From assembly GCF_027947575.1 (NCBI RefSeq), contig NZ_CP116256.1:8060001-8124000 (forward strand): DNA of 64,000 nucleotides. Direction: 5' to 3'. The translations under genes and the position numbers were made by a program. Under the pieces are notes generated by a model. It worked only from the letters and a program-made list of their open reading frames with translations, was not told the DNA's origin and searched no databases. The stretch is from Streptomyces rubrogriseus. Its GTDB lineage: Bacteria; Actinomycetota; Actinomycetes; Streptomycetales; Streptomycetaceae. Of this stretch, positions 1 to 64,000 are shown piece by piece; the first letter of the stretch is position 1; the number at the start of each line of letters is the position of its first letter.

Positions 1-1392
1 TTCTTCAACAACGGCGGCTCGGCCGCCTACGTTGTCCGCGTCGGCGGCTCGGCCGAGGACGCCGCCGCCGACGGCTCGGTCAACGGCGCCGCCGCCCCCG
101 CGGCCGTCACCGGCAGCACCGCCAAGGCGCTGCCCGCCGCCGAGCCCAAGCAGCTCGGCACCTTCGCCGTGACGGCCACCGCGGCCGGCCAGAGCGGCCC
201 GCTGACCGTCGAGGTCGCCGACCCCGAGGGCGAGGGCCCCGCCGAGCGCTTCAAGCTGATCGTCAAGGACGGCGACAAGCCGGTCGAGACCTTCGACGTG
301 AGCGCCAAGAAGGGCAACCGCTCCTACGTCGTCACGCAGGTCAAGGAGCGCTCCAAGCTCATCACCGTGACCGAGGCCGCGCCGTCCGCGCAGCTGGCCC
401 GGCCGGAGAACCAGAGCCTGACGCTGCCCGCGCCGCCGTCCGCCGCCCCCGCCGTTCCGGCCGGGCAGGCCGAGAGCGCGCACCCCGGCCCCGCCCAGTA
501 CCTCGGCGACTCCTCGGACCGCACCGGCTTCGGCGGCCTGGAGGCGATCGACGAGATCTCCATGGTCGCGGTGCCCGACCTGATGGCCGCCTACCAGCGC
601 GGCGCGATCGACCTGGAGGCCGTCAAGGCCGTCCAGCTCGGCCTCATAGCCCACTGCGAACTGATGGGCGACCGCGTCGCGATCATCGACCCGCCGCCCA
701 GCCAGAACGCCCGCCAGATCCGCGTCTGGCGCCAGGAGACGGCCGGCTACGACTCCAAGTACGCCGCCCTGTACTACCCCTGGATCAAGTCCTTCGACCC
801 GGCCACCGGACAGTCCCGCCTGGTCCCGCCGAGCGGTCACGTCGCCGGCATCTGGGCCCGCAACGACTCCGAGCGCGGTGTGCACAAGGCCCCCGCCAAC
901 GAGGTGGTCCGCGGCGCCGTCGACCTGGAGCTGCAGATCACCCGCGGCGAGCAGGACCTGCTCAACCCGATCGGCGTCAACTGCATCCGCTCCTTCCCCG
1001 GCCGCGGCATCCGCGTCTGGGGCGCCCGCACCCTCTCCTCCGACCCGGCGTGGCGCTACCTGAACATCCGCAGGTACTTCAACTACCTGGAGGAGTCGAT
1101 CCTGATCGGCACCCAGTGGGTGGTGTTCGAGCCGAACGACCACAACCTCTGGGCCCGCATCCGCCGCAACGTCTCCGCGTTCCTGGTCAACGAGTGGCGC
1201 AACGGCGCCCTCTTCGGCCAGAGCCCCGACCAGGCCTACTACGTCAAGTGCGACGAGGAGACCAACCCGCCGGAGTCCGTCGACCTCGGCCGGGTCGTCT
1301 GCGAGATCGGCATCGCGCCGGTCAAGCCCGCCGAGTTCGTCATCTTCCGGCTCGCCCAGTTCTCCAGCGGCGGCGGCGAACTGGACGAGTAG
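1..1392 (+). CDS. cis2: Contractile injection system tail sheath protein (5' end outside window)
   Basis: Outer sheath of a phage-tail-like contractile injection system; it polymerises around the inner tube and its contraction drives the tube out. The frame is open from base 1 (reads FFNNGGSAAYVVRV, a typical sheath segment), so the gene starts upstream; 463 residues are visible. The C-terminal part carries the conserved sheath core: GRGIRVWGARTLSSDPAWRY, then YFNYLEESI, and a final strand-rich domain with VCEIGIAPVKPAEF. A Pro/Ala-rich insert lies around visible residues 135-165. It is the first visible gene of an operon running to 14.4 kb. Family assignment is secure; the Cis2 name follows usage for Streptomyces and other eCIS clusters. 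Confidence 0.95.
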   Translation, partial: FFNNGGSAAYVVRVGGSAEDAAADGSVNGAAAPAAVTGSTAKALPAAEPKQLGTFAVTATAAGQSGPLTVEVADPEGEGPAERFKLIVKDGDKPVETFDVSAKKGNRSYVVTQVKERSKLITVTEAAPSAQLARPENQSLTLPAPPSAAPAVPAGQAESAHPGPAQYLGDSSDRTGFGGLEAIDEISMVAVPDLMAAYQRGAIDLEAVKAVQLGLIAHCELMGDRVAIIDPPPSQNARQIRVWRQETAGYDSKYAALYYPWIKSFDPATGQSRLVPPSGHVAGIWARNDSERGVHKAPANEVVRGAVDLELQITRGEQDLLNPIGVNCIRSFPGRGIRVWGARTLSSDPAWRYLNIRRYFNYLEESILIGTQWVVFEPNDHNLWARIRRNVSAFLVNEWRNGALFGQSPDQAYYVKCDEETNPPESVDLGRVVCEIGIAPVKPAEFVIFRLAQFSSGGGELDE

Positions 1393-1444
1393 GCGGCACG
1401 CGCCCCCGCCCTTGTCCCACATCCTCTAGAAGGACAGCGAACTC

Positions 1445-1894
1445 ATGTCTCTCCCCAAACCCGAAGACGTACTCGTAGCACCGAATTTCGGCATCCAGAT
1501 CGACGGTGTGATGGTCGAGTACCTCAACTCGGTCTCCAACCTGCAGATCGAGCAGGACGTCATCAGGTACCAGCAGAACCAGGGCACGACCGGCCGCAAC
1601 AACGTCACCCTGATGCCGGGCGTGGCCAAGGACGGCTCGGTCCAGGTCGAGCGCGGTATGAGCCAGTCGTCGGTGTTCACCCAGTGGATCAACGACTCCA
1701 TGGCGGGCCGGATGGCCACCGCCCGCAAGAACGCCACGATCATCGTGATGGACTACGAGGACAACCCGGTCAAGCGCTGGAACCTGCGCAACGCCTGGTG
1801 CAGCAAGGTCGTGGCGGGCACCCTGAAGGCGGGTGACACCAACGCGCTCACCGAGACCATCACCATCGTGTTCGAAGAACTGGTCGTCGAGTAA
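1445..1894 (+). CDS. cis1a: Contractile injection system inner tube protein
   Basis: 149-aa tube subunit of the T4 gp19 family (PF06841 type); hexameric rings stack inside the sheath to form the expelled tube. Diagnostic text includes NFGIQIDGV near the N-terminus, the central MPGVAKDGSVQVERGM and the C-terminal TETITIVFEELVVE. Start ATG has an AGAAGGA-type ribosome site about 10 bases upstream. It follows the sheath by 52 bases and its stop overlaps the next start (TAATG), which suggests translational coupling. A second tube-family gene lies at 6873, so this cluster, like other eCIS clusters, has two tube paralogs; which one forms the bulk tube is inferred from its position beside the sheath. 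Confidence 0.93.
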   Translation: MSLPKPEDVLVAPNFGIQIDGVMVEYLNSVSNLQIEQDVIRYQQNQGTTGRNNVTLMPGVAKDGSVQVERGMSQSSVFTQWINDSMAGRMATARKNATIIVMDYEDNPVKRWNLRNAWCSKVVAGTLKAGDTNALTETITIVFEELVVE

Positions 1895-2427
1895 TGCGCC
1901 GTAGCACCGCCAAGGCACCCGCCGCGGCACCCCAGTCCGCGGCGGCGGGAGCGGACTTCCCCCGTTCGGCTCCCGCCGCCGCGCCCACGGAGGCGCCGGC
2001 CGGTTCTCCGGCCGGCCCTCCCGCCGGGCCCCCCGTCGACACCGCCCCGAGGCAGCAGATGCAGACCGAGTTCCCCTTCGAGCTGCCGCGCGGGTACGTC
2101 GACGAGTCGGGCACGGTGCACCGGGACGGTGTGATGCGCCTGTCGACGGCGCGGGACGAGCTGATCCCGCTGCGCGACGTGCGGGTGCAGGAGAACCCGG
2201 CGTACCTGTCGGTGGTGCTGCTCGGCCGGGTCATCACCCGGCTGGGCACGCTGGCGATGGTGCACGACGGCGTCGTGGAGAACATGTTCGCCTCCGACCT
2301 GGCGTTCCTCCAGGACTTCTACCGCCAGATCAACGCGGAGGGGCACACCCGCGCGGCGGTGGAGTGCCCGCACTGCTCGGAGCCCTTCGAGGTGGAACTC
2401 GGCGGGAGCCGCCTGGGGGAATCGTGA
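1894..2427 (+). CDS. CIS-associated protein with C-terminal CPHC motif, unknown function
   Basis: 177 aa, start coupled to the tube gene stop. The first ~50 residues are low-complexity Ala/Pro. A compact domain follows (about residues 53-150, from QTEFPFELPRGYVDESGTV through FLQDFYRQINAEG), then a single C-x2-C pair in VECPHCSEPFEV. Size and position (between tube and later baseplate genes, next to a tiny protein) resemble tail assembly chaperones or baseplate-hub assembly proteins of contractile phages, but I cannot assign a function. The lone C-x2-C could bind zinc only as a dimer or with partner ligands. It overlaps the next gene by GTGA. Confidence 0.8.
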   Translation: MRRSTAKAPAAAPQSAAAGADFPRSAPAAAPTEAPAGSPAGPPAGPPVDTAPRQQMQTEFPFELPRGYVDESGTVHRDGVMRLSTARDELIPLRDVRVQENPAYLSVVLLGRVITRLGTLAMVHDGVVENMFASDLAFLQDFYRQINAEGHTRAAVECPHCSEPFEVELGGSRLGES

Positions 2428-2582
2428 CGTACGCGACCGACCGGCTGCACGAGGAGATCGCGTACGTCGCCTACCACTTCCACTGGAGCCTGGAGGCGAT
2501 CCTGGACCTGGAACACCAGGACCGCCGCCGGTACACGGACCAGATCGCGTCCCTCGTGACGCGAGGCACGGCGGAGGGCTGA
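2424..2582 (+). CDS. DUF6760-type small CIS-associated protein
   Basis: 52 aa starting at the GTG that overlaps the preceding TGA stop; a GGGGGA ribosome site lies just upstream. It reads VTYATDRLHEEIAYVAYHFH and then LEAILDLEHQDRRRYTDQI, an amphipathic helical protein with the WSLEAILDLEHQDRR signature seen in small proteins beside actinobacterial CIS tube genes. The tiny size and position after the CPHC protein parallel the gpE/gpE+ tail chaperone pairs of phages. Chaperone function is inference; the family itself has no known role. Confidence 0.75.
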   Translation: MTYATDRLHEEIAYVAYHFHWSLEAILDLEHQDRRRYTDQIASLVTRGTAEG

Positions 2583-2585
2583 TCG

Positions 2586-5500
2586 GTGGGACTCCTGGAC
2601 CGGCTGCGGGGCCGTCGCGACGGCGGCGAGGGAAACGGGAACGGGGGCGGGACCGCGGCTTCGGCGGCGGCCCCGCCCCCGGAGACGGGTCCGCCCGCGG
2701 ACACCGGCTCGCGTCCGGACCCGGGCGCCGGCGGACCTGCGGCATCCGCGCCCGGACCCGCGCCCGTGGCCGTCGCGGCCTGGACGGGCCTGCCGCCGAT
2801 CCAGCGCGCCACGGGAGCGGACCGCACGGGGTGGCGGACGCCGCTTTCGGCGGCCGCCTTCCGACGTGGCAGGACCCGTCGTTCACGCGGGCGCCGTCCC
2901 CGGGGGTACTCAACCCGGCGGCCGGCGACAGCCTGCTGTCCGGCGCCTTCGACGCGTCGGCCCGGCAGACCTCGTCCACCCCGCTGGCCCGCCCGGCCGG
3001 CCCGCCGCCGGTGCAGCGGATGCCCGTCGCGCCGCTGCGCGCGATACCGGCGGACGCACCGGCCCCGGCCACCGCACCGACCGCGCCCACGGGCTCCGCC
3101 CCGAGGGCGCGCGGTGGTGCGTCGAGTACGCCGGGCAGGTCGGCCGCGTCGGGTCCGGCGCCGACGGCGGCCACGTCGTCGACCGCGCCCACGGCCGCGC
3201 CGGTCCAGCGGGCGCGTTCGGCCGGGACGGCCTCGTCCGCCGTGCCCGCGAACCCACCTGCCCCGGCCTCCCGCGGGGTCCGGGTGACCCCGGTGCCTGC
3301 GCCGCCCGCCGCCCCGCGCCCGCGCCAGTCGCTCACCAAGGCCCCGTCCGGATCGCCCGCCGTGCAGCGCCGGGCGTTGCCGGCGAGCCGCCCGACCACG
3401 GGAGCCGCTCCGGCATCCTCCGGCACGGCGTCGTCCGGCGCTGCGTCGTCCGGCACGGGGCCCTCGTCGGCGGACGCCGACCGAGCGGACCCCGGCTGGG
3501 CACCGGCGGGGAGCGCCTCCCCGGCCCACGGCTCGGCACCGGCGGGGAGCACCTCCCCGGCCCAGGGTTCCGTCACCCCGGCGCCCGCACCGACCGGGGC
3601 ACCCGTCCAGCGGACGGTGTCCGCTCCCGGGACCACACCGGCCCCCGGCGCGTCCGGCGACGGGACGGCACCGGCGGCCCCGGTACGGCGGCCCGACGGC
3701 GGCACCCCTTCGGCCCCGGCACCGGCGAACAGCGGCTCCGTGTCCGGCACACCGCCCGTCCAGCGCACCGCCGCACGACCGTCCGGCCCCACGCCAACCG
3801 GCGCCCCGGCCGGACCCGGCACCGCACAGCCCGGCGGCAGCAACCCCGCGACCACCGCACCGAGCGACAGCACCACACCCGTCCAGCGGGCCACCACACG
3901 ACCGACCGGCAACAGCAACACCTCGACCCCCGCACCGGCCGACAGCGGCACACCGCCCGTCCGGCGCGCCGCCGCACGACCGTCCAGTGGCGGCAACCCG
4001 CCCACCCCCGCGCCGAGTCACGGCGGCTCCGCGCCCGGCACACCGCCCGTCCAGCGCGCCACCGCACGACCGTCCGGCAGCGGCAACCCGTCGGCCTCCG
4101 CACCGGCGAACAGCGGCTCCGCGTCCGGCACACCGCCCGTCCAACGGACCACCGCACGACCGTCCAGCGACGTCGCCCCGTCGACGCCCGCTCCGGCGAA
4201 CAGCGGCTCCGCGTCCGGCACACCGCCGGTCCAGCGCACCGCCGTACGACCGTCCGGCCCCACGCCAACCGACGCCCCGGCCGGACGCGGCACCGCACAG
4301 CCCGGCGGCAGCAACCCCGCGGCCACCGCACCGAGCGACAGCCCCACACCGGTCCAGCGGGCCACCGCACGGCCGTCCGCCAGCGGCAACCTCTCGACCC
4401 CCGCACCGGCCGACAGCGGCACCGCGCCCGGCACGCCCCCGGTCCAGCGCGCCGCCACCCGACCGTCCGGCTCCCCGGCACAGCCCGCCAGCGGCGATCC
4501 GGCAGCCACCACTCCGGGCGACGGCTCCACGTCCACCGCCCCGCCCGCCCAACGGGCCACCGCACGACCGTCCGACGGCAACGACCCGTCGACGCCCGCC
4601 CCGGCGAACAGCGGCTCCGCAGCCGGTACCCCGCCGGTACAGCGCGCCGCCGCACGGCCGTCCGGCCGCACGCCGACCGACGCCGCGGGCAACGGCCCCA
4701 CGTCCGCCGCCCCGGCACGGCGGCCCGCCGTACGCCCCGGCGACAGCCCGGCGCCGGCACCGGCGGGCAGCGGCGCCACGGCCCCGACGCCGCCGGTGCA
4801 GCGTGCCGTACGCCGCACCGACGGCGGCACGACTCCCCGGCGGGCGACGCCGCACCCGCCACCCGGCGAGCCGCCGCGCAGCCCGACCGCCCCGCGTCCG
4901 CCGGTGACCGCCGGACCGGTTCGCCGGAGACCGCGCCCGGCGCCCCGGTGCAACGGGCCGCGGCACAGCCCGAGCCGGGGTCCGACGCCCATGTGGGGAC
5001 GGTCCCGCCCACGCCCGGCACCACCTCGGACGCGGCGCGGGGGCAGGCCCCGGTGCGCCCGGCGGAGTCCCGGTCCGCCGCCACCCCGGCAGCCGGCAGC
5101 GGCACCCCGCCCACCGGCGGCCCCGCGGCACCGTCGCCCTCGCCGTCGCGGTCGGTGGGAGCCACCCCCGTCGGCCCCCGGTCCAGCGAGCCGCGGCACC
5201 GGCCGCCGAGTCCGGCGGCGACAAGGCGGCGCCGTCCGGCGCACGCCCCACCGGCACCGGCGACGCCACCGGAGGCGGGCGCCCCTCGGCGACCGCTCCC
5301 GGCGTTCCCGCCACCCCGGCTACGGCTAGCCGCCCGTCCAGCGCCGGGCGTCGGCCGCCCAGCCGACACCGCCCGCGCGGCCGTCCTCGGCACAACCGGG
5401 CGGCGCACCGCTACCGCCGGTCCAGCGGGCGTCGGAGCCGCGCACGGCCGACCCGATCGCGCCGCCCTCCGCCACCCCGGCGGCACCGGCGGAGCCGTCC

Positions 5501-6783
5501 GCACCGACCCACCCGAGCCCCGCCGCCACGGTCACCGCACCCGCCTCGCCCGCCATGTCCGCGACCCGTACCGCGCCCACGCCCGCCGTACCGCCGTCCC
5601 GGCCGGAGACCGGCAGGACGACAGCCCCGGCGACCCCCGTGCAGCGCAGCGCGGCCGGGCGGCGTCCGGGGCTCGGCGCGCCCACCTCTTCCGGCCCGGT
5701 CGGCGCCGTACGTCCGACCGTGACGCCGGCACCGACGGCCGCACCGACGGCGGCACCGGCACCGGCACCGACCGCCCCGGCCGCACCGGCCGGGGCGCCC
5801 GCGCGTCGTTCTCCGCTCGGCGCGCCCCTCTCCGCGCCCCCGCCCGACACCACGTCGCTCACCACGCGGTCCCCGGCTCCCGCGCCCGCCACGACCGGGG
5901 GTCACGTGCCCCCGCCCGTCCAGCGGGCCACCGCCACGGCCTCCGCGCCCGCGGCACCACCCTTCACGACCACGACCACGGCCGCCGCCACACCGCCCTT
6001 CACGGCCCTCACTGCGCCCGCCACACCCACCGCACCGCCCTTCGCCGCCCTGGCCACGCCCGCCGTACCGCCCTTCGCCGCCCTGGCCACGCCCGCCGTA
6101 CCGCCCTTCGCGGCACCCGCGACGTCGACGGCCCCGGCGGCGCCGCACCTCACGCCTCCGCCGCTGCCCGGTGGCGGCGGGGCGACGCCTCCCGTCGTCC
6201 AGCGGGTGCCCGCCAAGGCCGTACCCCTGCGCAAGCCCGGGTCCCCGGCGGGGCCACCGGAGCCCCGCTCCCGGTGGCCCCGCTCACGCCGCCCCGGCCG
6301 TCGGCGGCCCGGCCGGAGATGCCCGTCGCCACGCAGGCGGTGCCCGCGGACACCACGCCGGACGCCCTCGCCCCGGCCGGCACCGCGTCCGCCGACCTGC
6401 CGCCGGTCCAGCGGTTCTCCTTCCGCCGTTCCCACCGTGCCGCACGCACCACCGCCGCCGCGCTGGCCTCCGTCACGGCCGCCACCGTGGCGGACAACCT
6501 GTCCCGGCTGCACACCCCGTCGTCCCGGCCCGGCCCGGACGAACCGCCGCCCCCGTACAGCGACCCCCCGCCCCCGTACGAGGCGGGCGCGGGCTCACCG
6601 CCCCCCGACGGTCCCCCGCCCGCGTACACGGCGGTCCCCGAGGGCGGGTTCGACCCGCGTGAACTCACCGACTTCCAGCTCGACGAACTGGTGCACCGGA
6701 TCATCGGCCGCGTCACCCGTCTCGTCCGCACCGAACTGCGTATGGACCGCGAACGGATCGGCAGACTGCGCGACCCGCGCTGA
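2586..6783 (+). CDS. Giant Pro/Ala/Thr-rich PVQR-repeat CIS protein, interrupted by five apparent -1 frameshifts
   Basis: If five single missing bases are restored the gene encodes about 1,400 aa. The GTG start at 2586 follows GGAGGG by 7 bases and opens VGLLDRLRGRR. The middle is a disordered Pro/Ala/Thr/Ser array holding about 24 copies of a (P/A/V)(V/I/A)(Q/R)R motif, mostly TPPVQR followed by (T/A)(A/T)xRPSG, spaced roughly 35-45 residues in the best-ordered part. The C-terminus has PPPPYSDPPPPYEAG, PPPAYT, and then a compact helical end, FDPRELTDFQLDELVHRIIG and RLVRTELRMDRERIGRLRD, stop at 6783. Coding frame moves near 2830, 4836, 5177, 5330 and 6240, each time by one lost base in a G/C-rich stretch, and each move restores PVQR text. 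So this is one gene with base-call errors or real mutations. Function unknown; scaffold, tape-measure-like or docking roles are inference. Confidence 0.75.
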
Positions 6784-6872
6784 CCGGACCGCACCGGCCC
6801 CGCCGGACGGCCGGACCGCACCGAGGGCCACGCCCGCCGCCACCGCTCCCCGACAAGAAAGGTCGACCCCCG

Positions 6873-7295
6873 ATGACCCGTAAGGACCCGGGCTCTTCCA
6901 TCTGGTTCAGCCTCGCCATCGACGGCGAGAGCCTCGGCTACTTCAACGGGTGCGAGGGCCTGTCGACCCAGGTGGAGGTGGAACAGCGCCAGGAGGGCGG
7001 CAACAACGGCTTCGTCTGGCAACTGCCCACCCGCGTCACCTACTCCAACATCCGGCTGACCCGCCCCCTCACCCCGGACACGGCGAAGGTCGCCAAGTGG
7101 ATCTCGTCCGTGCAGACCGGCATCCAGCGGCCCACCGCACAGATCTCCGCCCTGCGCGCGGACGGGTCGCTGGTCGTCCGCTGGGGGCTGATCGACGTCC
7201 TGCCCGTCAGCTGGCAGGGCCCCAGCCTCGACCCCGGCAGCGCGTCCGTGGCCAACGAGGTCCTGGAGATCGCCCACCACGGGTTCACGGACTGA
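6873..7295 (+). CDS. cis1b: Second CIS tube-family protein
   Basis: 140 aa, T4 gp19 tube family. It starts MTRKDPGSSIWFSLAIDGES and contains FNGCEGLSTQVEVEQRQEGG and RLTRPLTPDTAKVAKWI, the conserved tube hairpin and helix. It is only distantly like the tube at 1445. In eCIS and R-type particles the second, divergent tube protein usually forms the tube-initiation ring on the baseplate hub, and its position just before the LysM and spike genes fits that. A ribosome site AAGAAAGG precedes the ATG by about 10 bases. The 89 bases between the giant PVQR gene and this start hold no other gene. Confidence 0.9.
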   Translation: MTRKDPGSSIWFSLAIDGESLGYFNGCEGLSTQVEVEQRQEGGNNGFVWQLPTRVTYSNIRLTRPLTPDTAKVAKWISSVQTGIQRPTAQISALRADGSLVVRWGLIDVLPVSWQGPSLDPGSASVANEVLEIAHHGFTD

Positions 7296-7323
7296 CGGCG
7301 CCGCGGAGCAGAGAGGAAGAACC

Positions 7324-8046
7324 ATGGCCACAAGCAGCAAGGGCGCCGGCAAGAGCCTCGTACGCGCCAACCTCGCCATCCACGAGCCGCCCACCGGCAA
7401 GTCCACCTCGCCCGGTGGGCTGATCAAGCGGTTCCCGTTCGAGTTCAACCCGGCGCAGCTCTCGATCAGTCAGCGCTCCCAGTGGAAGTCGACCCCGACG
7501 GCGGCCGTGCGGAAGGCCGCGAAGCCGCAGTTCATGGGGGCCGAGCCGCGGGAGATGACCCTGGAGATCTTCCTGGACTCCTCGATGAAGCCCGGCGGCA
7601 ACACCGTCATGAAGAAGGTCGAGTCGCTGCTGATCTGCTGCGAGGTCACCGCCAAGAGCCTGGCCGCCAAGCAGCCGTCGCCACCCTGGGTGATCTTCGA
7701 GTGGGGCTCGTTCTCCACGGCCCGGTTCAACGCCTACGTCGCGTCCATCGAGACCCAGTACACGCTCTTCGGCACCGCCGGTGTCCCCATCCGCGCGACC
7801 TGCCAGATGGCCCTGGTGGAGATTCCCGGCCCGACCCCGAGGCAGAACCCGACCTCCGGCGCCCTCACCGCCCAGCGCGTGCACCGGGTCGTCGCGGGGG
7901 ACTCGCTCCAGTCGCTGGCCTGGAGCGAGTACGGCAGCGCCAACGCGTGGCGGGTGATCGCCGAGGCCAACGGCATCGACGACCCGTCCCGCCTGCCGAC
8001 CGGTACCGAACTCATCCTGCCGGCCACCGAGGAGGTGCCTCACTGA
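7324..8046 (+). CDS. cis7: CIS baseplate protein with LysM domain
   Basis: 240 aa. The first ~175 residues are the CIS tube-binding/baseplate domain (LIKRFPFEFNPAQLSISQRS is characteristic), and the last ~50 are a LysM-like module, VHRVVAGDSLQSLAWSEYG to LPTGTELILPA. The family corresponds to T4 gp53/54-like connectors that link the spike hub with tube and wedges. In eCIS the LysM part is structural and not evidence of peptidoglycan binding. Ribosome site AGAGAGGAAGA is followed by ATG; the stop overlaps the next start (TGATG). Confidence 0.9.
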   Translation: MATSSKGAGKSLVRANLAIHEPPTGKSTSPGGLIKRFPFEFNPAQLSISQRSQWKSTPTAAVRKAAKPQFMGAEPREMTLEIFLDSSMKPGGNTVMKKVESLLICCEVTAKSLAAKQPSPPWVIFEWGSFSTARFNAYVASIETQYTLFGTAGVPIRATCQMALVEIPGPTPRQNPTSGALTAQRVHRVVAGDSLQSLAWSEYGSANAWRVIAEANGIDDPSRLPTGTELILPATEEVPH

Positions 8047-9980
8047 TGGTGCGTCCCGCCTTCTCCAGCGTCGTCGAGGTGAAGATCGGTGGCGCCCCGC
8101 TGTCCGACACCGTCGCCCCGATGCTCACCGACGGATGGGTCGACCAGGGCGTCAACGTGCCCGCGGCGTTCCGGCTCACCTTCCGCGACCCCCACCACAA
8201 GCTCCTCGGCGACCTGAACGTGCAGTTCGGCACCAAGGTCGTCATCACGCCGATCGCCGACGGCGAGGGCAAGGGCAACCCCCTGCTGACCGGTGAGGTC
8301 ACCGGCCTGGAGGCCGACTACGACGGCACCGGCAGCTTCACCGTCATCCGCGGCTACGACTACGGGCACCGGCTGATGCGCCAGCGCCGGGTGGCCGCGT
8401 ACCGCAACCAGAAGGCCTCCGACATCGCCCGCAAGCTCGTGGCGATGGACGGCGTCTCCATCGGCCGCATCCAGGCGACCAAGGGCACCTACGCGTTCAT
8501 CTCCCAGTCCAACGTCACCGACTGGGACTTCCTCGCCCGGCTCGCCGACGAGAACAAGATGATCATGTACCTGGACTCCAAGGGGAAGTTCCGGTTCGTC
8601 ACGCCGAAACCGTCGGCCGGCGCGCCCTCGCCGAACACCGACGGCGACCAGAGCACCTTCGTCCTCCAGGCCGAGCACGACATCCTGCGGCTGCGGGCCG
8701 CCGTCACCGCCGCCGACCAGATCGGCAAGGTCGAGTCGCGCGGCTGGAACGTCACCACCAAGAAGAAGATCACCGAGACCGCGCCGGCCACCACCGACCC
8801 CGGCATCAACATCAAGTGGACGCCCGGCACGGCCGCCGGCAAGTTCAAGCCCGGCAAACTCGTCGAGACCGCCAACCCCTACGACAAGCAGGACGAGGTC
8901 CAGAACGCCGCGAAGGCCCTCGCCTCCGACGTCACCGCCTCCTTCGCCGAGCTGGAGGTCGCCGCCAAGGGCCACCCCGACCTGCGGCCCGGCGTCCCCG
9001 TCGCGCTCGCCGACGTCGGCACCCCCTTCGAGGGCAAGTACACCGTCACCTCGGTACGCCACCACTTCGGCGACGGCGTCCCCTACGAGTCCTGGATCAC
9101 GGTCAGCGGACGCCAGTGGCGTTCCCTGTACGGGCTCGCCTCGGGCGGCGGCGGGGGCTCGGACCCGGCGAGCGCCGCCCGGCTGCCCAGCGTCGCCAAC
9201 GCCATCGTCACCGACGTGCAGGACCCCCTCAAGCAGGGCAGGGTCAAGTTGCAGTTCCCGTGGCTGGACGACACCTACATAAGCGACTGGACGCGCAGCG
9301 TCCAGATGGGCGGCGTGGCGGGCGGCGGCATCTTCCCCATGGACGTCGGCGACGAGGTCCTGGTCGCCTTCGACCGGGGGGCGCTGGACCACCCGTTCGT
9401 CATCGGCGGCCTCTACAACGGCCGGGACGTGCCGACCAAGAGCGACGTGCCGCTGCACGACGGCCTGAAGAAGAAGGCCGTGCGGCACACCCTGTCCGAC
9501 CGCCAGGGCAACCGGGTCGACCTGCTCAGCCAGCGCACCGGCGGCCGCAAGCAGGGCGTGCGGATCGCCAGCGGCAACGACAAGCTGACCATCAACCTCG
9601 ACCGCACCAAGACCGAGATCACCGTCGACAGCAAGGGCTCCGTCAGCATCACCGGCAGCCGCTCGGTGTCGGTGGACGCGGGCACCGACCTGTCGCTGAG
9701 CGCCAGGCGCTCCCTGACCATCAAGAGCGGCGGTCCCCTCAGCATCCAGGGCGGCAGCATGATCAACATGCGCAGCGGGGGCGTGGTCGGAGTCAACGCG
9801 GGAGGCGCCCTGAACCTGGGGGCGGGCGGCGCCGCGACGCTGAGCGCCGGGGCCGCGACGACCATCTCCGGCACCGTCAACGTGCAGATCAACTCCGTCA
9901 TGACGAGGGTCATCGGCGCGACCTTCGAGGTCAAGACCCCCATCTTCAAGGTCGCGACGATCCCCGTGCCGGGCCTGTGA
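8046..9980 (+). CDS. cis8: VgrG-like spike / baseplate hub protein
   Basis: 644 aa. The N-terminal two thirds follow the gp27-like hub fold (VGrG/phage late control D type: DIARKLVAMDGVSIG, WDFLARLADENKMIMYLDSK). A gp5-like OB fold follows from about residue 380 (ANAIVTDVQDPLKQGRVKLQ, MDVGDEVLVAF, HPFVIGGLYNG). The end is a repetitive beta-helix needle rich in Gly/Ala/Ser (SISGTVNVQI-like repeats) finishing at PVPGL. It forms the trimeric spike that plugs the tube and pierces membranes. There is no C-terminal enzyme domain, so it is not an evolved effector VgrG. It is coupled to the LysM gene by stop/start overlap. Confidence 0.93.
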   Translation: MVRPAFSSVVEVKIGGAPLSDTVAPMLTDGWVDQGVNVPAAFRLTFRDPHHKLLGDLNVQFGTKVVITPIADGEGKGNPLLTGEVTGLEADYDGTGSFTVIRGYDYGHRLMRQRRVAAYRNQKASDIARKLVAMDGVSIGRIQATKGTYAFISQSNVTDWDFLARLADENKMIMYLDSKGKFRFVTPKPSAGAPSPNTDGDQSTFVLQAEHDILRLRAAVTAADQIGKVESRGWNVTTKKKITETAPATTDPGINIKWTPGTAAGKFKPGKLVETANPYDKQDEVQNAAKALASDVTASFAELEVAAKGHPDLRPGVPVALADVGTPFEGKYTVTSVRHHFGDGVPYESWITVSGRQWRSLYGLASGGGGGSDPASAARLPSVANAIVTDVQDPLKQGRVKLQFPWLDDTYISDWTRSVQMGGVAGGGIFPMDVGDEVLVAFDRGALDHPFVIGGLYNGRDVPTKSDVPLHDGLKKKAVRHTLSDRQGNRVDLLSQRTGGRKQGVRIASGNDKLTINLDRTKTEITVDSKGSVSITGSRSVSVDAGTDLSLSARRSLTIKSGGPLSIQGGSMINMRSGGVVGVNAGGALNLGAGGAATLSAGAATTISGTVNVQINSVMTRVIGATFEVKTPIFKVATIPVPGL

Positions 9981-10014
9981 CGAAGCGTTTCCGAGGAAGG
10001 CAGGTTGCTCTCTG

Positions 10015-10467
10015 ATGGCCGAACAGTTCGTCGGCTCCGGCTGGTCGTTCCCGCTGCGGATCGGGCCCACCGGCGGGATCGCCCTCGTCAGCGGCGAGCA
10101 GGAGGTGGAGGAGGCCATGCGGCTCATCCTCGCCACCGCGCCCGGAGAGCGGCCGATGCGCCCCGAGTTCGGCTGCGCCATCCACGACCTCGTCTTCGCC
10201 CCCGTCAACGAGCAGACGGCGGGCCGCATCCAGCACGAGGTCTATGTCACCCTGGACCGCTGGGAACCACGCATCGAGGTCCACGACGTCGACGTCACCA
10301 CCGGTGAGGAGCAGAACGTCCTCTTCATCGACGTCCGTTACTCGATCCGCGGCACCAACAACCCGCGCAGCCTCGTGTTCCCGTTCTACGTCATCCCCTC
10401 CCACGACGAGCCCGACCTCCCCGACGCTCCGGCCGGTCTCCCGGGCTCTCCCGAAAGCGACCGCTGA
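10015..10467 (+). CDS. cis9: Baseplate wedge protein, gp25 family
   Basis: 150 aa with the gp25/GPW lysozyme-like wedge signature: GSGWSFPLRIGPTGGIALV, EAMRLILATAPGERPMRPEFG and the TVxxW-type DRWEPRIEV strand. It nucleates the sheath at the baseplate in contractile tails. A GAGGAAGG ribosome site precedes the ATG. It ends coupled to the baseplate J gene (TGATG). About 20 extra Pro/Glu residues form the tail after FPFYVIP. No PAAR-type tip gene lies between it and the spike, where many clusters have one. Confidence 0.94.
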   Translation: MAEQFVGSGWSFPLRIGPTGGIALVSGEQEVEEAMRLILATAPGERPMRPEFGCAIHDLVFAPVNEQTAGRIQHEVYVTLDRWEPRIEVHDVDVTTGEEQNVLFIDVRYSIRGTNNPRSLVFPFYVIPSHDEPDLPDAPAGLPGSPESDR

Positions 10468-12425
10468 TGCCCCTGCCCTCTCCCAACCTCGACGACCGCC
10501 GCTTCCAGCAGTTCGTCGACGATGCCAAGCGCTACATCCAGCAGCGTGCGCCGGAGTGGACCGACCACAACGTCTCGGACCCCGGTGTCACGCTCGTCGA
10601 GACGGTGGCCCACATGGCCGACCAGATCGTCTACCGGCTCAACCGGGTCCCGGACAAGAACCACCTTGCCTTCCTGGACCTGGTCGGCATCACGCTCTTC
10701 CCGCCGTCGGCCGCGCGCACGGACGTCACCTTCTGGCTCTCCGCGCCGCAGGAGGACGCGATCCTCGTCCCGGTCGGCACCGAGGTCGCCACCCTGCGCA
10801 CCGAACGCGACGAGGCCGTCGTGTTCGCCACCGAGCAGGACCTGCGCATCGTCCCGTGCACGATGAGCCGCCTGGTGACCCAGGTCAGCGGCGAGGCCGT
10901 CAGCGACCGCACCACGGACCTCGCCGAGAGCAAGGACGTGCTGTGCTTCGCCGAGGCACCGGGCCCCGGCGACTGCATGCTCATCGGCCTCAGCGCCGCC
11001 GTCCCGGACTGCGCGCTCGCCCTCGAACTCGACAGCCGCGTCGACGGCGTCGGTGTCGACCCCCGCCAGCCGCCGCTGGTGTGGGAGGCCTGGACCGAGG
11101 ACGGCTGGCAGTCCTGCGAGGTCGACCGCGACGGCACCGGCGGTCTCAACCGGCCCGGCGACGTCGTGCTGCACATACCCGGCGGTCACGTCCTGTCCCG
11201 CAACGGCGGCCACGAGGCCGGCTGGATCCGCTGCCGGGTCACCGAACCGCTCAGCGGCCAGCCCTTCTACACCACCTCGCCGACCATCCGTTCCGCCGAG
11301 GCCTACACGATCGGCGGCACCACCGGCTCCGTCCACGCCGAGACCATCCTCGACGAGCCCCTCGGCGAGTCCACCGGCCTGCCCGGCCAGCGGCTGCGGC
11401 TCGAGCACGCCCCCGTCGTCGCCGGCGAACCGTCCGTCCTGCTCCAGACCGCCGCCGACGACGGCTGGCAGGACTGGCGGGTGGTGCCGCACTTCTCCGG
11501 CTCCCACCCGGACGACCACCACATCACCGTCGACGCCACCACCGGCGAGATCGCCTTCGGCCCCGCCGTCCGCGAGGCCGACGGCACCCTGCGCCAGTAC
11601 GGCGCCGTCCCGCCCAAGGGCGCCGTCATCCGCGCCCGCCGCTACCGCACCGGCGGGGGCCGGGCGGGCAACGTGGCCCGCGGCGCCGTACAGGTGCTGC
11701 GCACCTCCATCCCGTACGTCTCCGAGGTCGTCAACCGCGAGGCCGCGCTCGGCGGCGTCGACGGCGAGACCATCGAGGAGGCCAAGCTGCGGGCGCCCAT
11801 CACCCTGCGCGCCCAGGAACGCGCCGTCACGCTGCGCGACTACGAGGAACTCGCCCGCCGCGCCGCCCCCGAGACCGCCCGCATCACCTGCCTGGAGGGC
11901 GCGGAGAACGAGTACGGCGCCCACGCCGTCCGCGTCCTCGTCGTCCCCCAGGCCGTCCCGGACCCCGGCGGGCGCCTGCGCTTCGAGCAACTCGTCCCCG
12001 GTGACGCCCTGCTGAACCGCATCACCCGCCACCTCGACGAACGCCGACTGATCGGCACCCGGCTCGCCGTCGGCCCGCCCTACTACCAGGGCGTCACCGT
12101 CGTCGCCACCGTCCACGCCTTCCGCGACGTCGACGCCGACCGCGTGCGCCGGCAGACTCACGACGCCCTCTACCGCCACCTCGACCCGCTCACCGGCGGC
12201 TCCGACGGCAAGGGCTGGCCGTTCGGACGTCCCGTGCAGACCGGTGAGCTGTTCGCCGTCCTCCAGCGCGTGCCCGGCGTCGAACTCGTCGACGAGGTCG
12301 TCCTGCACCCGGCCGACCCCCTCACCGGCAAGCGCGGCGACCCCACCAACCGCATCGACCTCGACGCACCCGCCCTGGTCTTCTCCTACGACCACCGGGT
12401 CCGCGTGATCGGGGACAGCGCGTGA
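10467..12425 (+). CDS. cis11: Baseplate J-like wedge protein
   Basis: 652 aa, gp6/baseplate J family. It opens with the usual eCIS start, MPLPSPNLDDRRFQQFVDDA and ERRAPEWTDHNVSDPGVTLVE-like text (TDHNVSDPGVTL seen). The middle has GEIAFGPAVREADGTLRQYG and PPKGAVIRARRYRTGGG, and the C-terminal part has LRAQERAVTLRDYEELARRA, the conserved J-domain helix. With the next protein it builds the wedges that ring the hub and transmit the firing signal. Length is normal for actinobacterial Cis11. Overlaps at both ends indicate one translationally coupled operon. Confidence 0.95.
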   Translation: MPLPSPNLDDRRFQQFVDDAKRYIQQRAPEWTDHNVSDPGVTLVETVAHMADQIVYRLNRVPDKNHLAFLDLVGITLFPPSAARTDVTFWLSAPQEDAILVPVGTEVATLRTERDEAVVFATEQDLRIVPCTMSRLVTQVSGEAVSDRTTDLAESKDVLCFAEAPGPGDCMLIGLSAAVPDCALALELDSRVDGVGVDPRQPPLVWEAWTEDGWQSCEVDRDGTGGLNRPGDVVLHIPGGHVLSRNGGHEAGWIRCRVTEPLSGQPFYTTSPTIRSAEAYTIGGTTGSVHAETILDEPLGESTGLPGQRLRLEHAPVVAGEPSVLLQTAADDGWQDWRVVPHFSGSHPDDHHITVDATTGEIAFGPAVREADGTLRQYGAVPPKGAVIRARRYRTGGGRAGNVARGAVQVLRTSIPYVSEVVNREAALGGVDGETIEEAKLRAPITLRAQERAVTLRDYEELARRAAPETARITCLEGAENEYGAHAVRVLVVPQAVPDPGGRLRFEQLVPGDALLNRITRHLDERRLIGTRLAVGPPYYQGVTVVATVHAFRDVDADRVRRQTHDALYRHLDPLTGGSDGKGWPFGRPVQTGELFAVLQRVPGVELVDEVVLHPADPLTGKRGDPTNRIDLDAPALVFSYDHRVRVIGDSA

Positions 12426-12994
12426 ATCCCGCCTCGCAACGGGGCTCCGTCGACGGTCTCGGCTCGTCGCTGCCCATCGCGTCGATGCTGCCGGCCGTCT
12501 TCGCCGACGACGACCTCGCGCTGCGCTTCGTCGCCGGGCTCGACGACGTCCTCGCACCCATCCTGAACGTCCTGGACTGCCTGGACACCTACTTCGACCC
12601 CGCCCTCACCCCGGCGGACTTCGCGCAGTGGCTCGGCACCTGGGTCGGCGCGGAGACCGACGGCACCGAGGCCGAGCCGATGCTGCGCGCCGCCGTCGCC
12701 GCCGCCGCCCGGCTGCACCGCGTACGCGGCACGCTGCAGGGCCTGTCCGAGACCGTCCGGCTCGCCTTCGGTGTCGCGCCGGAGATCACCGAGAGCGGCG
12801 GCGCCGCCTGGAACGCCCGGCCGCTCGGCCCGTTCCCCGGCCGCCCCCGCCCGCAGCTGCACGTCGCCCTCCGGCTGCCCGAACCCAGGCCCGTCGACGT
12901 CCACCGGCTGGACGCCCTCGTCGCCGCCGCCCGCCCCGCCCACATGCCCTACACGGTCGAAGTGACCGCCTCCGAAAGGACCCCGGAGAGATGA
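12422..12994 (+). CDS. cis12: Phage tail protein I-like baseplate protein
   Basis: 190 aa from a GTG overlapping the preceding TGA (GTGA). It has the gpI-type fold text SSLPIASMLPAVFADDDLA, LDCLDTYFDPALTPADFAQWL and RVRGTLQGLSETVRLAFGV. The partner of baseplate J in wedge assembly (T4 gp7-like role). It ends in ATGA overlapping the next gene, which fixes that gene's start at 12991. It is shorter than many Cis12 proteins and has no tail-fibre-like extension; no fibre gene is visible in the window. Confidence 0.9.
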   Translation: MNPASQRGSVDGLGSSLPIASMLPAVFADDDLALRFVAGLDDVLAPILNVLDCLDTYFDPALTPADFAQWLGTWVGAETDGTEAEPMLRAAVAAAARLHRVRGTLQGLSETVRLAFGVAPEITESGGAAWNARPLGPFPGRPRPQLHVALRLPEPRPVDVHRLDALVAAARPAHMPYTVEVTASERTPER

Positions 12995-14395
12995 CCACGC
13001 AGAACTGCGCCGAGTGCGGAACCCCCGCGGAACCGGGCCAGTCCTTCTGCGACGCGTGCGGCGCCGTACTCAGCTGGGACCAGGCCGGTGCCGCCCGCAC
13101 CGCGCGGCCCGCCGCCGCCACGTCCGACCAGCGCCCCGGCTTCGACGCCTTCGCGGACGCGGGCGTGCCCCCGCCCGCACCGGCCGCCCGGCCGCGGCAC
13201 CCGCCGCCGAACCGGCCGGCGCCATCGGGGAGAACCCGACGCTGCCCCAGCCGCGCCGTCCGGCCGGAGACGCCGGCGCCCCGGCCGGAGACGCCGCGGA
13301 CAGCACCGGGGACACGCCCGGCGCGGGGAACGCCCCGGGCGCCGCCGCCCACGGCGCGGGAGCTGCCGCGGGCCCGGACGCCGCTCCGGGAGCCGCCGCC
13401 CGCCCGGCGCCCGGCACCGACGAGACCGCCCCGACCGCCCCGGTGCCCTCCGCCGCCGCCTCCGCGCCCGCCCCGAACGCGCTCACCGACACCATGTCCG
13501 ACCGGGCCCGCTCGCTCCTCGTCCCGGTCGCCGACCCCGAGGCTCCCGCCCCGGCGGCGCCCCCGCCGTCGCGCCCGTGCTGCCCGGCCGCCCCGACGCG
13601 GACCGGCCGCAGGTCCGCGCCCCCGGCCACCAGCCGGACATCGCCAACGGCCCGCCCTGCCCGTGGTGCTCCACCCCCAACCGCCCCGACCGCCACTACT
13701 GCGCCCGCTGCGCCATGCCCCTGGTCGCGAGCGGCGACCAGGCCTCCCTGCGGGCCCCCTGGTGGCGTCGGCTCTTCGGCGGACGGCGTCAGGAGACCCC
13801 GTGGGCCGGCGACCGTCCGCGCCTGCGCCGCGTCTTCGACCGCATCGGCACCTGGATCACCGTCGCCGTCGTGGCCACCCTGGCCGTCCTCGGCTTCATG
13901 TACATCCCCGACGGCGTCCAGAACACCCGCGACCACTTCGCCAAGCGCGCCCCCGTCTCCCCGGACGGCATCAAGGCCTCGCGCTCCTTCCCCGGCCACA
14001 ATCCCGAGCTGCTCATCGACAAGCTCAGCAACACCTGGTGGGGGCCGGGCATCACGGAGTCCGGCCAGGGCCAGTGGGTCGAGGCGAGCTTCACCGAGCC
14101 GACCCGGCTGCTCGACGTGATCATCACCCCCGGTGTCTCCACCCGCGCCGACAAGCTGCGGGAGTCGGCCCTGCCGCACCGGGTCAAGGCGACGATCACC
14201 ATGAAGGACGGGTCGGTCAAGACCCGCGACCTCACCCTGGACCAGGGCGCCGGCGGCCAGCGACGCCCGTTCCGCGTCGGCGAGGTCACCAAGGTCCGCT
14301 TCACCATCGAGTCCGCCCACGCGGCGTCCGCCAAGAAGCAGGTGGCCATCTCCGAGATCGAGTTCTTCGGCCCCTCCAGCGCCAACCCCTCCTGA
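12991..14395 (+). CDS. cisA: CisA-like membrane protein with zinc ribbons and glycan-binding-type C-terminus (two apparent -1 frameshifts)
   Basis: About 468 aa once two missing bases (near 13190 and in the C run 13560-13564) are restored. Order: N-terminal zinc ribbon (CAECGTP...CDACG); a long Ala/Pro linker; a second ribbon (CPWCSTP...CARC); a basic stretch WWRRLFGGRR; one membrane helix ITVAVVATLAVLGFMYI; then a discoidin/NADase-type glycan-binding-like domain (LLIDKLSNTWWGPGITESG to ISEIEFFGP). Positive charges before the helix predict N-inside topology, with the last domain outside. As the last CIS gene it matches the position of CisA, the S. coelicolor membrane protein reported to be needed for membrane-associated CIS firing and cell death. 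The ortholog call rests on position and architecture recalled from the literature. Confidence 0.75.
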
Positions 14396-14403
14396 CCCCG
14401 CCC

Positions 14404-14444
14404 GGGGCCCCGCCGCCGCACGCCGGCCGAACCGGCGGGGCCCC
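14404..14444 (+). terminator. Intrinsic terminator after the CIS operon
   Basis: Perfect 12-bp inverted arms GGGGCCCCGCCG and CGGCGGGGCCCC around a 17-base loop, 9 bases after the cisA-like stop. No T-run follows, as is usual in Streptomyces. Confidence 0.7.
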
Positions 14445-14525
14445 GCGCAAACCCGGCGGCGGCCGCGCCCCACCCGAACGGACGCCACACCATGCGCCCC
14501 CTCCGGGCCACCGGAGGCTGAGGCC

Positions 14526-16187
14526 ATGCCCACAGCACGAGCGATATCCACCGCCGTCCTGCTGTCCACGGCCACCCTGCTCGCCTCCTCCCTGACGGCC
14601 TGCGCGCCCACGGACCGGGACGGCGACCGGCAAGGCGACACCGGCGGCACCACCACCGACGCACAAGCCCTGAACGACCTCCGCGCCCAGACCCCGCACT
14701 GGCGGGACTGCCCCGCCCCGGCCCCGATCCAGGGCGGCGGCGAAGCCCCCGGCGCGCTCCCCGACGGCACCCCGTGGCAATGCGCCACCCTGCGCACGCC
14801 GTTGGACTGGAAGAACCCCTCCGGCAAGACCATGGACCTCGCACTCGTCCGGGCCCGCACCAGCGGCACCCCGGACGACCGGATCGGCTCCCTGCTCTTC
14901 AACTTCGGCGGCCCCGGCGGCTCCGGCGTCACCACCCTTCCCGGCCTGGCCGCCGACTACGAGAAACTCCGCACCCGCTACGACCTCGTCAGCTTCGACC
15001 CGCGCGGCGTCGGCAACAGCGGCGGCGTGCGCTGCCCGGACGCCGGCCTCCCCGACGAGGACGAGATCGACAACATCCCCGACGACGGGGGCGACGAGAC
15101 CAACGCGCTCGTCCGCTTCAACCGGGAGACCGCGGCCGCCTGCGAGAAGCACTCCGGCGACGTCCTCCCCTACGTCGGCACCACCCAGGCAGCCCGGGAC
15201 ATGGACCTGATGCGCCAGGTCCTCGGCGACGAGAAGCTGCACTACCTCGGCATCTCCTACGGCACCGAACTCGGCGGCGTCTACGCGCACTTGTTCCCGG
15301 AGCGCGTCGGCCGCGCCGTACTCGACGGTGTCGTCGACCCGACCCACGACATGATGGAGGAGGCCCTCGCCCAGGCCGGCGGTTTCCAGCTCGCCTTCGA
15401 GCACTTCGCCGCCTGGTGCGCCCGGCAGGGCTGCACGCTGGGCGAGGACGCCGAGGACATCGTGGACCTCGTCGTCGGCCTCGAGGCGGCCCTGGACGAC
15501 ACGCCCCTGCCCACCCCGGACGACGGCGAACTCGACGGCGACGCCCTCGTCGCGGCCGTCACCGGCGCCCTCTACCGGCAGGACTACTGGCCCGCGCTCC
15601 GGGTCGGCCTGGAAGCCGCCGCCGACGACGACGGCGACGTCCTGCACGACCTCGCCGAAGCCCTCGGCCAGCACGGCACCGGCGGCGACACGGACGACGG
15701 CACAGCCGACGGCACGACCGACGGCACGACCGACGAGGAAAGCAACGAGGACGACGCCTTCCGGGCCATCACCTGCGACGACTCCAGCAGCCGCTACACG
15801 GTCGCGGACGTCCTGTCCCGCCTGCCGGACTTCCTCGAGGCCTCCCCGCTCTTCGGCCCCGGCCTCGCCTGGGGCACCCTGTCCTGCGACGGCTGGCCGG
15901 TCCCCGGAGCGGCCCGGCACCCCGAGGTCGGCGCCCCGGGCGCGCCCCCGGTCCTCCTCGTCGGCAACACCGGCGACCCCGCCACCCCCTACGAGGGCGC
16001 CGCCCGCATGGCCCGGCGCCTCGGCGAGAAGGTGGGCATCGAGCTGACGTACCGGGGCGAGGGCCACGGCGCCTACGACAGCGGCAACACCTGCGTCCGG
16101 AACGCCGTCGACGCCTACCTGCTGAACGGCACCCTCCCGAAGCCCGGCACGGTCTGCGAGGCCGAACCCCTGCCCGAGGGCAAGTAG
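14526..16187 (+). CDS. Secreted lipoprotein tripeptidyl aminopeptidase (alpha/beta hydrolase, S33 family)
   Basis: 553 aa. A lipoprotein signal ends in LTAC (Cys about residue 26). The alpha/beta hydrolase fold shows FNFGGPGGSG (oxyanion region), SFDPRGVGNS, nucleophile Ser in GISYGTE, acid in GNTGDPATPY and His in GEGHGAYDSG, with a TAP-type C-terminal domain. The family (SlpD/E, Tap) removes tripeptides from secreted protein N-termini. Residues about 390-412 are an Asp/Thr/Gly-rich insert encoded by short GACGGCAC repeats, probably a disordered loop. It lies between two terminators and is probably monocistronic. Confidence 0.88.
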   Translation: MPTARAISTAVLLSTATLLASSLTACAPTDRDGDRQGDTGGTTTDAQALNDLRAQTPHWRDCPAPAPIQGGGEAPGALPDGTPWQCATLRTPLDWKNPSGKTMDLALVRARTSGTPDDRIGSLLFNFGGPGGSGVTTLPGLAADYEKLRTRYDLVSFDPRGVGNSGGVRCPDAGLPDEDEIDNIPDDGGDETNALVRFNRETAAACEKHSGDVLPYVGTTQAARDMDLMRQVLGDEKLHYLGISYGTELGGVYAHLFPERVGRAVLDGVVDPTHDMMEEALAQAGGFQLAFEHFAAWCARQGCTLGEDAEDIVDLVVGLEAALDDTPLPTPDDGELDGDALVAAVTGALYRQDYWPALRVGLEAAADDDGDVLHDLAEALGQHGTGGDTDDGTADGTTDGTTDEESNEDDAFRAITCDDSSSRYTVADVLSRLPDFLEASPLFGPGLAWGTLSCDGWPVPGAARHPEVGAPGAPPVLLVGNTGDPATPYEGAARMARRLGEKVGIELTYRGEGHGAYDSGNTCVRNAVDAYLLNGTLPKPGTVCEAEPLPEGK

Positions 16188-16201
16188 CACCCCGGACCAA
16201 C

Positions 16202-16240
16202 GCCGACGCCCCCGCGATCCAGGATCGCGGGGGCGTCGGC
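16202..16240. terminator. Strong bidirectional hairpin between peptidase gene and tRNA-Thr
   Basis: 19-bp perfect arms beginning GCCGACGCCCCCGCG with a single-base loop, 14 bases after the peptidase stop and just beyond the tRNA 3' end on the other strand, so it can serve both. Confidence 0.8.
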
Positions 16241-16253
16241 GTGCCGGCTGCGG

Positions 16254-16327
16254 AGCCCCCTGTCGGATTCGAACCGACGACCTTCGCTTTACAAGAGCGG
16301 CGCTCTGACCAGCTGAGCTAAGGAGGC
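16254..16327 (-). tRNA. tRNA-Thr (anticodon TGT)
   Basis: On the minus strand it reads GCCTCCTTAGCTCAGCTGGT, anticodon stem-loop GCTCTTGTAAAGC with anticodon TGT, then GGTTCGAATCC in the T arm and the closing AGGGGGC acceptor strand plus T discriminator. All four stems form. CCA is not encoded. Confidence 0.93.
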
Positions 16328-16546
16328 ACGCGCGCGTCGGGCGCGCGCAGGCTGCTCCACTGTACACAGAGCCGGTGAACGATGTGATTCGAAAATTTCG
16401 GCGGAATTCACAGACTCCCAGCTACTGACAGATCAGGTGAACGCCGGGTACCGTCCTGCTCAGCTTCACCCGTGTGGACTACACCACCACCTTCCTACAA
16501 CGGATCGTCCGGCACGTTCCTGCCGGTAGAAGGGGGCCCTTTCACC

Positions 16547-17683
<1,137 letters not shown>

Positions 17684-17720
17684 GAAACCACGCGACCGGG
17701 TGATTTCACCCGCGTTGACG

Positions 17721-17755
17721 AAAAGAGCCCCGCGGCCTGCTGCGGGGCTCTTTTC
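17721..17755 (+). terminator. Intrinsic terminator after msiK
   Basis: Arms AAAAGAGCCCCGC and GCGGGGCTCTTTT around a short loop, with T-rich 3' side; a textbook rho-independent terminator. Confidence 0.88.
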
Positions 17756-17893
17756 GTTGTCGACAAATACCCCGGCACAACGGACGTTTCGACCGGTGTT
17801 CGTCAATCCCCTATCCCGTTCACGGCCACTCTTCATCCCCCGATAGGGTGACTAAATGTCGCCAAATCATTACCGGGCGCTACCCTCACTCGC

Positions 17894-18361
17894 GTGAAGC
17901 ACTCCGTGAAGCACTCCACCACCCGACAGACGCGACGCGGCCGGGGCCCCGCCCGCCGGATCGGCCGCTCTCTCGCCTTCGTCCTGCCCGTCGTCCTGGT
18001 GCTCTCCGGGACTCTCGCGGTCACCCGCGTCAACTGGTCCGGGGATCCCTCGGACTCGGTGCTCGCCGCGTCCGAGGCCACCTCGCCGAAGGCCTCCTCC
18101 GCCCGCGCCGCCCGCGCCCCGCACGAGGTGCTGCGCGACCGGCTGCTGACCGAGTTGCAGGAGGAGGACCCGGGCGTCGCACTGACCCACCTCCAGCAGG
18201 CGGTGAACGAGCGCCCGTCGCTGGCCGACCACTGCGCGACCATCGCCCGCGCGCTGGGCCGCGCCGCGGTGAAGGTCTACGGCCCGACGCGCGCCCAGTC
18301 CTACGCCCGTCCCGTCTGCGACACCGCCTTCGCCTCGGGCGTCCTGGCAGCGCACAGCTAG
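17894..18361 (+). CDS. Small membrane-anchored protein of unknown function
   Basis: 155 aa from a GTG preceded 7 bases upstream by TACCCT, which suggests a leaderless transcript. A basic N-terminus (RQTRRGRGPARRIGR) leads into one hydrophobic segment LAFVLPVVLVLSGTLAV, then an outside domain with an Ala/Ser linker and a helical C-terminus containing two Cys (DHCATIAR and RPVCDTAF) that could form a disulfide. I do not recognise a family with known function. Its stop TAG is part of a CTAG that is duplicated on both sides of the inverted-repeat element that follows. Confidence 0.8.
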   Translation: MKHSVKHSTTRQTRRGRGPARRIGRSLAFVLPVVLVLSGTLAVTRVNWSGDPSDSVLAASEATSPKASSARAARAPHEVLRDRLLTELQEEDPGVALTHLQQAVNERPSLADHCATIARALGRAAVKVYGPTRAQSYARPVCDTAFASGVLAAHS

Positions 18362-18447
18362 GGGGGTGTCGTTTGGATCAGGCCGGCCGCGGCCCACGGT
18401 GCCTTGTGCCAGACCCCGCGACCCCGGCAAGATCCAAACGACGCCCC
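18362..18447. mobile_element. 86-bp inverted-repeat (MITE-like) element with CTAG target duplication
   Basis: Ends are inverted repeats, GGGGGTGTCGTTTGGATC on the left and the complement of GATCCAAACGACGCCCC on the right (one base of slippage). CTAG occurs at 18358-18361 and again at 18448-18451 and reads as a 4-bp target-site duplication, as for IS5-type insertion. The 50-bp core encodes nothing. The ends look like terminal repeats of Streptomyces IS elements, so it is probably a non-autonomous derivative. Confidence 0.7.
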
Positions 18448-18492
18448 CTAGCACCCTCCGGAGGCGGGTGGGGCGCCGCGTACAGTTCGGGC

Positions 18493-19230
18493 ATGACCGA
18501 TCCGAACGCCGCGTCCCGCCGCCCCGTTCAAGCCGTCGTCCTGGCCGGCGGGCAGGGTTCCCGGCTGCGCCCCTACACCGACGACCGGCCCAAGCCGATG
18601 GTCGAGATCCCGGGCACCGGGACTCCGATCATCGGCCATCAGCTCGCCTGGCTCGCCGAGGAGGGCGTCACCGACGTCGTGGTCTCCTGCGGTCATCTGG
18701 CCGAGGTGCTGCAGAAGTGGCTGGAGAGCGCCGACCTGCCGCTCTCCGTCACCACCGTCGTGGAGACCGAGCCGCTGGGCCGAGGCGGCGGCCTCAGGTA
18801 CGCCGCCGCCCACCTCCCGCACCCGGACCGGTCCTGGTACGCCACCAACGGCGACATCTGGACCCGTTTCTCGCTGCGCGACATGGCCGACTTCCACGCC
18901 GAGCGGGACGCCGTCGCGACCCTCGCCCTGGCCCGCCCGCGGCTGCCGTGGGGCGCCGTGCAGACGGACGGCTTCGGCCACATCACCGACTTCATCGAGG
19001 CGCCGCCGTCGACCTTCGAGATCAACGCGGGCGTGTACGTCTTCTCGCCGGAGTTCGCCACGATGCTCCCGGAGCGCGGCGACCACGAGCGCACCACCTT
19101 CCCCCGGCTGGCCCGCGAGAACCGCCTGGCCGGCTTCCCGATCCCGCAGGGCTCCTACTGGCGGGCGATCGACACCGCGAAGGACCTGACGGAGGCGGCC
19201 CGGGAACTGGCGGCCCTGTCCGGCCGCTGA
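18493..19230 (+). CDS. Sugar nucleotidyltransferase (NTP transferase family)
   Basis: 245 aa. It has the nucleotide-binding signature VVLAGGQGSRLRPYTDDRPKP, the VEIPG..PIIGHQL strand, an ETEPLGRGGGLRYA loop and the NGDIW metal/sugar loop in place of the usual NGDxL. The family transfers a nucleotidyl group onto sugar-1-phosphates for cell-surface glycan synthesis (glucose- or mannose-1-phosphate enzymes). The exact substrate cannot be read from sequence. ATG lies 7 bases after TACAGT, a leaderless-type arrangement. It begins 42 bases after the 18.4-kb inverted-repeat element, so that insertion sits next to its promoter. Confidence 0.88.
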   Translation: MTDPNAASRRPVQAVVLAGGQGSRLRPYTDDRPKPMVEIPGTGTPIIGHQLAWLAEEGVTDVVVSCGHLAEVLQKWLESADLPLSVTTVVETEPLGRGGGLRYAAAHLPHPDRSWYATNGDIWTRFSLRDMADFHAERDAVATLALARPRLPWGAVQTDGFGHITDFIEAPPSTFEINAGVYVFSPEFATMLPERGDHERTTFPRLARENRLAGFPIPQGSYWRAIDTAKDLTEAARELAALSGR

Positions 19231-19248
19231 CGGCCCCGGGCCCATCCC

Positions 19249-19296
19249 GTACGGCAGTGGGGCCCCGCACATCCCGTGCGGGGCCCACTGCCGTAC
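19249..19296. terminator. Long terminator hairpin
   Basis: Arms of about 21 bp, GTACGGCAGTGGG and CCCGCAC paired with their complements, with one bulged G and a 5-base loop; 18 bases past the nucleotidyltransferase stop. Confidence 0.82.
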
Positions 19297-19318
19297 ACGC
19301 GGAGCGTGCGCTGCCGCC

Positions 19319-19493
19319 AGGGCCTGTCTGACAATTCGCGTCGTCGCCCGAAGGGCGGCCGCGCGGCGTCAGGTGGGTGCTCTCGGTGCGCCGGCCCCAG
19401 ACCCGCGTACTGGCCGTACTCGGGTCTGGGGCCGGTGCGGCGAGAGTGCGTGCATGGCGTCGCGCGGCAGACGGCAATTGTCGGACAGGCCCT
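19319..19493. mobile_element. 175-bp MITE-like palindromic element, copy 1
   Basis: Terminal inverted repeats AGGGCCTGTCTGACAATT and its complement (one mismatch here). The interior is also largely self-complementary, with a core CCAGACCCG...CGGGTCTGG, so one strand could fold into a single long hairpin. A second copy of identical length at 56190-56364 differs at only four positions. The right end adjoins A at 19494, giving a TA step that forms the TAG stop of the minus-strand DoxX gene. No coding capacity, hence non-autonomous. Confidence 0.8.
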
Positions 19494-21210
19494 AGCCCAG
19501 GAGGCCGCCCACCAGGCGGCTGCCGGGGTCTCCGGTGGAGGAGGAGCCGCCGCCGTCACCGCTCCCGGTGGAGCCGGTGGAGCCGCCGTTGCCGCCGGTC
19601 GAGGTGCCGCCCGCGGTCGGTCCGGCCGTGGTGCTCGGTGCCTGGCCTGCCGGGGTGGACTGGCGGGGCGGTGCCTGGCCCGTGGTGCCCTGGGTCTGGC
19701 TCGGCGTACCGCCGCCGGTGGCGGTGCCGCTGCTGTCGCGGGTCGCGCCCGGGGTGGTCGCGGAGTCCCCTGAGGGCGTGGACGCCTCGCCGGTGGCGCC
19801 CTGGGTGGGTGAGGCGGAGGCCTCCGGGGAGGAGGGCTTCGGCTCGCGGGTGCCGGGCTCCTGCGGGAGCGGGGAGCCGGGCAGTTCGTTGCGCGGGGAC
19901 TCGCCGGGCCCGGGGACGACCACGCGGTCGGCGTCCCGGACGGCACCGCCGAGGACGGAGCCGACGAGGAGGGTGACACCGGCGACGAGGAAGGTGACGA
20001 GCGCGCCGCGGCGCAGGACGTAGCGGCGCAGGTCCCAGATGTCGGAGCGGGGGCCGAGCCGGCGCCAGGCACTGCCCGCGAGCCTGCCGTCCACGGAGTA
20101 GACGGGCGCCCCGGCGATGATCAGCGGGGACCAGGCGGCGAGGTAGATGATGTCGGGCGCGTCGTAGACCGGGACGCTCTTCCAGCTGACGGTGACCAGG
20201 AGCGCGGCGGACAGGCCGGCGCCGATGACGGCGGCCACCCGCTGCCAGCAGCCGAGCACGGTCAGGACGCCCACCAGCACCTGGAGGAAGGCGATGACCA
20301 GCCCGGCGCCCACCGGGTGGGCGAGGGCGAACTGGCGCAGCGGCTCGGCGACGTCCCAGGGGTGCAGGGTGTTGAGCCACTTGACCATGGAGCCGCGTTC
20401 GCCACCGTCGAAGTAGACGGGGTCGCAGAGCTTGCCCATGCCGGCGTAGATGGAGATGAAGCCGAGGAAGACGCGCAGCGGCAGCAGGACGACGCCGAGG
20501 TTCATGCGGCGGCCGGGGAAGTAGGCGTGCCGCGCCGGGTCGTCGGTGCGGCGCCTGCTGCGGGGCTCGCCCGGGTCCGTGTCCTCGCCGTAGCCGTCGG
20601 AGCCGTAGTCGTCGGAGCCGTAGTCGGTCCCGAACTCCCGCGTGCCGTAGGCGGAGTCGTCGTAGACCGGCTCGTCGTACGCGCTGCCGACGGTGCGCAT
20701 GGCGGGCAGCAGCCGGGTGCCGTCGGGCACGGGGCCGCGCTGGGCGCCGACGAGGGGGGTCTCCAGCGTCTGGGTGGCGGGGCCGTCGTCGTAGTCCAGG
20801 GGGCCGCCGTCGAGGTCGATCCGGGGGATGACCTGCGTCGCTCCGGCGTCGCCCGCGTGGTCGGCGGCCGGGTCCTCGGCGTGCTGACCGGCTCCCGCCC
20901 GCACCGCCTGGAGCAGCCGGTGCGCGCCGGTGTCGTCCGGGTCGGACCGCCCGCTCCACACGACGGCGCGGCGACGGCCCGGGGCGGCGGGCATGCGGGC
21001 GGGGTCCTGGGTGGCGCTCAGGTGCCGCGCGATCCGCGGGGACTGGGTCCGCCGGGCGGAGGCACCGAACTGCACGCGGAAGCTCGCGTGGTTGACGATG
21101 ACCTGGGCCGGATCGCTCGGCACCTTCACCATGCTCAGCGCGGGAGCGTCGTCGTATCCCGACGAGCGGTCCCCCGTGGGTGTGCGGGGTGTTCTGGTGT
21201 CCACACTCAT
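19492..21210 (-). CDS. DoxX-family membrane protein with long disordered ends
   Basis: 572 aa. The first ~230 residues are disordered and acidic, with YGSDDYGSDGYGED repeats. Four membrane helices of the DoxX/MauE type follow (residues ~235-400: VVLLPLRVFLGFISIYAGMG, LVIAFLQVLVGVLTVLG, IGAGLSAALLVTVSW, YLAAWSPLIIAGAP). A fifth helix follows, FLVAGVTLLVGSVLGG, and then a Ser/Thr/Gly/Pro tail of ~130 residues. DoxX proteins are linked to thiol or quinone redox at the membrane; the role here is not known. The final codons GGLLG end in a TAG whose G is the first base of the 175-bp element. Confidence 0.82.
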   Translation of the reverse strand: MSVDTRTPRTPTGDRSSGYDDAPALSMVKVPSDPAQVIVNHASFRVQFGASARRTQSPRIARHLSATQDPARMPAAPGRRRAVVWSGRSDPDDTGAHRLLQAVRAGAGQHAEDPAADHAGDAGATQVIPRIDLDGGPLDYDDGPATQTLETPLVGAQRGPVPDGTRLLPAMRTVGSAYDEPVYDDSAYGTREFGTDYGSDDYGSDGYGEDTDPGEPRSRRRTDDPARHAYFPGRRMNLGVVLLPLRVFLGFISIYAGMGKLCDPVYFDGGERGSMVKWLNTLHPWDVAEPLRQFALAHPVGAGLVIAFLQVLVGVLTVLGCWQRVAAVIGAGLSAALLVTVSWKSVPVYDAPDIIYLAAWSPLIIAGAPVYSVDGRLAGSAWRRLGPRSDIWDLRRYVLRRGALVTFLVAGVTLLVGSVLGGAVRDADRVVVPGPGESPRNELPGSPLPQEPGTREPKPSSPEASASPTQGATGEASTPSGDSATTPGATRDSSGTATGGGTPSQTQGTTGQAPPRQSTPAGQAPSTTAGPTAGGTSTGGNGGSTGSTGSGDGGGSSSTGDPGSRLVGGLLG

Positions 21211-21327
21211 CTAACCGAGTGATGTGTCGTTAGGACACTGCCTTGACCGGCCCGATCTGTCCGGACCGCGTCAAGCATGTCCGGACAGCCTCGAACACCC
21301 CGTCCGGGTCATACGGCGAACGCTTGT

Positions 21328-22272
21328 TCAGGAGCGCCGACGCGCCGCCTCGTACAGCACGATCCCCGCCGCCACACCGGCGTTGAGGGACTCGGCGCCG
21401 CCCGGCATCGGGATCCGCACCCGGAAGTCGCACGTCTCGCCGACGAGCCGCGAAAGCCCCTTGCCCTCGCTGCCGACGACGATGACCACGGGGCCGCCCA
21501 GGGCCTCCAGGTCGCCGAGTTCGGCCTCGCCGTCGGCGGCGAGACCGACGACCGTGATGCCGGCCTTCTGGTACTGCTCCAGCGCCCGGGTGAGGTTGGT
21601 GGCGCGGGCCACCGGCGTACGGGCGGCCGTACCGGCGGACGTCTTCCAGGCGCCCGCCGTCATGCCGGCCGCGCGCCGCTCGGGCACGACCACGCCGTGG
21701 CCGCCGAAGGCGGAGACGGAGCGGACGACGGCGCCCAGGTTGCGCGGGTCGGTCACCCCGTCGAGGGCGACGATCAGCGGGTCGGCGCCCTCGTCGTGGG
21801 CGGCGGCGACCAGGTCCTCGGGGTGCGCGTACTCGTACGGCGGGACCTGGAGGACGAGCCCCTGGTGGTTGAGCCCGTTGGTCATCCGGTCCAGCTCGGG
21901 ACGCGGCGCCTCCATCAGGTTGATGCCACCGCGCTCGGCGGCGAGCTGGAGGGCCTCGCGCACCCGCTCGTCGTTGTCGATGAACTGCTGGACGTAGAGC
22001 GTGGAGGCGGGCACGCCCTCGCGCAGCGCCTCGTAGACCGGGTTGCGGCCGACGACCAGCTCGGACGTCGACCGGCCGCCGCCGCGCCGCTGCTGCGGGC
22101 GGCCGCCGGTGGCGCGGCGCGCCTTGGCGTTGGCGGCGCGCTGCTTGGCGTGCCCCTTGCGCATCTCGGCGGGGGGCGTCGGCCCCTTGCCTTCCAGGCC
22201 CCGGCGTCGCTTGCCGCCGCTGCCGACCTGCGCGCCCTTCTTGCCGGACATGCGGCGGTTGTTCGCGGCCAT
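21328..22272 (-). CDS. rlmB: 23S rRNA (guanosine-2'-O-)-methyltransferase RlmB (SpoU family)
   Basis: 314 aa. A basic, disordered N-terminal extension of ~70 residues ([20 protein letters not shown]) is typical of actinobacterial RlmB. It is followed by the substrate-binding domain ([14 protein letters not shown]) and the SPOUT knot: [34 protein letters not shown] and [19 protein letters not shown]. It 2'-O-methylates a conserved guanosine in 23S rRNA with SAM. It lies 132 bases downstream of cysS on the same strand. Confidence 0.95.
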
Positions 22273-22404
22273 GAGTACCTGTCTCCGCTTCTCTGCTTCT
22301 GTGCGTCTCTGCGTCTTACGGGGGTGTGCGTCGTACGTGCGTCATGTGCAGTGTGCCGCCCGGAGGGCCGGGCGGCACAATCGATCTACGATCCCGGACT
22401 CGGG

Positions 22405-23805
22405 TCAGCGGGGGCCGAGGCTCCAGCGGGGCCCCTGCGGGCCGTCCTCGATGACCAGTCCGGACTGCCCGAGCCGGTCGCGGATGGCGTCGGCCGTGGC
22501 CCAGTCCTTCCGCGCCCGCGCGCCCTCGCGCTGGTCGAGCACGAGCCGTACGAGGCTGTCGACGACGTGCCGCAGGTCCTCGCCCTGCGCCTGCTCCCCG
22601 GCCCACTGCGCGTCCAGCGGGTCGAGCCCCAGCACGCCGAGCATGGCCCGCACCTCGGCGAGCCGGGCGACGGCGGCGTCCTTGTCGTCGGCGGCCAGCG
22701 CGCTGTTGCCCTGCCGGACGGTGGTGTGCACGATCGCGAGCGCCTGCGGCACGCCCAGGTCGTCGTCCATCGCCTCGGCGAAGGCGGGCGGCACCTCGGC
22801 GGCCGGCTCGACGGCATGACCGGCCAGCTCGGTGACGCGCTGCACGAAGCCCTCGATCCGCGCGTACGCGGACTCGGCCTCGCGCAGGGACTCCTCGCTG
22901 TACTCGATGGTGGAGCGGTAGTGCGGGGTGCCGAGGTAGTACCGCAGCACGACCGGGTTCCACTTCTTCACCATCTCGCTCACGAGCACGCTGTTGCCGA
23001 GCGACTTGGACATCTTCTCGCCGCTCATGGTGACCCAGGCGTTGTGCACCCAGTACCGGGCGAAGGCGTCGCCGAAGCCGCGGGCCTGGGCGATCTCGTT
23101 CTCGTGGTGCGGGAAGATCAGGTCGATCCCGCCGCCGTGGATGTCGAACTCCTCGCCCAGGTACTTGTGCGCCATCGCGGAGCACTCCAGGTGCCAGCCG
23201 GGCCGGCCCCGCCCCCACGGCGTCTCCCAGCTGGGCTCCCCGGGTTTGGCCGCCTTCCACATGGCGAAGTCGCGCGGGTCCCGCTTGCCTGTCTCGCCGT
23301 CCTCGGAGGGCTGGCGCAGGTCGTCGAGGTCCTGGTTGGACAGCGACAGGTAACCCGGCAGGGACCGCACGTCGAAGTAGACGTTGCCGTCGGCCTCGTA
23401 GGCGTGGCCGCGCCCGATGAGACCGCGCATCATCTCGACCATCTCGGTGATGTGCCCGGTCGCGCGCGGCTCGTACGTCGGCGGCAGGCAGCCGAGGGCG
23501 GCGTAGGCGTCGTTGAACGCCCGCTCGTTCTCGTACCCGATGGACCACCAGGGGCGGTTCTGCTCGGCCGCCTTCCTGATGATCTTGTCGTCGATGTCGG
23601 TGACGTTGCGGACGAAGGTGACGTCGTAGCCGCGGTACGCGAACCAGCGGCGCATGATGTCGAAGTTCAGCCCCGACCGGATGTGCCCGATGTGCGGGGC
23701 GGCCTGCACGGTGGCACCGCACAGGTAGATCGAGACGCAGCCCGGCGTGAGGGGGGCGAAGTCACGGATCTGCCGGGCGCTGGTGTCGTACAGGCGAATA
23801 GTCAC
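22405..23805 (-). CDS. cysS: Cysteinyl-tRNA synthetase
   Basis: 466 aa, normal length. Class I motifs are HIGH in [12 protein letters not shown] (about residue 40) and KMSKS in [10 protein letters not shown] (about residue 265); the zinc site includes YLCGATV and WHLECSAMA with [15 protein letters not shown]. It charges tRNA-Cys. The GTG at 23805 is chosen because TACCCT lies 6 bases upstream, a leaderless layout, and the next upstream starts would add an unrelated extension. It lies downstream of ispD-ispF, separated by about 270 bases of hairpins and repeats. Confidence 0.96.
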
Positions 23806-23999
23806 GGGTCCAGGGTAGTAGGCCCCGAGCAGTGCCAGGGGCACACGTGCGCCGTTGTTGCCGGACCGAGCCACACCCCCCGCGAGCCGGCACTTCGAGA
23901 CACGGGGCCCGCTTCTTGTCCCCGCGGGCCGGCACACCAGGGCGTCTGGCCCGCTTCTTCTCCCCGCGAGTCGGGTGGTGGGTGGGCATAGGCCGGGGT

Positions 24000-24043
24000 C
24001 CAGGGGCGGAGCCCCTGGCGGGGTGCGGGGCGGAGCCCCGCAC
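24000..24043. terminator. Tandem hairpins between ispF and cysS
   Basis: Two adjacent perfect hairpins sharing the loop GGA: CCAGGGGC/GCCCCTGG (24000-24018) and GTGCGGGGC/GCCCCGCAC (24023-24043). Just beside them, at about 23905-23932 and 23950-23977, is a direct repeat built on GGCCCGCTTCTT. The hairpins probably terminate the ispDF transcript; GGGGCGGAGCCCC hairpins recur between Streptomyces genes. Confidence 0.65.
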
Positions 24044-24076
24044 GGCAGGGCGACGCGGGGTGCCCACCCCCACGCT

Positions 24077-24589
24077 CTAAGCCACCCGCACGACCAACGC
24101 CGTGGCCACCGCCATCAGCCCCTCCCCCCGCCCGGGGAACCCCAGCCCGTCCGTCGTCGCCCCCGACACGGACACCGGCGCCCCCACCGCCGCCGACAGC
24201 ACCCCCTCCGCCTCGGCCCGCCGCTTGCCGATCTTCGGCCGCGCCCCGACCACCTGAACCGCGACGTTCCCGATCCGGAACCCCCGCGCCCGCACGATCC
24301 GCGCCGCCTCCGTCAGCAGCGTCACCCCGGACGCCCCGGACCACTCCGGCCGCCCGGTGCCGAAGTGCTGGCCCAGGTCCCCGGCCCCCGCCGCGGAGAA
24401 CAGCGCGTTGCACGCCGCGTGCGCGACGACGTCCGCGTCGGAGTGCCCGGCGAGCCCGGTCCCCTCGCCCTCCCACTTCAGCCCGGCGCACCACAGCTCA
24501 CGCCCGTCCTCGAAGGCGTGGATGTCCGTACCGATCCCGACCTGCGGCAGCAGCGGCAGCTCTCCCGTACCGGGACTCTCAGAACCCAT
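24077..24589 (-). CDS. ispF: 2-C-methyl-D-erythritol 2,4-cyclodiphosphate synthase
   Basis: 170 aa, normal length with a ~15-aa N-terminal extension. Metal and substrate motifs are [26 protein letters not shown] and the [17 protein letters not shown] loop that ends the active site. It cyclises CDP-ME-2-phosphate in the MEP isoprenoid pathway. The start overlaps the ispD end by 11 bases, so the two are one operon, in the usual ispD-ispF order. Confidence 0.96.
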
Positions 24590-25391
24590 CGTTCAGCCTC
24601 CTGCGCGCCAGTACCGCCTCCGCGAGCACCAGGTCCAGCGGACGCGTCACCTTGAACGCCTCCTCGTGCCCCGGCACCACCACCACCGCGAGCCCCAGCT
24701 GCTCGACCATGCTCGCGTCGTCGGTGACGTCGTCGGTCACCGTCCCGTGGGCCCGCACCAGCGTCGCGCGGTCGAAACCCTGCGGGGTCTGCACCGCGCG
24801 CAGCCGCGCCCGCTCGGGAGTGGCCACCACCGGCTCCGGCTCGCCCGGCGCCGCCGCGGGCTCGACCTGCTTGACGGTGTCGGCGAGCGGCACCGCCGGC
24901 ACCACCGCGGGCGCGCCCTCCCGTACGGCGTCGATCACCGCGTCCACCGTGTCCACCGGCACCAGCGGCCGGGCCGCGTCGTGCACGAGGACGATGCCGT
25001 ACTCGGGCGGCAGCGCGTCCAGGCCGAGCCGTACCGACTCCTGCCGGGTCTCGCCGCCGGGCACCACGACGAAGTCCGTCCTCTCGGGCAGCGCGTGCGC
25101 GTCGAGGAGGCTCTTGACCTCGCCCGCGCCGTCGGGCGGGGCGACGACCACGACGAGGGAGACCGCGCGGGAGGCGGCCATCGCCCGGACCGCGTGGATG
25201 AGCATCGGCGTGCCGCCCAGCGCGCGCAGGGCCTTGGGGGCGCCCGGTCCGAGCCGCACCCCCCGGCCCGCTGCCGGAATCACGGCGGCGGTCCTGGCGG
25301 GCGGACGGCCCGCGGCGGACGTCTCCGCGGATGTCTCCGCGAACGTCGTCGCAGGCGTCTCGACGGGTGAGGGACGCGATTCGTCAGACAT
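24579..25391 (-). CDS. ispD: 2-C-methyl-D-erythritol 4-phosphate cytidylyltransferase
   Basis: 270 aa. After a ~30-residue Ala/Thr-rich leader with repeated TSAETS-like text, the catalytic domain has [20 protein letters not shown] (CTP binding), [11 protein letters not shown] and [10 protein letters not shown]. It makes CDP-methylerythritol, step three of the MEP pathway. No strong ribosome site is evident before the ATG. The 312-base stretch upstream (25392-25703) has no gene but holds a 24-bp perfect palindrome. Confidence 0.96.
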
Positions 25392-25554
25392 CGGTTCCTG
25401 TCAGGTTTGTGTGCTCGACCTAGTTGGGTATGGCCTCACCGTGCCGGGCGCGATGCCTTGACCGGACCCTTCCGTGACCCTGGTCGAGCCAGCAGCCCGG
25501 GCCCGGCACGCCAGGACCCGGGGAAACCTCCCGGGATGAGCGTACGAGGATCAT

Positions 25555-25578
25555 CGGCATCCGGACGTCCGGATGCCG
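25555..25578. repeat. 24-bp perfect palindrome between carD and ispD
   Basis: Arms CGGCATCCGGA and TCCGGATGCCG meet with a central CG and no loop. It lies 126 bases past the carD stop and 164 bases before the ispD start. Either a cruciform terminator for carD or an operator of ispD is possible. Otherwise the 25392-25703 gap appears empty. Confidence 0.5.
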
Positions 25579-25703
25579 GAAACCGTGTCCGGGTACGAAC
25601 ATGCCGCAGCGCCCGGCGACAGCAAGGATGTCATCGGGCACCGCGGCATTTCAGTGCGCTGAACGTGGGTGACGGTCTGCGCCTCGCGCCGGATCCAGTC
25701 GGA

Positions 25704-26186
25704 TCAGGAAGCGAGCACCTCGTCGAGCAGGGCCTCCGCCTTGTCCTCGTTGGTGTTCTCCGCGAGAGCCAGCTCGCTCACCAGGATCTGGCGGGCCTTG
25801 GCGAGCATGCGCTTCTCACCTGCGGAGAGTCCGCGCTCGCGCTCGCGCCGCCACAGGTCGCGCACGACTTCCGCGACCTTGATGACGTCGCCGGAGGCGA
25901 GCTTCTCCAGATTTGCCTTGTAACGACGCGACCAGTTCGTGGGCTCTTCGGCGTACGGCGCGCGCAGCACTTCGAAGACCCGGTCCAGCCCGTCCTGACC
26001 GACCACATCACGCACGCCGACGAACTCCGCATTGTCCGCTGGCACACGTACCGTCAGGTCGCCCTGGGCGACCTTCAGCACCAAGTAGGTCTTGTCCACG
26101 CCTTTGATCTGGCGAGTTTCGATAGCCTCGATCAGCGCGGCCCCGTGATGGGGATAGACCACGGTGTCGCCAACCTTGAACGTCAT
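25704..26186 (-). CDS. carD: CarD-family RNA polymerase-binding regulator
   Basis: 160 aa, full length. The N-terminal RNA-polymerase beta-subunit interaction domain ([20 protein letters not shown], a Tudor-like fold) is followed by a helical DNA-binding domain ([34 protein letters not shown]). CarD stabilises open promoter complexes and in actinobacteria sets rRNA and housekeeping promoter output. ATG at 26186 has a GGTACC-rich leader with AAGGGG upstream. It stands alone on the minus strand. Confidence 0.96.
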
Positions 26187-26886
26187 GTGACAGGTACCCC
26201 TTCCGTGGCTATCCAGGGTAACACGGAAACGGCGTCTTCTGAATGGCGTTTTCGCAGGTCAGGGCATATCTCGGGGCTTGACAACAGCGACAGGAACGTG
26301 CTGCGCCGGGCGAGCGGAAGAAAGTATTCGCAGGTCGGAGCCGCTGTCCAGGCCGGTCGAAACACGCACGTCACACACATCCGGAGCCCTCGCCACCCGC
26401 CCGAAGATCCCGATATGTCCGGTTCCGCGTGTGCGACTTCCGCTACTCCGTTCGGAGGCCGCTGCCGGGTTCCGGACGAATCCGGAATTGATCACGACGC
26501 GCCCCCCGGCCGTCCCCGGTGATCAATTTCCTGGCCGTCCGCGCATTCCTTCACGGAAATTTCGCGCACCGATCCCGACCTGTATGGCGGAGGGCTTCAT
26601 AGCTGAATGTCGGACGAGTACGAGCCGCTAAACGGCCCACCGGAACAACGCGTACCGGCGCCCCGCCCGTGCGGGAACGGCGCCCCCGGTGCACCGGTGC
26701 CGCGCCTCCCCCTCGTCCCGTGCCGCCCCCGGCGCCTACCGCCTGCCGAGCGAAGCCGGATGTCTTCGGGGAGGGTCGGGTGCGGCGGCTCAACAACGGC
26801 TCGGTAGCCTGAGGCCGCTGACAGCCACTTAGGGCGGCTTTATCCGTTGCCGCCACCCCGCTCGAGTCCAAGGAGTTGCCGCCGCC
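26187..26886. other. 700-base intergenic region
   Basis: No supported gene. Short open frames here lack ribosome sites and coding bias. It must contain the divergent promoters of carD and the lipoprotein gene. I see no tRNA, large palindrome or repeat; AT content rises near 26540-26560, and an AAGGAG ribosome site begins at 26870. Confidence 0.6.
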
Positions 26887-27618
26887 GTGAGCAGCAGCCT
26901 TCGACGCGGTGCCCTCGCCGCCGCCGCCATCGCGTTCTCGATCGCCTCGCTCGCCGCGTGCGGCGCCGGTCACAACGCCCAGACGCTGGAGATCAAGCCG
27001 GACAACGCTGCGACGTCCGTGGGCGACATCAAGGTCCAGAACGCGGTCGTCATCACCCAGCCCGACCTGGAGTCGACCGGCCCTGCCGTGGTCTCCGCCA
27101 CCCTGTTCAACAGCGGTGACAAGGACCAGACCCTCGAATCCGTCACCGTGGCCGGAACCGGCAAGTCCGCCGAGCTGAAGCCCGCCAAGGGCGAGAAGGG
27201 CGACCTGACCGTCCCGGCCGGCGGCAGCCTGGTCCTCGGCGGCAAGGACAACGCCGCGGCGGTCCTGCCCAGCAGCCGCGAGGCGGTCCGGGACGGCAAC
27301 GCGCAGAAGATCACCTTCAACTTCAGCAAGACCGGCGCCGTGAGCCTGCGCGCGTTCGTCGTCCCCGCCGAGAGCTTCTTCGCCGAGTGGGGACCGAGCG
27401 AGACCCCGGCGGCCCCGGGCGCCTCCGCGCAGCCCTCCGGGGAGGCCTCCGCGGAGACCTCGGGCGAGCCGGCGGACGGGGAGTCCTCGGGCACCCCTGC
27501 GGACGGCGAGACGGCCCCCGGGACGGACGAGTCCGCCGGTGGCGCCACCGGCGACCCGGACGGGACCGGCACGGGCACCGGCACCGAGACCGGCACGGGC
27601 ACCGAAGCCGGCCACTGA
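26887..27618 (+). CDS. Secreted lipoprotein with beta-sandwich domain, function unknown
   Basis: 243 aa from a GTG 12 bases after AAGGAG. The signal peptide ends in the lipobox LAAC (Cys about residue 23). Residues ~30-165 form a beta-rich domain (DIKVQNAVVITQPD, GPAVVSATLFNSGDKDQTLE, VPAGGSLVLGG) that resembles DUF461/PCu(A)C-type copper-chaperone folds in outline, but the Met/His copper ligands are not evident. The last ~75 residues are a Gly/Thr/Glu/Pro tail ending in GTGTGTETGTGTEAGH. It is followed by a terminator and by convergent phoP. The partner is unknown. Confidence 0.85.
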   Translation: MSSSLRRGALAAAAIAFSIASLAACGAGHNAQTLEIKPDNAATSVGDIKVQNAVVITQPDLESTGPAVVSATLFNSGDKDQTLESVTVAGTGKSAELKPAKGEKGDLTVPAGGSLVLGGKDNAAAVLPSSREAVRDGNAQKITFNFSKTGAVSLRAFVVPAESFFAEWGPSETPAAPGASAQPSGEASAETSGEPADGESSGTPADGETAPGTDESAGGATGDPDGTGTGTGTETGTGTEAGH

Positions 27619-27670
27619 GCACCCTGCGGACGCCCCGTACGGACGCCGTACGGACACAGCGGCGCACGAC

Positions 27671-27707
27671 CGAAGGGCGGGACCTCTCCGTGAGGTCCCG
27701 CCCTTCG
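27671..27707. terminator. Terminator between lipoprotein gene and phoP
   Basis: 16-bp arms CGAAGGGCGGGACCTC and its complement around TCCGT; it serves the convergent transcripts. Confidence 0.82.
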
Positions 27708-27751
27708 CCGTGTCCGGTGGGCCGCCCCGGCCGGGCGGCCGGCGGGCCGGT

Positions 27752-28432
27752 CTACGGCTCGAACTTGTAACCCAGCCCGCGCACCGTCACCAGGTACCGC
27801 GGCGCGCCCGGGTCGGGCTCGATCTTGGCGCGCAGCCGCTTGACGTGGACGTCGAGGGTCTTGGTGTCACCGACGTAGTCGGCGCCCCAGACCCGGTCGA
27901 TCAGCTGCATGCGGGTCAGCACGCGGCCGGCGTTGCGCAGCAGCATCTCCAGCAGGTCGAACTCCTTCAGCGGCAGGTCGACCTTGGTGCCGCCCACGGT
28001 CACCACGTGCCGGTCGACGTCCATCCGGACGGGCCCGGCCTCCAGGGCGGCCGGGGCGACCTCCTCCGGCTCGCCGCGCCGCCGCAGTACGGCTCGGATG
28101 CGGGCGACCAGCTCGCGGGAGGAGAAGGGCTTGGTGACGTAGTCGTCGGCCCCTATCTCCAGCCCGACGACCTTGTCGATCTCGCTGTCCTTGGCGGTCA
28201 CCATGATCACGGGAACGTTCGAGCGGCCGCGCAGCTGGCGGCAGACCTCGGTGCCCGGCAGGCCGGGCAGCATCAGGTCGAGGAGCACGAGGTCGGCGCC
28301 GTTGCGCTCGAACTCGTCGAGTCCGTCGGGGCCGGTGGTCGCGATGGCGACCTCGAAGCCCTCCTTGCGGAGCATGTACGACAGGGCGTCGGAGAAGGAC
28401 TCCTCGTCCTCGACGACGAGCACACGGGTCAC
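27752..28432 (-). CDS. phoP: Phosphate response regulator PhoP
   Basis: 226 aa OmpR-type regulator. Receiver: VEDEES acidic pocket, phospho-acceptor Asp52 in LVLLDLMLPG, VTAKDSE and the conserved Lys in VTKPFSSREL. The winged helix spans ~130-226 (LPLKEFDLLEMLLRNAGRVL, DTKTLDVHVKRLRAKIE, TVRGLGYKFEP). It activates pho genes under phosphate starvation and represses antibiotic production in Streptomyces. The GTG start at 28432 overlaps the phoR stop by four bases (GTGA), so it is translationally coupled to phoR. Confidence 0.97.
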   Translation of the reverse strand: MTRVLVVEDEESFSDALSYMLRKEGFEVAIATTGPDGLDEFERNGADLVLLDLMLPGLPGTEVCRQLRGRSNVPVIMVTAKDSEIDKVVGLEIGADDYVTKPFSSRELVARIRAVLRRRGEPEEVAPAALEAGPVRMDVDRHVVTVGGTKVDLPLKEFDLLEMLLRNAGRVLTRMQLIDRVWGADYVGDTKTLDVHVKRLRAKIEPDPGAPRYLVTVRGLGYKFEP

Positions 28433-29709
28433 GGAAGGACCTCCGGGGCGGGAAACGTTTCGTACGGGGCTGTATGGGGGGAATGCGGGGCTGATGACGA
28501 CCGCTCGGTCTCGGCGCTGAGTCCGGGGCGGTCGGACCGCCGCTGCGCGCGGTCGCGGGCGAGGCCCGCCTCCGGCAGTCGCAGGGTGAAGGTGGAGCCC
28601 TGGCCTTCGGCGCTCCACACCGTGACCTCCCCGCCGTGCGAGGCGACCACGTGCTTGACGATCGCGAGACCCAGACCGGTGCCTCCGGTGGCCCGGGAGC
28701 GGGCCGGGTCGACGCGGTAGAAGCGCTCGAAGACGCGCTCCTTGTCCTTCTCCGAGATGCCGATGCCCTGGTCGGTCACGGCGATCTCGATCAGGTCGCC
28801 GCCGGGGGCGGCGACGCGGCGGGCGGCTATGCCGACGCGGGTGCGGGCCGGCGAGTAGTTGACGGCGTTCTCGACGAGGTTGCCGAGGGCGGCGGCGAGC
28901 TGGCCGCGGTTGCCGCGCACGTGCAGATCCGCCGTGCCTCCGGCGGCCATGGTGATCTGCTTGGTGCCGGCCGCGTGCCGGCAGCGGTCGATGGCCTCGG
29001 CGACCAGCTCGTCCACCCGGACGGGCTCGGCGTCGTCGAGGGGGTCGTCGTTCTGCACCCGGGACAGGTCGATGAGCTCCTGCACCAGGTTCGTCAGCCG
29101 GGTCGCCTCGATCTGCATCCGCCCGGCGAACCGCTCCACGGCCTCCGGGTCGTCCGCCGCGTCCATCACGGCCTCGGACAGCAGCGACAGCGCCCCGACC
29201 GGCGTCTTCAGCTCATGACTCACATTGGCGACGAAGTCGCGCCGTACCGCCTCGATACGGCGGGCCTCGGTGAGGTCCTCGACCAGCAGCAGCACCAGCC
29301 GGGAGCCGAGGGGCGCGACGCGTGCGGAGACGGCGAGGGCCTCCCCCCGCCCGTTCCCGCGCCGCGGCAGGTCCAGCTCGACCTGCCGTATCTCTCCGTC
29401 CCGCCGGGTGTCCCTGGCCATCTGCAACATCGGTTCGACGGCGAGCCTGCCGCCCCGGACCAGGCCGAGGGCGTACGCCGCCGAGCTGGCCTTGACCACC
29501 GCGTCGGCCTCGTCGAGGACGACCGCGGAGGAACGCAGTACGGAGAGGACGGTGTCGACACCGGGCGGCAGCACGGGATCGGTGTGGAGCGAGGTGCGGG
29601 TGGGGCGCTTCTGCTCCCGCTCGCTCCAGCGGAACGCCAGCACGGCGATGACGCCGGTGAGTACTCCGGCGATCGCCGCCACTGCGGCGACCGCCGCGTT
29701 CACGTCCAT
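28429..29709 (-). CDS. phoR: Phosphate sensor histidine kinase PhoR
   Basis: 426 aa. One N-terminal membrane helix (AAVAAVAAIAGVLTGVIAVL), a PAS-like region (residues ~50-150), the phospho-acceptor His in NVSHELKTPVG, and the kinase boxes N (NLVENAVNYSP), G1 (DQGIGISEKDKERVFERFYR) and G2 (GGTGLGLAIVKHV). The C-terminal ~45 residues are a Ser/Pro-rich tail. It phosphorylates PhoP when phosphate is scarce. A phoR-phoP operon with divergent phoU is the standard Streptomyces arrangement. Confidence 0.97.
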   Translation of the reverse strand: MDVNAAVAAVAAIAGVLTGVIAVLAFRWSEREQKRPTRTSLHTDPVLPPGVDTVLSVLRSSAVVLDEADAVVKASSAAYALGLVRGGRLAVEPMLQMARDTRRDGEIRQVELDLPRRGNGRGEALAVSARVAPLGSRLVLLLVEDLTEARRIEAVRRDFVANVSHELKTPVGALSLLSEAVMDAADDPEAVERFAGRMQIEATRLTNLVQELIDLSRVQNDDPLDDAEPVRVDELVAEAIDRCRHAAGTKQITMAAGGTADLHVRGNRGQLAAALGNLVENAVNYSPARTRVGIAARRVAAPGGDLIEIAVTDQGIGISEKDKERVFERFYRVDPARSRATGGTGLGLAIVKHVVASHGGEVTVWSAEGQGSTFTLRLPEAGLARDRAQRRSDRPGLSAETERSSSAPHSPHTAPYETFPAPEVLP

Positions 29710-29782
29710 GTCTCCAGGTTAGGCACGGCGAACCGTCCGGCCCCAGCCATCCGGGTGCGACCTCGAACACTCGTCGCCCAGA

Positions 29783-29815
29783 GTTCACCTTGGAGCCAGG
29801 GACGGTTCATTTGGG
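29783..29815. promoter_or_regulatory. PHO box repeats in the phoR/phoU intergenic region
   Basis: Two GTTCA-starting units, GTTCACCTTGG (29783-29793) and GTTCATTTGGG (29805-29815), are spaced exactly 22 bases apart with a degenerate 11-bp unit between. This is the 11-bp direct-repeat architecture of PhoP sites and supports PhoP control of both divergent transcripts. Confidence 0.78.
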
Positions 29816-29923
29816 GTGCCGGAAACGGACGCGTACAGGCCGGAACGTGTAAGCGTGGGGGCACGGCGGGGGGCGCGAAGCCGTCTTCGAGCCCCCGAAA
29901 CGGACGTACGAGAGGGAATCCTG

Positions 29924-30613
29924 ATGCGGGACGCGTACCACGAGGAACTTGATTCGATCGGTGACGGTCTGGTGGAGATGGCCCGGCTGGTCGGGTCGGC
30001 CATCGGACGCGCCACGACCGCGATCCTCGACTCCGACCTCAAGCTGGCCGAGGCGGTCATCGAGGCGGACCAGAAGGTCGACGACCTCCAGCACGAGCTG
30101 GAGGCCCGGGCGATAACCCTGCTGGCCAGGCAGCAGCCGGTGGCCACCGACCTGCGCATCGTCGTGACCTCGCTGCGGATGTCGGCCGACCTGGAGCGTT
30201 CGGGCGACCTGGCCCAGCACGTGGCCAAGCTGGCCCGGCTGCGCTACCCGGAGCGTGCGGTGCCGCACGACCTGCACGCGACCATCCTGGAGATGGGCCA
30301 GCTCGCGCAGCGCCTGATGGCCAAGGCCGCCGAGGTGATCATCACCAAGGACGTCGACCTGGCGCTCCAGCTGGAGCAGGACGACGACGCGATGGACCTC
30401 CTGCACCGCACCCTCTTCCAGCACCTGATGGACGACCGCTGGAAGCACGGCATCGAGACCGCGGTCGACGTCACCCTCCTGGGCCGCTACTACGAGCGCT
30501 TCGCCGACCACGCGGTCTCGGTCGCCAAGCGGGTGGTCTACCTGGTCACCGGCGAGCACGCGGACGACCTCCAGGCGGACATCCAGCCGGCGACGCAGGT
30601 CGAGGGGGCCTGA
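29924..30613 (+). CDS. phoU: Phosphate signalling protein PhoU
   Basis: 229 aa, two PhoU three-helix domains (residues ~5-105 and ~110-210) with the paired metal-cluster motifs around EADQKVDDLQHELEARAITL, then ADLERSGDLAQHVAK and RYYERFADHAVSVAKRVVYL. PhoU damps PhoR signalling and phosphate uptake. ATG follows GAGAGGGAA. The promoter region carries PHO boxes shared with divergent phoRP. Confidence 0.96.
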   Translation: MRDAYHEELDSIGDGLVEMARLVGSAIGRATTAILDSDLKLAEAVIEADQKVDDLQHELEARAITLLARQQPVATDLRIVVTSLRMSADLERSGDLAQHVAKLARLRYPERAVPHDLHATILEMGQLAQRLMAKAAEVIITKDVDLALQLEQDDDAMDLLHRTLFQHLMDDRWKHGIETAVDVTLLGRYYERFADHAVSVAKRVVYLVTGEHADDLQADIQPATQVEGA

Positions 30614-30741
30614 GCGCACCCGCGCGTCAAGGGCGCACCGGGGCGGGCGCGCGCCCCAGTGCGCCGTTGATGCGACGGCCACCGGGGGCGTGCAATGGAC
30701 CCACACACCCGGGCCCCAGGCACCCGCTTCCAGGAGGAACC

Positions 30742-30897
30742 ATGGCCGATTCCCCCAGCACGAAGCCCGACCCCGCACAGGAACGCCCCACCGAGCAGCC
30801 CACCGAGATCCGCAGCCTGCCGCTGATCGCCGCCTGCGGCTGCGGCTCGGGCTGCGGCTGCGGCTGCCAGTCGGGCAGCCCCTGCCAGTGCGGCTGA
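30742..30897 (+). CDS. 51-aa peptide with Cys/Gly-rich C-terminus
   Basis: ATG at 30742 with a strong CAGGAGGAAC ribosome site 6 bases away. The N-terminal half is hydrophilic (MADSPSTKPDPAQERPTEQP), then IRSLPLIAA, then a tail with seven Cys alternating with Gly (ACGCGSGCGCGC to SPCQCG). No signal peptide. Upstream is phoU; downstream on the same strand are a DUF4242 nickel-binding-type protein and a membrane protein. Possible roles: a metallothionein-like metal buffer or the precursor of a modified peptide (leader plus Cys-rich core); both are inference. I do not know a characterised homolog. Confidence 0.72.
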   Translation: MADSPSTKPDPAQERPTEQPTEIRSLPLIAACGCGSGCGCGCQSGSPCQCG

Positions 30898-31024
30898 CAC
30901 GGTAGACCGGGGCAGGCCGCGGCATGCGGTGGCACACGGTCGACAGTGGTGCGGCGGCCGGTTCGCCCCGGCCGCCGCACGGGCGCACCCTGGAAGGAGG
31001 ACCCTGAAGGGGGTGCGAGACGCC

Positions 31025-31273
31025 ATGGCTCACTTCATGGACGTACACCGTGGGATGCACGGCATCACCTCGGACCAGTTGCACCAGGCCCACCAGGCCG
31101 ATCTCGCCGTGGAGAAGGACGAGAACGTCCACTTCGAACAGGCGTGGGCGGACCCGGCCTCCGGCACGATCTACTGCCTCTCCGAGGGGCCGTCGGCCGA
31201 GGCGGTCCAGCGCGTGCACGAACGCGCGGGCCACAAGGCGGACGAGATCCACGAAGTCCCCCTGTCGGCATAG
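31025..31273 (+). CDS. DUF4242 (SCO4226-type nickel-binding) protein
   Basis: 82 aa ferredoxin-like protein of the DUF4242 family. It starts MAHFMDVHRGMHGITSDQL and includes FEQAWADPASGTIYCLSEGP and VQRVHERAGHKADEIHEVPL. The S. coelicolor relative SCO4226 was structurally characterised as a nickel-binding protein; His residues near the N-terminus and in ERAGHKADEIHEV are plausible ligands. The ATG at 31025 has AAGGGGG 11 bases upstream; a GTG at 31013 would add four residues. It lies 127 bases after the Cys-rich peptide gene. The imperfect repeats GTCGGTATAGGCC follow its stop. Confidence 0.88.
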   Translation: MAHFMDVHRGMHGITSDQLHQAHQADLAVEKDENVHFEQAWADPASGTIYCLSEGPSAEAVQRVHERAGHKADEIHEVPLSA

Positions 31274-31439
31274 GCCGTGTCGGTATAGGGCCGCGTCGGT
31301 ACAGGCCGGCCCGGCCACCCGCAGGCGGGTACCGCGACACCCCGGACTTGAGTACGGGTACTCAGGCCCGGGGCGGGCTCCCGGTCGACCCTGGTTCAGG
31401 AGCACGACCACGACCACCACCTCGGGGAGCCCGGATCCC

Positions 31440-31868
31440 ATGAACAGCACCCAGCCGAACAACGCCCGAGCCGACCGACCCGGCAGGACCGACCGGACCG
31501 GCGGGACCGACCGGACCGGCGGGACCGACCGGATACGCGGCCTCGTCCGCCTGGCCGTCGCCAACCGCGTCTCGGCGGTGTACCTCACCGTGGTCGGCGG
31601 CGCGATGGCGGTCGCCGCGGCGCAGCCCCTCTTCGGGACCGGCCCCGACGCGTCCCTCGTCTGGGTCTGGCCGGCCCTGTTCACCTTCCCGGCGTTCGGC
31701 TTCGTGGCCTGGCTCGGCGAGGCGGGCTGGGGCGGTGACGCCCCGACGTGGTTCTTCGTCGGCGGCATCGTGCTCTCGGCGCTCGTCCAGTCGCTGGCCC
31801 TGGGGGCGGTGTGGCGGGCCCTGCGCGGGCGCCGGGGCAACCGCGGCCACCTGACGACGGCGCACTGA
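31440..31868 (+). CDS. SCO4225-family membrane protein
   Basis: 142 aa. A polar, basic N-terminus has three tandem TDRTGG repeats encoded by an 18-bp DNA repeat. At least three membrane helices follow: VYLTVVGGAMAVAAAQPLF, LVWVWPALFTFPAFGFVAWLG and WFFVGGIVLSALVQSLALGAV. The family name is recalled and no function is known. It shares strand and spacing with the upstream nickel-binding-type gene. The N-terminal repeat count could vary between strains. Confidence 0.8.
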   Translation: MNSTQPNNARADRPGRTDRTGGTDRTGGTDRIRGLVRLAVANRVSAVYLTVVGGAMAVAAAQPLFGTGPDASLVWVWPALFTFPAFGFVAWLGEAGWGGDAPTWFFVGGIVLSALVQSLALGAVWRALRGRRGNRGHLTTAH

Positions 31869-31952
31869 CTCCGCTCCCTCCCCGCCTGTCCCCCTCTCCC
31901 GCCTCTCCCGCTTCCCCCCTCTCCCGCCTCTCCCGCCTCTGCGGCCTCCGTC
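31868..31952 (+). repeat. Polypyrimidine tract with CCTCTCCCGC repeats
   Basis: About 85 bases almost purely C/T on the + strand, with CCTCTCCCGC-type units repeated about five times, just before the LanC-like gene. It is non-coding on both strands. The purine/pyrimidine asymmetry could allow triplex DNA or act as a transcript leader. Confidence 0.6.
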
Positions 31953-31988
31953 GGCTTCCGCGCCGGACGCGGATGCGAGAGTGGCCCC

Positions 31989-33254
31989 ATGACGGCACCA
32001 GGAGCCACGGTCGTGGCGGTCGACGAGGTCGAGGACATCGCGGTGGACGGGCTGCGCTGGCTGACGGGAGCGGCCCGGGAGACCCCCGGCGGTGGCCTCG
32101 CCTGGCCGGTCAGGCCCTCGGACGACGCCGTCGAGCCGATGCTCTACAACGGCACGGCCGGCAACGTCCCCGTGCTCCTGGAGGCCTGGCGGCACTTCGG
32201 CGACGACGCGTACGCCGACACCGCCTTGCGCGCGGCCCGCGACCTCGCCGCCCGGGTCGACGACCTGGAGGACGACTCCCTCTACTTCGGCCGCACGGGA
32301 CTCGCCCTGGTCCTGCGGGCGGTCCACGCCGAACTGGGCGACCCGGCCTCGGGCGAGGCCGCCGACCGCGCCCTGCACCTGGTCCGCTCCCGCTTCGACG
32401 GCACGCGCTGGGGCGAACTCTTCGAGCTGATGGGCGGCAACGCGGGCATCGGCCTGGGCGCCCTCCTGGCCGGCGACCCCGAGCTGGCCGTCCTGGCCGT
32501 GGAGCCGTACCTGCGTACGGCGGAGCGGACCGCGCACGGCGTCCACTGGCCGCACCGCACCGGCGTCGTCGCCCGCCTGCACCACGTCTCGCACGGCACC
32601 CTCGGTATCGCCCTGGCCCTCGCCCGCGTCGGCGGCGCCACCGGCCGCGGGGATCTGCTCGACCTGGCGCTGGCCGCGGTGGCCGACGTCGTGGCCCGCG
32701 ACTCCGACGGCCCCGACGGCTTCCTGGCCCCGCACTCCACCCCGCAGTTCCTCCCGGACCTGATCGACCCGGTCAGCTACGGCTGGTGCCACGGCCCCTC
32801 CGGCGACGCCCAGCTCTTCCGCGCCCTGCGCGACGTCACGTCCGACCCCGCCTGGACCGCCCTGGCCGACCGCTGCTGGCACACGGTGACCCACTCCGGC
32901 CTCCCCCGGCGGCTGCGCCCCGGCTTCTGGGACAACAACGGCCGCTGCTGCGGCACGGCGGGCGTCCTGGCCCTGGCCTGCGACCGGATCGCCGAGCAGC
33001 GGGACGCGTCCGACTTCGCCGACGTCCTGGTCACGGACCTGACCGCCCGCGCCACCCGGGACCGCGAGGGCGCCCGCTGGTCCAACGTCGACTTCCGCTC
33101 CACGCCGGGCGAGCTGGAACCGCAGCTCGGCTGGGCGATGGGCACCGCGGGAATCGTCCGCGAACTGCTCCGCCACGTGCGCCTGGCCCGCGGCGGCACC
33201 CCCGCATACGCCTTCACCTGGCCGGACCAGCCCCCGGTGCCGGTGCCCGCCTGA
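31989..33254 (+). CDS. Orphan LanC-like (lanthionine synthetase C-like) protein
   Basis: 421 aa alpha/alpha-barrel of the LanC-like family with repeated GxxG turns (YNGTAGNVPVLLEAWR, GRTGLALVLRAV, GNAGIGLGALL, SHGTLGIALALARV). The zinc site is recognisable: Cys267 in YGWCHGPSGD and Cys320-Cys321 in NGRCCGTAGV; canonical LanC has Cys-His at the second position, so His is replaced by Cys321. LanC proteins add Cys thiols to dehydroamino acids in lanthipeptides; orphan LanC-like proteins add glutathione or act on unknown targets. No LanB/LanM dehydratase is visible. ATG has no strong ribosome site. Confidence 0.85.
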   Translation: MTAPGATVVAVDEVEDIAVDGLRWLTGAARETPGGGLAWPVRPSDDAVEPMLYNGTAGNVPVLLEAWRHFGDDAYADTALRAARDLAARVDDLEDDSLYFGRTGLALVLRAVHAELGDPASGEAADRALHLVRSRFDGTRWGELFELMGGNAGIGLGALLAGDPELAVLAVEPYLRTAERTAHGVHWPHRTGVVARLHHVSHGTLGIALALARVGGATGRGDLLDLALAAVADVVARDSDGPDGFLAPHSTPQFLPDLIDPVSYGWCHGPSGDAQLFRALRDVTSDPAWTALADRCWHTVTHSGLPRRLRPGFWDNNGRCCGTAGVLALACDRIAEQRDASDFADVLVTDLTARATRDREGARWSNVDFRSTPGELEPQLGWAMGTAGIVRELLRHVRLARGGTPAYAFTWPDQPPVPVPA

Positions 33255-33352
33255 CCGAACCGACAGGACCGACAGGACCGACCGGACCGGACCGCTGCGA
33301 TCGGGCGCCGCCGATGTGCCCCCTGCCACGGTGGATGCCGAAGGGAGGCCGC

Positions 33353-34222
33353 ATGATCTCGGCACTGAACCGCCTGGTCGACCTGGTCGAGGACCACCTC
33401 GGCGAGGAGCCGGACGTCCCCGCGCTGGCCGCGAGGCTCGGCACGACCGAGTACCACCTGCGCCGGATGTTCTCGTCGCTGGCGGGCATGCCGCTGTCGG
33501 AGTACGTCCGCCGGCGCCGCATGACGGTGGCCGCCGCCGACGTCGTACGGGGCGAGGACGACCTGCTGACCGTCGCCGTCCGGTACGGCTACGGCTCGAC
33601 GGAGGCGTTCGGACGCGCGTTCCGGTCGGTCCACGGCATCGCTCCGCGCGACGTACGCCGCGACGGCGGCCCCCTTCGGACACAGCCGCAGCTCAGGTTC
33701 CGCCTGACCGTCGAAGGGAGCACCCCCATGGACACCCGCTTCACCGACCGCCCCGCGTTCCGCCTGGTCGGCCACGCGACCCGCGTCCCCCTCATCCACG
33801 AGGGCGTCAACCCGCACATCCAGCAGCACATCGCCGCACTCCCCCAGGAGGCCCACGCCCGCCTGAAGTCCCTCGGCGACACGGAACCGGCCGGCCTGCT
33901 CCAGGTCAGCGACGACGTGGCCCAGGACAGCCCGGAGGGCACCGAACTGACCTACCTCCACGGCGTGGCCGTCACCACCGACACCCCGGCCCCCGACGAC
34001 CTCGACGCCATCGAGGTACCGGCGGGCACATGGGCGGTCTTCCGCAGCTCGGGCCCCTACCCGGACGCCCTCCAGACCACCTGGGCGGCCACGGCGGCCG
34101 AGTGGTTCCCCTCCAACCCGTGGCGCCTGCGCCCCGGCCCGTCGATCGTCGCCGTCCTGGACCGCGCGGACGACTTCACGACGGCGACGACGGAACTGTG
34201 GCTCCCGGTCGAACCGGCCTGA
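33353..34222 (+). CDS. AraC-type regulator with GyrI-like effector domain
   Basis: 289 aa. Two HTH motifs lie in the first ~110 residues (PALAARLGTTEYHLRRMFSS and VAVRYGYGSTEAFGRAFRSV, the AraC/MarA signature). A GyrI-like small-molecule-binding domain follows (FRLVGHATRVPLI, VPAGTWAVFRSSGPYPDAL, LWLPVEP). Such Rob/BmrR-like proteins activate efflux or detoxification genes on binding hydrophobic ligands. ATG follows AGGGAGG. The 98 bases before it contain GACAGGACC repeats like those at 31.5 kb. Confidence 0.9.
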   Translation: MISALNRLVDLVEDHLGEEPDVPALAARLGTTEYHLRRMFSSLAGMPLSEYVRRRRMTVAAADVVRGEDDLLTVAVRYGYGSTEAFGRAFRSVHGIAPRDVRRDGGPLRTQPQLRFRLTVEGSTPMDTRFTDRPAFRLVGHATRVPLIHEGVNPHIQQHIAALPQEAHARLKSLGDTEPAGLLQVSDDVAQDSPEGTELTYLHGVAVTTDTPAPDDLDAIEVPAGTWAVFRSSGPYPDALQTTWAATAAEWFPSNPWRLRPGPSIVAVLDRADDFTTATTELWLPVEPA

Positions 34223-34234
34223 CGAGCCGACGAC

Positions 34235-34615
34235 TCACAGGGGACTGAGACGGGCCTTGAGCAGACAGAACTCATTGCCCTCGGGATCGGCGAGGACGTG
34301 CCACTGCTCCTCGCCGGTCTGCCCGATGTCGGCCGGCCGCGCCCCGAGCTTCAGCAGGCGCTCCAGCTCGGCGTCCTGATCCCGGTCGGTGGCGTTGACG
34401 TCGATGTGCAGCCGGGACTTGCCGGGCTCCGGCTCGTCCCGGCGACTGAGGATGATCGTCGGCTGCGGCCCGCCGAACCCTTCCCGCGGCCCGATCTCGA
34501 AGTACTCGTTGTCCTCACGGTCGAGCACGACGAAGTCCAGCACCTCGCACCAGAACCGCGCCAGCGCCTCGGGGTCACGACAACCGAGCACCAGCTCACT
34601 GATCCGACAAGCCAT
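34235..34615 (-). CDS. VOC/glyoxalase-like protein
   Basis: 126 aa single VOC domain: ISELVLGCRDPEALARFWCEV at the start, SRLHIDVNATDRD in the middle and WHVLADPEGNEFCLL at the end. His and Glu in SRLHID and EGNEF are the usual metal ligands. The ATG at 34615 is the start that matches the family. A similar VOC gene lies at 35205, so this patch has two paralogs flanking a cupin. Substrate unknown. Confidence 0.88.
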   Translation of the reverse strand: MACRISELVLGCRDPEALARFWCEVLDFVVLDREDNEYFEIGPREGFGGPQPTIILSRRDEPEPGKSRLHIDVNATDRDQDAELERLLKLGARPADIGQTGEEQWHVLADPEGNEFCLLKARLSPL

Positions 34616-34722
34616 GACCGAAACCTGCTCTCGACGGGGAAGCACGGGGACGAACGCGCTGGTGACCGTACCTGGAGGGTCGGCCGGGGGCGAAGGGTTT
34701 TCCACTGCTAGCTTCCAGAACC

Positions 34723-35139
34723 ATGACGGACGACGTGTACGTGGGCAACGCGGGCGAGGACGCGGCACTGGACCGGGGATGGCTGCTGGGGCACTTCAAG
34801 GACGCCTCCGACCCCCGCCACAGCGAGGACGTCGAGATCAAGTGGGGCGTGCATCCGAAGGGGGACGAGCGCGCCCAATGGGTCACCGGCGAGGACCGCA
34901 CCGCGCTACAGGTCCTCGTCAGCGGACGCTTCCGGGTGGAGTTCCCCGGTCGCAGCGTCGTACTGGCCGAACAGGGCGACTACGTCGTGTGGGGCAGGGG
35001 CGTCGACCACTCCTGGTACGCGGAGGAGGAGTCCGTGGTCCTGACGGTGCGGTGGCCGTCCGTGCCCGGGTACGCGGTCGCCGACACCGACGCCGACGCC
35101 GAGCAGGACGGGTCCGGTGGGCAGGACGCCGGGAACTGA
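34723..35139 (+). CDS. Small cupin-like protein
   Basis: 138 aa beta-barrel: IKWGVHPKGDERAQWV, TALQVLVSGRFRVEFPGRSV, LAEQGDYVVWGRGVDHSWYA and SVVLTVRWPSVPG give the two cupin motifs in outline, with GVDHSW as a likely metal or sugar site. Relatives are sometimes mislabelled signal peptidase I; none of the catalytic Ser/Lys boxes of that enzyme is present. An acidic tail (ADTDADAEQDG) ends it. It is followed after 65 bases by a VOC gene on the same strand. Confidence 0.78.
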   Translation: MTDDVYVGNAGEDAALDRGWLLGHFKDASDPRHSEDVEIKWGVHPKGDERAQWVTGEDRTALQVLVSGRFRVEFPGRSVVLAEQGDYVVWGRGVDHSWYAEEESVVLTVRWPSVPGYAVADTDADAEQDGSGGQDAGN

Positions 35140-35204
35140 AAGTCCGCTCGGCGACGGCGGAGACCCCATACCCTGAGCGCCCGTCCGCACTGCCTGGGGG
35201 AGAA

Positions 35205-35624
35205 ATGGCCAGTAGGTTCACGGAGTTGGTCCTCGACTGCCACGATCCGGAGCGGCTCGCGGCCTTCTGGTGCGCGGTCCTGGACTTCAAGGTGATCGAC
35301 AGGGGCGAGGACAAGGTCGAGATCGGCTCCTGGGAGCCGACGGTCGAGGAGGTCCGCGCCCGCCAGATGCCGCCCACGCTCGTCTTCATCCGGGTGCCGG
35401 AGGGCAAGACCGTGAAGAACCGGCTCCACCTGGACGTGAGCCCGATCGACGGCAGTACGGAAGACGAGGCGGCCAGGCTCCTCGCCCTCGGCGCCACCAG
35501 GGTGGACGTGGGCCAGGGGCCCGGCCGGAGCTGGGCGGTCATGGCCGACCCCGAGGGCAACGAGTTCGACGTCGTACGCAGCCTGGCACCGTCTGATCAG
35601 AGGCTCCCCGCCGACCGCTCATGA
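35205..35624 (+). CDS. VOC/glyoxalase-like protein (paralog)
   Basis: 139 aa single VOC domain: FTELVLDCHDPERLAAFWCA, RLHLDVSPIDGSTEDEA and WAVMADPEGNEFDVV. It is clearly related to the 34235 gene. ATG follows GGGGGAGAA. Function unknown; VOC proteins range from antibiotic binding to dioxygenases. The 189 bases after its stop show no gene. Confidence 0.88.
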   Translation: MASRFTELVLDCHDPERLAAFWCAVLDFKVIDRGEDKVEIGSWEPTVEEVRARQMPPTLVFIRVPEGKTVKNRLHLDVSPIDGSTEDEAARLLALGATRVDVGQGPGRSWAVMADPEGNEFDVVRSLAPSDQRLPADRS

Positions 35625-35813
35625 GCGAGCCGTTGTCAGTGGTTAAGGCTAGGGTCGCGGACGCGCGGTCGGCATCCGAGGTACCCAGCTCTGCAGTGCG
35701 GCTGCATCCCCGGTTCTGTCCGGGGGCGGCCCGGGAACAGCCCGGGACCCAACCGACGACCGGGCTTGGTCGATGGCCAAGAGCGAGACCTGCCAGCGCC
35801 GACCGCGCACTCA

Positions 35814-36578
35814 TCAACGACGCGAGCGACCGGGTTCCCCACCGCGATCCAGGGTGCGACCGAGAAGGGGCAGCAGGCGGTCCCAGTGGAGCCGCAGTGC
35901 GGCGGCGTCGAAGGCGTCGGTGTCGGACATGGTGAAGCCGTGGACGGTGCCGGGGTAGATCTCCGAGGTGTAGCGGACACCCGCCGCATCCAGGGCCTGG
36001 TTCAGCTCGCCGAGGCCCTCGGGCGTCAAGTCGCTCTCGGCGTGCCCGAAGTGGACCTCTGCGGTGAGCTTGGCGAGGCTGTCGGCCCCGTCGGCTCCCA
36101 CGGGCGCGTGGAACGCGGCGAGGGCGGCCACCTGCCCCGGACGGGCCACCGCGGTGCGCGTCGCCAACAGACCGCCGATGCAGTAGCCGGTCACCGCGAC
36201 CGGCCCTGGCCCGACCTCGGGCTGAGCGGTGAGGAACGCGAGAAAGGCGTCGGCGTCACGCAGCACCCGTTCCGCCGTGTGCACCTCGATCAAGGGCATC
36301 AGCTGGCCGAACACCGCGCCCCGGACTTCCTCTCCGATGTACTCGGGCAGCTCGACGACCGGCGCCGGGCCGTGCCGGTAGAAGAAGTTGGGCACGAGTA
36401 CGTAGTACCCGTGCCCGGCGAGTTCGCGGGCCAGCTCCCGCAGTACGGGCCGGATCCCGAAGCCGTCCGCGTACATCAGCATCCCTGGATGCCGCTCCCC
36501 ACCGCCCGGGAAGGCGGCGAACGCGTCGGCCTGTCCGTCCGCGGTAGGGATCTGCAGCGACTTGGACCTGGTGGGCAT
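35814..36578 (-). CDS. Dienelactone hydrolase-family protein
   Basis: 254 aa alpha/beta hydrolase. The nucleophile is Cys in VTGYCIGGLL (GxCxG, as in dienelactone hydrolase), the acid Asp in GHAESDLTPE, and His in GTVHGFTMSD. The family opens lactones of chloroaromatic pathways, but many actinobacterial members act on unknown esters. ATG 36578 has ACAGGAG five bases upstream. It is single-gene on its strand; the 226 bases upstream hold only its promoter. Confidence 0.9.
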   Translation of the reverse strand: MPTRSKSLQIPTADGQADAFAAFPGGGERHPGMLMYADGFGIRPVLRELARELAGHGYYVLVPNFFYRHGPAPVVELPEYIGEEVRGAVFGQLMPLIEVHTAERVLRDADAFLAFLTAQPEVGPGPVAVTGYCIGGLLATRTAVARPGQVAALAAFHAPVGADGADSLAKLTAEVHFGHAESDLTPEGLGELNQALDAAGVRYTSEIYPGTVHGFTMSDTDAFDAAALRLHWDRLLPLLGRTLDRGGEPGRSRR

Positions 36579-36804
36579 GAATTCTCCTGTCGTAGTTGAT
36601 GTGTCGAGCTTGTGATCAACACGACGGAGGCGGTGCCCTCGCGGCAGCGCGGGTTCCTCGGTCGGACAGCGGGCCCGTACCGGCCCGTACGGCACTCAGA
36701 AGAGCACCGGGTCACCAATCCGTGTGTGGCGCGAGGCCGTCCCGGTAGTCATGACCCCAGAACATAGCCCAGCTCTCGACGGCACCGCTGGTACCGTCGC
36801 TTCC

Positions 36805-36996
36805 TCACTCCGACGGATAGATGTCCCCGCCCCGCTCCATGCTTTCCTCTTCGCTCTGGCTCTGCAGCCTTCGGGCCTTCTCCTGGAGCCTCTTCCGCTC
36901 GCCGGGGTCGCTGGTCCGTTCCGAGGCGGCCTTCAACTCCTGGGCCTTGTCCCGCATCTGCTGGAGCCGGGCGCGAGCTTCTCCACCTGCACTCAT
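36805..36996 (-). CDS. DUF6381 small helical protein
   Basis: 63 aa, nearly all helix: ARARLQQMRDKAQELKAASE, DPGERKRLQEKARRLQSQSE, ending ERGGDIYPSE. The heptad pattern suggests a coiled coil. This matches small DUF6381 proteins common in Streptomyces, function unknown. The ATG at 36996 follows CGAGGACGG. Confidence 0.75.
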   Translation of the reverse strand: MSAGGEARARLQQMRDKAQELKAASERTSDPGERKRLQEKARRLQSQSEEESMERGGDIYPSE

Positions 36997-37154
36997 GTGA
37001 TCCGTCCTCGCATCGTGAGCGGCAGTTGCGCATACCAGCGAATCACACACGGCTACCCTCCGCACCTGGAGCGTTACCCGCGCTTCTGCCGTCCGGAGGC
37101 GCTCCGCGATATCGGCGTACGTTCTACTGTGATCGCGGACCGAAGGGACGCCGC

Positions 37155-38018
37155 ATGGCCAACGTCGTGGATCTGATCTGCTATCCCGTCAAGGGGTGTG
37201 CGGGCACGTCGACGAGCGGTGCGCTTCTGACTCCGGCGGGCCTCGCCCACGACCGGAGCTTCATGGTCATCAGCGAGGACGGAATCTTCCGCACGCAACG
37301 CCGACACCCCCGCCTCGCCCTGATCCGGCCTGCCATCAGCACCGACGGTACTCGGCTCACGCTTGACGCGACCCGCGGTGCGGACGGTGCCGAAGGCACC
37401 GGCCGCTTCGGCACGTTGTGCCTCGACGTGACGACATCCGCGCCGCGCCGCGACGTCGATCTGTTCGGCACCGTCTTCCAGGGGATCGACCAGGGCGACG
37501 AAGCCGCCGCCTGGCTGTCGGAGTTCCTCGGCGCCCCCAGCCGTCTGGTCCGCGTACCGCCGGAGCACGACCGCATCACCGACGGCCTGACCCCTGGCCC
37601 CTCCGGCTACGCCGACAGCAGTGCGGTGCACCTGCTGTCCCGCGCCTCCCTCGCCCTCCTCAACCAGCGGCTGGCCGAACGCGGCGCCCCGGCCCTGCCG
37701 ATGAACCGCTTCCGCCCGAACATCGTCGTCGACAGCGACTGGGCAGCCGTACCGCACTCCGAGGACCGCGGGCGCCGCATCTCCATCGGCGGTGCCGAGT
37801 TGGGCTATGCCAAGCTCGCGGTGCGCTGTGCCGTCACTCTGGTTGAGCAGGAGGCCGGGGCAAGGCGGGGTCCGGAACCACTGCGCACCCTCGCGACCTA
37901 CCGCCGGGCGGCAAGCGGCGGCGTGGTGTTCGGCGCCAAGTTCTCCGTGATCACGCCGGGGAAGCTGTCGGTCGGCGACGAGGTCGTCATCCAGGAGTGG
38001 GGCGACGCCGACCTGTAG
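37155..38018 (+). CDS. MOSC-domain molybdenum-cofactor-type protein
   Basis: 287 aa: N-terminal MOSC beta-barrel (LICYPVKGCAGTSTSGA, GLAHDRSFMVISEDG) and C-terminal MOSC domain (RFRPNIVVDS, LAVRCAVTLVEQEAGARRGP, TPGKLSVGDEVVIQEW). The Cys in VRCAVT corresponds to the conserved MOSC Cys of the mARC/YcbX family, molybdenum-sulfur carriers or N-oxide reductases. ATG follows CGAAGGGACG. The neighbours are unrelated. Confidence 0.9.
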   Translation: MANVVDLICYPVKGCAGTSTSGALLTPAGLAHDRSFMVISEDGIFRTQRRHPRLALIRPAISTDGTRLTLDATRGADGAEGTGRFGTLCLDVTTSAPRRDVDLFGTVFQGIDQGDEAAAWLSEFLGAPSRLVRVPPEHDRITDGLTPGPSGYADSSAVHLLSRASLALLNQRLAERGAPALPMNRFRPNIVVDSDWAAVPHSEDRGRRISIGGAELGYAKLAVRCAVTLVEQEAGARRGPEPLRTLATYRRAASGGVVFGAKFSVITPGKLSVGDEVVIQEWGDADL

Positions 38019-38095
38019 GGACTCCCGGCCCGGCCGCATCCGGCACCGGCGAACTCTGTTGCCCGGTGTGCCACCCATCGGATTCGATCGCAGTC

Positions 38096-38305
38096 ATGAC
38101 CGATGGCGCCGCAGTCGACGTTGCCGACGAGCAGATCGTCAGCAACCAGATCATCCGGGGTATCAAGACCCTCCGTGACCATCTGGACTGCTCTGTCCAT
38201 GAGGCCCTGGACATCTTTGTTGCCAGGTACGAGGTCCTGAGGGCGGAGCGCCCAGGCGACTTCGCCTGCGGCCGTGACGAGTACTGGGCCGGCTTCTACT
38301 CGTGA
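38096..38305 (+). CDS. Small acidic protein, unknown
   Basis: 69 aa: MTDGAAVDVADEQIVSNQII, then RDHLDCSVHEALDIFVARYE and FACGRDEYWAGFYS. It is acidic and helical with two Cys. No close ribosome site is evident and coding bias is moderate, so it could be a real small gene or a relic. No family recognised. Confidence 0.5.
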   Translation: MTDGAAVDVADEQIVSNQIIRGIKTLRDHLDCSVHEALDIFVARYEVLRAERPGDFACGRDEYWAGFYS

Positions 38306-38367
38306 GACCGAGCCTGCCGTCGGCAGTGTCGTAACTCGGACTGTGGCGTGGGACAGGACCGCCCGTC

Positions 38368-38499
38368 TTACGCGTCGAAGTCGTACTCCAAGACGTACGA
38401 AGCGGCGTCCAGCTTCATTTCGTTGATCTCGACGGCGCGACCCTCGTCCGTTCACGCGGTGCGGCAGATTTCGAGATGGCCGACGCCTGGCCTCCGTCC
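38368..38499 (-). pseudogene. Remnant of a GntR/UTRA regulator C-terminus
   Basis: The minus strand reads GVGHLEICRTA, an in-frame TGA, then TDEGRAVEINEMKLDAASYV and LEYDFDA before TAA at 38368. This is the text that usually ends Streptomyces GntR proteins with a UTRA domain. Upstream the frame breaks again with no DNA-binding domain, so only the last ~45 codons survive and they carry a stop. Identification is by recognition of the tail only. Confidence 0.5.
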
Positions 38500-38538
38500 T
38501 GATATGGCCGCTCACGCGAACGCCGGCCCGAAACGCCA

Positions 38539-38581
38539 GTCGGCCCCCGCCCTGCCGAGTAACGGCAGGACGGGGGCCGAC
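38539..38581 (-). terminator. Terminator after gpmA
   Basis: Arms GTCGGCCCCCG(C)CCTGCCG and their complement (one mismatch) around AGTAA, 11 bases past the gpmA stop. Confidence 0.88.
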
Positions 38582-38591
38582 TGAGGTGGGC

Positions 38592-39353
38592 CTACTTCTT
38601 CTTGCCCTGGTTCTTCACGGCTTCGATCGCGGCCGCCGCCGCGTCCGGGTCCAGGTACGTGCCGCCCGGGTTCAGGGGCTTGAACTCGGCGTTCAGTTCG
38701 TAGGACAGCGGGATGCCCGTCGGGATGTTCAGGCCCGCGATGTCGGCGTCGGAGATGCCGTCGAGGTGCTTGACGAGGGCGCGGAGCGAGTTGCCGTGGG
38801 CGGCGACCAGGACCGTGCGGCCGGTCAGGAGGTCGGGGACGATCGCGTCGAACCAGTACGGGAGCATGCGGCCGACGACGTCCTTGAGGCACTCCGTCTG
38901 CGGGCGCAGCTCCGGCGGGAGCATCGCGTAGCGCGGGTCGGAGAACTGGGAGTACTCGGCGTCGCGGTCCAGCGCGGGCGGCGGGGTGTCGTAGGAGCGG
39001 CGCCACAGCATGAACTGCTCCTCGCCGAACTCGGCGAGCGTCTGGGCCTTGTCCTTGCCCTGGAGGGCGCCGTAGTGGCGCTCGTTCAGGCGCCAGTGGC
39101 GGTGGACCGGGATCCAGTGGCGGTCGGCGGCCTCCAGCGCGAGCTGGGCCGTGCGGATCGCGCGCTTCTGGACGGACGTGTGGACCACGTCGGGCAGCAG
39201 GCCGGCGTCCTTGAGCAGCTCGCCGCCGCGCGTCGCCTCCTTCTCGCCCTTCGGGGTGAGGTTGACGTCCACCCAGCCGGTGAACAGGTTCTTCTCGTTC
39301 CACTCGCTCTCGCCGTGGCGGAGGAGGATCAGCTTGTACGGTGCGTCGGCCAT
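38592..39353 (-). CDS. gpmA: 2,3-bisphosphoglycerate-dependent phosphoglycerate mutase
   Basis: 253 aa, standard length. Phospho-His13 is in [17 protein letters not shown]; the second His is in [28 protein letters not shown] and the Arg pair in RRSYDTPPP are also present. It interconverts 3- and 2-phosphoglycerate in glycolysis. The C-terminal helix ends in basic KNQGKKK. It is monocistronic with its own terminator. Confidence 0.97.
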
Positions 39354-39514
39354 GCTCCCGAGCGTAATCCAAGGCTCTGATCCCCCGCGCGTGCGCCCGG
39401 TGGGCGGACGGTTGACGGGAAGTGTTAATTGAATGGCTTCCCCGAGAGAGCCGTTTGTAAGTTGTGCTTACCGCATCAGCCGCTTACAGCGATCTCAATC
39501 ACCTCGGGGGACCC

Positions 39515-40894
39515 ATGCCTGTCGCCGGACTCGGACGTGACGCACGCGAGACCGTCTCCGGGCTCCCCCGCGAGTTCTGGTGGCTGTGGACCAGCACCCT
39601 GGTCAACCGGCTCGGTGCCTTCGTCGCCACCTTCATGGCGCTGTACCTGACCATCGACCGCGGCTACTCCGCCTCGTACGCCGGTCTGGTCGCCGCCCTG
39701 CACGGGCTCGGCGGGGTCGTGTCCTCGCTGGGCGCCGGGGTGATGTCCGACCGGCTGGGGCGGCGGCCCACGCTGCTGGTCGCGCAGACCTCCACCGCGC
39801 TGTCGGTCGCGCTGCTCGGCTTCGTGCGGGACCCGGTGGCCATCGCCGCCGTCGCCTTCCTGGTCGGCATGGCCAGCAACGCCTCCCGGCCCGCGGTGCA
39901 GGCGATGATGGCGGACATCGTGCGGCCCGAGGACCGTATCCGGGCGTTCTCGCTCAACTACTGGGCGATCAACCTCGGCTTCGCGATCTCCTCCATGGCG
40001 GCCGGGTTCATCGCCGAGGTCAGCTATCTCGCCGGGTTCATGATCGAGGCCGGGATGACGCTCGTCTGTGCCGTCCTCGTCTTCGTGAAGCTGCCCGAGT
40101 CCCGGCCCCAGCAGGAGACGACCCTGGACGACGGCCCGGGCAAGGGCACGGCCGTCTCCCTGGGGACCGTGGTGCGCGACGGGCGGTACATGAGCGTCGT
40201 CGGGCTGTCCTTCCTGATCGCCGTGATCTTCCAGCAGGCCTACGTGGGGCTGCCCGTCGCCATGGGCGACGCCGGGTTCACGCCCGCCGACTTCGGGCTG
40301 GCCATCGCCGTCAACGGCGTCCTGATCGTCGTCCTGCAGATCCCCGTCACGCGGTTCATCGAGCACCGCGATCCGCGACTGCTGCTCGTCGCCTCGTCGC
40401 TGCTGGCCGGGTACGGCTTCGGGCTCACCGCCTTCGCCGGGTCGGTCGGCGTCTTCGCCCTCACCGTGTGCGTGTGGACGCTGGCCGAGATCGTCAACGC
40501 GCCGACCCAGACCGGGCTCGTCGTCCGGCTGTCGCCGGTGCACGGGCGCGGCCGGTACCAGGGGATGTACACCATGTCCTGGGCGGTCGCCTCCCTCGTC
40601 GCCCCGCTGATGTCCGGGTTCGTCATCGACCGCTGGGGCGCCGAGTGGCTGTGGGGCATCTGCGCGGTCGTCGGCACCGTGGCGGCGGCCGGGTACTGGG
40701 GGCTCATGCGGGGCCTGCCGGACGACGGCCACAGCTACAGCCACAGTCACAGTCACAGTCACAGCGATAGCGGCAACGGCAGCGACAGCGACAGCGACAA
40801 CAGCAACGGCAACGGCAACGGCAGCGACGAGATGCCGGTGGCCCCGGAAGCGTCCGCCGTCCCCGCGCCCCGGGTCGACACCAGCGCCGTCTGA
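39515..40894 (+). CDS. MFS transporter with His/Ser/Asp/Asn-rich tail
   Basis: 459 aa, 12 predicted membrane helices; the MFS loop 2-3 motif is GVMSDRLGRRPTLL. It resembles multidrug/proton antiporters. ATG 39515 follows CGGGGGA. The C-terminal ~55 residues are unusual: HSYSHSHSHSHSDSGNGSDS and then alternating Asn/Gly, encoded by hexamer DNA repeats. Alternating His-Ser could bind metal ions, which is inference; the repeat length probably varies by slippage. Substrate unknown. Confidence 0.9.
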   Translation: MPVAGLGRDARETVSGLPREFWWLWTSTLVNRLGAFVATFMALYLTIDRGYSASYAGLVAALHGLGGVVSSLGAGVMSDRLGRRPTLLVAQTSTALSVALLGFVRDPVAIAAVAFLVGMASNASRPAVQAMMADIVRPEDRIRAFSLNYWAINLGFAISSMAAGFIAEVSYLAGFMIEAGMTLVCAVLVFVKLPESRPQQETTLDDGPGKGTAVSLGTVVRDGRYMSVVGLSFLIAVIFQQAYVGLPVAMGDAGFTPADFGLAIAVNGVLIVVLQIPVTRFIEHRDPRLLLVASSLLAGYGFGLTAFAGSVGVFALTVCVWTLAEIVNAPTQTGLVVRLSPVHGRGRYQGMYTMSWAVASLVAPLMSGFVIDRWGAEWLWGICAVVGTVAAAGYWGLMRGLPDDGHSYSHSHSHSHSDSGNGSDSDSDNSNGNGNGSDEMPVAPEASAVPAPRVDTSAV

Positions 40895-40911
40895 CCCCGC
40901 CGCTCGCCGGG

Positions 40912-40991
40912 CGGGCGCGTCCGATCCCGGGCGCGTCCGGTCACGGGCGCGTCCGGTCACGGGCGCGTCCGGTCACGGGTGCATCCGGGCA
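40912..40991. repeat. Five 16-bp tandem repeats
   Basis: Units of CGGGCGCGTCCGGTCA: three perfect (40928-40975) flanked by one degenerate unit on each side. The stop codon of the DUF2000 gene (TGA, 40973-40975) is the end of the third perfect unit, and its last residues come from the degenerate one. Confidence 0.9.
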
Positions 40992-41440
40992 CCCTTCAGC
41001 ACCTTGTCCACCGCGTTCTTCGGGCCGTACACCGCGAGGCCCACCAGGTCCAGGTCCGCCGTCGCCACCGCCCGCACCGCCGCGCGGTTGTCGCGGTCGT
41101 TGCCCGTGGTGAAGAGGTCGGACGTGAAGAGGGCGCGGGGCAGGGCGCGGGACAGTACGCGCGCGTGGGCGGTCGTCAGCGTCTCCTTCGTGCCCTCGAA
41201 GACCAGCACCGGCTGGCGGAACATCGGCAGGTAGCCGACGGCGTCCGCGTCCTCGTAGGGCTCCCCGATCACCTCGGGGAACTGCTTGCCCAGGCCGCTG
41301 ACCAGGAACGCCGTGACGTTGAGGCGCTGCCAGGTCTCCAGGTCCTCGCGCAGCAGTACGGCGATCTTGGTGTCGAAGCGGACGGGGGTCTCGGTTTCGG
41401 GAGCCTCGGGAGTCTCGGGGGCTGCTTCGTGCGTGCTCAT
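40973..41440 (-). CDS. DUF2000-family protein
   Basis: 155 aa. An acidic Pro/Glu leader (ETPEAPETETP) is followed by the DUF2000 fold: FDTKIAVLLREDLETWQRLN, VTAFLVSGLG and DLDLVGLAVYGPKNAVDKVL. Members are small proteins of unknown function, often beside AraC regulators, as here: an AraC gene starts 49 bases away on the opposite strand. The 3' end runs into the 16-bp tandem repeats, so its C-terminus may have been altered. Confidence 0.83.
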   Translation of the reverse strand: MSTHEAAPETPEAPETETPVRFDTKIAVLLREDLETWQRLNVTAFLVSGLGKQFPEVIGEPYEDADAVGYLPMFRQPVLVFEGTKETLTTAHARVLSRALPRALFTSDLFTTGNDRDNRAAVRAVATADLDLVGLAVYGPKNAVDKVLKGARMHP

Positions 41441-41489
41441 ACGGTGAGACTGCCGACCCGTACCCCGCCCGGTCTTGTACGTTTTTTGC

Positions 41490-42305
41490 ATGGGCGGCCG
41501 ACCGAAGGACCAGCGGAACGTCTCCGCCTGGCGGCCCCGCGTCCCCGGCGTCGTCGAGGTCTTCCACGCCCACTACACCGAGTACGCCTATCCGATGCAC
41601 GTCCACGACGCCTGGACGCTGCTCATCGTCGACGACGGCGCCGTACGGTACGACCTGGACCGGCACGAGCACGGCACCCCGCACGACACGGTGTCGCTGC
41701 TGCCGCCGCACGTGCCGCACAACGGCTCCCCGGCGACCCCGGACGGGTTTCGCAAGCGCGTCCTGTACCTGGACGCCTCCCGGCTCGGCGACGAGCTGAT
41801 CGGACCGGCGGTGGACGCGCCCGACCTGCGCGATCCGGTGCTGCGGCGGCGGGTCGGGCAGCTGCACGCGGCGCTCGCGCTGCCCGGGGACGAGCTGGAG
41901 GCGGAGAGCCGGCTGACCCTGATCGGCGACCGGCTGCGCGACCATCTGCGGCCGGGGACCTGCGCGGCCGGCGCACGCCGGGACCCCGTGCTCGCCCGGC
42001 GGCTGCGGGAGCTGCTCGACGAGCGGGTCGTCGCGGGGATCGGGCTGGCGGAGGCGGCCGCGCTCGTGCCCGCGCATCCGGCGCACCTCGTACGGGCGTT
42101 CAGCGGCGCGTACGGCATCGCGCCGCACCAGTACCTGATGTCCCGGCGGGTCGACCGGGCCCGGCGGATGCTGCTCGCCGGTGACTCGCCGGCGGAGGTG
42201 GCGGGGGCCACCGGTTTCTACGACCAGGCCCATCTGACCCGGCACTTCAAGCGCTTGGTGGGGGTCACGCCCGGGCGCTACCGGGCGAGCGGCGCCCGGG
42301 CCTGA
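41490..42305 (+). CDS. AraC-type transcriptional regulator with cupin sensor
   Basis: 271 aa. The N-terminal AraC-binding cupin (YAYPMHVHDAWTLLIVDDGA, LLPPHVPHNGSPA) holds His residues that may bind ligand. C-terminal double HTH: GLAEAAALVPAHPAHLVRAF and EVAGATGFYDQAHLTRHFKR, then GVTPGRYR. The ATG at 41490 is preferred to the TTG at 41475. It is divergent from the DUF2000 gene and probably regulates it; it may also control exporter genes nearby. Confidence 0.9.
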   Translation: MGGRPKDQRNVSAWRPRVPGVVEVFHAHYTEYAYPMHVHDAWTLLIVDDGAVRYDLDRHEHGTPHDTVSLLPPHVPHNGSPATPDGFRKRVLYLDASRLGDELIGPAVDAPDLRDPVLRRRVGQLHAALALPGDELEAESRLTLIGDRLRDHLRPGTCAAGARRDPVLARRLRELLDERVVAGIGLAEAAALVPAHPAHLVRAFSGAYGIAPHQYLMSRRVDRARRMLLAGDSPAEVAGATGFYDQAHLTRHFKRLVGVTPGRYRASGARA

Positions 42306-42314
42306 CGCCGCCGG

Positions 42315-42821
42315 TCAGTCGCCGGAGCGCTCGATCAGGTGCTGGAACGCCTCCAGGTTCCGCGTCGACTCGCCGCGCGCGGTGCGCCACTCGTACTCCT
42401 TGCGGATGGCGGAGGCGAAGCCCAGCTCGAGCAGGGTGTTGAAGGCGCCGTCGGCGGCCTCCAGTACCTGGCCGAGGAGGCGGTCGATCTCGTCGGGGGT
42501 GACGGCGGCCAGGGGGAGTTTCGCGGTGACGTAGATGTCGCCGAGGCGGTCGACGGCGTAACCGATGCCGTAGAGCTTGAGGTTGCGTTCCAGCAGCCAG
42601 CGGTGGACGGCCGGTTCGTTCTCGTCGGGGTGGCGGACGACGAAGGCGTTGAGGGAGAGGGAGTGCCGGCCGAGGAGGAGGGAGACCGTCGTGGACAGCT
42701 TGCGGGTGCCGGGGAGCTTGACGACGTAGTTGCCGGGTTCCGGGCTCTCCCACTCCAGGTCGGCGTCCTTCAGTGCCGCCTCGAGGACCTGCGCTGCCTT
42801 CTGCTGTGGTGCCTCAGCCAT
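42315..42821 (-). CDS. YbjN-domain protein
   Basis: 168 aa, with the YbjN/type III chaperone-like fold (LEWESPEPGNYVVKLPGTRK, LLLGRHSLSLNAFVVRHPDE, LYGIGYAVDRLGDIYVTAKL). Its start overlaps the mshA stop by 8 bases, so it is the second gene of an mshA operon, an arrangement widely kept in actinobacteria. Role unknown; a chaperone-like or mycothiol-related function is only inferred from linkage. Confidence 0.9.
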   Translation of the reverse strand: MAEAPQQKAAQVLEAALKDADLEWESPEPGNYVVKLPGTRKLSTTVSLLLGRHSLSLNAFVVRHPDENEPAVHRWLLERNLKLYGIGYAVDRLGDIYVTAKLPLAAVTPDEIDRLLGQVLEAADGAFNTLLELGFASAIRKEYEWRTARGESTRNLEAFQHLIERSGD

Positions 42822-44187
42822 GGTGCGAGCGTACGCGACGGCGGTACGACTGGATCGCGGCCGTGTAGACGTCGGCGGTGGTGGCGGCGGCGCTGTCCCA
42901 CCCGAACGACTGGGCGTGCCGGGCGGCGGCGTCGCCCATGCGGGGCGTCAGCTCGGGGTTGTCGGCGAAGTCGCGCAGCACGCGCGCGTAGGCGACGGGA
43001 TCGTGGCCGTGGACGAGGCGGCCGGTGTGTCCGTCGCGCACGGCGACCGGGAGACCGCCGACCGCGGCCGCGAGCACCGGCGTACCGGCCGCCTGGGCCT
43101 CGATGGCCACCAGCCCGAAGGACTCGCTGTAGGACGGCATGACCAGCACGGACGCGGCCCGGAACCAGTCGGCGAGCTGTTCCTGGCCGACGGGCGGGCG
43201 GAAGCGTACGACGTCGGCGATGCCGAGCCGCGCGGCGAGTTTCTGCAGGCCCTCCGGCTTGGCGAGGCCGCTGCCGCTGGGGCCGCCGACGACGGGGACG
43301 ACGATGCGGGAGCGCAGCTCGGGGCGTTCGTCGAGGAGGACGGCGACGGCGCGCAGCAGGATGTCCGGCGCCTTCAGGGGCTGTATGCGGCCCGCGAAGA
43401 GCGGGATCAGCGCGTCCTGGGGCAGGCCGAGGCGGGCACGGGCGGCGGCGCGGGCGTTGCCGTGCTGTCCCGGGCCGGGGACGCGGCCCTTGGGGAAGGG
43501 GCGGAAGCGCTCCAGGTTCACGCCGGGATGGACCACGGCGACCTTGTCGGGGTCGGCGGCGTAGTGGCGGACGAGTTCGTCGGCCTCCTCGGCCGTGTTG
43601 GCGATCAGCCGGTCGGAGGCGGCGACGATCTGGGTCTCGCCGATGACGCGGGCGGCCGGTTCGGGGGTGTCGCCGTCGGCCAGGTTGGCGTTCTTGACCT
43701 TGGCCATGGTGTGCATGGCGTGCACCAGGGGCGCGCCCCAGCGCTGGGCGGCGAGCCAGCCGACGTGGCCGGAGAGCCAGTAGTGGGAGTGCACGAGGTC
43801 GTAGTGGCCGGGGCGGTGACCGGCCCAGGCCTGCATCACGCCGTGCGTGAAGGCGCAGAGCTGGGCGGGCAGCTCCTCCTTGGCCAGCCCCTCGTACGGG
43901 CCCGCGTCGACGTGCCGGACGAGGACGCCGGGGGCCAGTTCGACGGCGGGCGGGAGGGCGGCGGTGGTCGCCCGGGTGAAGATCTCGACTTCGATGTTGA
44001 TCTCGGCGAGGCGCTGCGCCAGCTCCACGATGTAGACGTTCATGCCGCCGGCGTCGCCGGTGCCGGGCTGGTGGAGCGGTGAGGTGTGCACGGAGAGCAT
44101 GGCGACGCGGCGGGGCCTTCGGTTCAGCCTCAGCCGCGGGGAGGCCGCCGGTGAGCGACGCCCGAGCCTGCTGACGTACTGGCTCAC
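42814..44187 (-). CDS. mshA: D-inositol-3-phosphate glycosyltransferase MshA
   Basis: 457 aa GT4 enzyme, first step of mycothiol synthesis (GlcNAc from UDP-GlcNAc onto inositol-3-phosphate). Motifs: LHQPGTGDAGGMNVYI (inositol-phosphate site), HSHYWLSGHVG, VVHPGVNLERFRP, FAGRIQPLKAPDIL and the EX7E region ESFGLVAIEAQAAGTPV. Start is the GTG at 44187 with GAGGAGG 8 bases upstream; longer forms add an unrelated leader. It is coupled to ybjN. Confidence 0.96.
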   Translation of the reverse strand: MSQYVSRLGRRSPAASPRLRLNRRPRRVAMLSVHTSPLHQPGTGDAGGMNVYIVELAQRLAEINIEVEIFTRATTAALPPAVELAPGVLVRHVDAGPYEGLAKEELPAQLCAFTHGVMQAWAGHRPGHYDLVHSHYWLSGHVGWLAAQRWGAPLVHAMHTMAKVKNANLADGDTPEPAARVIGETQIVAASDRLIANTAEEADELVRHYAADPDKVAVVHPGVNLERFRPFPKGRVPGPGQHGNARAAARARLGLPQDALIPLFAGRIQPLKAPDILLRAVAVLLDERPELRSRIVVPVVGGPSGSGLAKPEGLQKLAARLGIADVVRFRPPVGQEQLADWFRAASVLVMPSYSESFGLVAIEAQAAGTPVLAAAVGGLPVAVRDGHTGRLVHGHDPVAYARVLRDFADNPELTPRMGDAAARHAQSFGWDSAAATTADVYTAAIQSYRRRVRSHHG

Positions 44188-44336
44188 GAGCCGTTCCTCC
44201 TCGCTGCGGGCATGCCGGTCGGAGGACGTGGGGTGCCCTCCAAGGGTTGGGAACACCGGACGGGCGGTGCTCCATTCCGCTTTTCCGACCTTTGCCGAAT
44301 CATTACCGCCGATCGCTCAACCGTTCGAGGGTCCTT

Positions 44337-44400
44337 CGGGTCCCCCGCCCGGTCCTGCGGGTCCCCCACCCCGGCCCCGCGGGTCCCCCGCCCGGTCGTC
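44337..44400. repeat. Three ~21-bp tandem repeats upstream of mshA
   Basis: Each unit starts CGGGTCCCCC and continues with GCCCGGTC-type text; they sit in the 306-base gap (44188-44493) between divergent mshA and the methyltransferase gene, which shows no other feature. Confidence 0.75.
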
Positions 44401-44493
44401 ACCCGAGTCGGCGCCGACGCGAGCCCTGTCTGGTGTGCGGGTACCACCATTCCGCGGCCGAATGCCGGACGCCCGCCGCATACCCTCGTAGGC

Positions 44494-45309
44494 ATGCCAC
44501 CCCGCGCCACCGCCTCCCGCCCCGTGGGCACGGTCACGCGCGGGACGACGAACCCCAACCGGCTGCGCCGCATGGACCGCTGGATCGCGGCCGCGCACGG
44601 TGCCGAACTGCGCCGCGCCGCCGACCCGGTCGCCGTCGACCTCGGCTACGGCGCGGCGCCCTGGACCGCCGTCGAACTGCTGCACCGCCTACGCACGGTC
44701 GCGCCGCACGCGCGCGTGGTGGGCGTCGAGATCGACCCGGCCCGGGTGGCGGCGGCCCAGCCGTACGCGCGCGCGGGGCTGGATTTCCGACACGGCGGTT
44801 TCGAGGTCCCCGTCTCCGCGCCGCCGCTGCTGATCCGCGCGGCGAACGTGTTGCGCCAGTACGACGAGGGCGAGGTCGCCGCCGTCTGGCGGCGGCTGTG
44901 CGCGCGGCTCGCCCCGGCGTCGGAGCACTCGCGCGGCGGGCTGCTGGTCGAGGGGACCTGCGACGAGATCGGGCGCCGGCACGTGTGGGTGGCGCTCGGG
45001 CCCGAGGGACCGCGCACGGTCACCTTCGCGACCCGGCTCGGTTCCCTGGACCGCCCCTCCGACCTGGCCGAACGGCTGCCGAAGGCGCTCATCCACCGCA
45101 ATGTCCCCGGCGAGCCCGTGCACGCCTTCCTGCGCGACTTCGACCGCGCCTGGGCCGCCGCCGCGCCCTACGCCTCCTACGGCGCCCGGCAGCGCTGGAT
45201 GCGGTCGGTGCGGGACCTGACGGCCGACTGGCCGGTGACGGACGGGCCGGTGCGGTGGCGGCAGGGTGAAGTGACGGTGCGGTGGGAGGCGTTGGCGCCC
45301 CGCGCGTGA
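44494..45309 (+). CDS. Class I SAM-dependent methyltransferase-like protein
   Basis: 271 aa. The SAM-binding loop is DPVAVDLGYGAAPWTAVELL, followed by ARVVGVEIDPARVAAAQPYA and ANVLRQYDEGEVAAVW. The start ATG lies 7 bases after TACCCT (leaderless type). The C-terminal half (FDRAWAAAAPYASYGARQRW) is conserved in actinobacterial relatives of unknown substrate. Methyl transfer is inferred from the fold only. Confidence 0.85.
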   Translation: MPPRATASRPVGTVTRGTTNPNRLRRMDRWIAAAHGAELRRAADPVAVDLGYGAAPWTAVELLHRLRTVAPHARVVGVEIDPARVAAAQPYARAGLDFRHGGFEVPVSAPPLLIRAANVLRQYDEGEVAAVWRRLCARLAPASEHSRGGLLVEGTCDEIGRRHVWVALGPEGPRTVTFATRLGSLDRPSDLAERLPKALIHRNVPGEPVHAFLRDFDRAWAAAAPYASYGARQRWMRSVRDLTADWPVTDGPVRWRQGEVTVRWEALAPRA

Positions 45310-45519
45310 GCCCACGGCGCGGACGGGGGGCGGGGCCGAGCGGGAGGCCGCCGACCGGGAACGATCTTCCTGCGGCGTTCGTCACACCCCGAGGGAAGCA
45401 AGGGAAGCAATCGAGGGGAAGCAGGAGGAAAGCACGGCCTCTGTCGCTTTTCGCGCCGGCATGGCACGATCCCCCGAGCGAGCTATGTTACTGACGGTTA
45501 ATCAGGTTGGGGGCGAGGT

Positions 45520-46668
45520 ATGCGTACGGGGAAGCGTGTCCTGACGACGACTGCCGTGACCGTGGTCTGCGCGATCACCGTGCTGGCGGCACCGGGGACG
45601 GCGTTCGCGGACCCCGGCCCCTCGCCCTCGTCCTCCCCGGCACCGGGCACCCCGGGCGCTTCCGCCACCGCGCCTGTCGGCCCGTCGGCCACGCCCGGCA
45701 AGGGCAAGGACCTGGAAGCCGTACGCAAGAAGCTCGACAAGCTCTACCGCGCCGCGGCCTCCGCCACGGAGGAGTACAACGCGGCCGAGGAGAAGGCCGA
45801 GAAACAGAACGCCGAGATCGTCGAGCTGGCCAAGAAGATCGTCAAGGGCCAGGAGAGGCTGGACGGCCTCAAGGACCGCGCGGGAGCCGCGGCCCGCTCC
45901 CAGTACCGCACCGGCGGCCTGCCCGACGGGGCGAAGCTCATCCTGAGCGACGACCCCGAGGACTTCCTCGACGGGACCGGACGGGTGATCCAGGGCCAGC
46001 GCGCCACCAAGGGCCTGCTCGGCGAGCTGACCCGCGCCCAGCGGGAACTGAAGGCCTACGCGGCGGACGCCTCCGCCCGCTTCAAGGAGCTGGAGGCGAA
46101 CCGCAAGGCCAAGGCCACCGCCCAGAAGAAGATCGAGAAGCAGATCGCGGCGGCCGAGAAGCTGGAGTCCGAGCTGGAGAAGGAGGAGAAGGAGCGCCTC
46201 GCCCGGCTGGAGCGGGAGGCGCAGGCCAAGGCGCAGACCGCCTGGCTCGACTCCGGCATCCTGAAGGACCTCGACACCGGGGCGACCGAGCGGGGCCGCA
46301 AGGCGGTCGAGTACGCCACCGCCCAGATCGGCAAGCCGTACCAGTGGGGCGCCGAGGGCCCGAAGTCCTACGACTGCTCCGGTCTGACCTCGCAGGCCTG
46401 GGGGGCGGCAGGACAGGCGATCCCGCGCACCTCGCAGCAGCAGTGGAAGCAGCTCAGGCACGTCGCCGTCGAGGACATGCGCCCCGGCGACCTGATCATC
46501 TACTTCGACGACGCCAGCCACGTCGGCATGTACGTCGGCGACGGCTCCATGGTGCACGCCCCGCGTCCGGGGCGCTCGATCACCGTCGCGGGCGCGGGCT
46601 CGATGCCGATCCTCGGCGTGGTCCGCCCGGACACGGCCCCGGAGCAGGCGTCCACCCCCAAGGAGTGA
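45520..46668 (+). CDS. Secreted NlpC/P60 peptidoglycan hydrolase (RipA-like)
   Basis: 382 aa. The signal peptide ends about AFA-DP (residue 30). It is followed by a Pro/Ser linker, a long coiled coil (residues ~65-245, Lys/Glu/Ala-rich), and a C-terminal NlpC/P60 endopeptidase with Cys in KSYDCSGLTSQAW, His in DDASHVGMYVG and a third polar residue in MVHAPRPG. It cleaves D-Glu/mDAP-type bonds in stem peptides. The coiled coil probably inhibits or positions the enzyme, as in RipA. ATG is preceded by GGGGGCGAGGT. Confidence 0.92.
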   Translation: MRTGKRVLTTTAVTVVCAITVLAAPGTAFADPGPSPSSSPAPGTPGASATAPVGPSATPGKGKDLEAVRKKLDKLYRAAASATEEYNAAEEKAEKQNAEIVELAKKIVKGQERLDGLKDRAGAAARSQYRTGGLPDGAKLILSDDPEDFLDGTGRVIQGQRATKGLLGELTRAQRELKAYAADASARFKELEANRKAKATAQKKIEKQIAAAEKLESELEKEEKERLARLEREAQAKAQTAWLDSGILKDLDTGATERGRKAVEYATAQIGKPYQWGAEGPKSYDCSGLTSQAWGAAGQAIPRTSQQQWKQLRHVAVEDMRPGDLIIYFDDASHVGMYVGDGSMVHAPRPGRSITVAGAGSMPILGVVRPDTAPEQASTPKE

Positions 46669-46939
46669 CGCGGGCCACGCGACCGGCGCCGGGCGCGTGA
46701 GACGGGCCACGTGACCCAGTCCACGCACGGCGCCCGCCCCCGCGTGACCTTCGTCATCCCCGCCCCCGGGTCGACGTGTCCAACTGCGGGGGAAAACGCG
46801 GCATATGACAGTGGCCCTCGGCCGCCCGACGTGTTCTGGACCATTCCGCAGCGGTGCGGTCACCCGCTATGGTCCCCGTCGGTGGGTCGAGGTCCCTCGC
46901 CCCGCCATGCCCTCGGGGGGAGGGAAGGAAACCAAGACG

Positions 46940-48463
46940 ATGCCCGTACCCGTACCGCGGCAGAGGGCGATCCCGGCCGTGGAGTGTGGTCAGGCGCCCG
47001 CCGCGTCCCCGGACAGCGGCCCTTCCAAGGAACAGGCCCCGCCCGGGACGCCCCAGGCCGAGAACGCCGCCACCCGGCGAGAGAAAACCCCAGAGAACCC
47101 CACGGAGAAGCGCGAGAAGCCCACGGACACCAGCACGGAGACCAGCACCGGCACGAGCACCAGCTCCGGCACGAGCACCGGCACCGGCACCGGCACCGGC
47201 ACCGACCGGACGCCGACGCCCGGCGTCCGGGCCGAGAGCGCGGCTCCCACGAACCTGACGGTGCTGCTGATCGAGGACGATCCGGCCGGCTCGCCGATCG
47301 TGCCGGACCTGCTCGACCAGTCCGGCAAGCCGATCCGCGTCCGCACCGCGCGCAACCTCACCGAGGCCGGGCGGCTGCTGACCGACGACGTCCACTGCAT
47401 CCTGCTGGACCTCGCCCTGTCCTCCCCCGCCCCGGCCCGCACGAACGCCGACGCCGGTGGCAACGGCAGCGGCGGCGACGCGGAGGACGACGACGAGCTG
47501 GCGGTGCTCCGGCAGGTCCTGGAGCTGGCGCCCCGGCACGCCGTGCTCGCCCTCACCTCCTCCAGCGACGCCGAGCGCGGCGCCGAGGCGGTGGCGGTCG
47601 GCGCGCAGGACTACCTGTTCCGCGACGAGCTGGACGGCCGCCTGCTGAGCCGGGCGATCCGCTACGCCGTCGAGCGCAAGCGGTCCGACTCGGCGGAGCG
47701 GCGGCTGGCCGAGGGCAGGGTGCGGGCGCAGGAGAACCGCCGCCTGGAGCGCGGCCTGCTGCCGACCCCGCTGCTGGCGGGCTCCCCGCTGCGCTTCGCC
47801 GCCCGCTACCGCCCGGGCCGCTCGCGCGCGCTGCTGGGCGGCGACTTCTACGACGTCGTGCGCACCCCGGACGGCACCGTGCACGCCATGATCGGCGATG
47901 TCTGCGGGCACGGCCCGGACGAGGCGGCGCTCGGCGTGGAGCTGCGGATCGCCTGGCGGGCGCTGACGCTGGCGGGGCTGTGCGGCGACGAGCTGCTCGG
48001 CACGCTCCAGCAGGTGCTGGAGCACGAACGCTCGGACGACGAGATCTTCGCGACGCTGTGCGCCGTGGACATCTCCCCGGACGGCCGCCGCGCGGGCCTG
48101 TGCCTGGCCGGGCACCCGTCCCCGCTGCTCAGCCGCCCGGGCATGCCCGCACGGCTGCTGCCCTACGACAACAACGGCCCGGCGCTGGGGCTGCTGCCGG
48201 GCGCCCGCTGGCCGCGGACGCAGGTGGAGCTGGGCGCCGAGTGGAGCCTGATGCTGTACACCGACGGCCTGATCGAGGGCCACGTCGGCGGGGGCCGGGA
48301 GCGGCTCGGCCAGGACGGCATGGTGGAGCTGGTCCGCCGCCAGCGCGCCGAGGGTCTGACCGGTGAGGAGCTGCTGCGGGCGACCGTCAACGAGGTCCGC
48401 GAACTCAACGGCGGCGAGCTGGCCGACGACCTGGCCGTGGTCCTGCTGGACCGGACGGCCTGA
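46940..48463 (+). CDS. Receiver-like domain fused to SpoIIE/PP2C serine phosphatase
   Basis: 507 aa. A disordered leader with STGT repeats (residues ~1-110), then a receiver-like domain (LTVLLIEDDPAGSP, possible phospho-Asp in CILLDLALSS) interrupted right after that Asp by a ~25-residue Gly/Asp insert. Its usual Lys is Arg in DYLFRDELDG. The C-terminal PP2C domain has GGDFYDVVRTPDGTVHAMIG, GDVCGHGPDEAALG and LMLYTDGLIEG. Such phosphatases tune anti-sigma/anti-anti-sigma switches. ATG 46940 follows GGAAGGAA; an in-frame ATG at 46805 is less likely. Confidence 0.88.
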   Translation: MPVPVPRQRAIPAVECGQAPAASPDSGPSKEQAPPGTPQAENAATRREKTPENPTEKREKPTDTSTETSTGTSTSSGTSTGTGTGTGTDRTPTPGVRAESAAPTNLTVLLIEDDPAGSPIVPDLLDQSGKPIRVRTARNLTEAGRLLTDDVHCILLDLALSSPAPARTNADAGGNGSGGDAEDDDELAVLRQVLELAPRHAVLALTSSSDAERGAEAVAVGAQDYLFRDELDGRLLSRAIRYAVERKRSDSAERRLAEGRVRAQENRRLERGLLPTPLLAGSPLRFAARYRPGRSRALLGGDFYDVVRTPDGTVHAMIGDVCGHGPDEAALGVELRIAWRALTLAGLCGDELLGTLQQVLEHERSDDEIFATLCAVDISPDGRRAGLCLAGHPSPLLSRPGMPARLLPYDNNGPALGLLPGARWPRTQVELGAEWSLMLYTDGLIEGHVGGGRERLGQDGMVELVRRQRAEGLTGEELLRATVNEVRELNGGELADDLAVVLLDRTA

Positions 48464-48511
48464 GCCGCCCGGTCCCGGTGACCCGGCGCGGGGGCTGCCC
48501 GTCGTACGGGG

Positions 48512-48865
48512 TCAGCGTCCGCCGTTGTACGGGCCGTACGGGCCGTCGCTGCTGGAGCCGCGGCGGCTGCTGCGGCCGCCGCCGGACAGACCGCGCAGCG
48601 CGGGCCGTACGTCGACCATGTACACGATCGTCGCGATGAGACCGATGATCGGCAGGAACGACAGGATGTTGAAGATCAGGTTCACCACGAAGGCGAGCCC
48701 GAGGATGATCAGCCAGAAGGGCTTGGTCTTCTTGTCGGCCGCGCGGTAGGCGTCCTCGCGGCGCGTGGCGGCGTCGATCAAAGCGAAGCCGCTGAAAAGG
48801 ATCAGGGCGATGCTCAGCAGCCACATGAAGCCTGCGAACCCCTGCATCAGCACAACGTCCACCAC
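48512..48865 (-). CDS. DUF2516 membrane protein
   Basis: Up to 117 aa with two or three membrane helices (GFMWLLSIALILFSGFALID, FWLIILGLAFVVNLIFNILS, LPIIGLIATIVYM) and a Gly/Ser/Arg tail ending DGPYGPYNGGR. The true start may be GTG 48853 or ATG 48847. Matches DUF2516, small actinobacterial membrane proteins of unknown role, next to a helical HBHA-like gene. Confidence 0.83.
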   Translation of the reverse strand: MVDVVLMQGFAGFMWLLSIALILFSGFALIDAATRREDAYRAADKKTKPFWLIILGLAFVVNLIFNILSFLPIIGLIATIVYMVDVRPALRGLSGGGRSSRRGSSSDGPYGPYNGGR

Positions 48866-48960
48866 CAGAATCGGATCGTCATTACGCGGTCACCGTACCC
48901 GCAGAACGAGCCGGACACCCCAAGGGTGCCCGGCCCGCTCTCCGCTCCTCGCGCCCTGCC

Positions 48961-49602
48961 CTACTTGGCGGGCGGCGTCGTCTTCCTGGCGGTGGTGTTC
49001 TTCTTGGCCGGGGCCTTGCGCGGGGCGGGCGTCTTCTTCGCCGCCGCGGACTTGTCCTCGGTGACCCGGACCGGCTCGGACTTGGCCGTCGCCGGCTTGG
49101 GCGTCGCGGGCCTGGCCGGGGCGGGCTTGGCCGGCTCGACGGCGACCGCGAGGTCCTCCACGTCCTCGGCGAGGTCCTCGATGCCGTCGGCGGCCTGGCC
49201 GCGCCAGGTGCGCACCGCGTGCTCGCCGCGCTCGGCGACCTTCTCGTAGGTCTCCCGGGCCTTGACGGCGTACTCGGCGGCGACACCGACGGAGCGCAGC
49301 GCGAGGTCCTGGGCGGTCTCGCCGAGCTTCTTGAAGTCGGCGTCGAGGTTGCCGAACAGCTCGTTGGCCTTGGCCTGGAGGCTGCCCTGGGTCTCCTTGA
49401 CGCGGGCCGTCGCCTTCTCCTGGACGGCCTTCGGGTCGGTGTTGCGTACGGCGTCGATCCGCGCCGGGGCCTCCGCGCGCAGCTGCTCCACCAGCACCGG
49501 CACCTTCTTGGCCTGCTGGAAGGCGAGGTCGGCGGTGCCCGCGGCGAAGTAGAGCGGGGTGGGGTCGCTGAAGGTCTTGCGCAGGTCGTCGGTGATGGCC
49601 AT
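48961..49602 (-). CDS. Heparin-binding haemagglutinin-like (HBHA-like) helical protein
   Basis: 213 aa. The N-terminal ~150 residues are a helical/coiled-coil domain (LVEQLRAEAPARIDAVRNTD, VKETQGSLQAKANELFGNLD) and the C-terminus is a Lys/Ala/Pro tail (AAKKTPAPRKAPAKKNTTAR). This is the architecture of mycobacterial HBHA; in Streptomyces such proteins have been linked to polar growth and lipid or DNA contact rather than adhesion. ATG follows GGAGGACC. An XRE regulator lies 22 bases upstream on the same strand. Confidence 0.87.
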   Translation of the reverse strand: MAITDDLRKTFSDPTPLYFAAGTADLAFQQAKKVPVLVEQLRAEAPARIDAVRNTDPKAVQEKATARVKETQGSLQAKANELFGNLDADFKKLGETAQDLALRSVGVAAEYAVKARETYEKVAERGEHAVRTWRGQAADGIEDLAEDVEDLAVAVEPAKPAPARPATPKPATAKSEPVRVTEDKSAAAKKTPAPRKAPAKKNTTARKTTPPAK

Positions 49603-49624
49603 GGTGATGGTCCTCCGGAATTGC

Positions 49625-50050
49625 TTACGAGTGAGGGTTTTGTGTCGTTGCAGCCCCGTCGACGGCGATGTCGGCGTCGGCGCCCGGCTCCGCGTCGGTC
49701 CCGAACCCGTTCTCCTTGCGGAAGGACTCGTAGACCTGGAGCAGCACCTGTTTCTGGCGCTCGTTCAGCGAGGGGTCGGCGAGGATGACCGCACGCGTCT
49801 CCACGTCCTCCCGGTCCCGCTCCGCGTCGAGGATCCCCGCGCGGACGTACAGCGTCTCGGCGGAGATCCGCAGCGCCTTGGCGACCTGCTGGAGCACCTC
49901 CGCGCTCGGCTTGCGCAGCCCGCGCTCGATCTGGCTCAGGTACGGGTTGGACACGCCCGCGGCGTCGGCGAGCTGCCGGAGCGACAGCTGCGCGTTGCGC
50001 CGCTGCTCGCGCAGGTACTCACCGAGATTGCCGACGTTGAGCGATGCCAT
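49625..50050 (-). CDS. XRE-family transcriptional regulator
   Basis: 141 aa. The HTH spans residues ~8-65 (GEYLREQRRNAQLSLRQLAD, AAGVSNPYLSQIERGLRKPS). A C-terminal helical extension (NERQKQVLLQVYESFRKENG) suggests dimerisation. ATG at 50050 is the family start. A 26-bp palindrome lies 26 bases upstream, probably its own operator. It probably shares a transcript with the HBHA-like gene, so it may control it. Confidence 0.9.
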   Translation of the reverse strand: MASLNVGNLGEYLREQRRNAQLSLRQLADAAGVSNPYLSQIERGLRKPSAEVLQQVAKALRISAETLYVRAGILDAERDREDVETRAVILADPSLNERQKQVLLQVYESFRKENGFGTDAEPGADADIAVDGAATTQNPHS

Positions 50051-50076
50051 GCGTCCAGCATGCGCCACCGCGCTAA

Positions 50077-50102
50077 CTATTGCAAGCATCTGCTTGCAAT
50101 AG
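50077..50102. promoter_or_regulatory. Palindromic operator upstream of the XRE gene
   Basis: Perfect 12-bp arms CTATTGCAAGCA and TGCTTGCAATAG around TC. It is placed between 26 and 52 bases upstream of the XRE start, with an AT-rich core unusual for this genome. Consistent with autoregulation. Confidence 0.75.
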
Positions 50103-50224
50103 TGTGTCGCCGCCTCCGGACCCCGGCCCCCGGCTCCTCCCGGCTCCCCCGGCTCCGTACCCACTTTTTTGTGCGTACTGGGCAACGCGTCGCGGCCGTC
50201 CGAAACTGAGACGGCAGGCGGGCG

Positions 50225-50584
50225 TCAGGAAGGCGCGCGGACGGCGGGCTCCGGTGCCGCCAGCCGGTCCAGGCGGCGGTGGCCCCAGTCGGAGAGGGGG
50301 GAAAGGGCCTCGGCGAGATCGCGGCCGAACGGGGTCAGGGAGTACTCGGTCCGCAGCGGCAGCACGTCGTACACCCGTCGGTCCACCAGGTCGTCCGCCT
50401 CCATCTCGCGCAGCGCCTGCGTCAGCACCTTCTCGGTGAGGCCCGGCGCCCTCCGGCGCAGCTCGGCCGGGCGGTGCGGGCCGGACTCCAGCAGCCACAG
50501 CAGCGTGGTCTTCCACTTGCCCTCGATCACGGCGATCGCGGCGGTCACTCCGCAGACGTTCGGATCGTGGCGCCGGTGTGCCAT
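50225..50584 (-). CDS. HxlR-family transcriptional regulator
   Basis: 119 aa winged-helix HxlR protein: CGVTAAIAVIEGKWKTTLLW, FNEL-equivalent HRPAELRRRAPGLTEKVLTQ, LREMEADDLVDRRVY and EYSLTPFGRDLAEAL. It has an N-terminal Cys (VCGV) as in redox- or aldehyde-sensing members. It is divergent from an imine-reductase-like gene 51 bases away and probably represses it. Confidence 0.92.
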   Translation of the reverse strand: MAHRRHDPNVCGVTAAIAVIEGKWKTTLLWLLESGPHRPAELRRRAPGLTEKVLTQALREMEADDLVDRRVYDVLPLRTEYSLTPFGRDLAEALSPLSDWGHRRLDRLAAPEPAVRAPS

Positions 50585-50635
50585 GAGGTGCCCCCATTCA
50601 TCAGCAATTGTTCTTCACGTTACGGGAGTTGAAGC

Positions 50636-51547
50636 ATGTCCGCACCCACCGGGCGGCCCTCCGCCGTCACCGCCACCGCCACCGCCGTCACCGTCGTCGG
50701 CCTGGGTCCGATGGGCCGTGCGCTGGCCGCCGCGTTCGTGGCCGCGGGGGTGGCCACCACCGTCTGGAACCGCACGCCGGGGCGGGACGCCGAGCTGGTC
50801 GCGGCGGGCGCGGTCGCCGCCGCGTCGGCCGAGGAGGCGGTCGCCGCCTCGCCGCTGACGGTCGTCTGCGTGGTGAACTACGACGCCTCGGACGCCGTGC
50901 TGCGCCAGGAGGCCGTCACCGCCGCGCTCAAGGGCCGGACGGTCGTGAACCTGAGCGCCGACACCCCCGGGCGCGCCCGGGACACGGCCGAGTGGGCCGC
51001 CCGGCACGGCGTCCGCTACCTGGACGGCGCGATCATGACCCCCGCCCCGACCATCGGCACGGACGACGGCGTGTTCCTGCACAGCGGCCCCGAGGAGCTG
51101 TACGAGGAGCACCGGCCGGTGCTGGCGGCGCTCGGCGGCACCCACACCCACCTGGGCGAGGACCCCGGGCGGGCGGCGGCCTACGACATCGCGCTGCTCG
51201 ACGTCTTCTGGACGGCGATGGCGGGTTACGCGCACGCCCTCGCGGTGGCCCGGGCGGAGGGCGTCACCGGCGCGGAACTCGCGCCGTTCGCGCACGGCAT
51301 CGCCGCGATCCTGCCGCCGCTGTTCACGGAGTTCGCCGCCGACACGGACGCCGGGACGTACTCGGGCGCGATCAACCCGGTCACCTCGGCCGTCTCGACC
51401 ATGGCGCACGTCGTCCACGCCGCCGAGGCGCACGGCATCGACGCGAGCCTGATGCGGGTGATCGAGGGACAGGCCCGCCGGGTCGTCGCCCGGGGGCACG
51501 GCTCCGACGGCTACACCCGGGTCGCGGAGGTGATCACCGGGCGCTGA
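50636..51547 (+). CDS. NAD(P)-dependent oxidoreductase, imine reductase-like
   Basis: 303 aa: Rossmann motif VTVVGLGPMGRALAAAFVAA, TTVWNRTP (NADPH-type), and the C-terminal helical dimer domain of the beta-hydroxyacid dehydrogenase family. The motif AAAYDIALLDVFWTAMAGYA carries Asp in the position typical of imine reductases rather than the Lys of hydroxyacid dehydrogenases. Substrate unknown. ATG follows CGGGAG. The HxlR partner is divergent. Confidence 0.88.
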   Translation: MSAPTGRPSAVTATATAVTVVGLGPMGRALAAAFVAAGVATTVWNRTPGRDAELVAAGAVAAASAEEAVAASPLTVVCVVNYDASDAVLRQEAVTAALKGRTVVNLSADTPGRARDTAEWAARHGVRYLDGAIMTPAPTIGTDDGVFLHSGPEELYEEHRPVLAALGGTHTHLGEDPGRAAAYDIALLDVFWTAMAGYAHALAVARAEGVTGAELAPFAHGIAAILPPLFTEFAADTDAGTYSGAINPVTSAVSTMAHVVHAAEAHGIDASLMRVIEGQARRVVARGHGSDGYTRVAEVITGR

Positions 51548-51569
51548 CCCGGGCGGGGGAGCGAGCACG

Positions 51570-53612
51570 TCAGAACGGCAGGGGCCGCGCGTGGACCACG
51601 TCCAGCCGCGACACCGCGCGGGTGAGCACCACGTACAGCCGGTGCAGGCCCCGCCCGCCGGGGCCCTCCGCCGCCGCGATCGCCGCCGGTTCGACGGCGA
51701 CGACGTGGTCGTACTCCAGGCCCTTGACCACGCTCGCCGGCACGACGGCCACCCGGGAGCAGAGCGCCTCGGGTCCGGCCGCCGCGATGCCGGCCGCGTC
51801 GAGGGCGGCCCGCAGTCCCGGCACGTCCGGGTCGGCGGCGACGACGCCCACCGAGCCCTCCCGGGTGAGCGCGTGCCGTACGGCGTCCACGACCGCCTCC
51901 GGCACGGCGCCGGGGACGGCCTGGCGCAGCGTCAACTCGCCGTCGCCGCGCAGCGAGCGGGCCGGCGGCACGTCCACGCCGAGCCGTGCGAGCAGCCGAT
52001 TGGCGAGGCCCACCACCTCCTGCGGCACCCGGAATCCGGTGGTCAGCGGCACCACGGCCGCGTCCGGGCGGCCCAGGTGGGCGAGGACGGTCCGCCAGGA
52101 GCGCGCGGCCCACGGCGTGGTCCCCTGGGCGAGGTCGCCGAGGACGGTGAGCGAACCGAAGGCCGACCTGCGGGCGATGGCCCGGCACTCCATCGGGGAC
52201 AGGTCCTGGGCCTCGTCGACGACGATGTGGCCGTAGCCCTCGGGGTGTCCGAGGAGTCCGGCGACCTCGTCGAGGAGGAGCAGATCGGCGGCGGACCAGC
52301 GCGCCGACCGCCACGACCGCGGTGCCCGCCCCGTCCACCGCAGGGCCCGCTGCTCCTCCTGGTCCAGCAGTCCGGCGGCGGCGCGGGCCAGCACTCCGGG
52401 GTCGCCGAGCAGCGGCGCGACGACCTCTTCGGGGCGCACCCGGGGCCATGCGGCGTCGAGGGCCGCGCCGACCGGCCGGCACCGTTCGACGCGGCGCAGC
52501 CAGGCATTGCTCTGCGGCCCGGCGCGCCGCTCGGCCCGCTCCTGGACGTACCGCACGATCCGGGCCCTGACCCGCTCGCGCCCGACGTCGTACGGCGGCT
52601 CCTCCTCCCGGACCTCCGCGACGATGCGGGCCAGCGCCTCGGCCGGGACCCGCCAGCGGTAGGCGCCGTCCGGCACGGCGAGGTCTCCGGCGGCGCCCGG
52701 GTCCACGCGCGCGTAGAGGGCGCGGCGCAGCACCTCGGCGGTCCGGGCGTCGTGCTTGAGGGCGGCGGCCGGTGCGTCGTCGGTGCGGGTGACCGGGTGC
52801 CGGGCGATCTCCCGGTCCAGCGTGGACTGCCGTACGCCGCTCTCGCCGAGGGCGGGGAGCACCTCGGCGATGTAGGAGAGGAAGGTCGGGTTCGGGCCGA
52901 GGATCAGCAGGCCGCCCCGCCTGATGCGCTGCGGGTGGGTGTAGAGGAGGTACGCGGCCCGGTGCAGGCCGACGGCGGTCTTGCCGGTGCCCGGGGCGCC
53001 CTGGACGCAGACGGTGCTGCCGAGAGCGGCGCGGACCAGGTCGTCCTGCTCGGGCTGGATGGTGGCGGCGATGTCCCGCATGGGTCCGACGCGGGGCCGT
53101 TCGATCTCCCGCGCGACGATGGCGCTCGCCCGGGACTCGCCCCGCCCGAGGTGCTCGTCCTCCATGCCGGTGAGGTCGGCGGCGTCGCCGCGGCTGCCGG
53201 GCGCCCATCCGAAGCGGCGGCGGACCGCCACGCCGCGCGGGTCGCCCGCGGTGGCCTGGTAGAAGGCGCGGGAGACGGGGGCGCGCCAGTCGACGACGAG
53301 GGGCGGGGCGGCCGGGTGCTCGGTGATGCGCAGCCGCCCGATGTGCAGCGCCCGCCCGGTCTCCTCGCCTTCCGCGAAGTCGAGCCGTCCGAAGAACAGC
53401 GGGCCCGGCGGCAGTTCGCGCATCTCCTTGGCCCGGCTGCGCAGCCGGTACCCGAGGACCTCGGCGTCGGCACCGGAGGCGGAGACGTCCTCGCCGGTGA
53501 CGACGTGTTCCTGGGCGCCCTCGACCATCGCGGCGAGGACGGTCCGGCAGTGTTCGTGGTGGGCGCGTTCGCGGTCGAGGGCGCGCTGGAGGGCGGGTTC
53601 GGTCGACGTCAT
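51570..53612 (-). CDS. HelD/UvrD-like ATPase
   Basis: 680 aa superfamily 1 helicase-like protein of the actinobacterial HelD class: Walker A VQGAPGTGKTAVGLHRAAYL, Walker B HIVVDEAQDLSPME, motif III LGDLAQGTTPWAA, motif VI region RLYVVLTRAVSRLDV. The N-terminal helical arm (ERAHHEHCRTVLAAMVEGAQ) matches HelD, which displaces or recycles stalled RNA polymerase; relatives (HelR) protect against rifamycins. Slightly shorter than many members. ATG lies near a TTTTTTA-rich promoter region. Confidence 0.9.
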   Translation of the reverse strand: MTSTEPALQRALDRERAHHEHCRTVLAAMVEGAQEHVVTGEDVSASGADAEVLGYRLRSRAKEMRELPPGPLFFGRLDFAEGEETGRALHIGRLRITEHPAAPPLVVDWRAPVSRAFYQATAGDPRGVAVRRRFGWAPGSRGDAADLTGMEDEHLGRGESRASAIVAREIERPRVGPMRDIAATIQPEQDDLVRAALGSTVCVQGAPGTGKTAVGLHRAAYLLYTHPQRIRRGGLLILGPNPTFLSYIAEVLPALGESGVRQSTLDREIARHPVTRTDDAPAAALKHDARTAEVLRRALYARVDPGAAGDLAVPDGAYRWRVPAEALARIVAEVREEEPPYDVGRERVRARIVRYVQERAERRAGPQSNAWLRRVERCRPVGAALDAAWPRVRPEEVVAPLLGDPGVLARAAAGLLDQEEQRALRWTGRAPRSWRSARWSAADLLLLDEVAGLLGHPEGYGHIVVDEAQDLSPMECRAIARRSAFGSLTVLGDLAQGTTPWAARSWRTVLAHLGRPDAAVVPLTTGFRVPQEVVGLANRLLARLGVDVPPARSLRGDGELTLRQAVPGAVPEAVVDAVRHALTREGSVGVVAADPDVPGLRAALDAAGIAAAGPEALCSRVAVVPASVVKGLEYDHVVAVEPAAIAAAEGPGGRGLHRLYVVLTRAVSRLDVVHARPLPF

Positions 53613-53666
53613 TCCGGCAAGCCTACCGGAATGACGTTACCGGGTTACATTTTTTACTCGGTCAGT

Positions 53667-54536
53667 TCAAGGCCGGGCCGCCGCGCTGAAGTGTCCGTCC
53701 GCCCGGCTCCCCAGTAGGTCCAGGAGCGCCAGGGCCTCGGCGTCCGGTGATCCGGCCGGCGCGGAGTAGAGGACGAGGCGCTGGTCGCGGTCGTCGAGGA
53801 CGAGCGAGTCGCAGTCGACGGTGACCTCCCCGACGACCGGGTGCCGGAAGGTCTTCGTGAGCGTCGGCGCGGCCTGGACGTCGTGCCGCTCCCAGAGCCG
53901 CCCGAACTCGGGACTGGCGTCGCTCAGCTCGTCGACGAGTTCCCGCACCGCCGGGTCCGACGGGTACCGGGCGAGCGCGGACCGCAGTCCCATGACGACG
54001 TGCAGCCGGAAGTCCGCGCCGTGGGAGGTCCCGTACAGCTCGGTGCCGGTGGGCGTGGCGCCGAGGAACGCCCAGCGCGCCAGGTTGCGGTCCCTGGGGG
54101 CGAGTTCGCCGAAGTCCTCCATGAGCGCGGCCGCGAGGCCGTTCCACGCGAGCACGTCGTACGCGGCGGAGACCACGAAGGCGGCCGTCAGCGGGAGCCG
54201 CTCGATGAGCGCGAGGATGCTCGGGCGGACATCGCGCCGGTGCAGTCCGGTGCGGCTCGGCGCGGTGCCCGCGAGGACGTGGAGGTGGTCGGACTCGGCG
54301 TCCGTGAGCCGCAGGGCGCCCGCGATCCCGGCGAGGACCTCGCCCGACGGCCGCGGCGCCCTGCCCTGTTCGAGCCGGACGTAGTACTCGGTGGAGATGT
54401 GCGCGAGGACCGCCACCTCCTCGCGGCGAAGACCCGGTGTCCGGCGCCGCGGGCCCGAGGGGAGTCCGACGTCCTCCGGCCGGAGCCGCTCGCGGCGGCT
54501 GCGGAGGAACGCCCCGAGCTCCTTCTTGTTGTCCAT
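53667..54536 (-). CDS. XRE regulator with MmyB-like ligand domain
   Basis: 289 aa: HTH (LGAFLRSRRERLRPEDVGLP, TPGLRREEVAVLAHISTEYY, RLEQGRAPRPS) and a MmyB-type PAS-like domain (AAFVVSAAYDVLAWNGLAAA, NLARWAFLGATP, LVLYSAPAGSPDAEALALL) that binds fatty-acid-like ligands in structural relatives. It is divergent from the SDR gene 87 bases away, the standard pairing of regulator and target. Confidence 0.92.
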   Translation of the reverse strand: MDNKKELGAFLRSRRERLRPEDVGLPSGPRRRTPGLRREEVAVLAHISTEYYVRLEQGRAPRPSGEVLAGIAGALRLTDAESDHLHVLAGTAPSRTGLHRRDVRPSILALIERLPLTAAFVVSAAYDVLAWNGLAAALMEDFGELAPRDRNLARWAFLGATPTGTELYGTSHGADFRLHVVMGLRSALARYPSDPAVRELVDELSDASPEFGRLWERHDVQAAPTLTKTFRHPVVGEVTVDCDSLVLDDRDQRLVLYSAPAGSPDAEALALLDLLGSRADGHFSAAARP

Positions 54537-54623
54537 ACCCCGAGTCTGCACGCCGCGCGGCGCCGGGTGCCTGGTACAGCCTGTGCCTGTATCCGCCCGC
54601 CGGGCGGCCGGACGCTGTCGACC

Positions 54624-55469
54624 ATGACGAACAACACGAACAACACGAACGACACGAGCGACACGAACGACACCGACGCGCCGAACAGCACGCACACCGT
54701 CCACAGCGCACCCATCGGCCTGCTCACCGGCAAGGTCCTGTTCATCACCGGTGCCAGCCGCGGCATCGGGGCGGCCGCGGCCCGGCTCTTCGCCGCCGAG
54801 GGCGCCGCCGTCGTGCTCGCCGCCCGCGGTACCGACGCCCTGGACCGCGTGGTGAAGGAGATCCGCGCCGACGGCGGTGTCGCCGACGCCGTCGCCCTGG
54901 ACCTGGCCGACCCCGCGAGCATCCGCGCCGCCGTCGACCACGTGGGGAACCTGCACGGCCGACTCGACGGCGCCTTCAACAACGGCGCGGCGATCCAGCG
55001 GCCCGGTCCGCTCGACACGACGAGCGACGAGGACGTCGACGAGCAGTTCGCCGTGAACTTCCGCTCGCACTGGACCGCCATGAACGCCGAGGCCGCGCTC
55101 ATGCGGCGCACCGGTGGCGGGGCGATCGTCAACACGTCGAGCATCGGCAGCCGCCGCGCGAACCCGGCCCTGCCCGCGTACGGCGCCATGAAGCGCGCGC
55201 TGAACAGCCTCACCGAGACCGCCGCGGTGAGCTGGGCCGCCGACCGTATCCGGGTGAACGGCATCACGCCGGGCGGCACCGCCACGGAGATGATCGACGC
55301 GTGGGAGGAGGCGACCCCCGGCGTCGTCGACCGCATCAACGCGTCGACCCCGTTCGGCCGGATGGCCGAGCCCCGCGAGGTCGCCGAGGTCGCCGCGTGG
55401 CTGCTCAGCGACCGCGCCTCGTGGGTGACCGGCGCGATCGTGCCGGTCGACGGCGGCGCGGGCGCCTGA
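54624..55469 (+). CDS. Short-chain dehydrogenase/reductase
   Basis: 281 aa SDR: cofactor loop ITGASRGIGAAAARLFAAEG, NNGAAIQRPGPLD (NNAG-like), Ser in IVNTSSIGSRR, and Tyr/Lys in PAYGAMKRALNSL. Pyr/PG motif RVNGITPGGTATEM. The first ~22 residues are an NTNNTNDTSDTNDTD repeat encoded by 9-bp ACGAACRAC units, probably a variable, dispensable extension. It is probably controlled by the divergent MmyB-type regulator. Confidence 0.93.
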   Translation: MTNNTNNTNDTSDTNDTDAPNSTHTVHSAPIGLLTGKVLFITGASRGIGAAAARLFAAEGAAVVLAARGTDALDRVVKEIRADGGVADAVALDLADPASIRAAVDHVGNLHGRLDGAFNNGAAIQRPGPLDTTSDEDVDEQFAVNFRSHWTAMNAEAALMRRTGGGAIVNTSSIGSRRANPALPAYGAMKRALNSLTETAAVSWAADRIRVNGITPGGTATEMIDAWEEATPGVVDRINASTPFGRMAEPREVAEVAAWLLSDRASWVTGAIVPVDGGAGA

Positions 55470-55538
55470 GCGGGCCGGGGCCGGACGGCGGGACCGGGCG
55501 GAGGGACGGGACCCGGCCGCCGAACCGACCGCGGCCGG

Positions 55539-56177
55539 TCATCCCTCCAACGGCCCGGCGCTCCTCCGCGGCCGCCCTGCCGCCAGCCCTCTCGCCAGCC
55601 CGGCGAACGCCCGTTCCGCCGCCGTGACCGCGTCGTCCCGGACGTCCGCCACCCGTTCCCCGGCGGCGATCCGCCGCCAGTTGTCCAGCGCGAGGACCCG
55701 CTGCACGGCGATGATCTGTCCGGCTGCCAGCCTGGCGTCCAGGTCACCGCCGAGCACCTCGGCGAGCGCGGCCTCGGACCGCTCCAGCTGGGTGTGCATC
55801 CGGGCGACCAGGGCGGGGGTGCCGTAGAGCAGCCGGTGGAAGGCGAGTACGGCGGGGTGGTCGTTGAGCCCGGTCACCGGGTCGCACCGCTCAAGGCCCG
55901 CCAGGAAGTGCCGCCGCAGCGCGTCGACCGGCGCGGGCTGCCCCGCCGCCGCCACCCGGGCCGCCTCGTCCTCGTGGTCGGCGATCCGGTGCAGGACCAG
56001 GTCCTCCTTGGCCGGGAAGTACCGGAAGAGCGTCGGCTTGGAGACCTCGGCCGCGGCCGCCACCTCGGCGACGGACACCGCGTCGAAGCCCTTCTCCAGG
56101 AAGAGTTCGACGGCGATGTCCGACAGGGTCCGGAACATCCGCTGCCTCTTGCGCTCGCGCAGACCGGGGGCGTTCAT
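55539..56177 (-). CDS. TetR-family regulator
   Basis: 212 aa: N-terminal HTH (IAVELFLEKGFDAVSVAEVA, AAAEVSKPTLFRYFPAKEDL) and a helical ligand domain with MftR-like features (LAFHRLLYGTPALVARMHTQ). The start lies 12 bases from the left end of the second 175-bp element, which therefore sits in its promoter and may have altered its expression. Confidence 0.92.
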   Translation of the reverse strand: MNAPGLRERKRQRMFRTLSDIAVELFLEKGFDAVSVAEVAAAAEVSKPTLFRYFPAKEDLVLHRIADHEDEAARVAAAGQPAPVDALRRHFLAGLERCDPVTGLNDHPAVLAFHRLLYGTPALVARMHTQLERSEAALAEVLGGDLDARLAAGQIIAVQRVLALDNWRRIAAGERVADVRDDAVTAAERAFAGLARGLAAGRPRRSAGPLEG

Positions 56178-56189
56178 GCAGGCGAGCCT

Positions 56190-56364
56190 AGGGCCTGTCT
56201 GACAATTCGCGTCGTCGCCCGAAGGGCGGCCGCGCGGCGTCAGGTGCGTGCTCTCGGTGCGCCGGCCCCAGACCCGCGTACTGGCCGTACTCGGGTCTGG
56301 AGCCGGTGCGGCGAGAGTGCGTGCATGGCGTCGCGCGGCAGACGGGAATTGTCAGACAGGCCCT
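56190..56364. mobile_element. 175-bp MITE-like palindromic element, copy 2
   Basis: Perfect 18-bp terminal inverted repeats AGGGCCTGTCTGACAATT. It is 175 bp, the same length and orientation as copy 1 at 19319-19493 with four substitutions. TA flanks both ends (56189-56190 and 56364-56365), consistent with a TA target duplication. The right end forms the TAG stop of the phosphotransferase gene. The left end is 12 bases from the TetR start. Confidence 0.82.
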
Positions 56365-57472
56365 ACGGGGTGTCCGGCAGGGGCTCCTCCGCGTCCGGGT
56401 GCGCGCGGCCCCACCGCACGAGGGCGGTACCGATCTCGGCGGGGCCGGGCACCGACTCCAGTCCGAGGGGCGGGGCCGCGCCGGTGAGGACGGCGTGCAG
56501 CCGGGCGGCGGCGGCACCGACCCCGGGGCCGGCCGATCGCGCGTCCCGCCCCAGCGAGACGGCTTCGCGGACGACGTCGGTGAAGACCGACTGGGCCCTC
56601 TTGTAGCCGACGATCCGCTCCAGGTCCTCGCGCCAGCCGCGGGTGCCGCCGGGGCGCACGGCCTCGACCGTGCGGCTCCACTGCTCCGCCATCCGGGGGC
56701 CCTGCCGGGACGGGTAGCGCATCAGGTGCAGATGAGTGGCGAGGTCGTAGAGCGGATCGCCGACCATCGCCAGTTCCCAGTCGATGGTCCACAGCCGCCG
56801 GTCCGCGTCGACGATGACGTTCTCGCGGTGCAGGTCGGCGTGGAGCAGGCAGAACGGACGTTCCCGGAGCCCGGCGACGTGCTTGCGCAGGCGCTTGAAC
56901 GCGTCGTCGTCCAGTCCCAGGGCCGCGTAGAGGGAGCCGAACCGCGGCAGGTTCTGCCGGTAGACGCGCTGCTCGGTGAAGCAGACGAGCCGTTCCATGA
57001 AGCCGTCGGTGTCGCCGTCCGCCGGCCGGTCCTCGGCACCGCACCGCCGCTCCACCGGCAGCGTCCGCGCCGTGACGGCCGCCATCTCGCCGAAGAGCCG
57101 CACGATCTGCCGCGTGAACGCCTCGGGCACCGCCCGGCCGGCCCCGTGCAGCGATCCGAGGGTCCGGCCCTCGACGAACCGTTGAAGGGGCAGCCCGCCG
57201 ACCTCGAAGACGTCCGGCACGCCGGTGATCCGGCCCTGAAGGGCGCGCAGCAGCTGCTCCTCCGAGACGAAGCACCGGCGGTCGAACCAGAGCAGGCCGC
57301 TGCGCGGCTCGCGGCACTTCCAGCGGGCCCCGTCCGCGGCACCCGTGGCTCCGGGCAGCGGAACCACGTACGTCTCGTGGTGGTAACCGCGCAGGGGGCC
57401 CTCGACCGCGCTTGCGTCACCGCTCACCTCGACGGCACGGAGCCGGGCGGGGGAGGCCGATTGAGGCGACAT
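56363..57472 (-). CDS. Aminoglycoside phosphotransferase-like kinase
   Basis: 369 aa APH/choline-kinase fold: catalytic loop CLLHADLHRENVIVD (HxDxxxxN with Ala), metal-binding LWTIDWELAMVGDPLYDLAT in place of the IDF/DxG box. The N-lobe is divergent. The substrate need not be an antibiotic; many actinobacterial members phosphorylate small alcohols or are uncharacterised. Its stop is TAG, whose last base belongs to the adjoining 175-bp element (ends LPDTP). It lies downstream of devB after 156 bases. Confidence 0.85.
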   Translation of the reverse strand: MSPQSASPARLRAVEVSGDASAVEGPLRGYHHETYVVPLPGATGAADGARWKCREPRSGLLWFDRRCFVSEEQLLRALQGRITGVPDVFEVGGLPLQRFVEGRTLGSLHGAGRAVPEAFTRQIVRLFGEMAAVTARTLPVERRCGAEDRPADGDTDGFMERLVCFTEQRVYRQNLPRFGSLYAALGLDDDAFKRLRKHVAGLRERPFCLLHADLHRENVIVDADRRLWTIDWELAMVGDPLYDLATHLHLMRYPSRQGPRMAEQWSRTVEAVRPGGTRGWREDLERIVGYKRAQSVFTDVVREAVSLGRDARSAGPGVGAAAARLHAVLTGAAPPLGLESVPGPAEIGTALVRWGRAHPDAEEPLPDTP

Positions 57473-57628
57473 CTACCGTTTTTCTTTCGCCTTGACCCTT
57501 GCGGAGGTGCAGGAGTGGGAAAACGGTACTCCTGTTGTCCCCCTCATCCCCGCGGAACCCCGGCGAACGCCGCCGCGCCGTCCCTCCGCACGGCGAACGG
57601 ATGGGCACGTGTACGACGCCGGGGCGGG

Positions 57629-58405
57629 TCAGGCCCGTACGGGTCCCGGGCCCGCCGCCTCCCACAGCAGTCTGAGGACCGGCTCCAGGGAGTCGACGAC
57701 CGTGTCCGCGCCCGCCTGTTTGAGGAGCTTGGTCTTCCGTTCGTTGTGGCCGTAGCCCAGGAAGGGCACGCCGGCCCGCCGGGCGGCGGTCACGTCGGAG
57801 GCCGAGTCGCCGACCATCAGGGCCCGTGCGGGGGCGGCGCCCATCGCGCTCAGGGCGCGGTTGAGGCAGTGGGGGTCGGGTTTGAGCAGGTGCGGGTCCC
57901 CGGTGCGGCCGTAGATGTGGGGGGCGAAGCAGCCCAGCAGGCCCCGGGTCTCCAGGTACTCGCTCACCACGCGGGGCGAGTTGTTGGTGGTGACCGCGAG
58001 GCCCACGCCGAGGGCGGACCAGGTGCGGATCAGGGCGTCCGCGTACGCGGTCGGCCACGCGGTGGGCACGGCGCGCCGTTCCTCCCGGGTCAGCCGTTCC
58101 TCGAACTCGACGACCAGGTCGCTCTGCCGGTGTCTGCGGTTGACCGCGGCCAGCAGGGCGTGCGGGTCCGGGTGGACCTGCTCCTCCTGGGTGAGCAGGT
58201 CCTTGAGGCCCAGCCGCTCCAGCCAGTCCACCAGTTCGGCCGCCACCAGGTCGGCCGAGTAGCCCGCGAACAGTCTGCAGATGGGGCCGTCGAAGTCCCA
58301 CAGGACGAAGCGGGCACCCATGACCAGGTCCCGCAGGGCCTCGGACTGCTCGTCCGGGCCGGCCCGCCCGCTCACCGGTTCCGTCTGATCCGTATCGGAA
58401 GTCAC
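57629..58405 (-). CDS. devB: HAD-like phosphatase DevB
   Basis: 258 aa HAD hydrolase: motif I FVLWDFDGPICRLFAG (DxD as DFDGP), motif II AVTTNNSPR, motif III Lys in LLKPDPHCLNRAL, motif IV MVGDSASDVTAARRAG. GTG 58405 overlaps the devA stop by one base (TAGTG), so it is coupled to devA. In S. coelicolor devA is co-transcribed with devB, a putative hydrolase; order and family agree here. Substrate unknown. Confidence 0.88.
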   Translation of the reverse strand: MTSDTDQTEPVSGRAGPDEQSEALRDLVMGARFVLWDFDGPICRLFAGYSADLVAAELVDWLERLGLKDLLTQEEQVHPDPHALLAAVNRRHRQSDLVVEFEERLTREERRAVPTAWPTAYADALIRTWSALGVGLAVTTNNSPRVVSEYLETRGLLGCFAPHIYGRTGDPHLLKPDPHCLNRALSAMGAAPARALMVGDSASDVTAARRAGVPFLGYGHNERKTKLLKQAGADTVVDSLEPVLRLLWEAAGPGPVRA

Positions 58406-59274
58406 TAGGAGAGTGTCATGTCCGTGGTGATGGTTTCCCAGAGGGCGTCGAACCACTTCTGTGATTCCTCCACGAACACCGCGTCGCGGTGACCGCTCCG
58501 CTTCAGGAACGAGAACAGCAGCGACTGGGAGCCGAGCGCGTCGTACATCTGGAGCGTCCGGCTCTCGTACTCCTCCTCGCGCCGGGTCAGCATGTAGTAG
58601 CCGAGGAGGGCCTCCTCGCCGTTGAGCAGGTACAGCTTCATCGGCGGGGTGAACGGCAGGGCGCGGAAGGCGATGCGCACGTCGACGCGGTGGGTGGAGC
58701 GCACGGCGTGCAGGTTGTGCTGGAGGACGCGGGCCTGGGCGTTGCGCATCTGCAGCCAGCGCTGGTGGACCGGGTCGTCCTCCTCGTCCTCGACCAGGAC
58801 GGGGAAGGCGAGTTCGATGTCGCGGGAGGGCATCAGCACGCGGAAGTCGATCGACTCCGGGTGGATGCGGCCCTCGTGGATCAGGCGGAGCGGCTCGCTG
58901 AGGGCCAGCATCAGCGTCTCCGAGGTGTGGCACACGACGTCGACCTTCACGTGCGGTGCCGCGAACGCCTCCGCCAGGCGCGGCCCGAGCGCCACCATCG
59001 TCGGCTGCGGCTCGGCCCGCGGTGTGACGGGCTCGGCGATGCGGGGCGGGCTGCCCTTGCTGACGTTGGTGAGCAGGCCGTCCTCCTGGAGCGCGCGCAG
59101 GGCCTGGCGGACGGTGCCGCGCTCCACGCCGAACTCCTCGGCCAGTTCGGCCTGGGTGGGCAGGCGGTCGCCCGCCCTGAGGTCTCCCCCGCGGATCCGC
59201 TCCCGCAGGACGTCGGCGATCTCCTGGGCCGAGAGCCTTCTGCTGCCGTTCACGGACACGTTCTCCTGAGTCAC
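58405..59274 (-). CDS. devA: GntR-family developmental regulator DevA
   Basis: 289 aa from the GTG at 59274 (an in-frame GTG at 59253 with CAGGAG upstream is an alternative). HTH: PTQAELAEEFGVERGTVRQA, ALRALQEDGLL. The C-terminal domain (FRVLMPSRDIELAFPVLVED, VRIAFRALPFTPPMKLYLLN) defines the DevA subgroup. DevA is needed for aerial hyphae and spores in S. coelicolor and represses itself. The divergent gene encodes a 62-aa membrane protein. A close paralog (devE) follows in the same orientation. Confidence 0.9.
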   Translation of the reverse strand: MTQENVSVNGSRRLSAQEIADVLRERIRGGDLRAGDRLPTQAELAEEFGVERGTVRQALRALQEDGLLTNVSKGSPPRIAEPVTPRAEPQPTMVALGPRLAEAFAAPHVKVDVVCHTSETLMLALSEPLRLIHEGRIHPESIDFRVLMPSRDIELAFPVLVEDEEDDPVHQRWLQMRNAQARVLQHNLHAVRSTHRVDVRIAFRALPFTPPMKLYLLNGEEALLGYYMLTRREEEYESRTLQMYDALGSQSLLFSFLKRSGHRDAVFVEESQKWFDALWETITTDMTLS

Positions 59275-59377
59275 GACCAAACGCTACAACTTCGACCTAC
59301 CTATAGGGAGTTGTTTGAAACTTGTTTATAGGTAGTAGCCAAGTGGGGACAACCTAGGGAGAGTTGGTTGCCAACTT
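59272..59377. promoter_or_regulatory. devA / small membrane protein divergent operator region
   Basis: Contains CACGACCAAACGCTACAAC (59272-59290), shared 21/22 with the devE region and including the -10-like TAGCGT just before the GTG on the minus strand; an inverted repeat CTACCTATA-N21-TATAGGTAG (59297-59335); and AGTTGGTTGCCAACT (59362-59376), which is 15/16 identical on the other strand to the palindrome before the second small gene. Confidence 0.7.
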
Positions 59378-59420
59378 CGCCCAGTTGGCGAAAGTCTATC
59401 TTCCCGAAGGGGGGAAGGCC

Positions 59421-59609
59421 ATGCCCGTCCTCACCCTGGTCTCCGCGGTCTTCGTCATCGCCTTCGAGCAGATCGTCCAGTGGAAGTACGGTGCCACCGG
59501 CATCGTCGGCCTGCTCCTGCTCACCATAGGCATCAAGGCCAAGAGCCCCTCCGTCAGCTCCGCCGGAGCGGTGCTGCTGGCCCTCCTGGTCGCGGGTCCC
59601 GCGCTGTGA
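59421..59609 (+). CDS. Small membrane protein paired with devA
   Basis: 62 aa, start MPVLTLVSAVFVIAFEQIVQ, then WKYGATGIVGLLLLTIGIKA and SAGAVLLALLVAG: two or three membrane helices with the invariant pattern FEQxVQWKYGxxGI and IGIKAK. ATG follows GGGGAAGG. Its partner at 60684 has the same pattern. It is divergent from devA and its stop is 9 bases from the devE stop. Function unknown; a membrane sensor or output of DevA is inference. Confidence 0.82.
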   Translation: MPVLTLVSAVFVIAFEQIVQWKYGATGIVGLLLLTIGIKAKSPSVSSAGAVLLALLVAGPAL

Positions 59610-59618
59610 GGGGGACGG

Positions 59619-60524
59619 TCAGCCCGTGAGCACCAGCTCCGAGCTGATCGTCCCCCACAGCGCGTCGAACCACAGCCGGGACTGCTTCACGAACACGCCG
59701 TCGCGCAGGCCACCGCCCTGTTCGAAGGCGAACAGCGTCGAGCGGATGCCCTCCGCGTCGTACATCTCCAGCTGCTCGTGGTCGATCTCCTGCTCGCGCC
59801 GGCCGAGGGTGTAGTACGCGAACAGGGCCTCGCTGCCGTTGAGCACGTACAGCTTCACGGGCGGGGTGAAGGGCAGCGCGCGGAAGGTGACGCGCACGTC
59901 TATGCCGTGCGTGGCGCGCAGGCTCAGCAGGTTGTGCCGGAGCACCTGCCCCTGGGCGTTGCGCATCGCCAGCCACCGCTCGTGCACCGGGCCGCCCGCC
60001 GCGCCGCCGGAGACCGCCACCGGGAAGGCGAGGTCGATGTCGCCGCTCGGCAGCAGGACCCGGACGTCGACCTTGGCCGGTTTCAGTCGCCCGGCGTGGA
60101 TCTGGCTCAGCGGTTCGCCGAGGGCGAGGGTGAGGGAGACGGAGGTCAGGCAGAGCGCGTCGATCTCGACGTGCTCGGCGGCGAAGGCCGCCGCGATCCG
60201 GGAGGCGAGGGCCACGGTGGTGGGCATCGGCCGCGCTTCGGGGCCGGCCTGGGGGCCGTACGGGTCGGGCGCGACGGTCGCCGGGCTCCCCTTGGACACA
60301 TTGGTGAGCAGACGTTCCGACTGAAGGATGCGCAGGGCCTGGCGGACGGCGCCCCGCTCCACGCCGAACTCCTCGGCCAACTGGGCCTGCGTGGGCATGC
60401 GCTGGCCCGGCCGCAGTCGACCGGACCTGATCCGGGCGCGCAGCTCGTCGGCCACCTCTCGATGTGTTGCCTGTGGCCGCTGCGGTCTCTCCCGCCCGTT
60501 GACGGGGGCGTGTTCCGGCTCCAC
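59619..60524 (-). CDS. devE: GntR-family regulator DevE (devA paralog)
   Basis: 301 aa from GTG 60524. HTH PTQAQLAEEFGVERGAVRQA and LQSERLLTNVSKGSP nearly repeat devA; the C-terminal domain is also devA-like (LPSGDIDLAFPVAVSG, VTFRALPFTPPVKLYVLNGS). In S. coelicolor the devA/devE duplication was described with distinct developmental roles. It is followed tail-to-tail by the 62-aa gene and preceded divergently by the 61-aa gene. No HAD gene follows it, unlike devA. Confidence 0.86.
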   Translation of the reverse strand: MEPEHAPVNGRERPQRPQATHREVADELRARIRSGRLRPGQRMPTQAQLAEEFGVERGAVRQALRILQSERLLTNVSKGSPATVAPDPYGPQAGPEARPMPTTVALASRIAAAFAAEHVEIDALCLTSVSLTLALGEPLSQIHAGRLKPAKVDVRVLLPSGDIDLAFPVAVSGGAAGGPVHERWLAMRNAQGQVLRHNLLSLRATHGIDVRVTFRALPFTPPVKLYVLNGSEALFAYYTLGRREQEIDHEQLEMYDAEGIRSTLFAFEQGGGLRDGVFVKQSRLWFDALWGTISSELVLTG

Positions 60525-60627
60525 GACCAAACCCTACAACTTCTCGCCATCTTCCGGCAGTTCGCGGAAAGGTGGTTATGAGACGCTTCCAAGCGGAGAT
60601 AAGTACAGTGAAGTTGGCAGCCAACTT
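60522..60627. promoter_or_regulatory. devE / small membrane protein divergent operator region
   Basis: CACGACCAAACCCTACAAC (60522-60540) repeats the devA start region. A perfect palindrome AAGTTGGCAGCCAACTT (60611-60627) sits just after TACAGT (60604-60609), so a repressor there would cover the start point of the small gene. Confidence 0.75.
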
Positions 60628-60683
60628 GAGCAACGTGGTCGAGCCTCACGGGGGTTGGCCACCACGGTGACAGGGGGACCACC

Positions 60684-60869
60684 ATGCCGCTCATCGCCAT
60701 CGTCGTCGCGGCTCTGGCCATCGGGTTCGAGCAGCTCGTGCAGTGGAAGTACGGGCCGATGGGCATCATCGCGTTCGTCGCGCTGTCCATCGGCATCAAG
60801 GCGAAGAACACCATGATCGGCGGTGTGGGTGCGGTGATCCTCGTGATGCTGCTCGCCCAGTCCGGCTGA
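60684..60869 (+). CDS. Small membrane protein paired with devE
   Basis: 61 aa, start MPLIAIVVAALAIGFEQLVQ, then WKYGPMGIIAFVALSIGIKA and GAVILVMLLAQSG. It shares FEQ(I/L)VQWKYG and IGIKAK with the 59421 gene. ATG follows AGGGGGA. Hairpin terminator right after the stop. Unknown function; most likely coregulated with devE through the palindrome. Confidence 0.82.
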   Translation: MPLIAIVVAALAIGFEQLVQWKYGPMGIIAFVALSIGIKAKNTMIGGVGAVILVMLLAQSG

Positions 60870-60876
60870 ACCGACG

Positions 60877-60930
60877 TACTGACGGCCGGGCCCCCTTCCG
60901 GAGGGGAGCCGGGAGCCCGGCCGGTCAGTA
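60877..60930. terminator. Terminator after the second small membrane protein gene
   Basis: Arms TACTGAC(G)GCCGGGC and GCCCGGC(C)GGTCAGTA with an internal CCCCTTCCGGAGGGG hairpin. Nearby, 60934-60976 is a CACAAC-rich microsatellite. Confidence 0.78.
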
Positions 60931-61044
60931 GGCACCACGCACAACAGGCACAACAACCACAACCACAACCACAACTGAAGAGCACGTCGAAGAACCCGCG
61001 CTACGGATGCGCACGTCCACCGTCACCGGAGGAAGGGAGTCACC

Positions 61045-62301
61045 TCAGAAGATGTCCGGGCACCAAGGCCGCCTGGACGTACGCAGCAGGGCGTCGACCA
61101 CACGGGCGGCGCCCGCTCGTTCTTCCCGCACCCGGCCGAGCGCGGCCAGCCGCACCGCCGACCCGTCGCCCAGCCACAGCGCGGCCAGCTCGCCCACCTC
61201 CAGCACGAGGTCGGCGCTCTCGGTGGTCGGCGCGCAGGACGCCCCGTCCGGCCCCGCCTCCAGCCGCCACCGCCCGCCGGTGAGGCCTCCCCGGTCCACG
61301 ACCTCGAGGACCAGCGACCCCTGCCCGTCGTACGTCCGCGCCTCCAGCGCCCGCGCCACGTCCAGGATCCGCACCCACAGCCAGTCGGCCTGCGTGGTGA
61401 TGCGTGCCGCGCGCGGGTCCGGCAGGAGGTCCGGGAGCAGGTCGTCCGGGGCGCGCCAGCCGCTCTTCACCGTCTGGACCCAGTCGATCGAGCACAGGTA
61501 GTGCCACAGCGCACGCTCGGCGGCCGGGGTCACCCCGATCAGCCAGTCGACGGTCGCGGTGTTCAGCGGCTGCTTGGCGTCGCCCCAGTGGTCGTCGGTC
61601 CGGTACGAGGCCAGTCCCTCGACCCCGCCGTCCGCCGAGCGGTACAGGGCGTAGCAGGGCTCGGTCCAGGGGGAGCCGTTCCAGTCGACGACACCGGTCC
61701 GGTAACGCCACCACAGCTCGGTCCGGCTGACCGCGCCCGGCTGGGCCCGGCGCAGCCGCTCGTGCAGCGCGGGGCCGAGCTTGCGGACGTCCGCGCCGTC
61801 CACGAGGTCGATCCGGCCGCCGTCCTCCGGGGCGGCCCAGCGCGGGTCCAGACCGGCGCGGGCGACGTCGACGGTCCACTCGGTCAGGCTCGTGGCGGGG
61901 CCGAAGCCGTACCGGCCGTAGATCGGGTACTCCGCCGCGATCAGCGTCGCGACGACGTCCCCGCGCTCCTTCGCCGCGGCCAGGTCCTGCGCCATCATCC
62001 GGGTGAGCAGGCCGCGGCGGCGGTGGGTCGCGGTGACGGTGACGTTGGAGATCGCGTCGGCCCGGACCGGGCCGCCCCCGACGGCCGTCAGCTCCTGGTC
62101 GAAGGACCGGAAGGTCGCCACGCACCGGTCGCCGTCGAAGGCGCCGAGCGACCGGCCGGGCACGAACTCGTTTCGGCGGGCCTCCAACTGCTCCTCGGCC
62201 ACGGCGGGCGGCCGCAGGAATCCCGTGTTCAGCGCCCGGTTCCAGTCGGGGAACTCGGCCTCGGTGATGGGACGTACGTCTATCTCGGTGCGGCGGCTCA
62301 T
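61045..62301 (-). CDS. Eis-type GNAT acetyltransferase
   Basis: 418 aa, three-domain Eis architecture: two GNAT folds ([20 protein letters not shown] is the acetyl-CoA loop; [14 protein letters not shown]) and a C-terminal SCP-2-like domain ([34 protein letters not shown]), ending in the conserved terminal Phe (CPDIF) used as catalytic base. Eis acetylates amines, including aminoglycosides in mycobacteria; substrate here unknown. ATG 62301. Confidence 0.9.
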
Positions 62302-62372
62302 ACGCTCACCGTAGATCGCCGGTCCGGCCGCGTCGCGGGGATTTACAGAGCGGCCCCCGAAGGCCCCGGACG

Positions 62373-63410
62373 TCAGAAGGACGCCCGGATCTCCCCCACC
62401 TCCCGGCCGCCGCCCAGCAGGGCCGCCCGGCCGATGCGTTCGACGACCGGGCCCTCCACGCCGAGCAGCGTCAGGGCGCGGGCCAGCACCGGGCCCAGGG
62501 CCCGGCTCGCGCCGTCCTCGATCTTGAAGGCGAGGGCGCGGCCGTCCGGCAGGGCCACCGCCTGTACGGCCTCGGCGCCCATCTTGGAGAGGCTGCCCGG
62601 CACCTCGCGCATCAGCCAGGTGTCGGCCCGCCGGCTGCCGGCGACGTACTCGGGGTGCGCGCGCATCGCGTCGGCGACCCGGCGCTCGGCCGAACCGGGC
62701 TCGGCGGCGACGAAGGAACGGAAGGCGCGGGCCAGCCCGACCAGGCTGATCGCCATCAGCGGCGCCCCGCACCCGTCGGTGCCGACGGCGGCGACCGGCT
62801 CGCCCGCCGCGTCCTCCACAACCCTGTGGATGACGCGCTGGAGCGGGTGCTCCGGGTCGAGATAGGTCTCCAGCGGCCAGCCCTGCTGCGCGCAGACCGC
62901 CAGCATCGCGGTGTGCTTGCCGGAGCAGTTCATGGTGACGCGGTCGGGCTCGGCACCGGACGCCAGGTACGTCTCCCGCTCCTCGGCGTCCAGCGGCAGG
63001 TCGGGCGGGCACTGGAGCAGCGCCGGGTCCAGGCCGTACTCGGCCAGCATCTTGCGGACCAGATCACGGTGAAACGGTTCTCCGGAGTGGCTCGCGGCGG
63101 CCAGCGCCAGCCGCTCCCCCGCGAGGTCGAGGCCCGCCCGCAGCACGCCCGCCGCCTGCATCGGCTTGTTCGAGGAGCGCGGGAAGACCGGCGCCGTCAC
63201 CTCGCCCAGCGCCAGCTCCACCGCTCCGTCGGTGCCCAGGACCACCAGGCTGCCCCGGTGCCGCCCCTCGACGAAGCCGGACCGGACGACCTCGGCGAGG
63301 ACGGGCGGCACGACGGGCGAGAGGGCGGACGTGGGCGCGGCCCGGTCCGCATGCGACGGCTGCGACGGGTGTGACGGCTGCATCGGTTGCGACGGCTGGG
63401 GCGCGGGCAT
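62373..63410 (-). CDS. L-asparaginase II family protein
   Basis: 345 aa: [38 protein letters not shown] (catalytic region), [20 protein letters not shown] and [13 protein letters not shown] (GCG motif). This PF06089 family hydrolyses asparagine; it is distinct from bacterial type I/II asparaginases. The N-terminus carries a [15 protein letters not shown] repeat from a 15-bp DNA repeat. Start ATG 63410. Confidence 0.9.
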
Positions 63411-63497
63411 CGGCGGTGGCCTTCCGGAACGGACGACCCCCGCGGCGACGGCCCGGGATCACCGGGCTCCAGAGGCGGCGCGGATGGCCGCCCCGTG

Positions 63498-64000
63498 TCA
63501 CACGAGCAGGTCGTCGACTTGTGCTTCCCCCTCACGGTACCGGCGCGCGATCTCCGCGCTACAGCCGTCCGCCGTGCGCTGGAGCCGCTGCCGGCTCCGG
63601 GAGACCTGCTGCTCGTAGCGGACGAGCCGCCCCATCCCGGCGGTCAGCTCGACGTCGGTGCGGGCCGTCAGGTCGGACAGCTCCACCTCGCCCATCATCT
63701 CCGCGGCCAGCTGCCGGCACTCCTCGCTGCGCGGGGTGGCCAGCGTCACGTGCCGGGCGGAGGAGCGCTGCCGGGCCGGGGCGTCGGCGAGGATCTCGGA
63801 GAGCCGCTCCACCACCGATCCGGTCGCCGCGGTGGTGACCACGGACGACGACGGGGCCGGCCCGCGCCCCGCCAGCTCCGCGCGCAGGATGTCGATACGG
63901 CCCTGCAGCAGCCGCCGTACGTAACTGAGGTCGGCCTCCTCGCGCTGGGCGTCCCGGCGCAGCGTGCGCAGCTCCGGCAGGCTCAGCGCGGTCAGGTCCC
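63498..64000 (-). CDS. rsiG: RsiG, c-di-GMP-binding anti-sigma factor for WhiG (5' end outside window)
   Basis: At least 166 C-terminal residues; the N-terminus is beyond the right edge. Two copies of the c-di-GMP signature E(x3)S(x2)R(x3)Q(x3)D are visible: EADLSYVRRLLQGRID and EQQVSRSRQRLQRTAD, one in each helix, exactly as described for RsiG, which sequesters WhiG until c-di-GMP falls. This controls spore differentiation. It ends EGEAQVDDLLV; the asparaginase gene lies 87 bases downstream. Confidence 0.93.
   Translation of the reverse strand, partial: DLTALSLPELRTLRRDAQREEADLSYVRRLLQGRIDILRAELAGRGPAPSSSVVTTAATGSVVERLSEILADAPARQRSSARHVTLATPRSEECRQLAAEMMGEVELSDLTARTDVELTAGMGRLVRYEQQVSRSRQRLQRTADGCSAEIARRYREGEAQVDDLLV

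Follow-up and report, generated by a model that had tools for sequence, protein, structure and literature searches.

A long gene of a Streptomyces contractile injection system (CIS) lies where phage tails encode their tape measure, and its product carries a dense array of VQR motifs between two conserved ends. The gene (2586-6783, + strand; here called the slot gene) is in a 64,000-nucleotide stretch of Streptomyces rubrogriseus DNA, the window of this study. The original prediction saw no ordinary tape-measure gene in the cluster, and three papers, including PMC12237407, likewise call one absent from Streptomyces CIS, despite strikingly uniform particles of 268 nm with 60 tube layers (PMC12237407). 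We name the slot gene as a candidate for the missing gene. At a probability of slightly under one half, we read its product as a conserved occupant of the tape-measure slot, a disordered scaffold anchored at the hub and bearing multivalent VQR docking sites. The eCIS_core (DUF4157) domain would thereby gain both a structural relative and a possible motif for its recognition.

Gene order, frames and architecture

All features listed below are on the forward strand. The window opens in the 3′ part of the sheath gene (1-1392; PF04984, E 7.4e-32 over 169-1392), which begins upstream (full ORF, L112:14788-16392). Next come tube protein 1 (1445-1894; gp19-like, Cis1a position; PF06841, E 6.1e-35), a Mu gp41-like tail-assembly chaperone (1894-2427; phrog_508, E 0.0027) and a small DUF6760 protein (2424-2582; PF20546, E 1.1e-10). 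Each of the 11 aligned chaperone homologues hits phrog_508 (E <= 0.1, the lowest being 2.1e-8) and one matches PF23746 Gp41_Mu (E 0.0011); a search of the chaperone against solved structures gave no meaningful match. Beyond the slot gene lie tube protein 2, the tube initiator (6873-7295; Cis1b/SlpT2 position; PF06841, E 9.8e-34), a CIS_tube and LysM hub protein (7324-8046; Cis7 position; PF19266, E 1.4e-20), a VgrG-like spike (8043-9980; Cis8 position; PF04717, E 8.6e-17), a gp25 baseplate wedge (10015-10467; PF04965, E 1.2e-26), Baseplate J (10467-12425; PF04865, E 1.5e-12) and a Tail_P2_I baseplate protein (12422-12994; PF09684, E 2.9e-10). A CisA-like protein with an F5/8 type C-like end (13088-14395) was assigned from its position and a PF25302 match (E 1.4e-5, 25.7 bits) below the cut-off of 27.

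In the order sheath-tube1-chaperone-DUF6760-slot-tube2-LysM-spike-gp25-J-I, the slot gene belongs to the CIS and sits directly 3′ of the chaperone and DUF6760 genes and 5′ of the tube initiator. Phage tails have their tape-measure gene in this place, flanked by the tail-assembly chaperone on one side and by hub/baseplate genes on the other. Mu gp42 has this position, as does Afp14 in Afp. Phage and tailocin tape measures, like the slot gene, follow the chaperone directly, precede the hub genes, are very long and occur once per tail cluster. The intact slot orthologs of the closest relatives, at 1,280-1,433 aa, are the largest ORFs of the region; the next largest CIS-region frames have 982 aa (opposite strand), 695 aa and 652 aa.

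A single chain of ~1,400 aa had been proposed, but the assembled gene does not encode one: its 4,198 nt are indivisible by three, and five frame changes interrupt it, whereas the CIS genes on either side are open. Piecewise comparison with four intact orthologs resolved six blocks, in frame 0 (2586 to ~2810), 2 (~2830 to ~4810), 1 (~4840 to ~5170), 0 (~5180 to ~5300), 2 (~5330 to ~6210) and 1 (~6230 to 6783). tblastn with whole orthologs gave one long gapped single-frame match (39-55% identity) that did not resolve them. The frame changes probably arise from assembly errors in this stretch of 81.5% GC. A contig ends between the chaperone and tube 2 genes in 26 of 80 fetched relatives, and this tendency to break assemblies may explain why the gene was overlooked. 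Slot proteins were annotated 'hypothetical protein' in the sources shown, and once 'Syndecan 1'.

An alignment of 19 orthologs defines a conserved N-terminal part (2586-2960, with a frame change inside), in which MGLLDRLRGRR is followed by a W..LPPIQR..GF...LPTWQDPSF block; other orthologs begin MGFLDRLRGRR or MAWRDRLRRR. A Pro/Ala-rich body (2796-6414, traced in ortholog-guided frames across the frame changes) holds the motifs and includes a motif-bearing 90-bp tandem repeat of 3.4 copies (3946-4255). The gene ends in a C-terminal helix, DELxxRLxxPLxRLLRxELRxDRERxGRLRDxR (6652-6780; profile A1, E 6.0e-23), which an AlphaFold model of an eCIS_core-bearing relative predicts as one 30-residue helix; searching it against solved structures gave no meaningful match. 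Pfam scans of four intact orthologs and two window pieces found no family, including the eCIS_core domain (PF13699), and for the intact orthologs this also means no toxin or enzymatic domain of the kind expected of a CIS effector. Composition (14-24% Pro) and low-confidence model segments suggest that the protein is intrinsically disordered. The orthologs show neither the helical or coiled-coil body of a phage tape measure nor a clear membrane segment, 1 of 47 having a borderline hydrophobic stretch.

Absence from related clusters would have told against a CIS role; instead, counting with a widened C-helix regex, we found a C-helix ORF in the slot at 71 of the 72 loci where the upstream DNA sufficed. 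Elsewhere in the phylum, 3 of 16 usable chaperone-anchored regions lack the protein. In other families, we collected 15 regions around C-helix matches: in 12 the slot is preceded by the chaperone and followed by tube 2, one is cut by the contig start and two have no CIS genes.

The VQR motif array

The original prediction of about 24 PVQR-type motifs holds when only the frame that agrees with the orthologs is counted: there are 22 [VI]QR (1, 13, 1, 1, 5 and 1 in the six blocks) and two PVRR, with three further PAQR/PARR variants. The (A/T)xRPS context described for them is also present. PPPxY near the end of the protein was likewise reported, and it is there in the window, but only 23 of the 47 orthologs examined have it, so it is no general feature.

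The motif is far above expectation. Nine intact orthologs of the closest clade have 18-23 motifs against 0.2-0.4 in residue shuffles (for L034, 21 against a mean of 0.31 and a maximum of 2 in 200 shuffles). The closest slot orthologs have ~15 [VIL]QR per 1,000 aa, ~23-fold over an own-genome background of 0.63 (33 motifs in 142 ORFs, 52,266 aa, from ten 20-kb stretches). Two of the genome's three instances of a spaced double PVQR codon pattern are in the slot gene.

Multivalency, as first proposed, is borne out by the array's retention as a dense set in the three tube-2 groups that we defined inside the genus and also in several further families. The suggestion that motif number sets length fails: across 47 group A ORFs the count runs from 1 to 31 and stop-to-stop length from 692 to 1487 aa (L091, among the low extremes, appears broken), and motif count as a ruler for 60 tube layers was rejected on the range within one group. 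Slot ORFs of group B measure 614-836 aa from stop to stop. Fixed motif positions under selection were also rejected. In unmasked alignments V/Q/R identity exceeds background (0.85-0.96 vs 0.31-0.59 in A1 and B, 0.59-0.73 vs 0.08-0.28 in A2). Once the motifs are masked ahead of aligning, however, a clear excess remains in the closest clade alone (0.69-0.75 vs 0.33-0.53); the three remaining groups show a small excess, none or a reversal, with V and R conservation at the motif columns of group C falling below background. We therefore claim a kept density, not kept positions.

Proteins with an eCIS_core domain

A link between VQR and DUF4157 proteins, suggested when the array was first noted, is now quantitative. 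In 120 DUF4157 proteins [VIL]QR occurs 291 times against 50.1 expected from shuffles (5.8-fold), whereas permuted control motifs reach 0.77-1.54x. At 20 loci for which the eCIS_core profile was the sole search criterion there are 41 motifs against 6.2, with at least one in 15 of the 20. Both ends of the slot protein recur as well: at E < 1e-3 the C-helix HMM finds 28 of the 120 and the N-block HMM 8, and neither finds any of 240 reversed or shuffled controls. The eCIS_core proteins (in the available part of PMC8213781) are thus like the slot protein in the motif and, for a subset, in N-block and C-helix; they differ in the domain itself.

We called eCIS_core by Pfam scans, since a HExxH regex missed weak domains; 6 of 23 proteins scanned overall have it. 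By N-block, C-helix and gene slot, the slot protein belongs to a family that includes members with the domain: L212 and L202 share C-helix and slot, and P0014 and P0036 were included by the helix and not by gene place. The N-block HMM reaches only the 8 of 120 above. Among 18 other-family proteins with the same place and helix, eCIS_core lies inside 2 and is missing from 16, so the in-cis form is the minority. In other genomes the domain is outside the slot protein, most often encoded by a small gene close to the sheath.

These small partners mostly carry the motif. Outside family f69, 12 of 13 have 2-5 VQR, and the window strain's counterpart of Sle2 has 2. In f69, VQR numbers 0-2 in each of four slot proteins and is missing from 5 of 5 partners. 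A correlated loss of VQR in slot protein and partner was considered and dropped: this one clade drives it, and elsewhere rho is 0.14 (n = 11).

Readings of the slot protein

As a scaffold of Streptomyces-type CIS, the long disordered protein would be tethered through its C-terminal helix to the hub (tube initiator, LysM protein, spike), the body would thread the tube during assembly and may control length, and the basic, often aromatic N-terminus would be an assembly or loading tag. The VQR array may dock the same CIS partner that receives the eCIS_core adaptor proteins, and in Streptomyces eCIS_core would be a separate, small Sle2-type protein acting in trans. Phage tape measures span ~1.5 Å per residue. 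A slot protein of 1,356 aa over 60 layers of 38.5 Å (rise from PMC10066040) amounts to 1.70 Å per residue, which counts for the scaffold because it is near that value. The particle lengths available from the literature consulted are those of S. coelicolor and S. lividans.

Two known systems bear on this. Tme of S. davawensis (BN159_7576), in the available text of PMC11126660, is like the slot protein in being large, mostly disordered, encoded just 5′ of baseplate genes and linked to eCIS_core, but it has DUF4157, tape-measure-like and endonuclease parts, whereas the slot protein matches no Pfam domain. VQR is missing from L207, a Tme-like frame of 2,386 aa. The S. lividans cluster of Sle1 and Sle2 (PMC13277306) is by gene order of the window's type. 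Sle2, a small DUF4157 protein, potentially interacts with the tube initiator SlpT2; Sle1, unlike the slot protein, is a coiled-coil effector whose gene lies on the opposite strand. Particles of the double deletion have no apparent structural defect (PMC13277306).

Several observations count against the scaffold. Its Pro content and want of a membrane segment are unlike helical phage tape measures, and its length varies widely in one group. The tube lumen looked mostly empty (~85%) in a sco4256-4258 mutant (PMC10066040), where the slot gene should be present. Among proteins of unknown function detected by mass spectrometry, the available part of PMC10020575 names sco4242, sco4256 and sco4251 and not the slot product. 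Masked conservation, the single clade behind the co-loss, the 3 of 16 regions and the 16 of 18 proteins weigh the same way. A wider reading is doubtful: that [VIL]QR is a CIS docking motif beyond actinobacteria with one structural reader, and that the missing tape measure is a disordered VQR scaffold of common origin with eCIS_core proteins, its core left to a separate adaptor.

We consider it unlikely that the protein is cargo, a disordered chain that is packed into the tube, ejected from it and irrelevant to length, with VQR as part of a loading signal to which the basic/aromatic N-terminus belongs. The N-termini MGFLDRLRGRR, MAWRDRLRRR and MRWWPFGRR (P0014) do fit the eCIS signal as given in the available part of PMC11297309 (heavy or aromatic residues early, positive, disordered), and VQR is common to DUF4157 proteins, which are often cargo. 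Yet the four intact orthologs have no Pfam domain and the gene keeps its place in the structural operon, whereas described cargo genes (sle1, sco4256-4258) lie beyond the sheath gene and, of 94 CIS-bearing strains, just 47 have the sco4256 type (PMC10066040).

A multivalent factor that gathers tube, chaperone and eCIS_core adaptor off the particle, and that would be missing from completed particles, is rather improbable. It would suit a gene directly after those of the chaperone and DUF6760, a product unnamed in the mass spectrometry and the loss of most lumen density in the effector mutant. The conserved C-helix and the place beside hub genes instead suggest a hub partner, and Tme, an eCIS_core protein, co-eluted with the spike complex (available part of PMC11126660).

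Cleavage after Arg at VQR sites, giving pieces of some tens of residues, is very improbable. A trypsin-like enzyme could plausibly cut at V-Q-R before A/T/S, and the tape measures of some phages are processed. But no protease of this kind turned up when 20 proteins of the CIS region were scanned with Pfam, we know of no Arg specificity for the metallopeptidase-like (HExxH) eCIS_core, and VQR is present in short adaptors too. Neutral expansion of a GC-rich low-complexity gene, for which the partly tandem array and the turnover of motif positions between species speak, is likewise very improbable given 15- to 120-fold excess over shuffles in intact orthologs, enrichment of VQR and not of control motifs in divergent groups and a different protein family, and a single motif across the 3,239 aa that 20 other low-complexity ORFs from this genome add up to.

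By gene counting, the slot orthologs would be SCO4249, SLIV_17140 and vnz_28900. We take PhoP to be SCO4230. SCO4249 is labelled PhoP in PMC13033682, probably a slip there.

Motif content and reading frame of the gene

The gene at 2586–6783 (forward strand; the window is 8060001–8124000 of an 8.41-Mb single-contig genome, GC 73%) was originally predicted to encode one chain of about 1400 residues carrying about 24 PVQR-type motifs. Motifs were counted solely in the frame agreeing with intact orthologs, and the number holds: 22 [VI]QR (1, 13, 1, 1, 5 and 1 in successive blocks read in frames 0, 2, 1, 0, 2 and 1) and 2 PVRR. The single chain does not hold, as there are five frame changes within 2586–6783, unlike the adjoining contractile injection system (CIS) genes, which are open frames. 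Assembly error appears likelier than a dead gene, because every frame block agrees highly with the orthologs, the stretch has 81.5% GC, and 26 of the 80 relatives retrieved with tube 2 have a contig end in the interval separating the chaperone gene from that of tube 2. By title, 78 of the 80 are Streptomyces, one is Kitasatospora and one an 'Actinobacteria bacterium'. Many species have intact orthologs.

Nine intact orthologs from the closest clade have 18–23 [VIL]QR per protein versus 0.2–0.4 expected from residue shuffles. The background in the source genome is 33 motifs among 142 ORFs (52,266 aa), and 20 other low-complexity ORFs there have one motif in 3,239 aa; a codon pattern for two spaced PVQR motifs is found three times in the whole genome, twice within this gene. 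With the motif masked before alignment, a clear identity excess remains in the closest clade only. Motif density is conserved, which does not imply that motif positions are. Three slot proteins resembling group B (P0006, P0008, P0013) have recurring phrases beside VQR: PLVGxRPL, xGLGAPL and GIAQRMPDGSVxF.

The orthologs are 14–24% Pro, and most have a basic stretch in the first 10–15 residues. Lys is nearly absent (1–4 per protein in ten of 47 genus orthologs) and Arg common, which could reflect GC bias or avoidance of pupylation. No clear membrane segment was found in the 47 orthologs (one is borderline), and a Pfam scan of four intact Streptomyces slot proteins matched no family.

The tape-measure slot and its occupants

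The operon order is sheath, tube 1, 177-aa protein, DUF6760, the gene under study, tube 2, CIS_tube/LysM, VgrG-like spike, gp25, Baseplate J, Tail_P2_I and CisA-like, with a Pvc16_N protein and an AAA ATPase 5′ of it. Homologues of the 177-aa protein (window 1894–2427) match phrog_508 in 11 of 11 aligned cases (best 2.1e-8) and Pfam Mu gp41 in one of 11, and we assign it as the tail-assembly chaperone. It and its homologues end in a conserved CPxC piece resembling half a zinc ribbon. Long-tailed phages carry their tape-measure gene after that of the chaperone; since the chaperone likewise precedes our gene, the latter occupies the tape-measure slot by position.

The original prediction implied presence in related clusters, and in the genus and its neighbours this holds with one exception: tube 2 gave 128 loci, of which 56 did not extend far enough upstream, and 71 of the 72 usable ones have a slot ORF with the conserved terminal helix (C-helix). 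The loci were grouped by tube 2 identity, and stop-to-stop ORFs of at least 500 aa with few unread bases were counted. Group A (47 of 54 qualifying) spans 692–1487 aa (median 1193) with 1–31 VQR, group B (8 of 8) 614–836 aa with 7–13, and group C (9 of 9) 978–1182 aa with 5–14. A C-helix profile matches 43 of 394 genomes of the class, some of the weak matches being due to chance; of 15 regions around such matches outside the genus, 12 have the chaperone 5′ and tube 2 3′ of the slot, one is cut off by the contig start and two are without CIS genes.

A chaperone-anchored census across the phylum recovered 24 genomes out of 396. Among 19 regions fetched, 13 have a slot ORF of 626–1465 aa and three are cut by contig ends; a long slot protein is missing in the other three (L258, L262 and L264, from Actinomycetota genomes G750, G220 and G740). 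These three clusters do have chaperone, tubes and baseplate, and are natural comparisons for length and loading. Five of the 13 ORFs (L260, L263, L265, L266, L267) lie between tube 2 and LysM rather than before tube 2, with VQR at most weakly enriched and another C-terminal helix, roughly L..LE.R....LERRG.

Link to eCIS_core proteins

The presence of VQR in DUF4157 (eCIS_core) proteins was also part of the original prediction, and it is borne out. Twenty loci found by the eCIS_core profile have 41 [VIL]QR versus 6.2 expected (none in five). Part of an eCIS_core slot protein was also used as a query; among the best 8,000 candidates this gave 159 significant matches, of which the 120 listed have 291 versus 50.1 expected, a count open to some bias because the query part holds one VQR; control motifs ([VIL]RQ, QK, NR, ER, QE, AR) in these 120 stand at 0.77–1.54 of expectation. 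The motif occurs at least once in 99 of the 120 and at least three times in 54. It is carried by the Mesorhizobium (P0056) and Candidatus Limnocylindrales (P0036) sequences among the matches listed; the archaeal P0054 and Roseomonas P0097 sequences have none. The C-terminal helical domain sought across eCIS loci was recovered in part: the Streptomyces C-helix profile matches 28 of the 120 listed (E < 1e-3), leaving the rest unmatched, and a C-helix regex falls at the very end of 25. The conserved N-terminal block profile matches 8 of the 120, and neither profile matched any of 240 reversed or shuffled controls. The gene is tied to the eCIS_core family and has a short motif in common with it. 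Small eCIS_core proteins such as L278 have C-terminal tails repeating VQR followed by Glu-rich runs, whereas the slot protein has VQRA/T.

Twenty-three slot proteins found beyond the genus were scanned against Pfam (eCIS_core cut-off 22 bits). The domain lies inside two of the 18 that keep the position and the helix (L212, 82.5 bits; L202, 53.3) and inside four of the five located between tube 2 and LysM (25.7–40.2 bits). An AlphaFold model of L212 residues 440–751 (24 sequences, mean pLDDT 71.2, pTM 0.45) resolves eCIS_core with confidence; a linker of low confidence connects it to a single, separate C-terminal helix of 30 residues. No second eCIS_core gene was found beside the cluster in the four in-cis genomes searched (G188, G429, G269, G237). 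Among 21 genomes searched, G188 and G429 are in-cis cases, and 16 have eCIS_core in a short open frame (207–316 aa), 15 of these on the same contig as the sheath and, by coordinates, within about 9 kb. The eCIS_core gene is equally near in a longer frame in G356, on another contig in G512, in longer or cut frames in G555, and was not found in G807. With the core in cis in some genomes and in trans in others, the two proteins probably work together.

VQR occurs 0–2 times in each of four slot proteins from family f69, with V-x-R-S/A mildly enriched instead, and is absent from 5 of 5 small eCIS_core partners; outside f69, 12 of 13 partners have 2–5 and one has 1. The slot–partner correlation (rho 0.66, n = 15) is lost once f69 is left out (rho 0.14, n = 11), so this co-loss is one evolutionary event.

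Particle length and proposed docking

Published reports describe Streptomyces particles as all 268 nm, with 61 sheath layers, 60 tube layers and no tape-measure gene (PMC12237407); as lacking a typical tape measure, with a rise of 38.5 Å, and with a mostly empty lumen in a sco4256–4258 mutant (PMC10066040); as encoded by an SLP cluster without a tape-measure gene (PMC10286715); and as 295 nm versus about 120 nm in other eCIS, with proteins identified by mass spectrometry of particles (PMC10020575). Our search of open-access article texts (VQR motif with eCIS; proline-rich with Streptomyces CIS; inferred locus names) returned no description of the slot protein or motif. The gene is a real, conserved component at the position expected of the missing tape measure; it is new to the literature searched and a candidate for that place.

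Taking L037, a close relative, to stand in for the S. coelicolor protein, 1,356 aa over 60 layers of 38.5 Å gives 1.70 Å per residue. This falls in the phage tape-measure range and is suggestive of length control, though no test of it. Phage rulers are helical whereas the slot chain is Pro-rich and probably disordered, so length-setting by it would need a different physical basis.

Building on the observed slot position, conservation, motif enrichment and family link, we propose that, while the particle assembles, the chain would lie inside the tube or alongside it, with the hub holding its C-helix, and that VQR would dock a partner common to slot protein and adaptor. The tube initiator is the first candidate partner, given the potential Sle2–SlpT2 interaction reported in PMC13277306, and the chaperone the second. 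The same paper reports that a Sle1/Sle2 double mutant makes particles without apparent defect; the Tme protein is covered in PMC11126660, and DUF4157 and the loading signal in PMC11297309 and PMC8213781. Upstream of the operon studied here, on the other strand, a 982-aa protein (L112:11508–14456) carrying IQR takes the place of Sle1, beside an eCIS_core protein (255-aa stop-to-stop frame, also on the other strand) carrying VQR. The 982-aa protein begins LASLQAAAGNRAVASAIQR, which resembles the start of the adjoining eCIS_core protein, LALQSAAGNAAVQR.
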